A stretch of DNA of 43,586 bases, taken from positions 1-43,586 of the forward strand of contig DAVR01000019.1 of the NCBI GenBank assembly GCA_002507545.1, written 5' to 3'. The translations under genes and the position numbers were made by a program. Positions 1 to 43,586 of the stretch are shown piece after piece. This stretch comes from Archaeoglobus sp. UBA230. GTDB taxonomy: Archaea > Halobacteriota > Archaeoglobi > Archaeoglobales > Archaeoglobaceae. The notes beneath the pieces are model-generated. The model made no database searches, had not been told where the DNA came from, and was given only the letters and a program-made list of their open reading frames with translations. Numbering within the stretch: the first letter of the stretch is position 1; every line of letters begins with the position of its first letter.

Positions 1-196
1 GAGTGCCGATGGACATCATTCCCGGCGTTAACACGAAAGCTCCGCCCGTGCCAATAAAACCGCTCAACATTCCACCGAAGAAACCGAGAGCTAACAGAAA
101 CAACACCTCAAAGGGACCAATATGGATAAACATATCGGGCGTCATCGCTGATCCGCCCTGAGCGAAAGCACCACCCATATTAAAGCGTATGAACAC
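1..196 (-). CDS. Sulfite exporter TauE/SafE family permease, N-terminal part (runs off window)
   Basis: The 3' part of this minus-strand gene lies outside the window. The visible protein has a short N-terminus, then a hydrophobic stretch with the glycine-rich segment GFFGGMLSGFIGTGG followed by a Pro-Gly-Met-Met motif, typical of the first membrane helix of TauE/SafE (DUF81) permeases, which export sulfite, sulfoacetate or other organosulfonates. The start is taken as GTG at 196 because a TATA-like TTTAATAA is centred at 220, 24-25 bp upstream, as expected for a leaderless archaeal gene. ATG at 178 is the alternative. The substrate cannot be told from this fragment. Confidence 0.75.
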   Translation of the reverse strand, partial: MFIRFNMGGAFAQGGSAMTPDMFIHIGPFEVLFLLALGFFGGMLSGFIGTGGAFVLTPGMMSIGT

Positions 197-261
197 GTAA
201 TGATAAATCTTTCCATTTATTAAAGATTAATAAGTCGAGAAAAAATCAGGAATAATAAAAA

Positions 262-1050
262 TTAGGGAAAGACTTTGCCCTCCAAGCTGGGGTCGTGTCC
301 GGGTATTATATTCTGTTTCCTTGCAATACTCAGAGCCTTGAAGCAACTGTCATACCACTCAGATAGATCAACATGCAAGCCGGGTGGTACGAAGGGGAGT
401 GGAGAAGCTGGGATTTCTACCGTATTTCCTGCAGAATCTGTCATGGGAATAGGTTGCTTCGGCGGGAAGAAGTTGAAGTATGTGTAGAAGTGGTCTCCGG
501 CAAGCAGATATGTGCCTCTTTCGGTCTCCACCGCCACCCCCTGCAATCCCTTTGTGTGACCTGGTAGCAGAACGACTTTAACACCTTCAGCAATCTCAAC
601 ATCTCCGTCAACCAAGCAGAGGTCCATCTCCTCAAGTGGTAGAACCATATTGAGATCGTAGGTCTGTCGGTAATGCAGTGGAGGACTAAGGGCAGACTTC
701 CACTCTCTCTTTTGAACGTAAATTCTCGCGTTGGTGAAAAGCCTTGCATTGGCAGCGTGATCAAAGTGCAGATGGGTGATGACAAGTTTGTCCACGTCTT
801 CAGGTTTTAAGTTAGCCCTTTCCAGAGCTTCTCTCAGGCCCTTCTCTCCGCCACCCTTTCCTGGAAATCCATGAACCAATCCATTCTGTGGTTCTTCAAC
901 CCCAGAATCAACAACTATCTTTTCATCTCCCCCATCTATAACCCACACGTAAACCGGGCCAGTGGCTAAAAACCTCATGTCCCCCATCATCTGGACAACT
1001 CCAAGAGGGACACTGATCTCAGCCTGTTTTAAGGGCATTATCTTATACAT
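262..1050 (-). CDS. MBL-fold metallohydrolase (N-acyl homoserine lactonase-like)
   Basis: This 262-aa protein has the metallo-beta-lactamase signature HLHFDH at residues 93-98, with the other expected metal ligands at His165 (PGHT), Asp186 (AGDH) and His252 (PGHD). It should bind two metal ions and hydrolyse an ester, thioester or lactone. The layout resembles AHL lactonase-type hydrolases, but the substrate is unknown. The start is ATG at 1050: a strong Shine-Dalgarno sequence GGAGGTGA lies 5 nt upstream. An in-frame GTG at 1059 falls inside that SD and is not a likely start. The gene lies 20 bp downstream of an acyl-CoA ligase, so the two are probably co-transcribed and may act on related acyl compounds. 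Confidence 0.88.
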   Translation of the reverse strand: MYKIMPLKQAEISVPLGVVQMMGDMRFLATGPVYVWVIDGGDEKIVVDSGVEEPQNGLVHGFPGKGGGEKGLREALERANLKPEDVDKLVITHLHFDHAANARLFTNARIYVQKREWKSALSPPLHYRQTYDLNMVLPLEEMDLCLVDGDVEIAEGVKVVLLPGHTKGLQGVAVETERGTYLLAGDHFYTYFNFFPPKQPIPMTDSAGNTVEIPASPLPFVPPGLHVDLSEWYDSCFKALSIARKQNIIPGHDPSLEGKVFP

Positions 1051-1070
1051 CTTCCTCACCTCCTACAAGT

Positions 1071-2723
1071 TCACCCTTTTCTCTTCTCCTTTTCCTTCTC
1101 CTGCAGCAACCTCCACAAAATCTTGCCTGCTCCACTCTTCGGCAGCTCCTTGACGAACTCTACCACTCTCGGATATTTGTAAGCAGCCATCTGTTGTTTT
1201 GCCCACTCGATAATCTCCTTTTCAGTAATCTTGCCCTCGTATTCAGGGTTCAGGACGATAAATGCCTTGACCTCTTCAACAACCCTCTCATCTGGAATAC
1301 CTATAACGCAAACCTCCTTCACTGCCGGATGCCTGTAGAGCACAGATTCAACCTCAGCTGGCCAGACCTTGAAGCCAGAACGGTTTATCATCCTCTTTAT
1401 TCTATCAACAATGAAGAAGTAGCCATCCTCATCCATGTATCCCAAATCTCCGGTTCTAAAGTATTTTCCGCCATTAATTTCGACAAAAGCCTCCTCTGTT
1501 TCCTTGGGCTTATTCCAGTATCCCTTGAAAACTTCTGGTCCCGAAACAACTATTTCACCCTCTTCATTTGGCGGTAGAGGTTTGCCAGTCTCGATGTCAA
1601 CTACAAGGGCATCCACACCAAAGTCAGGGATTCCAAGGCACTGCAGCTTTGGATTCTGCGGAGGGTTCATGTGCGTCTGCGAGATTGTCTCTGTCAGCCC
1701 ATAACCCTCCATATACCTAATACCTGTAAGCTGGAAGAGTTTTTCTGCCACTGCCTTGGGCATTGGCGCTCCACCACCGCCAACAACGAGCAGTGAGCTG
1801 AGGTCCCTTTCCGTAATCTTTGGGTCACTGAGCAAGTCAACAACCATTGTGGTTATGTTTACCCAGTGCGTGCAGCGATACTTCTCAATCGCTTGTAGTG
1901 CTGTCTCCCTATCCCATCTTGTTATCAGCACGATCGTTGCTCCAGTGTAAATTGGAGCGAGCATGGAATGAATCATTCCAGTTACATGAAAGAAGGGTAG
2001 AGTGGCTAATCCAATCGCAGCGGGGGTTAGATTGAACCAGTGGACGGAACTTAGGGTGTTAGCACTTGCGGTAAAATGGGTGTGCATGCATCCCTTTGGC
2101 ATCCCTGTAGTCCCTGCTGTGTATGGAATCAGGGCGAGGTCGTCGCTTCCCACCTCAACGTCCGGTGGACCTCTCTCTCCCATAACCTCGTTCCAGCTAA
2201 CTGTCCCCTCAACATCCAGTCTGAGCTTTGCAAAGTCCGGGATAGGTAGCGTTGGCTGCTCCGGAATGTAATCCGAAAGGTTACCACAGATAACGGAAAT
2301 TCCAAGCTTTTTAGCTACAGGCAGAATTCTGCTTGCGAGTTCTGATGTTGTAACCACCATCCTACTCCCAGAATCGCTGAGAACATATTCAAGCTCCCTT
2401 TCAACGAGCATCGGGTTTAGTGGAACTGCCACCGCGTTGGCCCTCATTGTGCCGAAAAAGGCTATAACGAATTGCGGGGAATTCTGGGCGTAAATCGCTA
2501 CTCTATCTCCCTTTTCTATACCCGATTTGCTCAAATAGGTGGCAAATCTCTCAACTGCATCGAGCAGTTCAGAATATGTAATCTCCCTACCATAGTAAAT
2601 TATCGCTGCTTTTTCTCCAAATCTTCTTGCAGAGGTCTCAACAAACTCAAAAAGTGGAACTCTCGGATACTCAAGGGTTTTTGTCAGCAGTGGAGGCCAG
2701 TGTTTGAACCAAGGTCTATTCAT
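1071..2723 (-). CDS. AMP-forming acyl-CoA synthetase (long-chain fatty acid/aryl-CoA ligase type)
   Basis: The 550-aa protein belongs to the ANL superfamily, which activates carboxylic acids with ATP and transfers the acyl group to CoA. Seen motifs are the P-loop-like YTAGTTGMPKG at 201-211, YGLTET at 341-346, FRTGDLG near 422-428 and the C-terminal catalytic lysine in SGAGK (Lys534). Length is normal for the family. The acyl substrate (fatty or aromatic) cannot be read from sequence. ATG 2723 has no SD but has a TATA-like ATATTTAA centred about 25 bp upstream, so the mRNA is probably leaderless. It heads a two-gene unit with the MBL hydrolase. Confidence 0.92.
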   Translation of the reverse strand: MNRPWFKHWPPLLTKTLEYPRVPLFEFVETSARRFGEKAAIIYYGREITYSELLDAVERFATYLSKSGIEKGDRVAIYAQNSPQFVIAFFGTMRANAVAVPLNPMLVERELEYVLSDSGSRMVVTTSELASRILPVAKKLGISVICGNLSDYIPEQPTLPIPDFAKLRLDVEGTVSWNEVMGERGPPDVEVGSDDLALIPYTAGTTGMPKGCMHTHFTASANTLSSVHWFNLTPAAIGLATLPFFHVTGMIHSMLAPIYTGATIVLITRWDRETALQAIEKYRCTHWVNITTMVVDLLSDPKITERDLSSLLVVGGGGAPMPKAVAEKLFQLTGIRYMEGYGLTETISQTHMNPPQNPKLQCLGIPDFGVDALVVDIETGKPLPPNEEGEIVVSGPEVFKGYWNKPKETEEAFVEINGGKYFRTGDLGYMDEDGYFFIVDRIKRMINRSGFKVWPAEVESVLYRHPAVKEVCVIGIPDERVVEEVKAFIVLNPEYEGKITEKEIIEWAKQQMAAYKYPRVVEFVKELPKSGAGKILWRLLQEKEKEKRKG

Positions 2724-2744
2724 ATTTTATGTAACATTTAACCC

Positions 2745-2752
2745 ATATTTAA
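2745..2752 (-). promoter_or_regulatory. TATA box of the acyl-CoA ligase gene
   Basis: The minus-strand sequence TTAAATAT is centred about 25 bp before ATG 2723, the usual archaeal TATA-to-start distance for leaderless mRNA. It overlaps the stop codon of the upstream tatC gene (2749-2751), so the two genes abut but the ligase can be transcribed independently. Confidence 0.55.
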
Positions 2753-3471
2753 TCATTTCTTATGAAGCTTCTTATAATTTTCAACATTAATAATCCAAGC
2801 TCATACATGACTACAAATAAGGCAAGACTTGCAAACTGGGTTAATCCGGTGAAATCCATGGTCAGGTTTGTAACCAGCAGAAGAATGACGATGTAAACGG
2901 GAATCCTGAAGCTTCTGAAGGTATCGTAGTCAACGATTTTGAAGCGATCTGCAAGAACCATTGCAAGAGGAATCTGGAAGAAAATTCCAAAGGTGAGGAG
3001 GAGTTTAAAGGCATTGGTTATCGTTCTTTCCGCCGACAGATAGGGCTCGATCGAACTGCTTAGGGCAATCTTATACAGAAACGGAACGGCAAACTCGTAG
3101 GCGAATAAGAGGCCGAGAATGAAAATCAGGTAACTCGGTATCAGAATAGACCTCAGGAATTTTCTTTCATGTTCGTAAAGTCCGGGTTTGGCGAAAAGGT
3201 AAAACTCGTAGATTATGTAAGGATAGAGGATGATGAGGGAGAGCAGGGCTGAGAAAGTTAGCCTTATCACAACCCACTCGATGGGGGTGAAGATGTAAAG
3301 GTGTTTGTCTCCAACGAGATTATACCAGAAATTCAAAAGGAAACTGTAAGAAACGTAAAACATTACAGAAATTAAAGAGACAAATACGATGCTGATCCTG
3401 AGAACCCTTTTTCTCAACTCAGCTATATGCTCTGTTATCTCAAGTTCTCTATCTTCAGGTGGGTTAGTCAC
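2749..3471 (-). CDS. tatC: Twin-arginine translocase subunit TatC
   Basis: TatC is the substrate-receptor membrane subunit of the twin-arginine pathway, which exports folded proteins. The protein has the conserved N-terminal HIAELRKR segment (HxxELRxR), a loop FAKPGLYEHER matching the family's F-x-x-PGL-x-x-x-E signature, and about six hydrophobic segments. The start is uncertain. TTG at 3495 gives 248 aa, but a TATA-like TTATTTGA is centred at 3495.5, which is 24-25 bp before GTG 3471 and would make TTG 3495 part of the promoter, so GTG 3471 (240 aa) is preferred. No tatA is present nearby. Confidence 0.9.
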   Translation of the reverse strand: MTNPPEDRELEITEHIAELRKRVLRISIVFVSLISVMFYVSYSFLLNFWYNLVGDKHLYIFTPIEWVVIRLTFSALLSLIILYPYIIYEFYLFAKPGLYEHERKFLRSILIPSYLIFILGLLFAYEFAVPFLYKIALSSSIEPYLSAERTITNAFKLLLTFGIFFQIPLAMVLADRFKIVDYDTFRSFRIPVYIVILLLVTNLTMDFTGLTQFASLALFVVMYELGLLMLKIIRSFIRND

Positions 3472-3495
3472 GGTAACATGTGGATGCCTTATCAA

Positions 3496-3794
3496 ATAAG
3501 CTTAATTGGTGTGTGGGGTATATGGGTTTGTTAACCCCCAAATAGCTGGTCACTCCAGATTGTAGCGATCAAACAGCAACTAACTACAGTTCTTCACAAA
3601 GTGATGATGGATAATAACATTTACAACTAATAATATTAACAAATAAAATACAAAAGGCATAGTTAACTTTCGTTTGTATACCAAATCCCTCAGATTTTAG
3701 TTAAATTGCGTTTGGTGAGTGAAACAAAACTTAGAGAACCAAATACAATTTAACGTCAGACACAAAATACAATACCGGTACAGTTGCAAGACAA
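3496..3794. other. Gene-free AT-rich stretch between tatC and transposase remnant
   Basis: No coding region is supported here. It holds a small hairpin near 3524-3540 (GGGTT and AACCC around a short loop), a longer imperfect inverted repeat at 3701-3753 (listed separately) and otherwise AT-rich sequence. It probably includes the remnant end of the insertion sequence whose transposase fragment follows. Confidence 0.5.
3701..3753. repeat. Imperfect 16-bp inverted repeat with 21-bp spacer
   Basis: The left arm TTAAATTGCGTTTGGT (3701-3716) and right arm ACCAAATACAATTTAA (3738-3753) match at 14 of 16 positions as reverse complements. It lies about 40 bp beyond the 3' end of the transposase fragment. 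It could be a terminal structure of the dead element, a MITE-like relic or an operator. The sequence alone does not decide. Confidence 0.6.
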
Positions 3795-4265
3795 TCAAAG
3801 CTTGTTAGCCAGCACAAAAACAAGGAAAGTTTGAACTTCAATGAACGGACTAACAAAAACATCAAAGAAATTAATAAATCTGTATAACAAGTTCAGAAGA
3901 ACCCAAGCGTTGTAAAGCAATACAGAAAAACAGAACATGAAAAACCTGACCACATACTTTCTCGAACAAGTTTTCAATCTTAATTCACTCTTTACTCTAT
4001 AAGATGTCTCAATTCCCCACCTCTTTCTGTATTTTTCCGCTATAATGGATTCGTAGTAGTAAGGATGGTTGGAGGCGAAGACAATCTTTTGTCCGTCCTC
4101 CGCCTCTACAATGAATAAGTTGAAGTGAGCAACTCTGCCATCCTTGGTACTTCCCATTCTATATCTGACAATAGTGGGAGCATCGTACTCCTTCATCAAC
4201 TTCTTAACCCTTGGATTCTTTATCGCTGGCATTACGAATTTCATTCCGAGCTCTTTTGCTCGCAA
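3795..4265 (-). pseudogene. C-terminal fragment of an IS4/ISH3-type DDE transposase
   Basis: About 156 residues of a transposase C-terminus are present: a beta-rich segment, then [18 protein letters not shown], which matches the Y-x2-R-x3-E-x6-K (YREK) signature around the last acidic catalytic residue of IS4-type transposases, then hydrophobic helices. The N-terminal catalytic domain with the first two aspartates is missing: upstream the frame runs antisense into another gene, and no proper start or SD is seen (the first usable codon is TTG). The element is dead and probably lost its left part when the neighbouring island formed. Exact IS family needs a database comparison. Confidence 0.8.
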
Positions 4266-4321
4266 GACTCTTCCAGAAATTTGGAGGAAAAATAAATGTT
4301 TACTATATTTCAGATGTTATA

Positions 4322-4549
4322 ATGGCATCAGATATCCCAAGGAAGTACTACCACTTCGTAGAAAGAGCATTCAACAAAGGAGATTTCAGGCATTCAAGGT
4401 GGCTTTCTTTCAATGCAACAGATTACTCGGATGTATGGGAAATACTGGGCTATTCCTACATTGACTTGGAAGGAAAAACCAATGGGGAGCTTTGGAATGA
4501 GGTGCGGAAAGCTGAAAAGAAGGTTAAATTTGGTTTTGGAGGTGTTTAG
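4322..4549 (+). CDS. Unknown 75-aa protein translationally coupled to the SMC-like ATPase
   Basis: I do not recognise this family. The 75-residue protein is polar and aromatic-rich with several Trp and Tyr (for example RHSRWLSF and DVWEILGYSYIDLEG) and a basic C-terminus. It ends TAG immediately before the ATG of the SMC-like ATPase, and its last codons contain that gene's SD (GGAGGTG), so the two are co-translated. ATG 4322 has no SD but AT-rich TATA-like sequence at about 4290-4298. The same frame stays open back to 4211, so it could be the C-terminal part of a longer protein cut by the transposon. In haloarchaea the Sph3-type ATPase is paired with RdfA. Whether this is an equivalent partner is only a guess. 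Confidence 0.5.
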   Translation: MASDIPRKYYHFVERAFNKGDFRHSRWLSFNATDYSDVWEILGYSYIDLEGKTNGELWNEVRKAEKKVKFGFGGV

Positions 4550-6373
4550 ATGTATATAAAAATGGAAAATATTGGAGGGTTGGAAAGTTTTGAAGCAAAG
4601 ATAGAACCAAACAAAGTGACATACATCATAGCACCGAATACGGCTGGTAAAACAAGCTTTGTCAGGGGTTTACAGGCTGTTTTTGCAGAAGTGAATCCAA
4701 GAGAAGTAATCAACATCTCGAAAACAAAGGCGAGGATAGTCGTAAGTGATAACGGGAAAGTATCTGACCTCACTTTCCAGAAAACACCAACAGGGGTAGA
4801 AGTGGAAGGAATGTATCCAGACATCAGAGACCCCAGAGCTTCTTTAATCTCGTTCATCCTTCCAGATTCTAAGGTGGTTCAAGACATAATCCTGAAAGAC
4901 GGGGATTTGAGAGATTTTCTCAGCAGAATAAGCAAGGCTGACGAATACAAAAAGCTCAGGGATGAAGTGAAGAAGAAGCTCACAGAGAGAAAAGAGATGC
5001 TTGAAGTCTTGAGGAAGAGTGCAAAAGAAGTCCCAAAACTAAGAGAGATAAAATCTAAGCTTGAAGGAGAGATTAGCGAACTCAGAAAGAGGCTTGAAGA
5101 GGCAACTGTTTCAGATGAGGCAAAGGAGTTACAGGCACAGTTAAATAAGCTAATTGCTGAGAGGGATGCAATCGAGAGCGACATAATTGAGAAACAGAGG
5201 GAGAAAGAATTCCAGCTTGGCAAAATTGACACTCTGCAAGCAGAGATAGAGGAGCTCCAGAACAAGATAAAACAGCTTGAAAAGGAAATTCCTGAGCTCA
5301 AATTTGAACCTATTATTGAGAGGCTGCAAAAGAGGGCAGATGAAGTCAGAGAAAAAATAGCCCACGAAGTCAGACCTGAATTGAACAAAACCCAGGCTGA
5401 CGTCTCAAAACTTACTAAAGAGCTCGAAAAGATAACTAAAGGAGAGGAAAGAGCCGGTTATTGTCCCTTCGATAAGCAAGCTTGTAGTAGGTTTACTAAG
5501 GAAGTTCTGGAGACTATTCTGGAGGGAGACAAAAAGAGGCTTGAAAACCTCAAAGCATGGTATGAGGAGCTAAACAAGGAGTATAAGAAATATACAGACG
5601 AGATAAGAAAGCTCAAAGCGAAGCAGAACGAGATTGTCGAAATTAACAGACAGATTTCTCAGAAAATCAAAAACATCCGTGAGATAGAAGACAAAATAGA
5701 CAGAATTGACAATGAAATCAGAAACCTGGAAAATGAGAAGGAATTAAAGAATGAAGACATTAAAGCATTGGAGGACAAGATAAAAGAACTTGTAACGGAC
5801 AAAGACCAGAAGAGAGCTAAAATAGAGGCTGAAATTGCGGAGAAGACCAGACAAGTGAAAGAGATTGAGAGAAGGATTGCAGAGATAAGTAAGCAGTTCG
5901 ACCCAGAAAAATCCGTTACCGAACTTGAAGAAGAATGGATGAGAGAAATTGAGGAGCTTGAGAAAAAGTACAAGGAATATAGTGAGATTTATGAAAGACA
6001 GCTATATGGTGAGGCTAAGGAGTTCAATAAAAGAGTAAATGAATTTCTGAAAATCCTTGGATTCGATAAGAACTTCCACAGGGTTTTAATAGACCCAAAC
6101 ACTCAGAAACTGGTTGTTTATAAAACCCCCACTGAAAGCCAGCCATTGAACACTTTATCTACAAGCGAGAGATATGCTCTTGCAATTTTGATAATGCTGA
6201 TTGCCAGAGAGATATATATTCCAGAGTTCCCTTTGATTGTCTTAGACGAGGTCTTAATCTCCTTTGATGAGGAAAGAGGAAGAAAAGTCCTTGAATACAT
6301 TAGAAAAGAGGTTCCATACGTAATCACAACAGCACTGAAAGATAGCGGAGGTATAGAAGTAAAATCAATATAA
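4550..6373 (+). CDS. SMC/Rad50-like coiled-coil ATPase (archaea-specific SMC-related protein, Sph3-like)
   Basis: The 607-aa protein has an ABC-type head split by a long coiled coil. The Walker A motif is APNTAGKTS at 28-36, coiled coil runs from about 130 to 480, a cysteine pair in YCPFDKQAC (Cys305 and Cys312) sits at the middle like a zinc hook or hinge, the ABC signature is LSTSER (about 536-541) and Walker B is LIVLDEVLISFD (about 562-573). It is shorter than SMC (about 1150 aa) and lacks the Mre11-partnered Rad50 context. It fits the archaea-specific SMC-related group that includes haloarchaeal Sph3. It probably acts on DNA or the envelope-shape machinery with the preceding small protein. 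SD GGAGGTG lies 5 nt before ATG 4550. Confidence 0.85.
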   Translation: MYIKMENIGGLESFEAKIEPNKVTYIIAPNTAGKTSFVRGLQAVFAEVNPREVINISKTKARIVVSDNGKVSDLTFQKTPTGVEVEGMYPDIRDPRASLISFILPDSKVVQDIILKDGDLRDFLSRISKADEYKKLRDEVKKKLTERKEMLEVLRKSAKEVPKLREIKSKLEGEISELRKRLEEATVSDEAKELQAQLNKLIAERDAIESDIIEKQREKEFQLGKIDTLQAEIEELQNKIKQLEKEIPELKFEPIIERLQKRADEVREKIAHEVRPELNKTQADVSKLTKELEKITKGEERAGYCPFDKQACSRFTKEVLETILEGDKKRLENLKAWYEELNKEYKKYTDEIRKLKAKQNEIVEINRQISQKIKNIREIEDKIDRIDNEIRNLENEKELKNEDIKALEDKIKELVTDKDQKRAKIEAEIAEKTRQVKEIERRIAEISKQFDPEKSVTELEEEWMREIEELEKKYKEYSEIYERQLYGEAKEFNKRVNEFLKILGFDKNFHRVLIDPNTQKLVVYKTPTESQPLNTLSTSERYALAILIMLIAREIYIPEFPLIVLDEVLISFDEERGRKVLEYIRKEVPYVITTALKDSGGIEVKSI

Positions 6374-6405
6374 AAATATTAATATTTAGTTTTTTAAATT
6401 TTTAA
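6374..6405. terminator. Palindrome plus T-runs between convergent genes
   Basis: A perfect 14-bp palindrome AAATATTAATATTT (6374-6387) is followed by a T6 run and a second T5 run. It lies just after the ATPase stop codon and just before the end of the opposing phosphoribosyltransferase gene, so it probably terminates transcription from both sides. Confidence 0.5.
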
Positions 6406-6406
6406 T

Positions 6407-7120
6407 TTATCCAATAGACTCCCAATCTCGCCTACAAGTTCCAGAATTTGCCCAATAGGTTATTGTTCCTTTGGCTGGGTAGAAGTACCTTTTAAATTTG
6501 GATTTATCACTAATGGTTTGCATTGCTGCAAATGCTTTTATCTCAACATCTGGATATACCTCTTTAAGTCGCCAAGCTGCACCCATAAACGTGTGACCTC
6601 TAGTCACGATATCATCGACAAATACTACATACCCTATTTCTAAATCTACCATTTTGTTAATTCCCATGCTATTGTAGTGGTCTACAGGTTTTGGTCTCTG
6701 GCTTGGTGGAGCATATGATGACTTTTGAATGGCCACCATTCGTTGGATTAATGGCACAACAACTCCAAGTTTTTTGTTTTCCATCGCTTTTGCTATCTGA
6801 TATGGTGGCCAAAGCTGTCCTTTTTTAATTGGTGTTGATCTAGGCATGGGAACTAAAATCGTATCTTCTTGGAAAAAATCTGCGAAATATCCTTCATCGA
6901 CTAAACTTTTCAATCGTTCTGCAACATAATATGCCATAGACATTTCTTTTTCAACCGTTATCACTTTTCCCTCTCTAAGTACTGGTTTTTTTACTTTTAT
7001 AATAGTATCATATTTTATCCAATCCCTTACTTTCTTCGCAAACACACCTTCTTTAGAATTATCTCTAGGACAGTAGGAGAATATTGAGCAGAATGCGAGT
7101 TTATCTAACATTTTTTGCAT
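6407..7120 (-). CDS. ComF-like phosphoribosyltransferase-fold protein
   Basis: The 237-aa protein carries a type I phosphoribosyltransferase PRPP-binding loop, VVFVDDIVTRGHT at residues 165-177 (two acidic residues followed by T-R-G-x-T), and a LVPMPRS segment near 89-95 like ComF family members. An extra N-terminal region of about 80 residues carries Cys11 and Cys17. PRTase-fold proteins transfer or cleave phosphoribosyl groups on nucleotides, but the substrate here is unknown. It starts 11 bp after the dprA-like gene, so the two form one operon. ComF and DprA are both linked to DNA uptake in bacteria, but a competence role in this archaeon is not shown. A nucleotide-based defence or DNA-processing role is possible. 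Confidence 0.8.
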   Translation of the reverse strand: MQKMLDKLAFCSIFSYCPRDNSKEGVFAKKVRDWIKYDTIIKVKKPVLREGKVITVEKEMSMAYYVAERLKSLVDEGYFADFFQEDTILVPMPRSTPIKKGQLWPPYQIAKAMENKKLGVVVPLIQRMVAIQKSSYAPPSQRPKPVDHYNSMGINKMVDLEIGYVVFVDDIVTRGHTFMGAAWRLKEVYPDVEIKAFAAMQTISDKSKFKRYFYPAKGTITYWANSGTCRRDWESIG

Positions 7121-7131
7121 CCATAAATCCC

Positions 7132-7872
7132 CTACTGAAAACTACTAATGTCTACTACTTTTAACTCAGATATTGGGAATTCTGTTGGTGGCGGCATCAT
7201 CTCTCTGATGGCACGTTTCAAATCATTGACATTTTTTAAAACACAAGCACCATACTTCATCATTTCCTTGACCCATTCAAAATCCTTCTCTACAAGCGAT
7301 TTCCAGAAAAAGAGGGGTCTACCAAGTCTTAAGGTTTCCCAACCCTGAGAAATTACCCCGCTACTTTCTCCTGCCTCAACAATAATACTTGCATTGGAGA
7401 TTAACGCCATCGTTCGATTTCTAAGAACAAAGTGTTTTGGTTTAGTAATATGTCCTATAGGATACTGACTAATTGCTAAATGCTCTTTCATAATTAGCTC
7501 TTGTAAAGGTCTATTTTCGGCAGGATAAAATTTGTTTAGAGGGGTTCCTAACACCGCAATAGTCTTTCCTCCATGTTCTATTGCCGTTTTGTGTGCAATC
7601 GTGTCAATTCCCTTTGCAAGACCGCTTAACACTATAACTTTGTTATCGATAAGTACTTTCGTTATTTTTAATGCAGCTTTGATCCCCTCAGATGATGGTT
7701 TTCTTGTTCCAATTACAGCCACCCGTGGCTCTGGTAGCGGTGTTCTCATTGAACCAGCAATGTAAAGTATTTTTGGAGCATATTTCTTCTCGAACTCATT
7801 TAACTTTCGACCCAAAAGCTCCTCAGGAGTGATTTTTCTTATGTTTGCCCCCCATACTTTGTGTAAATTCAT
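7132..7872 (-). CDS. DprA/Smf-like Rossmann-fold (SLOG) protein
   Basis: The 246-aa protein has the ordered DprA core motifs: VAVIGTRKPS (51-60), SGLAKGIDTIAHK (83-95), GGKTIAVLGTPLNKFYP (101-117) and RNRTMALIS...EAGESSG (151-172). Bacterial DprA loads RecA on incoming single-stranded DNA. The fold is also used in SLOG nucleotide-sensing proteins. This version is short: it lacks the N-terminal SAM-like and C-terminal winged-helix domains of many DprA proteins. ATG 7872 has the SD GAGGGAT about 6 nt upstream. It is the first gene of an operon with the PRTase-like gene, and the winged-helix regulator gene lies just upstream on the same strand. Confidence 0.85.
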   Translation of the reverse strand: MNLHKVWGANIRKITPEELLGRKLNEFEKKYAPKILYIAGSMRTPLPEPRVAVIGTRKPSSEGIKAALKITKVLIDNKVIVLSGLAKGIDTIAHKTAIEHGGKTIAVLGTPLNKFYPAENRPLQELIMKEHLAISQYPIGHITKPKHFVLRNRTMALISNASIIVEAGESSGVISQGWETLRLGRPLFFWKSLVEKDFEWVKEMMKYGACVLKNVNDLKRAIREMMPPPTEFPISELKVVDISSFQ

Positions 7873-7908
7873 ATTAATCCCTCACAATATTCTTTCTCAT
7901 ATCTTCCC

Positions 7909-7917
7909 TATAAATTT
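7909..7917 (-). promoter_or_regulatory. TATA box for the dprA-PRTase operon
   Basis: The minus-strand box AAATTTATA is centred at 7913 with a purine-rich BRE-like GAAAAG just upstream. Transcription would start near 7888, leaving a leader of about 15 nt that contains the SD of the dprA-like gene. The operon can thus be transcribed separately from the regulator gene upstream. Confidence 0.5.
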
Positions 7918-7926
7918 CTTTTCAAT

Positions 7927-8409
7927 TTACACACTTTCCAACGGTTCACATACCTCAGCTTTTACTCCTTTAAAAGTTCTTTTTTCAATTTCAATTTCTC
8001 TATAAGGTGCGACATCTTTTCCGCTCTTTATTTCAGCATACACAGGACAATCTTTCTTGAATGGACAAACTTGCTCGCAGAACTCTCTTCGCATCCTAAT
8101 CTTCAACTTGACCTTGATGACTAAATTGTCTTCATCAACACTTTCAACCTCCGGGATTATTGTCATCAACCACTTCTCCGAAATTGCCCCACCTACTTTC
8201 TTGGTTCCAACTACTGCAACAAGACCCTTTTCTGCTCCCCATCGAATATACTTTCTAACAGTAACGTATGGCATCCCCGTAGCATTAGCAATCTCTCGTA
8301 TGGTTTTAGGTTCATCCACGATCTCCCTAAAGACGTAAATCTTGTCCGTAAACATCATTTCGCCAATTGCCTCGTAAACTTCATCCCAGAACTCTTCCAA
8401 TTCAATCAC
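7927..8409 (-). CDS. Winged-helix DNA-binding protein with four-cysteine C-terminal motif
   Basis: The 160-aa protein has an N-terminal winged helix-turn-helix of ArsR/MarR-like form (residues about 20-65: DEPKTIREIA then TVRKYIRWGAEKGLVAV) and a C-terminal region with Cys111, Cys115, Cys121 and Cys154 (CEQVCPFKKDC motif). The cysteines could hold an iron-sulfur cluster or zinc, making this a possible redox- or metal-sensing regulator. The start is GTG 8409, since ATG 8415 is out of frame. The gene is divergent from the 314-aa gene and upstream of the dprA-like gene on the same strand, so it is the likely regulator of the module. Confidence 0.72.
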   Translation of the reverse strand: MIELEEFWDEVYEAIGEMMFTDKIYVFREIVDEPKTIREIANATGMPYVTVRKYIRWGAEKGLVAVVGTKKVGGAISEKWLMTIIPEVESVDEDNLVIKVKLKIRMRREFCEQVCPFKKDCPVYAEIKSGKDVAPYREIEIEKRTFKGVKAEVCEPLESV

Positions 8410-8420
8410 CTCATCGTAAG

Positions 8421-8456
8421 TTATATATGTATAGACGTTTTAAGTTAGTGTATAGA
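8421..8456. promoter_or_regulatory. Divergent promoter with TGTATAGA direct repeat
   Basis: Only 46 bp separate GTG 8409 (minus) and ATG 8456 (plus). The AT-rich core TTATATATGTATAG (8421-8434) is the only TATA-like sequence and lies near the middle, so it probably serves both genes. TGTATAGA occurs at 8428-8435 and again at 8449-8456, 21 bp apart (two helical turns), which suggests an operator for a dimeric regulator such as the adjacent winged-helix protein. Confidence 0.5.
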
Positions 8457-9400
8457 TGAGACACTCGGATAGAATTCAAGAAACACTTGTTCATGAATTG
8501 TGTGGGGTGTTTGATTTAGATATCGCCAGCGAAGATGATGATATTTTGATTGAGGCTCTTAAGCGCACTCTTGGAGACGAAGTTGAGCGATTAAAGCTTG
8601 ATCTGAACGAACTTGTTAGGAAACTCAAGAAAGAGTACTACAACTCATTAAAGAAGAGATTCAGAGAGAGTTTAGCTGAAGTCAGAGCAGAGTTAAGAGG
8701 ATCAATCACTAAGAAACAGTTTATGTATCTTGCAGCTACAGTTTTCGCAGAATCTATACTAAATAAGCCCGTTCCAGCATCTCTTGTTTTTGAAATTTTG
8801 AGGTGTATAGGTATGGAAGATAGAAAAAATTATCCTAACAGATATTATTTTCTGAGACAACTTGAGGAAAAAGGGCTCGTGAAGAGTATAACGGTCGTAA
8901 ATTCGAGAGCTGATAGATTGTATTGTTCAGAAGACGAAGGCAAAAAAATAGTAGATGGTTCCAAAGAGTTTGAGAAGTTAATTGAGTTAAAAGAGAGAAT
9001 ATTAAATGATGCAAAAATCAAACACCTTATTAGAACTTACTCTTCAGAAGAACCAAAAATGGACGTTGGTTTACCGAAACTACTTGAAACTAGTCAAGTA
9101 ATAAGTGAAAAAGAAGACAATGTTAAAGTTTTGTTGTACGGTAGAGAAATAGTAAACATAAGCCAAGATGAAATTAACGAGATTGGCAGGATTGTTAGAG
9201 AATGCGGAAGATTTACACAATCAGATTTAAGAAAAGCATATAGGTTCGAGAAAAAAGCTATGGCTTATGTAGTATACGCATATGCGAAAGGATGGATTAG
9301 AATGGCTGAGAAAGGTAGAAGGAACTCACTGATTTTTGAAGTGGCACCTCACGAACTGAAGATAAACAATTCGAAAAGTCTTGAAACTGAAACCACATGA
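8456..9400 (+). CDS. Unknown 314-aa protein with two winged-helix-like regions
   Basis: I do not recognise this protein. It has a helical, charged N-terminus (residues 1-85, with NELVRKLKKEYYNSLKKRF-type helix), a middle region resembling a winged helix (about 105-145: PVPASLVFEIL, then FLRQLEEKGLVKSI) and a C-terminal second winged-helix-like region (about 245-300: GRFTQSDLRKAYRFEKKAMA, then KGWIRM and a beta wing). It has no signal peptide or membrane segment. ATG 8456 lacks an SD and fits a leaderless start. It may bind DNA. Its divergent promoter links it to the four-cysteine regulator and the dprA-PRTase operon. Confidence 0.7.
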   Translation: MRHSDRIQETLVHELCGVFDLDIASEDDDILIEALKRTLGDEVERLKLDLNELVRKLKKEYYNSLKKRFRESLAEVRAELRGSITKKQFMYLAATVFAESILNKPVPASLVFEILRCIGMEDRKNYPNRYYFLRQLEEKGLVKSITVVNSRADRLYCSEDEGKKIVDGSKEFEKLIELKERILNDAKIKHLIRTYSSEEPKMDVGLPKLLETSQVISEKEDNVKVLLYGREIVNISQDEINEIGRIVRECGRFTQSDLRKAYRFEKKAMAYVVYAYAKGWIRMAEKGRRNSLIFEVAPHELKINNSKSLETETT

Positions 9401-9449
9401 AGATATTAATAGAAATAGAAAAAGATACTTTTACCACATCCAAAGGTAG

Positions 9450-9599
9450 CTAGATTTAGAGAAACTTGTGTAGAACCGCAAGGTTTGGTTTTTAGCTGCT
9501 ATATTCAGATTGGAGTTGCTTTGGGTATACAATGAAGAAGATTTTGAAGAGTTCTTGAACTGGTTTAACTTTTGGAGTGAACAAAAAGAGAAGTTGTGA
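9450..9599 (+). pseudogene. Decayed coding fragment with an in-frame stop
   Basis: One frame reads LDLEKLV, then TAG at 9471, then NRKVWFLAAIFRLELLWVYN and EEDFEEFLNWFNFWSEQKEKL before TGA at 9597. The residue make-up (amphipathic and aromatic-rich, ending in a lysine-rich tail) looks like a real protein C-terminus, but there is no start codon or SD and one internal stop. It may be the tail of a lost transposase or island gene. The family was not recognised. Confidence 0.35.
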
Positions 9600-9638
9600 A
9601 ATAAACAAACAAAAATTAACAAAACATTTAAAATCAAG

Positions 9639-9702
9639 CGATATTTAACAGTTCACCCATCAAAAGTTAACAAAATTCAAGACAAGACAACACTAAATAT
9701 CG
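9639..9702. repeat. Short inverted repeat
   Basis: CGATATTTA at 9639-9647 and its exact reverse complement TAAATATCG at 9694-9702 flank 46 bp of AT-rich sequence. With such AT content chance is a real possibility. Confidence 0.3.
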
Positions 9703-9787
9703 ATTAAATCAAGTAATACTCAATCTCCGAACTTATTTACTTTGTGAACTACTGAATTAACCGCTAACTTTATAAATGAGTTCAGCG

Positions 9788-9822
9788 AAAAATATATATA
9801 CTCTTGCGAAAACCTTATATAC
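9788..9822 (+). promoter_or_regulatory. gar1 promoter with two TATA boxes
   Basis: Two TATA-like elements precede ATG 9826: AAAAATATATATAC (9788-9801), centred about 30 bp upstream and suitable for a nearly leaderless gar1 mRNA, and CTTATATAC (9814-9822), which would start transcripts inside gar1 and could drive tfb. Both have A-rich BRE-like sequence before them (GCGAAAA). Confidence 0.5.
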
Positions 9823-9825
9823 TGC

Positions 9826-10143
9826 ATGAAAAAGCTCAGGGCACTTGGGAAAGTAAAGCACATGTCGAAATCTGGGATGCTTGTAGTTGCTTTAAATCCT
9901 GCACATCTCCCCAAAATCGGGAATAAGATTGTTACAAGAAAAATGGAATATGTTGGCACTATCAATGATATAATAGGCCCGGTTTCATCGCCCTATGCAC
10001 TCGTCAGACCAAAAAACCCTGAGAAAATAGTATTTGAAGATTTATTTGTGGTGAAAGAGTATGGCGGAGGTAGAAAAGGTAAGGGAGAAGGAAGTAGAAA
10101 AGGAAGTAGAAAGAAAGGAGATAGAAAGAGAAGAGGATATTGA
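9826..10143 (+). CDS. gar1: H/ACA ribonucleoprotein subunit Gar1
   Basis: The 105-aa protein has the Gar1/Naf1 beta-barrel: a segment [20 protein letters not shown] followed by LVRPK matches the family core (GxVxDIxGPVxxPY). Gar1 is a subunit of the H/ACA snoRNP that makes pseudouridine in rRNA with Cbf5, Nop10 and L7Ae. The C-terminus is a basic Gly/Lys/Arg-rich tail typical of Gar1. The last 83 bp overlap the start of tfb in a different frame. The two form an operon, as in other archaea I recall. Confidence 0.92.
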
Positions 10144-11041
10144 AGTTTGTCCGGAGTGTGGTAGTCCTCGCCTTATTCGTGATTACCGCAGGGGCGAGTT
10201 CATCTGTCAGGATTGTGGGCTTGTGATCGAGGATAGATACATAGACGCGGGGCCAGAATGGAGGGCATTTGACAGTGAACAGAGGGACAAGAGGAGCAGA
10301 GTTGGTGCTCCCGTAACCTACACCATCCACGACAAGGGCTTATCAACCATCATTGACTGGAGTAACAAGGACTACTACGGCAAGGCAATTTCCGTCAGAA
10401 ACAGAGCGCAGCTTTTCAGACTGAGGAAGTGGCAGAGGAGAATTAGGATAAGCAATGCTACTGAGAGAAACCTCGCCTTTGCCCTCAGCGAGCTTGACAG
10501 AATGGCATCCGCTCTCGGATTGCCAAAGAGTGTGAGAGAAACTGCAGCTGTCATCTACAGGAAAGCCGTAGAGAAGAATCTGATCAGAGGAAGAAGCATT
10601 GAGGGCGTTGTAGCTGCAGCTCTCTATGCAGCATGCAGACAGGCAGGTGTGCCCAGAACCCTCGATGAGATTGCGACATACTCAAGAGTTGATAGAAAGG
10701 AGATCGGCAGAACCTACAGGTTCATCACGAGGGAGCTTGGTCTTAAGCTGATGCCGACAAGCCCTGCTGACTACGTGCCAAGATTCTGTGCTGCTCTCGG
10801 ATTGAGCGGTGAGGTGCAGAAGAAGGCAATCGAGATAATAAAGAAGGCTGAGGAAAGAGAGCTTACGAGTGGGAGAGGACCAACTGGAGTTGCTGCAGCA
10901 GCAATCTATGTTGCCTCTATCCTCTTGGGCGAGAGAAGGACTCAGAGAGAGGTTGCAGAGGTTGCCGGAGTTACTGAAGTCACAATAAGGAATCGCTACA
11001 AGGAACTGGCAGAGAAGCTCGGTATTGAGATTATACTCTAA
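10061..11041 (+). CDS. tfb: Transcription initiation factor IIB (TFB)
   Basis: TFB bridges TBP on the TATA box and RNA polymerase. The 326-aa protein has an N-terminal zinc ribbon (Cys30, Cys33, Cys49, Cys52), the B-reader/linker region and two cyclin-fold repeats (about 120-215 and 225-320), the second ending in a helix-turn-helix ([20 protein letters not shown]) that reads the BRE. The N-terminal 29 residues before the zinc ribbon are extremely charged (Glu/Lys/Arg/Val) and overlap the gar1 tail. No alternative start exists before the zinc ribbon, and GGTGA lies 6-7 nt before ATG 10061, so the overlap seems real. Confidence 0.97.
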
Positions 11042-11075
11042 TTTTTCTGTTTTAATTTTATTTTAAAATAAAATA
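11042..11075 (+). terminator. T-rich terminator after tfb
   Basis: Several T-runs (TTTTT at 11043-11047, then TTTT-rich stretches to about 11065) follow directly on the tfb stop codon without a stable hairpin, the usual form of archaeal terminators. Confidence 0.5.
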
Positions 11076-11086
11076 TTCTAACGAAA

Positions 11087-11097
11087 AGATTATATGT
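11087..11097 (+). promoter_or_regulatory. Promoter of the TULIP-like gene
   Basis: CGAAAA (BRE-like, 11082-11087) precedes TTATATG (11090-11096). Transcription would start about 25 bp later near 11118, giving a short leader that contains the SD AAGGTG before ATG 11139. Confidence 0.45.
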
Positions 11098-11138
11098 CGT
11101 TGTAAGAGCAATGTTAACAAATTGCTAAAGGTGTGTGT

Positions 11139-12776
11139 ATGAAAACCGCTGGATATGATTTTGTTGGTGAAATAGGCGAGGAATTTTTGAACCGAGCAAT
11201 GGCGGCAGCGTTTTACACAACGACAATCCCCCATACTTTAGAGGCTGAGTATGAACCCGAAAACGTTCCTTCAGAACTCGAAGAGTACGCAAAAGTGAGC
11301 TGTAAACTCCACTTAAAGTATCCTCCAACTGTTGACTTCATGAAGGAAGATGTCGTTAGGGTTCTTTTCAACATAGAGGCATCTCTAAAAGTGTTGGGAA
11401 GTTTGAGGCTCGAATTCGACGTCACAGCATCAGCACAATGTTCACTAACTTATAACCAGGAAACAAGAATTCTGTCAGTTGACTTCGAAGCAGCCCAGGT
11501 TGATGAACTGACGATAAACGACAAGTACGACCTTCCCGAAAACGTCCTCAAAATAATCAACAAAGCCATTAAAGTAACCCTCGATTCTGAATTGCTTGGA
11601 AATGTTGGAAGAATAGAGATTGCCCCTATACTACACTCTGCTAAACTCCCAGACATGCCACCTGGAGAAGAACTTACGATCGGTCTTGGTAATGTGAAGA
11701 TACTCAACGACCGGGTTGGAGCAATTTGCTTAAACTTCCTTGGTTACAGCGGTGGTAATATCGCCGAGATTATGGATTTTACAAATGGCCTTGACTTTTG
11801 TTGCGGTATTTCTGAGAACGCCATGCACAGAATATTCGACTTTTGGTGGAGTAGGACTACCAATCCCAAAAGTGGGAGCACATCTGGCAGATGTGATTTG
11901 CCCGAAATAATAGACAGTATCTTGGAGGCTATTGGAGGTATCCCGGGAATTGCAGTAAAGGTTGCGACACTCGGATTTGGTGAAGTGGAGTTTGACGTGC
12001 TTGAATCGTGGATGGATTATAGCGTAGCGTTTAGGATTACAAGCAAGCCAGATTTTGATTTAAAACCTGGAAACGTAATCGAGATTAGCAACCTCGGTCT
12101 TTCACTGGATGCAGAGGCTGTTGCAAAGGTAAGAATTAAAATCACAGAGGAAATTGACACGAGCGGGTTTATTCCAGACTCATGGACTCCGTGGGAAGAC
12201 GATATAACTATTGACGAGCAGGAAGTCACTCTTCCACTTGCAGATGTCTCAGTCAATGATCTCGATGTTGTAGTTAACAGGGCGATTGCCGAAGTTTACC
12301 TTGACGACGAGAACAGGATTATGGCAAAATTAAAAGAAGTGCATTTAACAATAGGTCTGGGCGACTCTTGGATAGAAAATTTAGGTGAGGTTGCAGTAAA
12401 CTGGTTGATAGAAAGAATTGAAGAGCTGATTAAAGATAGAATACCTCCTTTCCCCCTCTCACCATCTATCATATCTACCAAAATACCGGACACATCTCTG
12501 ACGCTCAAAGTTGATATAGAGGAGTTCACAACCGACGATTTTGAGGCAGTTATCGGGGCTAACATTGAATTTGAGGGGATTCCCAGATTCATCGTACCTG
12601 TTCCGAGGTTCGTTGCGAATCGCGACCCACTTTCACTTGAAGTCCACAGAGCGGACTGCATTTATGTCAAGAAAGTATACGAGAAGAACAAGGTAGGTTA
12701 CTATTCATTAATGGATGCTATCAAAGATGGTTACGACGGGTGCAAGTACTGTCTTCCCGAGTACCACACACGATAG
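11139..12776 (+). CDS. Unknown protein with TULIP/BPI-like features and a C-terminal Cys/His motif
   Basis: No function is known to me. The 545-aa soluble-looking protein (no signal peptide) has two halves, each opening with an amphipathic helix (EIGEEFLNRAMAAAFY near residue 10 and GISENAMHRIFDFWW near 228) followed by long alternating beta-strands. This resembles the two-part tubular lipid-binding (TULIP) fold of BPI/LBP proteins. The tail has His-x3-Cys (HRADC) and Cys-x2-Cys-LP-x3-His (CKYCLPEYH), like Ada-type zinc-binding modules. The start ATG 11139 follows SD AAGGTG by 5 nt; GTG 11133 is the longer alternative. The gene stands alone between tfb and a convergent DUF98 gene. Confidence 0.65.
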   Translation: MKTAGYDFVGEIGEEFLNRAMAAAFYTTTIPHTLEAEYEPENVPSELEEYAKVSCKLHLKYPPTVDFMKEDVVRVLFNIEASLKVLGSLRLEFDVTASAQCSLTYNQETRILSVDFEAAQVDELTINDKYDLPENVLKIINKAIKVTLDSELLGNVGRIEIAPILHSAKLPDMPPGEELTIGLGNVKILNDRVGAICLNFLGYSGGNIAEIMDFTNGLDFCCGISENAMHRIFDFWWSRTTNPKSGSTSGRCDLPEIIDSILEAIGGIPGIAVKVATLGFGEVEFDVLESWMDYSVAFRITSKPDFDLKPGNVIEISNLGLSLDAEAVAKVRIKITEEIDTSGFIPDSWTPWEDDITIDEQEVTLPLADVSVNDLDVVVNRAIAEVYLDDENRIMAKLKEVHLTIGLGDSWIENLGEVAVNWLIERIEELIKDRIPPFPLSPSIISTKIPDTSLTLKVDIEEFTTDDFEAVIGANIEFEGIPRFIVPVPRFVANRDPLSLEVHRADCIYVKKVYEKNKVGYYSLMDAIKDGYDGCKYCLPEYHTR

Positions 12777-13274
12777 TCAACCTGTCTTCTCAAATTTTTT
12801 CATTGGGAAGTATTCAGTAATGTTAATCATAACCTCTCTGTTCCTTATTACGTCGTAGTTCCTGACTATGAGTTTCTCTCCCTCCGAAATACCAAGTTCT
12901 TCAGCTATTGTAGGGTCGGCATCAACAACTTTGCTCCACCTTATCTCCCTTCTTGCCTCGATCCCATGCTTCTTCATTATCCTGCCAATTGGGATGTCGG
13001 CCCTCATCAAATCTTCTTTAAAACTGTTGTTGAGCCTCCTCAGCGGTGTATACGAAATAGCTTTCGCGTAAATCTCTCCGTCAGCCTTCAGATACACCAC
13101 CCTATAATTAACCTCGTCCCCCTCATCAATTTTCAGAAGCTCTGCAAGATTTCTGTCTGCCTTGACTATTCTCTGTTCCAAGGTCTCAATCTGAACCCTT
13201 TTCTGTGTTATAGCTTCGATTATTGCTGTCACAGACCCATCTGTTGTCATCAAAATACGATGTATGGCATTCAT
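12777..13274 (-). CDS. DUF98/chorismate pyruvate-lyase-like protein
   Basis: The 165-aa protein matches the archaeal DUF98 (chorismate lyase/UTRA fold) pattern: HRILMTTDGSVT at the N-terminus, then VNYRVVYL, IPIGRIMKKHGIEARREI and a final MINITEYFP strand. Family members convert chorismate to 4-hydroxybenzoate and pyruvate. In archaea making methanopterin-type cofactors such a product feeds the pterin side chain, which would suit an Archaeoglobales member, but that is inference. Its ATG overlaps the stop of the preceding kinase-fusion gene by 4 bp, so it is co-translated with it. Confidence 0.75.
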   Translation of the reverse strand: MNAIHRILMTTDGSVTAIIEAITQKRVQIETLEQRIVKADRNLAELLKIDEGDEVNYRVVYLKADGEIYAKAISYTPLRRLNNSFKEDLMRADIPIGRIMKKHGIEARREIRWSKVVDADPTIAEELGISEGEKLIVRNYDVIRNREVMINITEYFPMKKFEKTG

Positions 13275-14227
13275 AACCTTTCAAGTTCCTTTACAGGCCT
13301 GCCATCCTTTGTCTCAGGAGCCACATAGTCGAGGAAGCGCTGAAACGAGATGTTGTTCAGTCTGAATGTAACTCTCAACGGTGAGAGGACTGCATCGGCA
13401 TCACAGAAATTAATCCTCGACACAGTAGCTGTCTGCTTGTTGAGGTAAACAGTCACCTCATTTCCACTCCTGCTCTTCAGTATCTCACTCCTTGCTGTGT
13501 CGAGAATCCTTTGCCTTCGGAGCAACTCTCTAAATCTTTCAAGATTTTTAGCCTTGCCCACCAACTTACCGTCTTCAATTTTGATTTCAGCATCCGGGAA
13601 TAGATTTTTAATCGCGTTAACAACTTTTTCCTCACTCTCTGTCGGATGAATGTCGGTCTCGATTTTAATCTCAACATTTCTGGCGATGCTGAGCAAAATT
13701 TGCCTTACAGTCTCAATAAAATCTTCATAATTTCCCTTATTCTCTATAGTAAAATCTGCAATTTCCATTGCCTCTTTTAACCCCCATGATTCTTCCCTTT
13801 TATCCCTTTTCATCAAATCTTCGAGGTTCTCAACGTCATCGCTCCTCTTCCTCGTCTTTGCTCTCTCAAATCTCACCTCAAGTGGACTTTCAATGGATAT
13901 AAGAACGAAATCATCTCCAAATGCTTTTTTAAACCTCTCAACTTCAGCTATACCCCTAATTCCGTCAACAACCACAACTCCACTTTTCCTTGCCTCATCC
14001 CTTATTTTCGGAATGCATCTCTTTGCAATAGCGTCCATTCCCTCTTTTTGTCTAAGTTCCGATGCCACTCTTCCCAGATTCTCGTCTGTTAGTTCCAACC
14101 CCCTCCTTATTGCCTCCTCTCTCACAGCATCCCCCATAACCACGACTGGAATTCCGAGTTCCCTTGCAATCTGCGCAGCTGTGCTCTTACCGCTCAAAGG
14201 ATAACCTACAAACGCTATTACCTTCAT
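13271..14227 (-). CDS. UPF0200 (adenylate-kinase-like) fused to UPF0201
   Basis: The N-terminal half (about 1-180) is a P-loop nucleoside-monophosphate-kinase-like domain with GYPLSGKST at 8-16 and VVVDGIRG in the second strand, the UPF0200 family. The C-terminal half (about 182-318) is UPF0201 (NVEIKIETDIHPTESEEKV onwards, through FRELLRRQRILDTAR), a family with an RNA-binding-like fold. The two are separate genes in many archaea. A fused form is known to me from A. fulgidus. ATG 14227 has GGTG upstream; GTG 14239 and 14236 are longer alternatives. It overlaps the preceding small gene by about 40 bp. Confidence 0.87.
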   Translation of the reverse strand: MKVIAFVGYPLSGKSTAAQIARELGIPVVVMGDAVREEAIRRGLELTDENLGRVASELRQKEGMDAIAKRCIPKIRDEARKSGVVVVDGIRGIAEVERFKKAFGDDFVLISIESPLEVRFERAKTRKRSDDVENLEDLMKRDKREESWGLKEAMEIADFTIENKGNYEDFIETVRQILLSIARNVEIKIETDIHPTESEEKVVNAIKNLFPDAEIKIEDGKLVGKAKNLERFRELLRRQRILDTARSEILKSRSGNEVTVYLNKQTATVSRINFCDADAVLSPLRVTFRLNNISFQRFLDYVAPETKDGRPVKELERL

Positions 14228-14609
14228 TGTCAACACCACACTGACAGTGTATTAAATTGTAGTAAGCTACCGCGACTCTAAAATCCTTGCTGTCGGGTTC
14301 AACTTTTCTCTCAGAACGTTCTTCCAACTCAACATCCTTAGACCTCTCTTTTCTCTGCACATCGTAAATCCATACTTCTTCCCCAGTCTCAACGACTGCG
14401 TATCTCGCTCTCCTTATTCTTGCATAGCTCTCCATAAACCTCTTCACGGGTTCAGAAGCTGTTGGAGAAGCAAAGTCAACACACAAAAGGAGTTTACTTC
14501 CAAAAAATCCAAGATAAGCGCATTTTACCAAAAATTTTTTACCATCAAGCTCTAATTCAACCCCTTCATCCTTCTCCAATCTTACTCCTTTCTCTTCAAG
14601 CCATTTCAT
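14187..14609 (-). CDS. Small hypothetical protein resembling HsdR N-terminal nuclease-like domain
   Basis: The 140-aa protein has the order KxFLVKCAY, LLLCVDFASP, then a helix FMESYARIRRARYAVVETGEEVWIYDV, which resembles the type I restriction HsdR_N/PD-(D/E)XK-like family in which strand, Gln/Lys-helix and 'Y-aivt-tG-xxwiyd' follow one another. The usual catalytic E-x-K is replaced by D-F-A, so it may be inactive. The C-terminal third is acidic and then Cys-rich (HCQCG and C near the end). It overlaps livM by 4 bp (ATGA) and so is translated with the transporter permeases. Confidence 0.5.
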   Translation of the reverse strand: MKWLEEKGVRLEKDEGVELELDGKKFLVKCAYLGFFGSKLLLCVDFASPTASEPVKRFMESYARIRRARYAVVETGEEVWIYDVQRKERSKDVELEERSERKVEPDSKDFRVAVAYYNLIHCQCGVDNEGNSVCRLSFER

Positions 14610-15637
14610 GCTCTGATTTTTGCTACGACTTTCTTGATGGGCGCTGTGAAAATTGGTCTCTCCTTAATTAACCCCTCTGGGCGATATAGCAGCACGAAGT
14701 ACATCAGCAATCCGAATAGAATATACTCAAGCCAGACTGCTTCAAATGGAAGGTGGAGAAAAGTTCTTATTTCGTGCTTATAGATCGTGAGCAGTATTTT
14801 GACTATCACGAAGGTGAAGGTGCCGACAACGACGCCTCTGTTATTCCCAGCCCCTCCAAGCAAGAGCATCAGGAAGGGGTAAAACGTCCATTCAACTCTC
14901 GAAAAACTTGTAGCTATGACGTTAACTGAATATAAAGAATACAGCGCTCCAGCCAAAGATGCAAGTGCGGAGCCGATAGCAGCGGTTTTAATCCTTAGAA
15001 CCATAACACTTTTACCCGTTGCCTCAACCACACTCTCGTTCTCCCTCATTGCCCTCAGCAACCTTCCAAAGGGCGAGTTTGTGAGCCTCCTGACAATAAC
15101 ATATACCAAAAATGCAATAAGAAGGGTTACGACAGTAAAAGCAACCATCCTTTCCTCTCCCGGCACGAAGGCAAGCACATCTGGAGTTGATACACCATAG
15201 TATCCTCCAATGATCGCTGTGTTGTAATTGCAGACCATGAACGCAACCTCACTTATTGCCAGCAATGTGATGGCAAGGTAATCTTCAGAAAGCTTTGCGC
15301 TCGGTAGAATGAATAGTGCCCCGGTTACAGCGCCGAGAATTGCTGCCAGAGCCAAGCAGAGAAGGAGTAACCCCACGCCATAGACAGGATTAGAGGCTAT
15401 CAAATCGTTTGTCATTGATCTGATCTGAGCACTCGCCGTTATTATGTCTCCACTCACCCCAAAGGCGTAGATGAGAATTCTGTTGAATATCCCGCCTACA
15501 GCAACACCACCCATAAGGACTGCCAGAGCCCTGCCAAAGTTCGGTATACCTGCAAATCCGTATTCCAAATTCAGGCTCAGCGATACTATCGTGTAAAAAC
15601 CGAACCACAGGGCTATTGTGACGATGACTTCTTCCAT
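14606..15637 (-). CDS. livM: Branched-chain amino-acid ABC transporter permease LivM
   Basis: The 343-aa membrane protein has about nine hydrophobic segments. The start SLNLEYGFAGIPNFGRA is the LivM family's N-terminal signature, and the ABC-coupling (EAA-like) loop is near GRLLRAMRENESVVEATG. It is one of two channel-forming subunits that import Leu/Ile/Val or similar compounds with LivHGFK. A strong SD (GGAGGAG) lies 8 nt before ATG 15637 inside the end of livH, which it overlaps by 25 bp. Confidence 0.93.
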   Translation of the reverse strand: MEEVIVTIALWFGFYTIVSLSLNLEYGFAGIPNFGRALAVLMGGVAVGGIFNRILIYAFGVSGDIITASAQIRSMTNDLIASNPVYGVGLLLLCLALAAILGAVTGALFILPSAKLSEDYLAITLLAISEVAFMVCNYNTAIIGGYYGVSTPDVLAFVPGEERMVAFTVVTLLIAFLVYVIVRRLTNSPFGRLLRAMRENESVVEATGKSVMVLRIKTAAIGSALASLAGALYSLYSVNVIATSFSRVEWTFYPFLMLLLGGAGNNRGVVVGTFTFVIVKILLTIYKHEIRTFLHLPFEAVWLEYILFGLLMYFVLLYRPEGLIKERPIFTAPIKKVVAKIRA

Positions 15638-16533
15638 AATACTCTCCTCCAGTTAACCCCCGTTATACCTCTTGGAGCTAATATCAGCACAATTACAAGA
15701 ACAACTAAGGAAATCACCTTGCTGTAGAGAAGTATTCCCGTCCCCAATATGGCTGAGAGGTTGTAGGTTAAAAAGGACTCTGAAAATCCGATGATGTATC
15801 CTCCAAGCAACGCTCCATTTATGTTAGCCAAACCTCCGACTATGCTGGCTGCAAATATTGAAACGATGATGATTGCTCCTGTTGAGGGGACAATTTCCTG
15901 TCTGAAGGGCAAAAGTGTGCCTGCCATTGCCGCCAAGGCACCTGAAAGAAACCACGAGAACAATCTCGTGTACTCTACATTTACACCCATAACTTCAGCC
16001 AAATCAGGATTCTCCATGGATGCTCTCAGCGCAACACCAAATCTGGTTTTGTATAGGAGGAGAAAAAGACCAAACAGAGATAAAAAGATCACAAGACTGG
16101 AGACAAGAAGAATTGCTGACAAGCCTGCCAAGTTAAAATCATAAGGTGTAAATATAAATCTAGAAGCAGATTTGTGTGTAAACTGGGCAAGTGAATCGGA
16201 GTAGGAGCCAATAATCCCGAGAAGTATTAGATCAAGAGCTAAGGTCGAGATCATGAGAATGACAACAGAGGCTTCTCTCTTTATCAAGGGTCTTAACATT
16301 AGAAGATAGACTGTGAGACCGAGAAGGCCGCCAAGAACGAATGTAAAGGGGAGAGAATAGTAGGGGTGAAGATTGTATAACCTCAAAAGAGTGAGAGAAA
16401 TGTAAGAGCCGAAAACTGCAAAAGATCCCTGTGCAAAGTTCGGTACGGCTGTAGTAATGTAAGTCAGTGTCAAACCAACACTTAGAAGGACAAGAAGATT
16501 TGAGTAAACAATTGCTCCCTCTATGACGCTCAT
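15613..16533 (-). CDS. livH: Branched-chain amino-acid ABC transporter permease LivH
   Basis: The 306-aa membrane protein matches LivH: GLTLTYITTAVPNFAQGSFA near the N-terminus, GVALRASMENPDLAEVMGV (coupling loop) and IVGGLANINGALLGG at the end of the channel. Pairs with LivM. ATG 16533 has no SD and lies 24-25 bp from the centre of the palindromic TATA box TTTTAAAA at 16554-16561, consistent with leaderless mRNA. The same box serves livK on the other strand. Confidence 0.93.
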   Translation of the reverse strand: MSVIEGAIVYSNLLVLLSVGLTLTYITTAVPNFAQGSFAVFGSYISLTLLRLYNLHPYYSLPFTFVLGGLLGLTVYLLMLRPLIKREASVVILMISTLALDLILLGIIGSYSDSLAQFTHKSASRFIFTPYDFNLAGLSAILLVSSLVIFLSLFGLFLLLYKTRFGVALRASMENPDLAEVMGVNVEYTRLFSWFLSGALAAMAGTLLPFRQEIVPSTGAIIIVSIFAASIVGGLANINGALLGGYIIGFSESFLTYNLSAILGTGILLYSKVISLVVLVIVLILAPRGITGVNWRRVLWKKSSSQ

Positions 16534-16553
16534 GTGCGTTGCAATGGGTAAAG

Positions 16554-16561
16554 TTTTAAAA
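16554..16561. promoter_or_regulatory. Single palindromic TATA box shared by livH and livK
   Basis: TTTTAAAA, a perfect palindrome, is centred 24.5 bp from livH ATG 16533 and 25.5 bp from livK ATG 16583. Only 49 bp separate the start codons, and neither gene has an SD. No other TATA-like element fits, so one box probably drives both leaderless transcripts. Confidence 0.65.
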
Positions 16562-16582
16562 TATTAACGATTCCTTTATATC

Positions 16583-17953
16583 ATGATTCGCGGGAAACTG
16601 TGCGTATTGGTAGCTGTGCTGACACTGCTGTCGGCCACGGCTGTAGTCTCTGCAGAAGAGATAAAGATAGGAGTGCTGGTAGATCTGTCCGGACCGCTAA
16701 CAACATACGGAACAGACATAAAGAACACACTTGAAATAGCAAAAGAGGACATAAACTCGTATTTCAAGGCAAACGATCTGCCCTATACTGTGGAGTTTTA
16801 CGTTGAAGACACAAAGGTAGACCCGAACATTGCCCTTCAGAAGGTACAAGACCTGTATGCAAAGGGCATAACACTTGTTATAGGTCCCATGGGCAGTGGT
16901 GAAGTGTCCAACATTAAGAGCTTTGTGACATCAAACAAGATAATCATAATCTCACCATCCTCAACTGCTCTGCCAAGCCTTATCGGCGTGACGAAGCCGG
17001 AGGAGAAGAAATACATCTTCAGGTTTGTTGGCACAGATGATCTGCAAACAGATGCAATAACAGCTGAACTCAAAGATGCTGGAATTAAAGCAGTTGTTAT
17101 TGCTTACATTGGAAATGCGTGGGGCAAGGGTCTCTATGAGACGATCAAGCCCAAACTTGATGCAGCAGGGATTGAGGTCAAGAGTTATGTGGAGTACCCA
17201 GACCCACCACCCGCGGACTTCTCACCATACATAGCGGAAATGGAGAAATCCGTGTCTGAACTTCTGAAGACTTACAAGCCTTCTGAGGTTGCCGTCGTAG
17301 CCTTCAGCTATGAGGAGGCTGCAACGATCCTCGCTCAGACGAAGAGTGACAGTCCACTTCTCAATGTCGTATGGTTTGGGTGTGATGGAACGGCTTTGAG
17401 CGGCAAAGCACTTGATGTATGCAACAGCGCATCCAAAGTAGGTTTATATTCGACACTATTCGAGTCCAAAGGCAAGAGCTTTGACGAGTTGAAGGCAAAG
17501 TACAAGGAGAAGGGCTTTGGTGAAGAGCCCTACCAGTATGCAATGAATGCCTATGATGCAGCATGGGTTCTGGCGTTGAGTTACGTCAAGGTCATTGAAG
17601 AAAAGGGAAGTTACGATGCAGATACCATGGCTGAAACGATTCCACAGGTTACAGTTGATTACAGTGAGGGTAAATACGGAGTTTATCCTGTCACAGGAAC
17701 GATAAAGCTAAACGAGTGGAATGATAGAGCAAGTGGTGACTACGCGATTTACTACGTCACCGAAGAGTGCAAGTGGGATAAAGCGGGAACTTGGATATTC
17801 GACGATAACAAGATTGAGTGGGCGCACAAGCCTGAGGCTCCAGCACCACCAGCCACAACACCTGCAGAACAGAAAAGGACTCCCGGTTTCGAGTTTGCAC
17901 TTGCAGTTGTGGGTGTGCTGGCAGGAGCTTACTTGATAAGGAGAAGGCAGTGA
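16583..17953 (+). CDS. livK: Branched-chain amino-acid ABC transporter substrate-binding protein with PGF-CTERM tail
   Basis: The 456-aa exported protein has a signal peptide (MIRGKLCVLVAVLTLLSA, cut after VSA near residue 24), a periplasmic-binding-protein type I body starting EIKIGVLVDLSGPLTTYGTD, a Pro/Ala/Thr-rich linker (residues about 418-432) and a C-terminal PGF-CTERM signal: Pro-Gly-Phe, hydrophobic helix and Arg-Arg-Arg. The tail is recognised by an archaeosortase, which removes it and couples a prenyl lipid, anchoring the protein on the cell surface. It binds a branched-chain amino acid or similar ligand for LivHMGF. It precedes livG by 3 bp. Confidence 0.93.
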   Translation: MIRGKLCVLVAVLTLLSATAVVSAEEIKIGVLVDLSGPLTTYGTDIKNTLEIAKEDINSYFKANDLPYTVEFYVEDTKVDPNIALQKVQDLYAKGITLVIGPMGSGEVSNIKSFVTSNKIIIISPSSTALPSLIGVTKPEEKKYIFRFVGTDDLQTDAITAELKDAGIKAVVIAYIGNAWGKGLYETIKPKLDAAGIEVKSYVEYPDPPPADFSPYIAEMEKSVSELLKTYKPSEVAVVAFSYEEAATILAQTKSDSPLLNVVWFGCDGTALSGKALDVCNSASKVGLYSTLFESKGKSFDELKAKYKEKGFGEEPYQYAMNAYDAAWVLALSYVKVIEEKGSYDADTMAETIPQVTVDYSEGKYGVYPVTGTIKLNEWNDRASGDYAIYYVTEECKWDKAGTWIFDDNKIEWAHKPEAPAPPATTPAEQKRTPGFEFALAVVGVLAGAYLIRRRQ

Positions 17954-17956
17954 ACC

Positions 17957-18730
17957 ATGAAAGTTCTTGAAACTCAAAATCTTTCTAAATTTTTTGACGG
18001 TCTTAAAGCCTTAAACAGGGTTAACATAGGAGTAGAGAAGGGTAGTATAACCCTTGTTATAGGTCCAAACGGGAGCGGAAAAACGACTTTCATCAACACC
18101 GTCTCAGGATTTTACAGGGCCGACGAGGGAAAGGTCTTCTTTGAGGGCAGAGATATAACAAATAAGCCACCTTACGAGATCAGCAAGCTCGGCATAGTGA
18201 GAACATTTCAGATTCCTCAACCACTGAAAAAGATGACAGTTCTTGAGAATCTGCTGATAGCCCCGGATGGCTACGGAGAGAGTGTCCTGAATACGATTAC
18301 TGGAAAATGGATGAACGAGGAGGAGGAGATAGTGGAGAAGGCCTTCAAGATACTTGAATTTCTAAAGATAGACCATCTCTGGGATTCAGAAGCTCAAAAC
18401 CTGAGTGGGGGGCAGCTGAAACTGCTTGAAGTGGCGAGAGCGATGATGAAGGATGCAAAGCTGATCATTATGGATGAACCGATAGCTGGTGTTAACCCAG
18501 TGCTATCGCATGATATGCTTGACAGGTTCGTTGAACTCAAAAAGATGGGGATAAGCTTTCTCATAGTGGAGCACAGACTGGACATAGTGCTTAAATACTC
18601 AGACCACATCTATGTTATGGCCAATGGCAGTGTGATTGCAGAGGGCAAGGAGGAGGATATACTGAATAACCCGAGAGTTGTGGAGGTGTATCTCGGTGCT
18701 TCGGACAGTGAAGTTGAATGCGGGGTATAA
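17957..18730 (+). CDS. livG: Branched-chain amino-acid ABC transporter ATP-binding protein LivG
   Basis: The 257-aa ATPase has Walker [10 protein letters not shown] (about 35-43), signature LSGGQ with [11 protein letters not shown], Walker B LIIMDEP and an H-loop in VEHR. The long insertion after the Q-loop ([22 protein letters not shown]) is characteristic of LivG. It works with LivF on the cytoplasmic face of LivHM. It starts 3 bp after livK, and its final 35 bp overlap livF. Confidence 0.95.
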
Positions 18731-19406
18731 AGAACTCCATATCCTCTTTGACGTGGATGCGGAGATGGAAAAGAACAAGATTACCGCAGTAGTCGGCCCT
18801 AACGGCTCTGGTAAGTCAACACTGCTAAAATCCATCTTTGGCCTTGCAACAATCCATTCAGGAAAGGTATTTTTCAACGGTGGGGAGATCACAAAGTATC
18901 CGCCCCATGCAAGAACAAAGATGGGGATAGCCTACCTGCCCCAGACAGACAACGTCTTTGCCAACCTGACTGTTGAGGAAAATCTAAGAATTGCAGCTTA
19001 TACCGTGGACAAAGATGAGGTCAAAGATAGAATAAATACTGCTCTGGATATTTTTCCTGAACTCGAAAGATTCATGAAAAGAAAAGCTGGCACGCTTAGC
19101 GGTGGGGAGAGGCAGATGCTCGCAATGGCAACTGCGTTGGTGAGAAAGGCAAATGTTCTGATGCTTGATGAACCAACTGCTCAGCTTGCGCCAAAGTTTG
19201 CCGAACTTATCTTCGACAGAGTTGTCAAGCTTAGAGATGATCTGAAGCTGACAATTCTGCTTGTGGAACAGAACGTGCAGAGAGCCTTAGAGATCAGTGA
19301 CGATGCTTATCTACTTGTCAGCGGTAGAGTTGCCTTCAGCGGAAAAGCCAATGACCTGCTGGAGCACGAGAAGTTTGAGAAGCTCTGTATGGGTATTTTA
19401 GATTAA
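18696..19406 (+). CDS. livF: Branched-chain amino-acid ABC transporter ATP-binding protein LivF
   Basis: The 236-aa ATPase has Walker [10 protein letters not shown], signature [16 protein letters not shown] and Walker [14 protein letters not shown], as in LivF. The start GTG 18696 is chosen because the SD GGAGGTG at 18682-18688 sits 7 nt upstream; TTG 18678 would place the SD inside the gene. It overlaps livG by 35 bp, showing coupled translation. Its stop codon lies in a TTAA shared with the opposing helicase gene. Confidence 0.95.
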
Positions 19407-21331
19407 CAGTATTTAAAATAAAATCCTTTTCTCTTAACATGCTCTACCAGTCTTCTGTAGGTGCCATTAACGCTGAGAGTTTCCGAATCACCGACCATTA
19501 TTAGCTTTCTTTTCGCCCTCGTTAATGAGACATTTAATCTTCTCAAATCTTCGAGGAACCCAATCTCCTTATTCTGATTACTTCTGACGAAGGAGATAAT
19601 TATCACCTCCTTTTCCCTGCCCTGAAATCCATCCACCGTGCTCGTTTCAACATCAACCCTTCTCCGCAGGAAATCAACCTGATCGTCGTAGGGTGTAATC
19701 ACCCCGATCCAGTCCTTCTTAATCCCCATCCTGAGCAGTTCAGTAACAATTCTCTCAACTATCCTGCACTCAAGCTCGTTATATCTTGATGTTGAATCTG
19801 CAAGCTTTCCCTCTCCTTTATCAGGGCAGCGAAAGGTGTCAATAAAGACGAGCGGCTCATCAGGATCAAGAACTCGCCAGAAACCATTTGACTTAGGTTT
19901 GATTCTGAAATCTCTGAGAGTGATATTTTCAACGCTTTTGTGGGCTTTTATCTTCCCTCCATAAAATTCTCGGTTTGGAAACTCCATTATAGCTGAATTC
20001 ATCCGGTACTGCACTTCAAGAAGCTGTGATTTGATGGGGTATCTCTCAATAAGCATCTCAAAAAGGGTTCTGGTAAGTTCCTGAGCCTTCACAACCGTTG
20101 GGGGTAACTGTTTGTGATCTCCAGCCAGAATAAATCTTTTAGCCCTGTTTATTGGTATCAGAACGCTTGGAAGCGTTGCCTGACTTGCCTCATCTACAAC
20201 AGCCACGTCAAAGGAGTCTTCGACAAGAAAAGCTGATGAGTTGGTTGCGAGCACAACCTCACTCCCTTCCACGATATCCATCGCTATCTCATCCTCAATT
20301 CTCCTCATCTCGTCGTAAAGTAAATTCAGCTCTTTTCTGAACTCAATCCATCTTGCCATTGATCTGATTTTTGCTGCTGAAACCCCTCTCGTTCCTTTCC
20401 CAGTCTTGGCGAGCTTTTGGATTTCTTCATCGCTCAAACCTCTTCGCATGGCGGGAGAGGGTTTGACAAGTCTCTGCATCTCCTCTTCCAACCTCTCGAT
20501 TTTATTTTTCAACTTCTTCACCTTTACGTAGCGCTCGTGCTCAGTAACTTTGGCAGATAGTGTAAAGCACTTGAGTTCCTCATCAACCCTCGACGGATGG
20601 CCTAATCTGACGATTTTCAAGTCTGAGAGAATTTCAACGAGGTTGTCAACTGCAGTGTTGCTTTCAGCGGTGACGAGAACCTTTTGACCCCGTTTAACAA
20701 GTTGCCTGACCACCTCGGCTATCGTCCTCGTCTTACCAGTTCCAAAAGGTCCGTGAATGAGGAGGAAATCTTCCGTTGCGAGAGCGAGAGATACCGCTTT
20801 TCTCTGACTGGCGTTAAGCATACTGTCAAATGGCTCAAAACTGACTTCTTCAATTTCAGATGGTGTCTCCACTCCGAGAGCAAATTTCAAAGCTCTCAAT
20901 CCGCTCTCGCTCAGATTGTTTAGGTTCTCGATCCACCTTTTGAAGGTCAGGTCGCTTGCATAGAGGTCAATTCTAACATCTTTAAGAGCCCAGTCAGGGA
21001 CGGATTCAAGAGCGACGGTGATATACTTCGACCCTTTTTCAGCCACAACTCCCCTCAGATCACTTTTCAGCGGATCTCCCCGGCTTATCAGCACCTCATC
21101 TCCTACAGATATCTCCGTCTCGATTAGTCTTCTCCTGCCGTATCTGACAAGCTTGTATCCGAACTCCTCACCCACAACCTTCCCTCTCAAGCCAAGAATC
21201 GCTCTTCCCTTCTTCTCTCTCTTCTCTCCACTGAGCCTACGGATTTCATTGAGCATCGCATCAATCTGTGCCCTTCTTTCAATTTCTGTAAGATCAATTA
21301 GCCTCTTTCGGAACTTTTCAACTTTCACCAT
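19403..21331 (-). CDS. Superfamily 1B helicase, IGHMBP2/SMUBP2-like (UPF1 family)
   Basis: The 642-aa protein has an N-terminal OB/beta region (about 45-125), then an SF1 helicase core: Walker A GPFGTGKT at 194-201, [14 protein letters not shown], Walker [10 protein letters not shown] near 380, [21 protein letters not shown], and motifs [14 protein letters not shown] and SLTRAKRKL. These match the UPF1-like DNA/RNA helicase group. ATG 21331 lies 24 bp from TATA-like AATAAA, so it is leaderless. It is convergent with livF and shares its TTAA stop palindrome. Confidence 0.93.
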
Positions 21332-21482
21332 CCAGAATAATCACAGCAGCTTTATTATCCTTGGCATGGCATCAGCAGAGAAATCAAGCTTTTAGTCGAA
21401 CAGAGCTTCTGCAGGCTGGAGTAGGTAGTGGACGCTAACCGATCTGATAACCCTTAAGTACCCCATGCTTGAGAGAATCGGC

Positions 21483-22355
21483 ATGGAAAATGTTGAGCTG
21501 CTGATTGAAGCTCTGCCATACATAAAGGATTTTCACGGAACCACGATGGTTATAAAGATTGGCGGTCATGCGATGGTGGATGATAAGGTTCTGGAAGAAA
21601 CGATAAAGGATATAGTCCTCCTATATTTTGTTGGCATCAAGCCAGTAGTGGTTCACGGTGGCGGTCCTGAAATCTCAGAGAAAATGGAGAAACTCGGATT
21701 GCAGCCAAAGTTCGTCGAGGGTTTGAGAGTGACTGATAGGGAAACGATGGAAGTCGTTGAGATGGTTCTTGATGGAAAAGTTAACTCCAAAATCGTCACA
21801 ACATTCATAAGGAACGGTGGAAAAGCTGTAGGATTGAGCGGAAAAGATGGGTTGCTTGTCGTTGCGAAAAAAAAGGAGATGAGAATGAGAAAGGGAGAGG
21901 AAGAGATAATTGTTGATCTCGGTTTTGTTGGTGAAACTGAATACATAAATCCAGATATTCTGAGAATTTTGCTTGAGTATGGGTTCATTCCCGTAGTTTC
22001 CCCTGTTGCAACCGATCTTATGGGTAATACATACAACCTTAACGCGGACATAGTTGCTGGCGAGATTGCTGCAGCATTGAAGGCAAAAAAGCTCATAATG
22101 CTCACAGATGTTCCGGGAATTCTTAAAGACCCCGAAGATAAAGGCTCGTTGATTTCTCGGATCACCCTTTCCGAACTTGAGGACATGCGGAGCAGCGGTG
22201 TGCTGAAGGGAGGAATGATACCAAAATTCGAGGCGATTGTGAGGGCACTCAAGAATGGAGTGGAAAAAGCCCACATAATTGACGGCTCCAAGCCTCATTC
22301 GATACTTATCGAACTTTTCACAAAAGAGGGCATAGGGACGATGGTGGAACCGTGA
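21483..22355 (+). CDS. argB: Acetylglutamate kinase ArgB
   Basis: ArgB phosphorylates N-acetylglutamate, the second step of arginine synthesis. The protein shows the amino-acid-kinase fold motifs MVIKIGGHAM, VVVHGGGPEIS, AVGLSGKDG, LNADIVAGEIA and a final GTMVEP. The start ATG 21483 gives 290 aa, a normal length, and lies about 26 bp from CTTAAGTA. ATG 21465, six codons earlier, is only 8 bp from that box and is less likely. It overlaps the next gene by 4 bp. Confidence 0.95.
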   Translation: MENVELLIEALPYIKDFHGTTMVIKIGGHAMVDDKVLEETIKDIVLLYFVGIKPVVVHGGGPEISEKMEKLGLQPKFVEGLRVTDRETMEVVEMVLDGKVNSKIVTTFIRNGGKAVGLSGKDGLLVVAKKKEMRMRKGEEEIIVDLGFVGETEYINPDILRILLEYGFIPVVSPVATDLMGNTYNLNADIVAGEIAAALKAKKLIMLTDVPGILKDPEDKGSLISRITLSELEDMRSSGVLKGGMIPKFEAIVRALKNGVEKAHIIDGSKPHSILIELFTKEGIGTMVEP

Positions 22356-23116
22356 ACAAGCTTGGAATTCAACCTGATGTTAGGCACAGCCCGAAAGAGG
22401 CCTTTGAATTTGCTGCAAACAATGGTTTTACACATGTCGAAATACTAATGGACCATCCTCTTTATTCCCTCAAAAATCTGAGCTATGTAGAGGTAATTGA
22501 GCTTAAGTGGAGTTACGATCTCGATTTGCTCATTCACGCTCCTGCAACAAGCACGAATTTTATCTCTCTCAGCGAGGACATGAGGAAAGCGAGTTACGAG
22601 GAGATGAGGAAAGTATGTTATTTCGCAGATAAATGCGGTGCTGAAGTGGTGACCTTTCACATAGGCTGGAATCCGGCGTTCATCAGCAATGGCCAGTTCT
22701 ACTTTAATAAATCACTTTTCGACAAACATAATGAGACGGTTTTGCTGACGGAATTCAAGCCCTTCGTCGAATCCTGCCCGGTAACCCTTGCACTGGAGAA
22801 CACGATTTTGATAGAGGATGGACTTGAGAGAGCGCTAACAGATATTCTTGAGTCAACCGATCTCGGTCTGACGATTGATGTGGGGCACTACAACATTCGG
22901 GAGAATCCCTTCTTTATGGAGAACTTTGAGAGAGTTGTCAACATGCATCTACACGACAATGACGGTAAAAGGGACTTGCATCTTGCCATGGGCAGAGGAA
23001 ATGTTGATCTTGGAAAATTCAGACTTAATGAGTACGTAGGTTTTTTAACCATTGAGACGAGGGAGGAAAATGCGATACTCGAAAGTAAAGATTACATCTC
23101 TAAGTATGTGGGGTGA
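22352..23116 (+). CDS. Sugar phosphate isomerase/epimerase-like TIM-barrel protein
   Basis: The 254-aa protein fits the AP-endonuclease-2/xylose-isomerase-like TIM-barrel family: it has successive strands ending in acidic or His metal ligands (LLIHAPAT, VTFHIGW, LALENT, LTIDVGHYN, MHLHDNDG, IETREE). The enzyme probably binds a metal and acts on a sugar or sugar phosphate. The substrate is unknown. GTG 22352 overlaps the argB stop, with GGTGG upstream, and the gene ends on the OCD-like start, so the three are one operon. Confidence 0.82.
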   Translation: MNKLGIQPDVRHSPKEAFEFAANNGFTHVEILMDHPLYSLKNLSYVEVIELKWSYDLDLLIHAPATSTNFISLSEDMRKASYEEMRKVCYFADKCGAEVVTFHIGWNPAFISNGQFYFNKSLFDKHNETVLLTEFKPFVESCPVTLALENTILIEDGLERALTDILESTDLGLTIDVGHYNIRENPFFMENFERVVNMHLHDNDGKRDLHLAMGRGNVDLGKFRLNEYVGFLTIETREENAILESKDYISKYVG

Positions 23117-24354
23117 TGGTTGTGAAGGCTAAGGAGCTTGAGTTTGAAGGGCATCTGATTGATTCGATGATACTACCCAAGGCTCTCGACACCATACTCG
23201 ATCTCGAAGGTGAGTTCGAGATATTAGAGTTCAGGATTGGAAAGAAAAAGCAGGATCACAGTTACGCGAGAATGATAGTTTTTGGTAAAGATGATGCTCA
23301 CCTTGACCAAATTCTGAAGGAGTTGCACAGAATAGGCGCGAGAGTAATCGAGGTTGAGGAGGTTGAGGTTGCAAAAGCACCGGCAGATAAAGTTCTGCCA
23401 GATGGGTTCTATGTTACAACAAATCATCCAACCTTTGTTAGGTATCAGGGAGAGTGGCTTGAGGTTGAGGACATAGGTATGGACAGGGTAATCGTGATAA
23501 GGGATGGTAAAGCCTATTGTGTGCCCATAGATGAAGTAGTTAAGGGAGATTTGGTTGTTGTTGGCGAAAAAGGTGTGAGGGTAGTCCCACCTGAGAGGCC
23601 GAGGAAGTCCACATATTTCGAGTTCATGGGAGGTAGAGTGTCTTCGGAGAGACCGACTGAGAGAATGATAGAGGCAATCGCAAAGGAAATCTACGATCTC
23701 AAACTCAGCGGTGGTAAGATCGCTGTCGTAGCTGGACCGGCAATTGACCACACCTCCGCAAGAGATGCACTTGCAGCCATGATAAGAGACGGCTATGTTG
23801 ATTTGCTGCTGTCGGGCAATGCTCTTGCCGTTCACGATATAGAAATCTCAATCTTCGGAACATCTCTCGGTATGGATGTGAGTAGGGGCAGACCTGTGCC
23901 AGGAGGGAACAGACACCATCTTTATACGATAAGCAAGATTATCGCTGCTGGAGGTATAAAGAAGGCTGTGGAGAAGGGAATAGTTAAGGACGGAATAATG
24001 TATGAGTGTGTGAAAAGGAACGTTCCCTTCATCCTCGCAGGATCGATAAGAGATGATGGACCTCTGCCTGAAGTCATAACGGATGTTATGATGGCGAAAA
24101 AGGAGATGAAGAGGGCTTTGAGAGGGATAAACATGGTTATAATGCTCGCAACAATGCTGCACAGCATCGCTGTGGGCAATCTTCTACCTTCAACCGTGAA
24201 AACGATCTGTGTTGACATGAATCCGGCAACGGTCACAAAGCTCATGGACAGGGGGACGCACCAGGCCATTGGAGTTGTTACAGATGTTGGTTTGTTTCTC
24301 CCCCTACTATATGAGAAGATAAAGGAGCTTGAAGTGAGGGAAGGTAGGGGCTAA
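23116..24354 (+). CDS. Archaeal-type ornithine cyclodeaminase / LOR-SDH N-terminal domain family
   Basis: The roughly 412-aa protein matches the TIGR00300 family: an N-terminal LOR/SDH-type domain (LEFEGHLIDSMILPKALD, then HLDQILKELHRIGA) and a C-terminal Rossmann part with VVAGPAIDHTSARDALAAMI, PVPGGNRHHLYTI and ILAGSIRDDGPLPEV. Members have been reported as an archaeal ornithine cyclodeaminase that makes proline from ornithine. It forms an operon with argB, which supports a link between ornithine and proline. The start is uncertain: ATG 23116 is listed, but GTG 23122 has better spacing (6 nt) from GGGGTG. Confidence 0.85.
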   Translation: MVVKAKELEFEGHLIDSMILPKALDTILDLEGEFEILEFRIGKKKQDHSYARMIVFGKDDAHLDQILKELHRIGARVIEVEEVEVAKAPADKVLPDGFYVTTNHPTFVRYQGEWLEVEDIGMDRVIVIRDGKAYCVPIDEVVKGDLVVVGEKGVRVVPPERPRKSTYFEFMGGRVSSERPTERMIEAIAKEIYDLKLSGGKIAVVAGPAIDHTSARDALAAMIRDGYVDLLLSGNALAVHDIEISIFGTSLGMDVSRGRPVPGGNRHHLYTISKIIAAGGIKKAVEKGIVKDGIMYECVKRNVPFILAGSIRDDGPLPEVITDVMMAKKEMKRALRGINMVIMLATMLHSIAVGNLLPSTVKTICVDMNPATVTKLMDRGTHQAIGVVTDVGLFLPLLYEKIKELEVREGRG

Positions 24355-24361
24355 GTTTAAG

Positions 24362-25009
24362 TTAAACCTTCAAAAAGAAGTCAACGAATTTCTCACACAG
24401 CTTGTTGTGATCCTCAATTTTTTCTCTACTCTCTTCAAGAATCTTTTTCCTTTCTTCCTCACTCAATCCCGCTTTTGGATCAGAAATCCACTTTTCAATA
24501 AGCTCAAGTGTCATCTCTACGTGGAACTGCATTGCAATTGCCTTTCCCGCGACAAAGCACTGATTCTTAACCTCATCACCAACGTAGATCAGCTCAGCAC
24601 CAGCAGGAAGGTCGAAAGTATCACCATGCCACTGAAAAACCTCGATCTCATCCGGCAATTGGAATCTGTCGCTTACCTTCTTCACTTTTCTCCATCCGAT
24701 CTCCTTGATGTAGGGATAAACTTTCTCACCGAGTGCTGCTGCGATAAGCTGTGCTCCAAGGCATACACCAAGAACGGGTTTATTTCTATAATTTTCTCTA
24801 ATCAAGTCCATTTCCCACTTGAGAAACTGATACTTCTCTGCCTCGTAAACACCCATTGGGCCACCGAGAATTACAAGAGCGTCGAACTCCCCTACTCTCG
24901 CTTCTCTGTATGCCTCAACGTAATAGTAATCAATACCCCTGTTTCCAAAAACTTCCTCAAAGTAGCCAAGCCCCTCTGCCGGATGATTTTTGATCGCTGC
25001 AACCTTCAT
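24362..25009 (-). CDS. Class I glutamine amidotransferase (GMP synthase-like GATase)
   Basis: The 215-aa protein has the class I GATase triad: Cys83 in GVCLGAQ, His163 and Glu165 in QFHVE. LVILGGPMGVYE and FQWHGDTFDLP are typical of the GMP-synthase-like stand-alone group. It hydrolyses glutamine to supply ammonia to an unknown partner or acts on a gamma-glutamyl compound. ATG 25009 lies 25 bp from TATA-like TTTATATT (minus strand), so it is probably leaderless. It stands alone, convergent with the OCD-like gene. Confidence 0.88.
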   Translation of the reverse strand: MKVAAIKNHPAEGLGYFEEVFGNRGIDYYYVEAYREARVGEFDALVILGGPMGVYEAEKYQFLKWEMDLIRENYRNKPVLGVCLGAQLIAAALGEKVYPYIKEIGWRKVKKVSDRFQLPDEIEVFQWHGDTFDLPAGAELIYVGDEVKNQCFVAGKAIAMQFHVEMTLELIEKWISDPKAGLSEEERKKILEESREKIEDHNKLCEKFVDFFLKV

Positions 25010-25045
25010 GTTACGAATTTTGCAGGAAAAATATAAAGTTCTCGG

Positions 25046-26827
25046 TCACTCGACCGTCACGCTCTTTGCCAGATTTCTTGGCTTATCAATCTCGCAGCCC
25101 CGCAATCTTGCGACATAGTAGGCAAAAAGCTGTAATGCAACGGAGTAGGTTAATGGTGTTAGAATTGGATTAGTTGATGGAACCCGGATGGTATAATCTA
25201 CAAACTTCTCTATCTCGTCATCCTCCTCATTCGCAACTGCGATTACCGGAGATTCTCTGGCTTTGATCTCCTTGATGTTCCCCAGCATTGAGTCATAGGT
25301 TTTATCTCTAACAATACATGCAACCACTGGCGTTTTTTCCCCCAATAGGGCAAATGGACCATGTTTAAGCTCACCGGCAGGATAGCCCTCGGCGTGAATA
25401 TAGGAAATTTCCTTGAGCTTTAAAGCACCTTCGAGAGCTATCGGATAGCCAATACCTCTGCCCACATACATCATGTTTTCGTATCCGGCAAAGGTTTCCG
25501 AGATGGATGAAATTTCATCCTCCATGTCAAGTATCTGTCTGATCTTCTGCGGAATGCTTCTGAGTTCATTCAAAAGCTCCTCTATCTCCTTTGGCGGCAG
25601 GTTGGAAATCTTGGCTGCAATGAGATACAGGACTGTTAGCTGAGCGATGAAGGTTTTGGTAGCAGCAACTCCTATCTCGGGTCCCGCTCTCGTGTAAATA
25701 ACATGGTCTGCCAGCCTTGTTGCAGTACTCCCGAGAACATTTGTTATCGCAAGAACTCTCATTCCGAGCTTTTTAGCCTTCCTCATAGCCTCAAGCGTAT
25801 CTGCAGTCTCTCCACTCTGGGTTATTCCCACAACGAGTGTTCTGGACAGAGGAGGATTGCTGTAGTTGAATTCTGATGCATACTCCACCCTCACCGGAAT
25901 TCCGGCGAGCTCCTCGATGAGGTATTTACCTATAAGGCATGCGTGGAAGGAGGTTCCACATGCAACAAACAGGATATCCGATATTCCTGCAAAAATTCTG
26001 CTGTCTATCTCTATATCCTCTCCCAGATACTCAAGAAGGGTATCTTCAACAACCCTCGGATTCTCATGAATTTCCTTCAGCATAAAGTGCTCGTATCCCC
26101 CCTTCTCAGCGTCCTCGATGCTCCATGGAACTATCTCAATCCCCTTCTCGACTTCAACACCATTTTTGAGTATTCTGTATCCATCTTTACTGACAATAAC
26201 ACTCTCTCCATCGTCGAGATAGACAACCCTGTTCGTGTATTCCAGCATTGCCGGTATATCAGACGCCAGAAAGAATTCTCCATCTCCCACGCCAAGAACA
26301 AGGGGGCTTTTGTATCTCACTGCCACAAGCCTCGCATCATCCGCCTTCATTGCGACAAAGGCATACGATCCCTGAAGCTCTTCGGCGGTCTTCATTACCG
26401 CATCGGCAAAGTCCTCTCCTCTCTCAACCCAACTCTCTATCAGGTGCGGAATTACTTCTGTATCCGTTTCTGACCTGAACGTATGCCCTTCATTCTCCAG
26501 TCTCTCCCTCAGACTCCTAAAGTTGGATATTATCCCGTTATGAACAACAGCAATTCTGCCCTTGCAGTCGAGATGGGGATGGGCGTTTATTTCAGAAGGT
26601 TTTCCGTGAGTTGCCCATCTTGTGTGTCCCAGTCCAATTTTCCCCCCGCCGAGACTGAAGTCTTTGATGTCCCCTATAGCTCCAACATTCTTCTTAACCA
26701 CAATCTCGCCATCTTTCGCGATAGCCACTCCCCACGAGTCGTAACCCCTGTATTCAAGTCTTCTCAGTGCTGAAATCGCAACTTCATCAGCATTCCTAAA
26801 GCCGACGTAGCCAACTATTCCACACAT
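25046..26827 (-). CDS. glmS: Glutamine-fructose-6-phosphate aminotransferase (isomerizing)
   Basis: GlmS makes glucosamine-6-phosphate, the first step to UDP-GlcNAc. The 593-aa protein begins MCGIVGYVG with the N-terminal nucleophile Cys2, has a class II GATase domain (about 1-220, GHTRWATHGKPSEINAHP) and two SIS sugar-binding domains (LFVACGTSFHACLIG and MMYVGRGIGYPIALEGALKL), and ends KPRNLAKSVTVE as GlmS does. It is the last of three genes with the two GlmU-like genes, 3 bp after the second. Confidence 0.96.
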   Translation of the reverse strand: MCGIVGYVGFRNADEVAISALRRLEYRGYDSWGVAIAKDGEIVVKKNVGAIGDIKDFSLGGGKIGLGHTRWATHGKPSEINAHPHLDCKGRIAVVHNGIISNFRSLRERLENEGHTFRSETDTEVIPHLIESWVERGEDFADAVMKTAEELQGSYAFVAMKADDARLVAVRYKSPLVLGVGDGEFFLASDIPAMLEYTNRVVYLDDGESVIVSKDGYRILKNGVEVEKGIEIVPWSIEDAEKGGYEHFMLKEIHENPRVVEDTLLEYLGEDIEIDSRIFAGISDILFVACGTSFHACLIGKYLIEELAGIPVRVEYASEFNYSNPPLSRTLVVGITQSGETADTLEAMRKAKKLGMRVLAITNVLGSTATRLADHVIYTRAGPEIGVAATKTFIAQLTVLYLIAAKISNLPPKEIEELLNELRSIPQKIRQILDMEDEISSISETFAGYENMMYVGRGIGYPIALEGALKLKEISYIHAEGYPAGELKHGPFALLGEKTPVVACIVRDKTYDSMLGNIKEIKARESPVIAVANEEDDEIEKFVDYTIRVPSTNPILTPLTYSVALQLFAYYVARLRGCEIDKPRNLAKSVTVE

Positions 26828-26830
26828 AGG

Positions 26831-27985
26831 CTATACCACCATCGAGTCGTCCGGAATTCTTCCAAAGACTACCTTGCCGGGAGATATCTTGCACCTGTTA
26901 CCAATTATGCTCCCTGCCTCGATTACAACATTGCTGCCAACACTACAGTTTTCACCGATGAACGCCCCTGCTTCGATTTTATGCACTTCTCCTTCAACGA
27001 TTACCGAAGCCTGATCGCTTATCGTCGTAAACTTTGCTCCGATCACGCAGCCGTTGTCAATAACCGAATCTTTGATGTACGATTGAGGACCGACTACAAC
27101 ATTATCTCCGATAACGGAATTCTCAATATAACATAAAGCTCCAATTCTAACATTGTCTCCTATTGACGTTCGGCCTTTAATGATGGTATTCTGCCCTATT
27201 TCACAATTTCTACCAACCACAGCATCTCTGATGAACGCACCGTGCTTTACGATAGAGTTCATCCCTATCGAAACATCCCCTACTATTTCAGCGTCATCAA
27301 TTTTGCCAGAAACTGTTACCCCTCTGAAATCCATTGCAATCTCATTTATTTTCAGTATGTCCCATGGATACACAATATCGAGCCATTTTTCAGCTTCTAC
27401 GGCCGAAAATTCATACCCAGCTTCAGTCATTCTGTTTATGACTGTGGGTATGTCAGTGATGTCATTGATGAATTCAAAAATTTCGCTGCCAAATCTGTAA
27501 ATCCCCGTATTAATTAAGGCGGAAATGGGCTTCTCAGGCTTCTCAACCACTCTCCTTACCTTGCCCTCGACAACTTCCAGAACCCCATATTTCGAAACCT
27601 CATCCGCCCTCTTGAATGCTACGCTCCACTTTTCAAGCCTCTTTAAAGTTTCAGCATCAAAGATATTATCTCCCGAAACAACAACGAAATCGTCGCTTAA
27701 GAATTTCTCTGCCTGCTTTAGTGCATGTGCAGTCCCGAGCTGCTTTTCCTGAATCGCATATTCTATATTTACACTCCACCTGCTTCCATCTCCAAAATAA
27801 TCCATAACTCTGGTTCTTCTATATCCCACAACCAGAACGATATCTCTGATTCCAGCCTCTCTGAGAGATTCAATGACGTATTCCAAAACTGGCTTGTTTC
27901 CGATCTTTATCATCACCTTCGGTTTGTTCACTGTGAATGGCCTCAGTCTCTGTCCCTCTCCTGCTGCAAGAACTGCTGCCTGCAT
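26831..27985 (-). CDS. Sugar-1-phosphate nucleotidylyltransferase (GlmU-like paralogue, acetyltransferase motifs absent)
   Basis: The 384-aa protein has an N-terminal nucleotidyltransferase domain (AAVLAAGEGQRLRPFT, with KPKVMIKIGNKP) and a C-terminal left-handed beta-helix of hexapeptide repeats (about 225-380). Compared with its neighbour it lacks the acetyltransferase motif pair HxNYxGD and NFGAGT, so it may only make the NDP-sugar. The substrate cannot be called. ATG 27985 follows SD GAGGTGAT by about 4 nt. It lies 4 bp after the paralogue and 3 bp before glmS. Confidence 0.85.
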   Translation of the reverse strand: MQAAVLAAGEGQRLRPFTVNKPKVMIKIGNKPVLEYVIESLREAGIRDIVLVVGYRRTRVMDYFGDGSRWSVNIEYAIQEKQLGTAHALKQAEKFLSDDFVVVSGDNIFDAETLKRLEKWSVAFKRADEVSKYGVLEVVEGKVRRVVEKPEKPISALINTGIYRFGSEIFEFINDITDIPTVINRMTEAGYEFSAVEAEKWLDIVYPWDILKINEIAMDFRGVTVSGKIDDAEIVGDVSIGMNSIVKHGAFIRDAVVGRNCEIGQNTIIKGRTSIGDNVRIGALCYIENSVIGDNVVVGPQSYIKDSVIDNGCVIGAKFTTISDQASVIVEGEVHKIEAGAFIGENCSVGSNVVIEAGSIIGNRCKISPGKVVFGRIPDDSMVV

Positions 27986-27989
27986 AAAA

Positions 27990-29201
27990 TCACCTCAGAA
28001 AGGTGCCGGGCTCAACAGTGCCTCCAACAACCTTGCCCGGCGCGATAAAGACATCGTTACCCACCATCGCTCCTACATTTATGGAAACGTTTATACCAGT
28101 CTTAACACCATCGCCCACCACTGCCCCAAACTTTTTTCTACCCGTTGAAACGATCTTGCCCTTCACAGGAACCTTAATCTCCCTCTCATCCAACCTTAGA
28201 TTGGCAACCTTTGTTCCCGCACCAAAGTTGCATCCCTCTCCAATCACCGAATCGCCCACATAGTTGAGATGGGGCAGATTGGTGTTGGACATTACGATTG
28301 AATTCTTTACCTCAACAAAGGCTCCAATGTGACAGTTATCACCAATTGATGTAAAGGGGCGAATGAAGCAGCACGGACCAATTCTGCAATTCCTTCCTAT
28401 AACCACGGGTCCAATGATGTAGCTGCCAGACATCACAACACTCCCCTCATCAATGAAAACATTTCCTTTTATAACAGCACCGTCTTCAACCTCTCCTTTA
28501 ATCTCCGGCTTTACATCCTTCAGAAGGGCCTCGTTTGCCCTTAAAAGGTCCCAAGGATAGCCCACGTCAATCCAGCGATTTAGCTCTACAGCCTCAAACA
28601 CAATGCCATCGCTGATGGCAAGTTGAATTGTGTCTGTCACCTCGTATTCTCCCCTCTCAGAAACTCCCGTTTTCTCCAGATAGTCCAGCACGGCTGTATC
28701 GAACTTGTAAACACCGGCGTTTATGGTGTTGGTTGGTGGCTGCGATGGCTTTTCAATTATTCTTTTGACTTTTCCATCTTCAACAACAACTACACCGAAA
28801 TCCTGTGGTTTGGGAACGCTGTAAACTCCCAGAGCCCTTTTACTGGAAGCAATTTTTGCAATGTCCTCTGCACTCACAATGTTGTCTCCATTCAGCATTA
28901 TAAAGTCTGAGTTTATCAAATGAGTGGCAGACTTTAGAGCGTCTGCTGTACCAAGCTGCCTCCTCTGCTCGATGTATTTTATTTTTACTCCCCACCTGCT
29001 GCCATCACTAAAATAACCCCGGATGGTCTCACTTCTGTACCCGACAACGAGAATCAAGTTATCAATCCCAGCCTTTTTCAGCTCGATTATAAGGTGCTCG
29101 AGAATTGGCTTGTTCGCAACGGGTAGCATTACCTTCGGTTTTGTGTATGTGAGGGGACGCATTCTCGTCCCTTCTCCGGCTGCGAGAATTACTGCCTGCA
29201 C
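27990..29201 (-). CDS. glmU: Bifunctional sugar-1-phosphate nucleotidylyltransferase/amino-sugar acetyltransferase (archaeal GlmU type)
   Basis: The 403-aa protein has a nucleotidyltransferase domain (AVILAAGEGTRMRPLTYTKP) and a left-handed beta-helix carrying the acetyltransferase features LPHLNYVGDS and CNFGAGTKVANLRLD as in GlmU. It should acetylate glucosamine-1-phosphate and couple it to UTP, as the archaeal ST0452-type enzymes do. The start GTG 29201 lies 25 bp from TATA-like TTTTTAAC, fitting a leaderless mRNA, and begins the glmU-paralogue-glmS operon. A phosphoglucosamine mutase is not in the window. Confidence 0.88.
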   Translation of the reverse strand: MQAVILAAGEGTRMRPLTYTKPKVMLPVANKPILEHLIIELKKAGIDNLILVVGYRSETIRGYFSDGSRWGVKIKYIEQRRQLGTADALKSATHLINSDFIMLNGDNIVSAEDIAKIASSKRALGVYSVPKPQDFGVVVVEDGKVKRIIEKPSQPPTNTINAGVYKFDTAVLDYLEKTGVSERGEYEVTDTIQLAISDGIVFEAVELNRWIDVGYPWDLLRANEALLKDVKPEIKGEVEDGAVIKGNVFIDEGSVVMSGSYIIGPVVIGRNCRIGPCCFIRPFTSIGDNCHIGAFVEVKNSIVMSNTNLPHLNYVGDSVIGEGCNFGAGTKVANLRLDEREIKVPVKGKIVSTGRKKFGAVVGDGVKTGINVSINVGAMVGNDVFIAPGKVVGGTVEPGTFLR

Positions 29202-29272
29202 AAATTCAGAATGGCATATATCGTTAAAAAGTTAACTATCGTTCGTCCTTTTTCACTGTTTTGAGAGATTGC

Positions 29273-29542
29273 TTACATCTCGAAATCGCATGGCTCAAGG
29301 GGCTGAAGGTTTAATCTCGGCCTCTCGTTTGTCGCAAAAGCCATGTATCTGTAAACGCGATACATAAGAGAGACATAGCCGTTCATAAACTCCACAACCC
29401 CTTTATGTCTTTTTCCGAGAATCAGGGTATAGAAGAAATTGAATATCCAGACAAAAACCACAGCTATTCCGAGCACATCCAGAATTATCCCGTAAAAAAG
29501 GCCAAGAGGAATTCTTAGGAGAGCTTCCGTTCTTTCACCCAT
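29273..29542 (-). CDS. Small membrane protein, DUF4389 family
   Basis: The 89-aa protein has one or two hydrophobic segments (LFYGIILDVLGIAVVFVWIF, then FFYTLILGKRHKGVVEFMNGY) and the sequence YVSLMYRVYRYMAFATNERP, which match the DUF4389 pattern (GKRPxxLxxFxxGxLRxxxRVxaYxxLxTDexP). Function unknown. ATG 29542 lies about 24 bp from TATA-like TTATAAA, so it is leaderless. It is divergent from the Lhr helicase gene. Confidence 0.75.
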   Translation of the reverse strand: MGERTEALLRIPLGLFYGIILDVLGIAVVFVWIFNFFYTLILGKRHKGVVEFMNGYVSLMYRVYRYMAFATNERPRLNLQPLEPCDFEM

Positions 29543-29623
29543 GCTTGCAGTATGGGTGCAATGTTTATAATTTTTGCCGATGCCAAAAATTTATTTTCCC
29601 TTTTGACCAAGCTTACCTCTGCG

Positions 29624-32311
29624 ATGGTTAGTAAGGAGCTAATGGATGCACTGAAGGCTGCAGGAATTAGGAGGCTGACCGATCTGCAGAGAGAGGCATA
29701 CAGAAAGATAGTCACGGGAAAGGACGTGCTTATCGTAGCTCCAACAGGCAGCGGGAAAACGGAGGCAGCTTTAATTCCCGTTTTTGACAAAATCATCGAG
29801 ACGAATTGGAGAGAAGGAATTGTTGCCATTTACATAACTCCTCTGAGGGCGTTGAACAGAGATATGCTAAGAAGGATAAAGAGGATAACAGAGATGCTCA
29901 GGATAACAGTGGACGTTAGACACGGTGACACACCAGAAAGTGTGAGGGTAAAGCAGTCAAAGAAGCCGCCTCAGGTGCTCATCACAACACCTGAGACCTT
30001 CCAGATTCTCTTTCTCGGAAAAAAGCTGAAGAAGGCTCTGAAAAATGTTAAGTTTTTGATCATAGACGAGATTCACGAAATTATAGACAGCGAGAGAGGC
30101 GTGCAGCTGAGCATCGCCATCGAGAGGCTGAGAGAGGTTGCAAAGTTCCAGACCATAGGCCTCTCAGCGACGGTCAGCAGGCCAGAGGTTGTTTCGAGAT
30201 TTCTTGGGTCACATGCAGAGGTTGTGGAATGGAAAGCTGAGAAGGAATACGATGTATGGGTCGTAAAGCCTGAATATGATGGTGAGATTGCTGATGAGCT
30301 TGAGGTTGAAAAGGAGATTGCGGCAGAACTTAAGTTCATAGCTGATGTTGTGAAAAGGTACGGTTCGGCTTTGATATTCGTGAATACTCGCCAGACGGCA
30401 GAGGCACTGGGTGTAAAGCTGAAAAAGCTCGTCAAGGCTGAAGTTCATCATGGAAGCCTCTCAAGAGAGGCAAGGGTTGAGGCAGAGGATAAGTTCGCAA
30501 GGGGTGAGCTTGAAGCTCTCATCTGCACGTCATCAATGGAACTCGGAATTGACATCGGACATGTGGATGTGGTTGTGCAATACGGCAGCCCGCGACAGGC
30601 TGTCAGACTCGTTCAGAGGGTTGGGAGGAGCGGACATGGCTTGGGGAGGGTTTCGAGAGGATATATTGTGGCAAGCAGCTTCGACGATATTCTTGAGTCT
30701 ATTGTGATACTCAGAAGGGCTAAGGAAGGGTTGCTTGAGGATGCTGAGATACACTTCGGCAGCCTTGATGTTCTTGCCAACCAGATATGTGCCATAGCTC
30801 TCGAATACGGAAGAATTGACGCTGAAAAAGTTTACAGAATTATAAGAAAAGCCTACCCCTATAGAAATCTGAGTTTTGAGGATTTTGAGAAAATCTGTGA
30901 GTATCTGGGCAAGATCGGAAAAATCTTCTACGATGATGGAGAAATCGGGGCAAGGAGAAATACGAGGAGATACTTCTACAGCAACATCTCGATGATTCCC
31001 GATGAAAAAAGATACAAGGTTGTTGATGTCGCATCCGGCAGAACAATAGGTTCTCTCGACGAGAGTTTTCTCTCAACCTTCAGTGGCGAGATTTTTGCGA
31101 TGAAGGGAGAACTCTGGAGAGTTCTCAGCGTTGAGGATGTGGTGAAAGTTGAACCAGTAGCAGTTGAGGGCGAGATTCCCTCATGGGCAGGAGAAGAGAT
31201 TCCTGTGCCCTTTGAGGTTGCTCAGGATGTCGGAGTTCTGAGGAACTGGATTGCAGGAAATATCAGAACTAAAGGAGAGAAAGGAGCGGTTGAGGCAATC
31301 CGAGAATTCACGAATGAGAATGCCGCAAAATTTGTCGTTGATGTTATCTCCAGACATATGGAGAAGGGCTTTTCCATTCCAACCGACTCCCACATCGTTA
31401 TAGACGGTTCGGAAGGCGTAACTGTCATCAATGCCTGCTTTGGGCACAAGGTTAACGAGTCAATCGGTAGAATACTCGCTCTGCTGCTATCAGCAAGGAG
31501 AGGAGGTAGTGTATCAGTTGAGATTGATCCCTATCGGATAAAGTTATCCCCTGCAAAGCCTGATGAGGTTTTGAATGTCCTTAAAGTTGTAGAACCAGAA
31601 AGCGTGGAGTTTCTGGGTGAAAGGGCTGTTTTCGATACCAGATTGATGCAGTGGAAAATCATCAATGCTGCGAGGAAGTTCGGGCTCATTGACAAGGAGG
31701 AAGAACTTAGCAGGATCAACCTGAGGAATCTCGTTCTGAAGCTCAGAGACACCCCGGTTTACAGAGAAGCACTCAGAGAGATTTTCCTTGAAAAGATGGA
31801 TATTGAAAGGGCAGAAAAAATTTTTGAGGACATACGAAGCGGAGAAATAGACATATCCCTTTACAATGAACTGAGTCCCATTAGCACGGCATCGAGGCAT
31901 AGAGTTGCAGATATACTCGCAGTCAGATCATCTGAGGCTATACTGAAGGCCTTCAAGAAAAGGCTCCAGAATGAGACTTGCAGGATTCACTGTTTAAACT
32001 GCAAGGCGAGTTACACAGAAAAAGTGGAAAATTTCAATCAATTTAAGTGTATAAGATGTGGTTCAAGGATGATTGCGGTTTTCAACTCAAGGAGAGACAT
32101 CAAAGAGTTCAGGAAGGAGGAGCTTTTTAAACTGGCAAATCTTGTTATGGGTCATGGAAAGAGGGCTGTTTACGCCCTTTCAACCTACGGGATAGGGGCT
32201 GATACTGCAGCAAGAATTCTGTCGAGGTTTTATCCAACAGAAGATGACTTCTTCAAGGCTCTGATCGAGGCTGAGAGAAATTACGTCAGGACAAGGAAGT
32301 TTTGGGGTTAA
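29624..32311 (+). CDS. lhr: Lhr-type ATP-dependent helicase
   Basis: The 895-aa superfamily 2 helicase has motif I APTGSGKT (39-46), motif II DEIH (148-151), SAT, and VQRVGRSGHGLGRVSRG (motif VI region) typical of Lhr (large helicase-related). A C-terminal zinc-ribbon-like cluster of cysteines (about 786-812: CRIHCLNC then CIRC) follows the Lhr core, as in archaeal members. It probably acts in DNA repair or recombination. ATG 29624 is preferred: it follows TATA-like AAATTTATTT by about 30 bp, while the frame upstream to 29552 lies over promoter sequence. Confidence 0.9.
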   Translation: MVSKELMDALKAAGIRRLTDLQREAYRKIVTGKDVLIVAPTGSGKTEAALIPVFDKIIETNWREGIVAIYITPLRALNRDMLRRIKRITEMLRITVDVRHGDTPESVRVKQSKKPPQVLITTPETFQILFLGKKLKKALKNVKFLIIDEIHEIIDSERGVQLSIAIERLREVAKFQTIGLSATVSRPEVVSRFLGSHAEVVEWKAEKEYDVWVVKPEYDGEIADELEVEKEIAAELKFIADVVKRYGSALIFVNTRQTAEALGVKLKKLVKAEVHHGSLSREARVEAEDKFARGELEALICTSSMELGIDIGHVDVVVQYGSPRQAVRLVQRVGRSGHGLGRVSRGYIVASSFDDILESIVILRRAKEGLLEDAEIHFGSLDVLANQICAIALEYGRIDAEKVYRIIRKAYPYRNLSFEDFEKICEYLGKIGKIFYDDGEIGARRNTRRYFYSNISMIPDEKRYKVVDVASGRTIGSLDESFLSTFSGEIFAMKGELWRVLSVEDVVKVEPVAVEGEIPSWAGEEIPVPFEVAQDVGVLRNWIAGNIRTKGEKGAVEAIREFTNENAAKFVVDVISRHMEKGFSIPTDSHIVIDGSEGVTVINACFGHKVNESIGRILALLLSARRGGSVSVEIDPYRIKLSPAKPDEVLNVLKVVEPESVEFLGERAVFDTRLMQWKIINAARKFGLIDKEEELSRINLRNLVLKLRDTPVYREALREIFLEKMDIERAEKIFEDIRSGEIDISLYNELSPISTASRHRVADILAVRSSEAILKAFKKRLQNETCRIHCLNCKASYTEKVENFNQFKCIRCGSRMIAVFNSRRDIKEFRKEELFKLANLVMGHGKRAVYALSTYGIGADTAARILSRFYPTEDDFFKALIEAERNYVRTRKFWG

Positions 32312-32319
32312 TTTGAAAT

Positions 32320-32838
32320 TTACAAATATCCCATCTCCTTGAGCTTCCCTACGACTGCATCAACCTCCTCTTCAACGCTCATCTTATCGGTATCGAGAAC
32401 AACTTCGGGATTTTCCGGTTCTTCGTAAACGCCATCAAAACCTGTGAGGTCTTTGATCTCTCCCCTCAACGCCTTGGCATAGAGGCCCTTTGGGTCTCTT
32501 TTAATCCTCACCTCAAGTGAGCATCTCAGATAAACCTCCACAAACCTGCCGATTTCTCTCCTCGCAAACTCCCTCCAATCCCGGTATGGTGAGATCACAG
32601 AAACGACAACAATAACACCATTTTTTGCAAGCAAATTCGCCATCTCGACAACAACCTTATTGTGCATCTCCCTCTCTTCCTTGCTGAATCCGAGATCAGG
32701 ATAGAGCTTCGACCTCACCTTATCTCCGTCGAGGTGTTCAACATTGTAGCCCATGGACTGCAGTTTTGCAACGAGCGCCTTAGCGAGAGTTGTCTTTCCC
32801 GCTCCGCTCGGCCCAGTTAACCATATAACGAAGCTCAT
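32320..32838 (-). CDS. cysC: Adenylylsulfate (APS) kinase
   Basis: APS kinase phosphorylates adenosine-5'-phosphosulfate to PAPS. The 172-aa protein has Walker A GPSGAGKTT (9-17), the family LDGDKVR at about 37-43, and VSVISPYRDWREFARRE, VYLRCSLE and DPKGLYAKALRGEI of CysC. It ends LKEMGYL. It overlaps the upstream phosphodiesterase by 4 bp, and is in one unit with it and the ribbon-helix-helix gene. In a sulfate-reducing archaeon PAPS is not needed for respiration, so this points to sulfation or nucleotide handling. Confidence 0.94.
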   Translation of the reverse strand: MSFVIWLTGPSGAGKTTLAKALVAKLQSMGYNVEHLDGDKVRSKLYPDLGFSKEEREMHNKVVVEMANLLAKNGVIVVVSVISPYRDWREFARREIGRFVEVYLRCSLEVRIKRDPKGLYAKALRGEIKDLTGFDGVYEEPENPEVVLDTDKMSVEEEVDAVVGKLKEMGYL

Positions 32839-34193
32839 ACGAGACTCCTGCCCATTAAATCCGCTTTAATGCCGAACATCTTAAGTATGGTGGGAGTAAC
32901 ATCGTATATCTCGCATTCCGCAATCTTACCAGCCTCTACACCGGGCATTTTCAGGGAAAAAACGCCGTATTGAGAGTGGACGGCATCATCTGGACCGGTG
33001 TCGTTTTCCAGCAGGTAATACGATTCCCAGCCCACTGTTCCAGCAGACCTCCACGACAGATTGTCGAAGTAGACCATGATATCGGGCTTATCACCATTAG
33101 CGATAGGATATAATTCTTCAGGATAGTAAACCTCAGTTCTCCATTTCTCTCCCTCTGGCCCTCTGATGGATTTTATCTTCTCCGCCACATCATCCCTAAT
33201 TTTCTCATATTCCGAAAGTCTAACCACTCCTTTCTTCTCCCTACCTTTAACGTTTAGAAATACCCTTGCGTAGTACCCACCCCACGACCATGCAATTGTT
33301 TCGTCCCACTTGACGTTAAGCTGCTCAAATTTCCTAACTCCATTGCCATACTCGGCCTTAAGCAAGCCCTCATCAATCATCCACTGATTGACGGCAAAGC
33401 AACCCTTCATCGCCTTAATGCCGTGATCGGAAACAATCATCACTGCTGTATCCTCATCGAGCATTTTTAAGGTCTTACCAAGCTCCCTGTCCAGCAACTT
33501 GTAATAATCGGGGATGACATTTTTGTATCTGCTGTTTGGCTCATGCAGATGGTGATTTTCATCGAAATACTTCCAGAAGGCATGATGAATTCTGTCAAGT
33601 CCAATTTCTACAAACCAAAGTAAATCCCAGTCTTGAGTCTGGATAAAGTGTCTGATCAGCTCAAATCGCTTTTCAGTCATCTCCCATATCTTCTCTTTAA
33701 CTTCATCCCTCTCATCTTTCCTGAAGACCACATCGAAAATGTAGTCCCCAACAACCCTCTCAATTTCACCCTTAACGTTCTGGGGATAGGTGTAGTTAAC
33801 GGATGAGTCGGGAGTAATGAAGCAGCCAACCATTATCCCGTTTATCTTTCTTGGAGGATACGATGGAGGGATGCCTATGGCTATTGACTTATACCCCTTC
33901 TCCCCCAGATAGTCCCACACAGTCTTCTCCTTCACAGTTAAGCTGTGTGCGATCCATATGTCTTTGTAGTCGTTCTTCTTTCTGTGCCTGAAACCGTAAA
34001 GACCAAGCTCACCCGGTGTTTTTCCGGTAGCCATGCACATCCACGCAGGAATCGTTATTGCCGGAATGCTGCTTTTCATCGGGCCGTAGATTGATTCTGA
34101 CAGGAGCTTCTTTATGTTGGGCAAATCATCAATAAACCTGCTGAAAAGCAAGTCAGGTGGGGCGGAATCCAGACCGGCAACGAGGAGTTTCAT
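32835..34193 (-). CDS. Alkaline phosphatase superfamily phosphodiesterase/nucleotide pyrophosphatase
   Basis: The 452-aa protein has the type I phosphodiesterase/alkaline phosphatase core: GLDSAPPDLL near the N-terminus (metal Asp), SSIPAITIPAWMCMATGKTPGELG around the nucleophile Thr, FVEIGLDRIHHAFW, VMIVSDHGI (Asp/His metal ligands) and AVHSQYGVF near the end. It may hydrolyse a phospho- or sulfo-nucleotide. Its genetic link to APS kinase supports a sulfur-nucleotide role, though this is inference. It lies 2 bp after the ribbon-helix-helix gene and overlaps cysC by 4 bp. Confidence 0.88.
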   Translation of the reverse strand: MKLLVAGLDSAPPDLLFSRFIDDLPNIKKLLSESIYGPMKSSIPAITIPAWMCMATGKTPGELGLYGFRHRKKNDYKDIWIAHSLTVKEKTVWDYLGEKGYKSIAIGIPPSYPPRKINGIMVGCFITPDSSVNYTYPQNVKGEIERVVGDYIFDVVFRKDERDEVKEKIWEMTEKRFELIRHFIQTQDWDLLWFVEIGLDRIHHAFWKYFDENHHLHEPNSRYKNVIPDYYKLLDRELGKTLKMLDEDTAVMIVSDHGIKAMKGCFAVNQWMIDEGLLKAEYGNGVRKFEQLNVKWDETIAWSWGGYYARVFLNVKGREKKGVVRLSEYEKIRDDVAEKIKSIRGPEGEKWRTEVYYPEELYPIANGDKPDIMVYFDNLSWRSAGTVGWESYYLLENDTGPDDAVHSQYGVFSLKMPGVEAGKIAECEIYDVTPTILKMFGIKADLMGRSLV

Positions 34194-34195
34194 GC

Positions 34196-34411
34196 TTAAT
34201 CCAAATATCCAAGGGCTCTAAGCCTTTCCTTAACCTTTTCTTCCTCCTCTTCCGTAAATACTTTCTCTTCTTCTTCCTCCAAGCTTGCGAGAACTTCTCT
34301 GAGCACGTAAGTTACATACTCGTCAACTGAGCTGAACTCTGTGTCTCTTATTCTTTCCTCAATTTTATCGTAAACATCTCTTGGTATCTTAACTTCAACC
34401 TCATCCGCCAT
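34196..34411 (-). CDS. Ribbon-helix-helix (CopG-like) small protein with acidic tail
   Basis: The 71-aa protein opens with VEVKIPRDVYDKIEERIRD and then VDEYVTYVLREVLASL, the ribbon-helix-helix (CopG) pattern, followed by a glutamate run and VKERLRALGYLD. It may regulate its own operon. The C-terminal 'ERLxaLGYL' resembles the tail found on many sulfatase/alkaline phosphatase family proteins. ATG 34411 lies about 25 bp from TATA-like TTTTTATACT, so it is leaderless and probably begins the phosphodiesterase-cysC operon. Confidence 0.78.
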   Translation of the reverse strand: MADEVEVKIPRDVYDKIEERIRDTEFSSVDEYVTYVLREVLASLEEEEEKVFTEEEEEKVKERLRALGYLD

Positions 34412-34604
34412 AGTATTAAAGTTTCAGGAGAGTATAAAAACTTGGCCGTTCCATCATTGTGTTAATTCCCACCTCCAACTTGCACTCTATCCAGCTTCAA
34501 ACTTAAGGGATTCAGAAATTAGCGTTTAAGCTGCTTTTTTAGCTCAACCGACTCCGCTGCTTCTTTACCCCACTCTTTTACCCTTTCTTTTACCCTTAAC
34601 CCAG

Positions 34605-34630
34605 ATAAATTTTTAAAATAAATTTTTAAA
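34605..34630. repeat. Tandem 13-bp repeat ATAAATTTTTAAA x2
   Basis: Two exact adjacent copies of ATAAATTTTTAAA (34605-34617 and 34618-34630). The second copy's TTTTTAAA is about 27 bp before ATG 34653, so the repeat doubles a TATA-like box. Confidence 0.7.
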
Positions 34631-34652
34631 TATAATCTCGTAAACAAGTATT

Positions 34653-35069
34653 ATGGATATTATAAGGGGTATTAAATATTTACTTCTGGTGTCAATTTAC
34701 TCTTTTCATGTTATACACCTTAATACTATAAAATAATACTATAATATAAGCGGCGAGGCATTTCTTCCGGAAGGCTACTACGAGGCTGCCGGAGATTGTG
34801 CACCGAAAGCACATACAGTCGAACTTGATAACGGTGATCGGATTGCTGTTGAGACTACAATGCTGACGAAGAACCATTACAACCCTCCGGGGATCATTGA
34901 CGCTAAGAACAGCTATTACTACAATCCTCCAAAGTTGTACGAGAATCCGGGGCAAGCGATCAGCTTCATGAACGACATAATGTACCCCGGCTATCCAAAG
35001 TGGACTATGGACGAGATAGACTGGTGGAACTCAGAGCCATTTTCGGAAAAGTTCATGGGGTGGAAGTGA
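34653..35069 (+). pseudogene. Broken gene remnant, same frame interrupted by one stop
   Basis: From ATG 34653 the frame gives 27 residues (hydrophobic: IKYLLLVSIYSFHVIHL) to TAA at 34734, then the same frame is open for 110 codons to TGA at 35067-35069. The second part (FLPEGYYEAAGDCAPKAHTV, later NHYNPPGIID, NSYYYNPPK, DWWNSEPF) reads like the C-terminal end of a larger, Trp/Tyr/Pro-rich enzyme, but I do not recognise the family. An internal ATG at 34860 would give a 69-aa fragment. Best read as a truncated remnant of a lost gene rather than a functional one. Confidence 0.45.
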
Positions 35070-35085
35070 GTTAAATCAAAGCTAA

Positions 35086-35096
35086 ACCTTTAAAAC
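35086..35096 (+). promoter_or_regulatory. TATA box of pcc1-pfdB
   Basis: CTTTAAAACCC is centred about 25 bp before GTG 35116, which has no SD. This fits a leaderless pcc1 transcript. Confidence 0.5.
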
Positions 35097-35115
35097 CCAA
35101 AAACCAAGGTCGAAC

Positions 35116-35340
35116 GTGAAAGCTGAGATCAAAATTGACGGGATTGATGAGGCTATATTTAAAAGCATAAGGCAGGAGGAAAAGAGATCCATAAGCAGGG
35201 CAAAGGTTTATCAATCTGGAGAAAAGCTGATATTAGAAATTGAAGCTGAGGATGTTTCAGATTTAAGAGCAGCCATAAACTCTTGGCTGCGACTAATCAA
35301 AATGTGTGTAGAGATAAACGAGGTGTTGAGAAATGGGTGA
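35116..35340 (+). CDS. pcc1: KEOPS complex subunit Pcc1
   Basis: Pcc1 is the dimerising subunit of the KEOPS complex that makes the tRNA modification t6A. The 74-aa protein fits: an N-terminal strand, SISRAKVYQSGEKLILEIEA and a long helix DVSDLRAAINSWLRLIKMCVEI. The GTG start is leaderless-like. It overlaps prefoldin beta by 8 bp, the usual archaeal order. Confidence 0.85.
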   Translation: MKAEIKIDGIDEAIFKSIRQEEKRSISRAKVYQSGEKLILEIEAEDVSDLRAAINSWLRLIKMCVEINEVLRNG

Positions 35341-35683
35341 ACTTCCCCCGCAGGTTCAGAATCTGGTTGCACAGCTCCAGCAGTTGCAGCAGCAGTTACA
35401 GGCTGTAATCACTCAGAGAGCGCAGGTTGAAGCATTGCTGAGGGATGCTGAGCAGGCTTTAGAGGAGCTTCAGAAGGTAGATGATGACTCGCCGGTTTAC
35501 AAGGCAGTTGGCAACGTGCTGGTTAAGGAGAAGAGAGAAGATGTGATAAAGGAGCTAACTGAGAAAAAGGAAACCTACGAGATAAGGATAAAGACCCTCC
35601 AGAGACAGGAGGAAAAGCTTAGAGAGAGATTTGCAGAAACGCAGAAGAAGCTCCAGAGTATGCTCAGTCCTCAGGCAGGATAG
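35333..35683 (+). CDS. pfdB: Prefoldin beta subunit
   Basis: The 116-aa protein has the beta-prefoldin pattern: two long coiled-coil helices (QNLVAQLQQLQQQLQAVITQR at the start, ELTEKKETYEIRIKTLQRQ at the end) around a beta-hairpin with SPVYKAVGNVLVKEKREDV. It forms the hexameric chaperone with alpha subunits, delivering unfolded proteins to the thermosome. Its end overlaps the opposing small gene by 20 bp. Confidence 0.93.
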   Translation: MGELPPQVQNLVAQLQQLQQQLQAVITQRAQVEALLRDAEQALEELQKVDDDSPVYKAVGNVLVKEKREDVIKELTEKKETYEIRIKTLQRQEEKLRERFAETQKKLQSMLSPQAG

Positions 35684-35996
35684 CGTTGAGGATTTCTGAA
35701 AGCAATTTTTTGTCAATATTTCTGCTTATCCTCAAAAATTTTCCTTCAAAGGCAACGAATCCTCTGCTAAATCGCCAAGCAGTTTTGAAGGGATGTACTT
35801 TGCATTTTCTTCCACCAAAGCTCCTGAGATCACTCTCTCTCAAACTTTTGTCCAGCTTTACAGTGAAAGATAGATCATCGCCCACGGCTATAACATTCCC
35901 ACAACTCTCCCTCAATCTGCTCTGAAGCTCCCATGGCTTCCAGTCTTTGGAATTCGCTATATCGTATAGGTCAAGCAGCGTTTCTTTCAACCCCAT
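35664..35996 (-). CDS. Unknown 110-aa protein divergent from pus10
   Basis: I do not recognise this family. The protein has helices (KETLLDLYDIANSKDWKPWE) and a strand-rich second half (DDLSFTVKLD, KCKVHPFKTAWRFSRGFVAFEGKFLRI). The start is put at ATG 35996: the palindromic TATA TTTAAA centred at 36020.5 is 24.5 bp away. The longer reading from GTG 36062 would overlap pus10 by 18 bp and has no promoter. The gene is convergent with pfdB. Confidence 0.7.
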   Translation of the reverse strand: MGLKETLLDLYDIANSKDWKPWELQSRLRESCGNVIAVGDDLSFTVKLDKSLRESDLRSFGGRKCKVHPFKTAWRFSRGFVAFEGKFLRISRNIDKKLLSEILNAILPED

Positions 35997-36016
35997 GTCC
36001 AATCTGATAAAAGCAG

Positions 36017-36024
36017 TTTTAAAT
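36017..36024. promoter_or_regulatory. Palindromic TATA box shared by pus10 and the divergent 110-aa gene
   Basis: TTTTAAAT, with the palindromic core TTTAAA (36018-36023) centred at 36020.5, is 24.5 bp from both start codons: ATG 35996 on the minus strand and GTG 36045 on the plus strand. Neither start has an SD. Confidence 0.65.
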
Positions 36025-36044
36025 TCATTTTCCAAACTAAACAC

Positions 36045-37154
36045 GTGCGCCTCTGCAGGCACTGTCTCTCAGCGATTGGAGAAGGAGAACTTTCGGAAGA
36101 ATGTGAGGCATGCTGCAACGTATTCAACAGGATCAATGAGTTTGCAGAAAAAATAGTGCAAAAGCTCTCAGAGTATGAGTTTAGGACTTTCAACATTGGA
36201 AGTAGAGAATGGGGAAGTGCAAAGGCTTTACACGAGCTGATGGAGAGGAAAGGGGTTGAATACGACCTAAAGAAGGAATTTAACGAGCGTCTTGGAAGAA
36301 AAATTTCAGAGTTGAGTGGCAAAGTCAGAAGCCTAAACCCGGAAATAAATGTAATTTTCGATCTGGAAACTTTCGATTTCGAACTCCAGATAGGATCGGT
36401 TTACATTTATGGAAGGTACATCAAGCGAGTCAGGAACATCTCGCAGACAAGGTGGATATGTGGTTTTTGTGGGGGTAAGGGATGTGAGATGTGCAACTTT
36501 ACGGGAAAGAAGTATGGAACATCTGTGGAGGAAATAATCTCAACTCCAGCTACCAGAATTTTCGAGGCAAAGGATGCGAAGCTGCATGGTGCCGGGCGTG
36601 AAGATGTTGATGCCAGAATGCTTGGCAGAGGTAGACCCTTCGTGCTTGAGTTGATAGAGCCAAGAAAGAGGTTTGTTGAGCTGAGTAAGGTAGAGAAGGC
36701 GATCAACGAGTATGCAGGAGGGAAGGTTAAGGTTTTTGGATTGGAATATGCTGACTCGAAAAGGGTTAGAGAGGTTAAGATGGAAAGGCACAGGAAGAAG
36801 TATAGAGCCAAGGTCGTGTTTGAAGATGACATTGATACTGAAAACCTGCTGAATGCTATTGAAGGGCTTAGGGGAGTGGAAATCAGGCAGAGAACACCAA
36901 AGAGGGTTGCTCACAGAAGAGCGGATAAGGTGAGGGTGAGGAAAGTTTACGACATAAAGCTCCTTTTCCACAGGGAAAAAGTTGCGGTTATGGAGATTGA
37001 AGCCGATGCCGGACTGTACATTAAGGAATTGGTAAGTGGAGATGAAGGGAGGACTCGTCCAAGTCTATCTTCGGTTACTGGAATAAACTGTAAGGTTGAA
37101 AAACTCGACGTTATAGATGTTTTTGATTCTTACTCCACCTCTACAAGCGAGTAA
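36045..37154 (+). CDS. pus10: tRNA pseudouridine synthase Pus10
   Basis: Pus10 makes pseudouridine 54 (and often 55) in archaeal tRNA. The 369-aa protein has an N-terminal Cys-rich region (CRHC, CEAC), a THUMP-like domain, a CGFCGGKGCEMCNFTG zinc motif at about 139-154 and the catalytic Asp motif GREDVDARMLG at 184-194. A C-terminal part (RRADKVRVRKVYD, GLYIKELVSGDEGRTRPSL) is also typical. GTG 36045 is leaderless-like. Its 3' end overlaps the DUF362 gene by 25 bp in convergent orientation. Confidence 0.95.
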   Translation: MRLCRHCLSAIGEGELSEECEACCNVFNRINEFAEKIVQKLSEYEFRTFNIGSREWGSAKALHELMERKGVEYDLKKEFNERLGRKISELSGKVRSLNPEINVIFDLETFDFELQIGSVYIYGRYIKRVRNISQTRWICGFCGGKGCEMCNFTGKKYGTSVEEIISTPATRIFEAKDAKLHGAGREDVDARMLGRGRPFVLELIEPRKRFVELSKVEKAINEYAGGKVKVFGLEYADSKRVREVKMERHRKKYRAKVVFEDDIDTENLLNAIEGLRGVEIRQRTPKRVAHRRADKVRVRKVYDIKLLFHREKVAVMEIEADAGLYIKELVSGDEGRTRPSLSSVTGINCKVEKLDVIDVFDSYSTSTSE

Positions 37155-38218
37155 TCGAGGTTTCCAAGCCCCATCTCGCTTGCATACTCCAGCATCCTGT
37201 CAACATCAGTCCATGGCCAGAACCTTTCCTTTTCAAGCAGAGCACCACTGACAGCCTCCGCTTTTCTATACAGGTCAACGCTTGCCTTGTCAATTGCCAC
37301 CATATCCTTTGATGCCATTATACCCAGATCAGAAACCACAGGGATATCGCTGAAGGGGTGACAGTCGCAGTGGGGTGTAATTTCCACAAGGAAATTCAGG
37401 TAGGCAAATTTGCTGTTGGCATTCAGAACGCCCCTTGCACATTCAACCACCCTCTCTCCAACCTCTCTGCCAAAAACCCAGTAAAGATTGACGGCATCAT
37501 CCTCACATACCTCCGCACAGCCTGTGCATTTCAAACATTTTTCCTCCACGATCTTGTAATCTTCGATTGCCTTTGTCGGGCAGATTTCAACACATTTGTC
37601 ACATTTCGTGCAATTCTCGTTTATCTCCGGGAATCTCGACATGTGTATGTCAAATTTTGATGGTTTTGCCACACACCCCACGCCAACATTTTTAATGCTC
37701 CCCCCAATCCCTGCCTGCATGTGGAGCTTGAAGTGTGTAACGCAAATCACTGCGTCACATTCAGCAATTGCCTTCGCCACGCAAACTTTACGGATATATT
37801 TTCCATTTACAGGCACTTCAACAAAATCAAACCCCAACAATCCGTCTGCAATCAATATCGGAGCTTTAACTGTCTGCTGGGTGTATCCGTTTTCCTCTGC
37901 TATCTCCAACCTGCCAAATGCTGAACTTCTCAGCCTTGTCAGCCCCAACCCCGTTGTTTCGGTGACAAAGGGTCGCCCTCCCAACTCTCTAACCTTCTCA
38001 ACAACCGCCCTGAGAAAAACACTCCTTACTGTTTTCGTAGTTCCTCTCTCACCAAAATGTGTTTTTACAGCCACCAGATCGCCTTTTGAAATTATATCAA
38101 GAACGCCACTCTCATCAATCAACCTATTGAGCTTGCTAACCATGCTGAGCTGAGGCTGATACCACTTCGCAGGGTCGGTAACTTCCGCCCTTGGATTTAC
38201 ATAAAAAACGTTGCTCAT
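37130..38218 (-). CDS. DUF362 protein with ferredoxin domain
   Basis: The 362-aa protein has a DUF362 domain (KTHFGERGTTKTVRS, VICVTHFKLHMQAGIGGSIKN, GVGCVAKPSKFDIHMS) and an inserted 2[4Fe-4S] ferredoxin unit (CTKCDKCVEICP and CLKCTGCAEVC at about 196-235). The family probably handles electron transfer or an iron-sulfur-dependent reaction. The exact role is unknown. It is the second gene of a unit whose first is the RecA-like ATPase at 38215-38799, with a 4-bp overlap. Confidence 0.85.
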   Translation of the reverse strand: MSNVFYVNPRAEVTDPAKWYQPQLSMVSKLNRLIDESGVLDIISKGDLVAVKTHFGERGTTKTVRSVFLRAVVEKVRELGGRPFVTETTGLGLTRLRSSAFGRLEIAEENGYTQQTVKAPILIADGLLGFDFVEVPVNGKYIRKVCVAKAIAECDAVICVTHFKLHMQAGIGGSIKNVGVGCVAKPSKFDIHMSRFPEINENCTKCDKCVEICPTKAIEDYKIVEEKCLKCTGCAEVCEDDAVNLYWVFGREVGERVVECARGVLNANSKFAYLNFLVEITPHCDCHPFSDIPVVSDLGIMASKDMVAIDKASVDLYRKAEAVSGALLEKERFWPWTDVDRMLEYASEMGLGNLDYSLVEVE

Positions 38219-38799
38219 AAACTTTCAAGCAACATCCTCCTTATAATATCTTTCGCCTCCTCAAAACCAAATTCGTTTTTCTCAAGCGGGATGCTTGATT
38301 TGACGACCCTGACAGAATTGCCCTCATTCTCGACAATATTCGGGAAAAACATGGAGATTGAGACCTCAACACTTTTTTCGTGGGCATATTTAACGAGAGA
38401 GAATATGCTGTGAGATTCCTCATTCTCAACCCTTACGAGGATTGTCCTTAAAAAGTGTAAAAGCCTCTGGTAGCTGTGATAGATCAAAAGACCAGAAATC
38501 GAGTTCATAACGAGGAGATACTTCCCATCAATACTGTCAAGGACCTTATTCACTGCAAGGCTGACCTCGTTCAGGTTTAGCGGGTTGGAAACTACAATAT
38601 CTCTCTCCCCTCCACCATTTTTTTTGCCCCAAGTGAAGGTGTCAATAATCCATACGTCCTCTCTTCCAAGCCTTTTTCTGACAAACTCGGCACTGGATAA
38701 TGTTGTAACCCACACTACATTGTCAAATTCATTTGACACTGATTCAAGTATTTTGCATTTTCCAGTTCCCGGTGGTCCACTGATCAGTAAATGAGTCAT
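38215..38799 (-). CDS. RecA/RAD55-like P-loop ATPase with unusual Walker A
   Basis: The 194-aa protein has GPPGTGKCKILE at residues 8-19: a Walker A motif in which the usual Ser/Thr after the lysine is Cys. VWIIDTF and YLLVMNSISGLLIYHSY follow like RecA-fold Walker B and later strands, close to RAD55/KaiC-like proteins. Loss of Ser/Thr suggests weak or no Mg-ATP hydrolysis. SD GGGGAG lies about 7 nt before ATG 38799. It overlaps the DUF362 gene by 4 bp. Confidence 0.65.
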   Translation of the reverse strand: MTHLLISGPPGTGKCKILESVSNEFDNVVWVTTLSSAEFVRKRLGREDVWIIDTFTWGKKNGGGERDIVVSNPLNLNEVSLAVNKVLDSIDGKYLLVMNSISGLLIYHSYQRLLHFLRTILVRVENEESHSIFSLVKYAHEKSVEVSISMFFPNIVENEGNSVRVVKSSIPLEKNEFGFEEAKDIIRRMLLESL

Positions 38800-38869
38800 T
38801 TGGTACTCCCCGCGTAAATGTTGACTATGGTGCTCAAAGGGATTTTAAACTTTTGCGATTCAATATTTT

Positions 38870-39556
38870 ATGATGAGAAGAGTTGTTATTAATGACGTAA
38901 TTCTAACTCCAGAAAAAGCCGCGATTATCGGTAACACTGCAATTATTGCTGATCTTCATCTTGGATTTGAAAATGTGATGCAGAATAAAGGCGTTGCCAT
39001 TCCGAGAATGCAAGTTAAGGAGATTGTAAGGAATGTAAAGAAAATAATTGATAGACACAACATCAATAGACTGATAGTTGCGGGAGACCTCAAACACGAA
39101 TTTAGCAAGAATTTACCATACGAGTGGGAGGATGTGAGAGAATTCATTGAGTCTGTTGATGTAGAACTTGAAGTCGTGAGAGGGAACCACGACAATTTTC
39201 TGGCTGCTATTCTGGCAGAGTATGGGATAGAGTTGAGGGAGCACGTTAAGGTTGACAAATACTACGTTATTCATGGTCACAAGGATTTGGAATTTGAAAG
39301 AGTTATAATAGGGCATGAGCATCCTGCGATCAAGGTCAGGGTAAGAGGGGGTCTGTATAACTTCCCGTGCTATCTCGTTGCAGATGATGCCAAAATAGTC
39401 TTACCTGCCTTCTCACCGCTAATGAGTGGTAGCGATGTCCTTCAAAATTCTTTTCTTTCTCCTGTGTTAAACAAAGCAAAAAGAATTGAAATCTACGCTG
39501 TTGAAGACGAGGTGTTATACCTCGGAAGCTTGAGAGACTTAAAGAAGATAATTTAG
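38870..39556 (+). CDS. Calcineurin-like metallophosphoesterase
   Basis: The 228-aa protein has all five metallophosphoesterase motifs: ADLHLG, VAGDLKHE, VRGNHDN, VIHGHKD and IIGHEHP. It resembles the archaeal phosphoesterase family (COG1407) often linked to Lhr-type helicases in other genomes; here the two are about 6.5 kb apart. ATG 38870 (or 38873) lies 24-27 bp from TTTTAAA, suggesting leaderless mRNA. Its stop abuts the purD stop. Confidence 0.92.
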   Translation: MMRRVVINDVILTPEKAAIIGNTAIIADLHLGFENVMQNKGVAIPRMQVKEIVRNVKKIIDRHNINRLIVAGDLKHEFSKNLPYEWEDVREFIESVDVELEVVRGNHDNFLAAILAEYGIELREHVKVDKYYVIHGHKDLEFERVIIGHEHPAIKVRVRGGLYNFPCYLVADDAKIVLPAFSPLMSGSDVLQNSFLSPVLNKAKRIEIYAVEDEVLYLGSLRDLKKII

Positions 39557-41002
39557 TCATTCCTCAACATCAAGACCGATCGTTTTTCTATATCTCATAC
39601 CCGGAAAGCTGATTTTGCTCGAAGCTGCATATGCCCTTTCTCTCGCCTCCTCTATACTCTTCCCCATCCCTACCACTGTCAGAACTCTACCCCCCGTAGT
39701 AACATACCCGTTAGTCTTTTCGATACCATTTGCATAAACTATCGCCTCCTTCATTGCATCCTCCAAACCACTTATCGGCTGGCTCGTGTAATGATTAGCA
39801 GGATAACCGGGCTTCAACCCTTCTCTACCCTTCAACGCACCGCTCACAGCACACACAGCAACGCACCAGTCGCTACTAAACTTTATATCAGCGTTTTCGA
39901 GCTCTCCCTCGACTATCGCCATCGAAATCTCAGCTATATCACTCTCAAGTCTCGGAAGCTTTGCTTCAGCACCCGGATCACAATCCCTTACGTTTATCTC
40001 CAAAACCTTTGGGATTAGCTCCCCCTCCTCTTCCACAAGCATTATGACCGGATAAAGCACACCTCTGAATTCAACCCCTTCAAGCTCCCTGAATTTTGTT
40101 ACTATTGGCTCAACCACAATCTCCATTATCCTGCTCTCAATCTCCGCATCCACATCTGGATGAGGGCTTACTGCGCCCATACCCCCGGTGTTAGGATTGA
40201 CAAGCTTTCCTTCCCTGAAAAGCTGCTCGATCTGTGCTTTCGTGTAGAATTTTCTTGTAAGGCCAATGTAGAAGTCTCTCAGACCCTCTATATCGTCACT
40301 GTCGAAGGCTCTCTTATAGTCCTTCGCATGTCCAAAGGGCTTAACGGTTTTTCCGTCACTAACAGCAGTAAAGGCTACCTCTATCCCCCTCAACCTCTCC
40401 TCAACGACGATTCTGTTTCCAGCCTCTCCAAACTTCTTCTGAACCATTATCTCGTCCACAGCCCTAAAAGCTTCCTCGATGGACTCGCAGACGTAAACAC
40501 CCTTTCCTGCTGCAAGCCCATCAGCCTTTACGACGATTCCATCTTCGAAGTTTTCCCTGATATACTCCTTAGCCTCCTCTGGATCATCAAAGTTCGTATA
40601 TTCTGGGATTGGAACTCCAATTTTTTTCAAAAAGTCCTTTGCCCAGCACTTACTCGCCTCAAGTATTGTAGCCTCTTTTTTTGGCCCTATTGCGACAATT
40701 CCCTCCTCTTCAAGCCTGTCAACCAAACCGAGGCTGAGGGGCTCTTCGGGTCCAATATAAACAAGGTCAACTTCAGCATATTTGGCGAATTTTACGATTT
40801 CGCTGATGGCCCTGATTGAAGGTATCTTTTCTCCATTCAGCTTCGCAATTTTACATTTTTCAAAAAACTCGCTCCCACCATTTCCGGGAGCGACGTAAAC
40901 TTCCTTAACTCTTGCACTTCTTGAGAAAGCATGAGCAATTGCGTTACCTCTACCACCAGCATCAACCACGAGAACCTTCATGGTATTTTTTATCTCCTCC
41001 AT
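39557..41002 (-). CDS. purD: Phosphoribosylamine-glycine ligase
   Basis: PurD joins phosphoribosylamine and glycine in purine synthesis. The 481-aa protein has an N-terminal segment KVLVVDAGGRGNAIAHAFS, an ATP-grasp core (VVKADGLAAGKGVYVC), GTGGMGAVSPHPDV-like NPNTGGMGAVSPHPD and VLEINVRDCDPGAEAKL. ATG 41002 is 24 bp from TATA-like CATAAATT and suits a leaderless mRNA; ATG 40981, with upstream GGAGGAG, gives the usual bacterial-like start. It stands alone, convergent with the phosphoesterase. Confidence 0.95.
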   Translation of the reverse strand: MEEIKNTMKVLVVDAGGRGNAIAHAFSRSARVKEVYVAPGNGGSEFFEKCKIAKLNGEKIPSIRAISEIVKFAKYAEVDLVYIGPEEPLSLGLVDRLEEEGIVAIGPKKEATILEASKCWAKDFLKKIGVPIPEYTNFDDPEEAKEYIRENFEDGIVVKADGLAAGKGVYVCESIEEAFRAVDEIMVQKKFGEAGNRIVVEERLRGIEVAFTAVSDGKTVKPFGHAKDYKRAFDSDDIEGLRDFYIGLTRKFYTKAQIEQLFREGKLVNPNTGGMGAVSPHPDVDAEIESRIMEIVVEPIVTKFRELEGVEFRGVLYPVIMLVEEEGELIPKVLEINVRDCDPGAEAKLPRLESDIAEISMAIVEGELENADIKFSSDWCVAVCAVSGALKGREGLKPGYPANHYTSQPISGLEDAMKEAIVYANGIEKTNGYVTTGGRVLTVVGMGKSIEEARERAYAASSKISFPGMRYRKTIGLDVEE

Positions 41003-41084
41003 TATATTCCGTTTTCGGTTTCTAATTTATGAAATAATTAATATGCGTTTTTAATTACAAATAGAACCTGCGTAAAAATAACAA

Positions 41085-41095
41085 AACTTAAATAG
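41085..41095 (+). promoter_or_regulatory. Promoter of the A-type ATP synthase operon
   Basis: The TATA-like ACTTAAATAGG is preceded by an A-rich BRE-like AACAAA. Transcription would start near 41115, leaving a leader of about 37 nt that holds the SD AAGGTGG of atpH. Confidence 0.45.
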
Positions 41096-41151
41096 GCTAC
41101 GGTTAGGCTTTCGATGTCTTTGAAGTGTAGAATTTAGTCAAGGTGGTTACC

Positions 41152-41481
41152 ATGGATAGGACAGAAATTCTTGAGAGAATTAAAGATGCAGAGATTAAAG
41201 TTGAAGAAAGTATCAGGGCTGCTGAGGAAGAAAAGAAAAACAAAATTCTCGAAGCAAAGATGAAGGCAAGGGAAATTATTGAGAGTGCCGAGGCTGAAGC
41301 TGCTAAAGTCAAAGAGGAGATACTCAACAATGTAAAAGCAGAGATAGAGAAAGAGAAAGAAGAAATAAAGCAAAAGAAAGCAAAGGAAATAGAGGAGTTC
41401 GAGAAAAGCGGAAAAGACAACATAATGAAAGCTGTAGATTTTCTCTATAACGAGTTTGTAGGGATGGTGGAGCATGCTTAA
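41152..41481 (+). CDS. atpH: A-type ATP synthase subunit H (peripheral stalk)
   Basis: The 109-aa protein is almost entirely one Glu/Lys/Ala-rich coiled coil (residues 10-95), as in AhaH, which pairs with subunit E in the peripheral stalk. ATG 41152 follows SD AAGGTGG by about 5 nt. It overlaps atpI by 8 bp and heads the ATP synthase operon, the usual archaeal order H-I-K. Confidence 0.85.
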   Translation: MDRTEILERIKDAEIKVEESIRAAEEEKKNKILEAKMKAREIIESAEAEAAKVKEEILNNVKAEIEKEKEEIKQKKAKEIEEFEKSGKDNIMKAVDFLYNEFVGMVEHA

Positions 41482-43564
41482 GCCGGAAAAGATGGTTAAA
41501 ATTTCAGTAGTGGGACCAAAGGAGCAGCTTGAGTATGCGTCAGAAACCTTATACAAAGTAAACCTTCTCCACATTGAAGACCCAAAAGAGGCAGAGTATT
41601 TCAGAATTGGCGAGCCGCTTGAAAAAGCATCTCTGATATCTCGCAGTTTGGTGCAGCTCAGGAGTTACATATCTTATCTGAAAATTGATCCAAGCAGAAT
41701 TGTTCCAAAGAGAAAGTATAGGTCAAAAGAAATTGAAGATAAGCTCAGCAAAAAGCTTGAGGAATACCAAGAACAAATTGGAAGGAAAATTGAAGAGAAC
41801 AGAAGCATTGATGAGAAAATAAGAGGATTAGAGGACGAACTGAGAATAATCGAACCTTTAAAGGTGCTGGGAATACCCTCAAGACTTCTGAAGGGCTACA
41901 AGAACTTGCGGTGCTTTGTTGGACTCGTCAAAGAGAATCCAGTTGAGGAACTGAGTAAAATAACAGACCAGTTTGATGCTGTAATCAAAGAATACCAGAA
42001 GGAGTTGCTGGTTGCAATTTTCGTAAAGGCAGAATACGGGGATGAGTTCTTCAGAACACTTCAGGGCTTTGGGTATAGAGAGCTGCCAGTTCCGGACATT
42101 GACGACTACGATGTCAGAATAAATGAGATTGAGAGGGAGAAAGAGGAGCTTCTAAACAGGAAGAAGCAGCTTGAGACAGAGATTGAGGAAATTAAGGTGA
42201 AAGAAGCCGAGCTCTTACTCGCCATTGAAGAGTATCTGAGTTCAGAACTCGACAAGTCTGAGCTGCCCCTAAGGGCACTCGTTTCAAAATACGCATTTGT
42301 AATCGTCGGATACGTTCCAGCCAAACAGCTGGATGAATTCAGGAGTGAAGTAGAAAGGAACGGCAAAATCGTGGTTGAAGTCATTGAGGAAGAAGAGGAG
42401 GATGTTCCGCCAACCAAACTCGACAATCCTGCGATAGTCAGGGACTACGAGTTGCTTACCACAACGTATGCGACACCCAAGTACAAAGAGCTTGATCCAA
42501 GTGCAATAATGGCTGTCTTCTTCACAATATTCTTCGGAATGATGCTCGGAGACATGGGTTACGGCCTGCTAATAACAATACTTGCTCTTTATCTCAAAAC
42601 GGTCTTCAGGACAGAGGGCTGGCAGAAACTGCTGAATATTGCTATTTATTGTGGGCTCTCGTCCATTCTCTTCGGTTTCATCTACGGAGAGTTCTTTGGA
42701 CCGTTCATAATTCCCGGAATAGAGGAACCATCAAAGATACACTTCCTCGGTGACGCCCTTTCAGCGCTCTACACGTTCAATCACCACCACCCACTGTTCG
42801 ACAGAGTGGAGGAATTCGGCGTCAAGGCGCTGCTCTTCATTGTGCTTCTTATCGGTATGTTCAAGATGCTATGGGGCTTCGCACTTGGCTTCTACAATGT
42901 CTACGTAGAACATGGAATGAAGGAGGCGATTTATGAAAAGGGGTGCTGGTTCATCGGTGTTCTTGGCTTGGTGATGCTTATATTCGGATTTAGCTACAAC
43001 CTCGGAATTTTCACATCTCCACCAGAAGAGGGCTTCGGACATCTGCTTCCAGACAACCTCTACATGCTGGGAAGCTACACGGTTGAGGAAGGAAAAGAAG
43101 TTCCACTGCCAATTCCGGGTTTGGTGGATGGATGGCAGGCAGGAGTCAATATCTTCTATGTATTGGCACTACCCCTGCTCATCGTCTGGTTCGTGATATT
43201 TCTGAAGGCAGAGATACCGAAGATGGGCATTTTTGGAATTATAATGGCAGTAGAGCTATTGACGTGGTTTGGACAGATTATCAGCTACGCTCGATTGCTC
43301 GCTATTGGTCTATCATCGGTTTACATAGCCTTTGTTATAAACTATCTCAGCGTTAAAATAGGAACACCACCAGGAATGGCGCTGCTACCAGTTGCAATAA
43401 TTCTGCTGCTGATAGGACATGCAGGAAACCTGTTGCTCGGAATACTCGATCCTGGGTTACAGTCACTGCGATTGCACTATGTAGAGTTCTTCACTAAGTT
43501 TTTTGAAGGTGGAGGAAAGGAGTACTCTCCATTCGGGAGAGTTAAAAAGTTTTTGGAGGATTGA
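41474..43564 (+). CDS. atpI: A-type ATP synthase subunit I (AtpI)
   Basis: The 696-aa protein is the membrane subunit (a-like) of the archaeal ATP synthase. The first half is cytoplasmic with coiled coils (about 80-120 and 210-250); the second half has around seven hydrophobic helices. MLGDMGYGLL, FGFIYGEFFGPF and the helix LLTWFGQIISYARLLAIGLSSVYIA (with the essential arginine) are family hallmarks. It overlaps atpH by 8 bp. Confidence 0.95.
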   Translation: MLKPEKMVKISVVGPKEQLEYASETLYKVNLLHIEDPKEAEYFRIGEPLEKASLISRSLVQLRSYISYLKIDPSRIVPKRKYRSKEIEDKLSKKLEEYQEQIGRKIEENRSIDEKIRGLEDELRIIEPLKVLGIPSRLLKGYKNLRCFVGLVKENPVEELSKITDQFDAVIKEYQKELLVAIFVKAEYGDEFFRTLQGFGYRELPVPDIDDYDVRINEIEREKEELLNRKKQLETEIEEIKVKEAELLLAIEEYLSSELDKSELPLRALVSKYAFVIVGYVPAKQLDEFRSEVERNGKIVVEVIEEEEEDVPPTKLDNPAIVRDYELLTTTYATPKYKELDPSAIMAVFFTIFFGMMLGDMGYGLLITILALYLKTVFRTEGWQKLLNIAIYCGLSSILFGFIYGEFFGPFIIPGIEEPSKIHFLGDALSALYTFNHHHPLFDRVEEFGVKALLFIVLLIGMFKMLWGFALGFYNVYVEHGMKEAIYEKGCWFIGVLGLVMLIFGFSYNLGIFTSPPEEGFGHLLPDNLYMLGSYTVEEGKEVPLPIPGLVDGWQAGVNIFYVLALPLLIVWFVIFLKAEIPKMGIFGIIMAVELLTWFGQIISYARLLAIGLSSVYIAFVINYLSVKIGTPPGMALLPVAIILLLIGHAGNLLLGILDPGLQSLRLHYVEFFTKFFEGGGKEYSPFGRVKKFLED

Positions 43565-43579
43565 AGGAGGTGGTTAGAA

Positions 43580-43586
43580 ATGGTTG
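43580..43586 (+). CDS. atpK: Start of next ATP synthase gene, probably subunit K (proteolipid), cut by window end
   Basis: Only ATG GTT and one base are visible, 15 bp after the atpI stop. A strong SD AGGAGGTGG (43565-43573) precedes it. The identification rests only on the usual archaeal order H-I-K. Confidence 0.4.

What the first reader, a model, noticed from the sequence alone, without database searches (positions are those of the whole stretch)
6407..9400. DprA-PRTase operon with Cys-rich winged-helix regulator and divergent unknown partner: candidate undescribed system
A DprA/SLOG protein stripped of accessory domains is paired with a ComF-like PRTase 11 bp downstream. They follow, on the same strand, a winged-helix protein with four cysteines that is divergent from a 314-aa protein with two winged-helix-like regions. 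SLOG and PRTase folds both bind nucleotides or ADP-ribose-like ligands, and pairs of this kind have been suggested in comparative genomics as nucleotide-based conflict or defence modules (from memory, not checked). The module sits beside a transposon remnant in AT-rich DNA.
Basis: partly seen in the sequence, partly recalled or inferred. Interest (0 to 1): 0.75.

Follow-up and report, generated by a model that had tools for sequence, protein, structure and literature searches.

The report
Archaeal copy of ShosTA toxin-antitoxin defence
A pair of genes in an archaeon, flagged as a possible new defence system, is a compact version of a toxin-antitoxin pair already reported to protect bacteria against viruses, and the two regulator genes beside it belong to something else.

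Summary
The four genes exist as described but form two separate units. The DprA-like gene (7132-7872, -) and the phosphoribosyltransferase gene 11 bp downstream (6407-7120, -) match the known ShosA/ShosT toxin-antitoxin and anti-phage pair (PADLOC ShosA 8.5e-73, ShosT 7.5e-26). Homologous pairs lie in archaeal genomes and on bacterial plasmids and phages. In Archaeoglobales a ShosA match is patchy: 9 of 57 genomes, 0 of 7 others of the genus. DNA similarity to a relative from another genus covers the two genes and almost nothing more (6401-7873). Both genes look constrained (dN/dS 0.07-0.22) and keep their PRPP-loop and DprA Rossmann motifs. The Cys-rich winged-helix gene and the divergent 314-aa gene recur together in one other genome, with no ShosTA beside them, next to an SMC-related gene; their shared promoter has 21-bp-spaced repeats, suggesting a self-regulated pair. 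Most likely mechanism: ShosT is a nucleotide-metabolism toxin restrained by DNA-binding ShosA and released on infection, inferred from bacterial work, not shown here. ShosA lacks the N-terminal domain of the solved bacterial ShosA; short plasmid-borne versions lack it too. New member of a known kind.

The parts
7132..7872 (-). shosA-like gene: compact DprA/SLOG Rossmann protein (246 aa), putative antitoxin/sensor
   Evidence: PADLOC ShosA PDLC03961 8.5e-73, profile positions 95-294 of 303; Pfam DNA_processg_A 3.1e-48; 85% identical to the G024 copy; dN/dS 0.07 and 0.14
6407..7120 (-). shosT-like gene: phosphoribosyltransferase (237 aa), putative toxin/effector
   Evidence: PADLOC ShosT PDLC03962 7.5e-26; PRPP loop VDDIVTRGHT intact, 13 columns invariant in 8 sequences; dN/dS 0.18 and 0.22
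7873..7926 (-). 54-bp leader of shosTA with TATA-like TTTATA (7909-7914) and GAGGG ahead of the shosA ATG, possibly its own promoter
   Evidence: read by eye from the sequence; not tested by any promoter model; G213 has GTTTATAG at a similar distance
7927..8409 (-). Cys4 winged-helix regulator (160 aa); separate unit, not part of ShosTA
   Evidence: 66% identical to L019:8337-8849, all 4 Cys conserved; only weak wHTH matches (TrmB 0.025, Csa3 0.00015)
8410..8456 (.). divergent promoter with two TGTATAGA repeats at 8428 and 8449 (21-bp spacing), candidate operators
   Evidence: same spacing and position in L019 (8263, 8284; a third copy at 8328); 0 of 200,000 mononucleotide shuffles reproduce the shared spacing; motif chosen after looking, and its total number in window and L019 is not above chance
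8456..9400 (+). 314-aa protein, probable winged-helix DNA-binding protein; divergent partner of the Cys4 regulator, not part of ShosTA
   Evidence: 50% identical to L019:7368-8261; no convincing family match
4550..6373 (+). archaea-specific SMC-related protein (ASRP, 607 aa), converges on shosT; neighbour of the regulator pair also in L019
   Evidence: NCBIfam NF045487 1.3e-84 (284.9 bits, cut-off 300); one of 4 of 55 family genomes scoring above 280 bits
3795..4265 (-). ISH3-family transposase remnant (156 aa; the relative in L019 has 358)
   Evidence: 79% identical to the C-terminal part of L019:15481-16557

Best explanation
The dprA-PRTase pair is a ShosTA-type toxin-antitoxin and antiviral module in its compact form (ShosA without an N-terminal domain, gene order shosA-shosT), acquired horizontally by this Archaeoglobaceae genome. 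Shown here: homology, gene pairing, patchy distribution, intact motifs, signs of purifying selection, shared DNA whose edges nearly coincide with the two genes. Inferred from bacterial ShosTA: ShosT uses PRPP/nucleotides and, when free, unbalances purine metabolism and damages DNA; ShosA, a DNA-binding DprA-like protein, counteracts it; infection releases the toxin and the infected cell dies or stops growing. The Cys4 winged-helix and 314-aa genes are a separate divergent regulator pair with shared tandem operators, next to which ShosTA lies.
For: ShosA/ShosT profile matches. A PRTase ORF adjoins the ShosA-family ORF in 9 of 9 Archaeoglobales genomes with a match, though it is broken in two of them. 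In the wider phylum, 15 of 384 genomes have a ShosT-model match above 42 bits (a line I chose; the next scores 36.2), and in 15 of 15 a DprA-like ORF adjoins it, in two of them only as a short ORF. The 5 of 8 plasmid hits to ShosT and 3 of 33 phage hits to ShosA that I opened all have DprA followed by PRTase. DNA similarity to G024 runs 6401-7873, i.e. the two genes. dN/dS 0.07-0.22 (dS 0.9-1.2). The ShosA tree places the five archaeal copies of this class inside a 99/97 group with plasmid-borne proteins. No ShosA match in the 7 other genomes of the genus, three of which are under 90% complete. Literature: PMC9122126 and PMC12593503 (passages).
Against: Neither PADLOC model is specific at low scores: ShosA rings in 10 of 14 control genomes, ShosT in 13 of 14 and, at E <= 0.001, in 357 of 384 phylum genomes; the pairing and the height of the score decide. 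By phmmer the window ShosA scores higher against transformation DprA 3uqz (2.8e-30) than against ShosA 9vzo (8.3e-15), and it lacks the N-terminal part of 9vzo (match starts at residue 120 of 331), so its regulation may differ. Pairing has exceptions: a 91-aa ShosA fragment in G024 without PRTase, a Pseudosulfitobacter plasmid with a 50% identical ShosA but only a 111-aa PRTase-like ORF, and G193 with a 35-residue ShosT-like match and no ShosA. I saw no toxicity or antiviral test of an archaeal copy in the listings, most of whose papers I did not open. The TATA-like promoter is by eye only; co-transcription with the wHTH gene 54 bp upstream is not excluded.
Confidence: 0.87

Rival explanations
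1. A four-gene system in which the Cys4 winged-helix protein senses a redox or iron signal and, with the 314-aa protein, controls shosTA from upstream.
For: The wHTH gene is collinear with shosA at 54 bp, so read-through is possible. Its four Cys are conserved.
Against: The four nearest ShosTA relatives lack both genes nearby (L020-L023). The only other wHTH/314-aa pair found has no ShosTA next to it (L019). The candidate operator is not found ahead of shosA. A TATA-like box and a GAGGG precede shosA (by eye).
Confidence: 0.07
2. An ordinary DNA-transformation DprA with a ComF-like partner (competence genes).
Against: No match in 48 of 57 genomes of the order, including the seven others of the genus. 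The PRTase resembles ShosT, and no ComF model was matched. Homologous pairs sit on plasmids and phages.
Confidence: 0.03
3. A decaying, inactive remnant of a mobile island.
For: AT-rich 6.2-kb stretch, without DNA similarity to the tatC- and TFB-side stretches fetched from five genomes of the genus, with an IS remnant in it. Broken copies exist in G282, G291 and at a second place in G024.
Against: Both window ORFs are full length, motifs intact, dN/dS 0.07-0.22.
Confidence: 0.04

Closest known systems
ShosTA toxin-antitoxin / anti-phage system (PADLOC ShosT PDLC03962, ShosA PDLC03961; PDB 9vzo ShosA)
   Same: DprA-like plus PRTase, adjacent on one strand; profile matches to both; patchy distribution; PRPP loop intact
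   Different: ShosA lacks the roughly 90-residue N-terminal part of 9vzo and of the model (match starts at position 95 of 303); host is an archaeon; activity untested
DprA-PRTase system of the P2-phage hotspot (Rousset et al. 2022, PMC9122126, passages)
   Same: same two protein kinds; the Peduoviridae phage Mana carries DprA then PRTase in the same order
   Different: phage ShosA proteins of Mana and Riah are longer (282 and 311 aa) and branch outside the compact archaeal/plasmid group
Plasmid-borne compact DprA-PRTase pairs (Allochromatium pALVIN01, Pseudosulfitobacter, Paracoccus, Sulfitobacter, Chryseobacterium)
   Same: short ShosA (223-232 aa), DprA first and PRTase next, overlapping; grouped with the window ShosA at 99/97
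   Different: ShosT only 29-34% identical by tblastn; bacterial hosts
PsyrTA
   Same: DprA-like antitoxin (recalled); window ShosA also matches the PsyrA model at 2.5e-22
   Different: its toxin is a RecQ-like helicase (recalled), not a PRTase; the neighbour here is a PRTase

Membership tests
ShosTA | DprA-like antitoxin of the ShosA profile | tested here: met
   8.5e-73, 243.3 bits, against 132.7 bits (cut-off 191.15) for the dprA equivalog; caveat: the ShosA model also rings in 10 of 14 control genomes
ShosTA | PRTase toxin of the ShosT profile | tested here: met
   7.5e-26; highest score among 384 phylum genomes (89.5 bits); caveat: weak matches are general, 13 of 14 controls and 357 of 384 genomes at E <= 0.001
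ShosTA | the two genes adjacent on one strand as a conserved pair | tested here: met
   11-bp spacer; pairing in 9 of 9 Archaeoglobales genomes with a ShosA match, two with a broken PRTase, and in 8 of 8 further phylum genomes above 42 bits, two with short ShosA ORFs
ShosTA | PRPP-binding loop of an active PRTase | tested here: met
   D169 D170 T173 G175 invariant in 8 sequences; that these mark the PRPP loop is recalled
ShosTA | accessory, horizontally spread rather than housekeeping | tested here: met
   9 of 57 order genomes; 0 of 7 other genomes of the genus
ShosTA | ShosT toxic, ShosA neutralises | not testable with these tools
   needs expression tests
ShosTA | protection against viruses | not testable with these tools
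   reported for bacterial pairs (PMC9122126, PMC12593503, passages)
Architecture of the solved ShosA 9vzo (not a family-defining feature) | N-terminal domain before the Rossmann core | tested here: not met
   window residue 33 aligns with 9vzo residue 120
   in 384-392 phylum genomes no other genome with all four together was found
ASRP (archaea-specific SMC-related proteins), for the neighbour gene | NCBIfam NF045487 over its cut-off | tested here: inconclusive
   284.9 bits against a cut-off of 300, residues 7-597 on profile 1-592; the model also rings weakly in 14 of 14 controls

The most novel reading that the evidence does not exclude
The Cys4 winged-helix / 314-aa pair with its conserved 21-bp tandem operators, beside an ASRP gene, is the control unit of an undescribed Archaeoglobales mobile element (or ASRP-based conflict system) that picks up defence cargo such as ShosTA; compact ShosA may in addition work without the N-terminal domain by a different switch.
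Probability: 0.2. Interest if true: 0.55.

Novelty: new member of a known kind. Interest (0 to 1): 0.3.

Why it matters
It corrects a 'candidate undescribed system' to a known one and documents an intact, apparently selected, compact ShosTA in Archaeoglobaceae (a family recalled as heat-loving). A thermostable ShosT/ShosA pair without the extra domain would be a convenient minimal system for asking how a DprA-like protein restrains a PRTase toxin. It also separates out an unknown regulator pair with a candidate operator, which is directly testable.

Tried and rejected
Four-gene module: rejected on co-occurrence. Viral origin: IMG/VR scans with the 314-aa protein and with ShosA, single-sequence queries that reach close relatives only, gave none; ShosT gave none in annotated phages, though ShosA did. 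Plasmid relatives of the winged-helix and 314-aa proteins: none at E <= 0.01. The one genome-contig scan found only the genome already in hand. Structures of the 314-aa and 160-aa proteins: both models too poor to interpret (mean pLDDT 57.3 and 44.6), and Foldseek with the former had no E below 0.1. Clean insertion site: tatC and TFB, which flank the AT-rich stretch, are 207 kb apart in G112 and on different contigs in G267, G233, G087, G102 and G159 (G311 has no TFB match), so no empty site could be compared. In the stretches fetched from five of these (L054-L061), DNA similarity stops at 3478-3512 on the left and starts again at 9755-9786 on the right. Repeats flanking shosTA: none convincing. 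A 106-bp AT-rich match between 9646-9751 and the region upstream of the G213 ShosA was left unexplained. Rfam (gathering) and tRNA scans of the window: nothing. The first paper search matched a longer word and was useless. The primary paper on ShosTA mechanism (Pu et al. 2025) was not held, so its content is taken from a review.
Full report
What is there. The four ORFs are as described: on the minus strand a 160-aa winged-helix protein, then after 54 bp a 246-aa DprA-like protein, then after 11 bp a 237-aa PRTase; divergent from them, after 46 bp, a 314-aa protein on the plus strand. To the left lie a 607-aa SMC-related ATPase gene (4550-6373, +) and an ISH3-family remnant (3795-4265). The 1-kb bins from 3001 to 10000 are 34-41% GC, against mostly 42-49% in the other bins. 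In the tatC- and TFB-side stretches fetched from five genomes of the genus, DNA similarity stops at 3478-3512 and restarts at 9755-9786. The family is Archaeoglobaceae: the match in the same-family genome G004 lies on a 47,545-base contig, the same length as JALWDS010000006.1, an Archaeoglobaceae MAG contig found with the same query family.

What the pair is. The DprA-like protein matches PADLOC ShosA (8.5e-73) and the PRTase matches ShosT (7.5e-26). Neither model is specific by itself: ShosA rings in 10 of 14 control genomes, ShosT in 13 of 14 and in 357 of 384 phylum genomes at E <= 0.001, and a single-sequence search gives a better score to transformation DprA 3uqz than to the solved ShosA 9vzo. 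What identifies the system is the pairing together with the scores. In the order, 9 of 57 genomes have a ShosA-model match, and in all nine a PRTase ORF adjoins it, though in G282 and G291 the PRTase is broken; an extra 91-aa ShosA fragment in G024 has no PRTase nearby. With the ShosT model, 15 of 384 phylum genomes score above 42 bits (a line I chose; the next scores 36.2, and I did not inspect those below). Seven of the 15 are Archaeoglobales already seen, and the other eight all have a DprA-like ORF next door, in two (G307, G179) only a short one. Of the 8 genomes that matched the window ShosT in a sample of 392, seven have ShosA beside it, and G193, with a 35-residue match, does not. In bacteria, the five of eight plasmid hits to ShosT and three of 33 phage hits to ShosA that I opened all have DprA followed by PRTase. 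One more plasmid, opened among 146 ShosA hits, has a 50% identical ShosA with only a 111-aa PRTase-like ORF.

Two classes exist in Archaeoglobales: the window class (G000, G024, G213, G316, G282; shosA first, ShosA 242-250 aa), grouped at 99/97 with compact plasmid proteins; and a more distant class (G075, G248, G004, G291; shosT first). The tree has long branches (E. coli Smf; phage phiOH2 in the ShosT tree), so only the compact group is used here.

State of the window copy. Both ORFs are intact. Across eight ShosT sequences 13 columns are invariant, among them D169, D170, T173 and G175 of the PRPP loop (the meaning of the loop is recalled). In ten ShosA sequences the GxR, SGLAxGxD and RNR motifs are invariant; that such residues contact DNA in DprA is recalled. 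dN/dS against G024 and G213 is 0.07 and 0.14 for ShosA, 0.18 and 0.22 for ShosT, with dS 0.9-1.2. DNA similarity to G024 covers 6401-7873, ending one base beyond the shosA start codon. The 54-bp leader holds a TATA-like TTTATA and a GAGGG ahead of the ATG (read by eye).

What the neighbours are. The 160-aa and 314-aa genes recur strongly in only one other genome of 384 and 392 searched: G004, 66% and 50% identical, with the same divergent layout and an ASRP gene on the same side. The other four hits (two for each protein, E 2e-4 to 1e-3) are to proteins with general winged-helix domains. G004 has no ShosTA there, only a pair of the distant class on its contig C1. The divergent promoter has TGTATAGA at 8428 and 8449, and L019 has TGCATAGA at 8263 and 8284 plus CGTATAGA at 8328, all read in the direction of the 314-aa gene. 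The total number of YGYATAGA matches is not above chance (5 in the window, 3.6 expected; 3 in L019, 2.2 expected); the notable point is that all three of L019 and two of five of the window fall in this short promoter with the same 21-bp spacing. None of 200,000 joint mononucleotide shuffles shows an equal feature, but the motif was chosen after looking and the two regions are homologous. I read this as an autoregulated divergent pair. The operator is not found ahead of shosA.

The ASRP neighbour. Matches above 280 bits to the ASRP model occur in 4 of 55 family genomes, one of them over the curated cut-off. In G004, G069 and G248 the gene follows a protein with a Cys-rich, zinc-ribbon-like start, an AAA+-like ATPase and a small protein (AAA confirmed for G004 and similar for G248). 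The window has the IS remnant where these would be, and an ORF at 4211-4549 with a weak similarity (3e-05 against two sequences) to the small protein of G248. Of the paper that defined ASRPs (PMC9389158) I saw the abstract and outline, and a term search for Archaeoglob, operon, neighbour, winged and plasmid found nothing.

Mechanism. From passages of PMC9122126: a DprA-PRTase pair from a P2-like phage protects against T7 and lambda, and DprA homologues act as antitoxins in shosTA and others. From a passage of the review PMC12593503 citing Pu et al. 2025, which is not held: ShosT acts as phosphoribosyltransferase and pyrophosphatase, disturbs purine metabolism and leads to DNA duplications, filamentation and death; ShosA binds DNA and counteracts it; phage T7 Gp0.7 is a trigger. 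I infer the same logic here. Shown: the parts, their pairing, constraint and patchiness. Inferred: toxicity, neutralisation, trigger. PMC11291487 (passages) reports ShosTA in Asgard archaea, where it is more frequent than in other prokaryotes, so its presence in archaea is not new.

Verdict. Known kind, new member, compact architecture; the four-gene 'candidate undescribed system' is not supported. The confidence was lowered by 0.01 on rechecking, because the ShosT model too is unspecific at low scores.

Noticed in passing
window 8410-8456; L019 8262-8336: Tandem TGYATAGA repeats with 21-bp spacing in the divergent promoter of the Cys4 winged-helix and 314-aa genes, conserved in both genomes found to carry them.
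   Followed up: partly
window 4550-6373; L019 9844-13909; L092 7977-12049; L093 1406-5598: Rare ASRP gene block: Cys-rich-start protein, AAA+-like ATPase (IetA-like, 9.1e-16 in G004), small protein, ASRP (LmuB-like 1.4e-25 in G004). The window keeps ASRP, with an IS remnant where the others would be.
   Followed up: partly
L019 14021-15094; L092 12151-13224: A PAPS-reductase/4Fe-4S protein divergent from the ASRP block; the L019 copy is similar to BrxP (3.6e-48) and SspD (2.5e-21); possible defence link.
   Followed up: no
L107 3072-3347 (G024): A second, truncated ShosA copy (91 aa, 71% identical) in the genome that also has an intact ShosTA.
   Followed up: no
L020 4632-6552; L021 6357-7091: VapBC-like pair and a DUF1156 adenine methyltransferase ORF within 4 kb upstream of ShosTA in G024; in G213 a serine recombinase gene ends about 300 bp upstream of ShosA.
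   Followed up: no
window 9646-9751; L021 7228-7324: AT-rich 106-bp stretch upstream of gar1 resembles (71%) the region just upstream of the G213 ShosA, opposite strand.
   Followed up: partly
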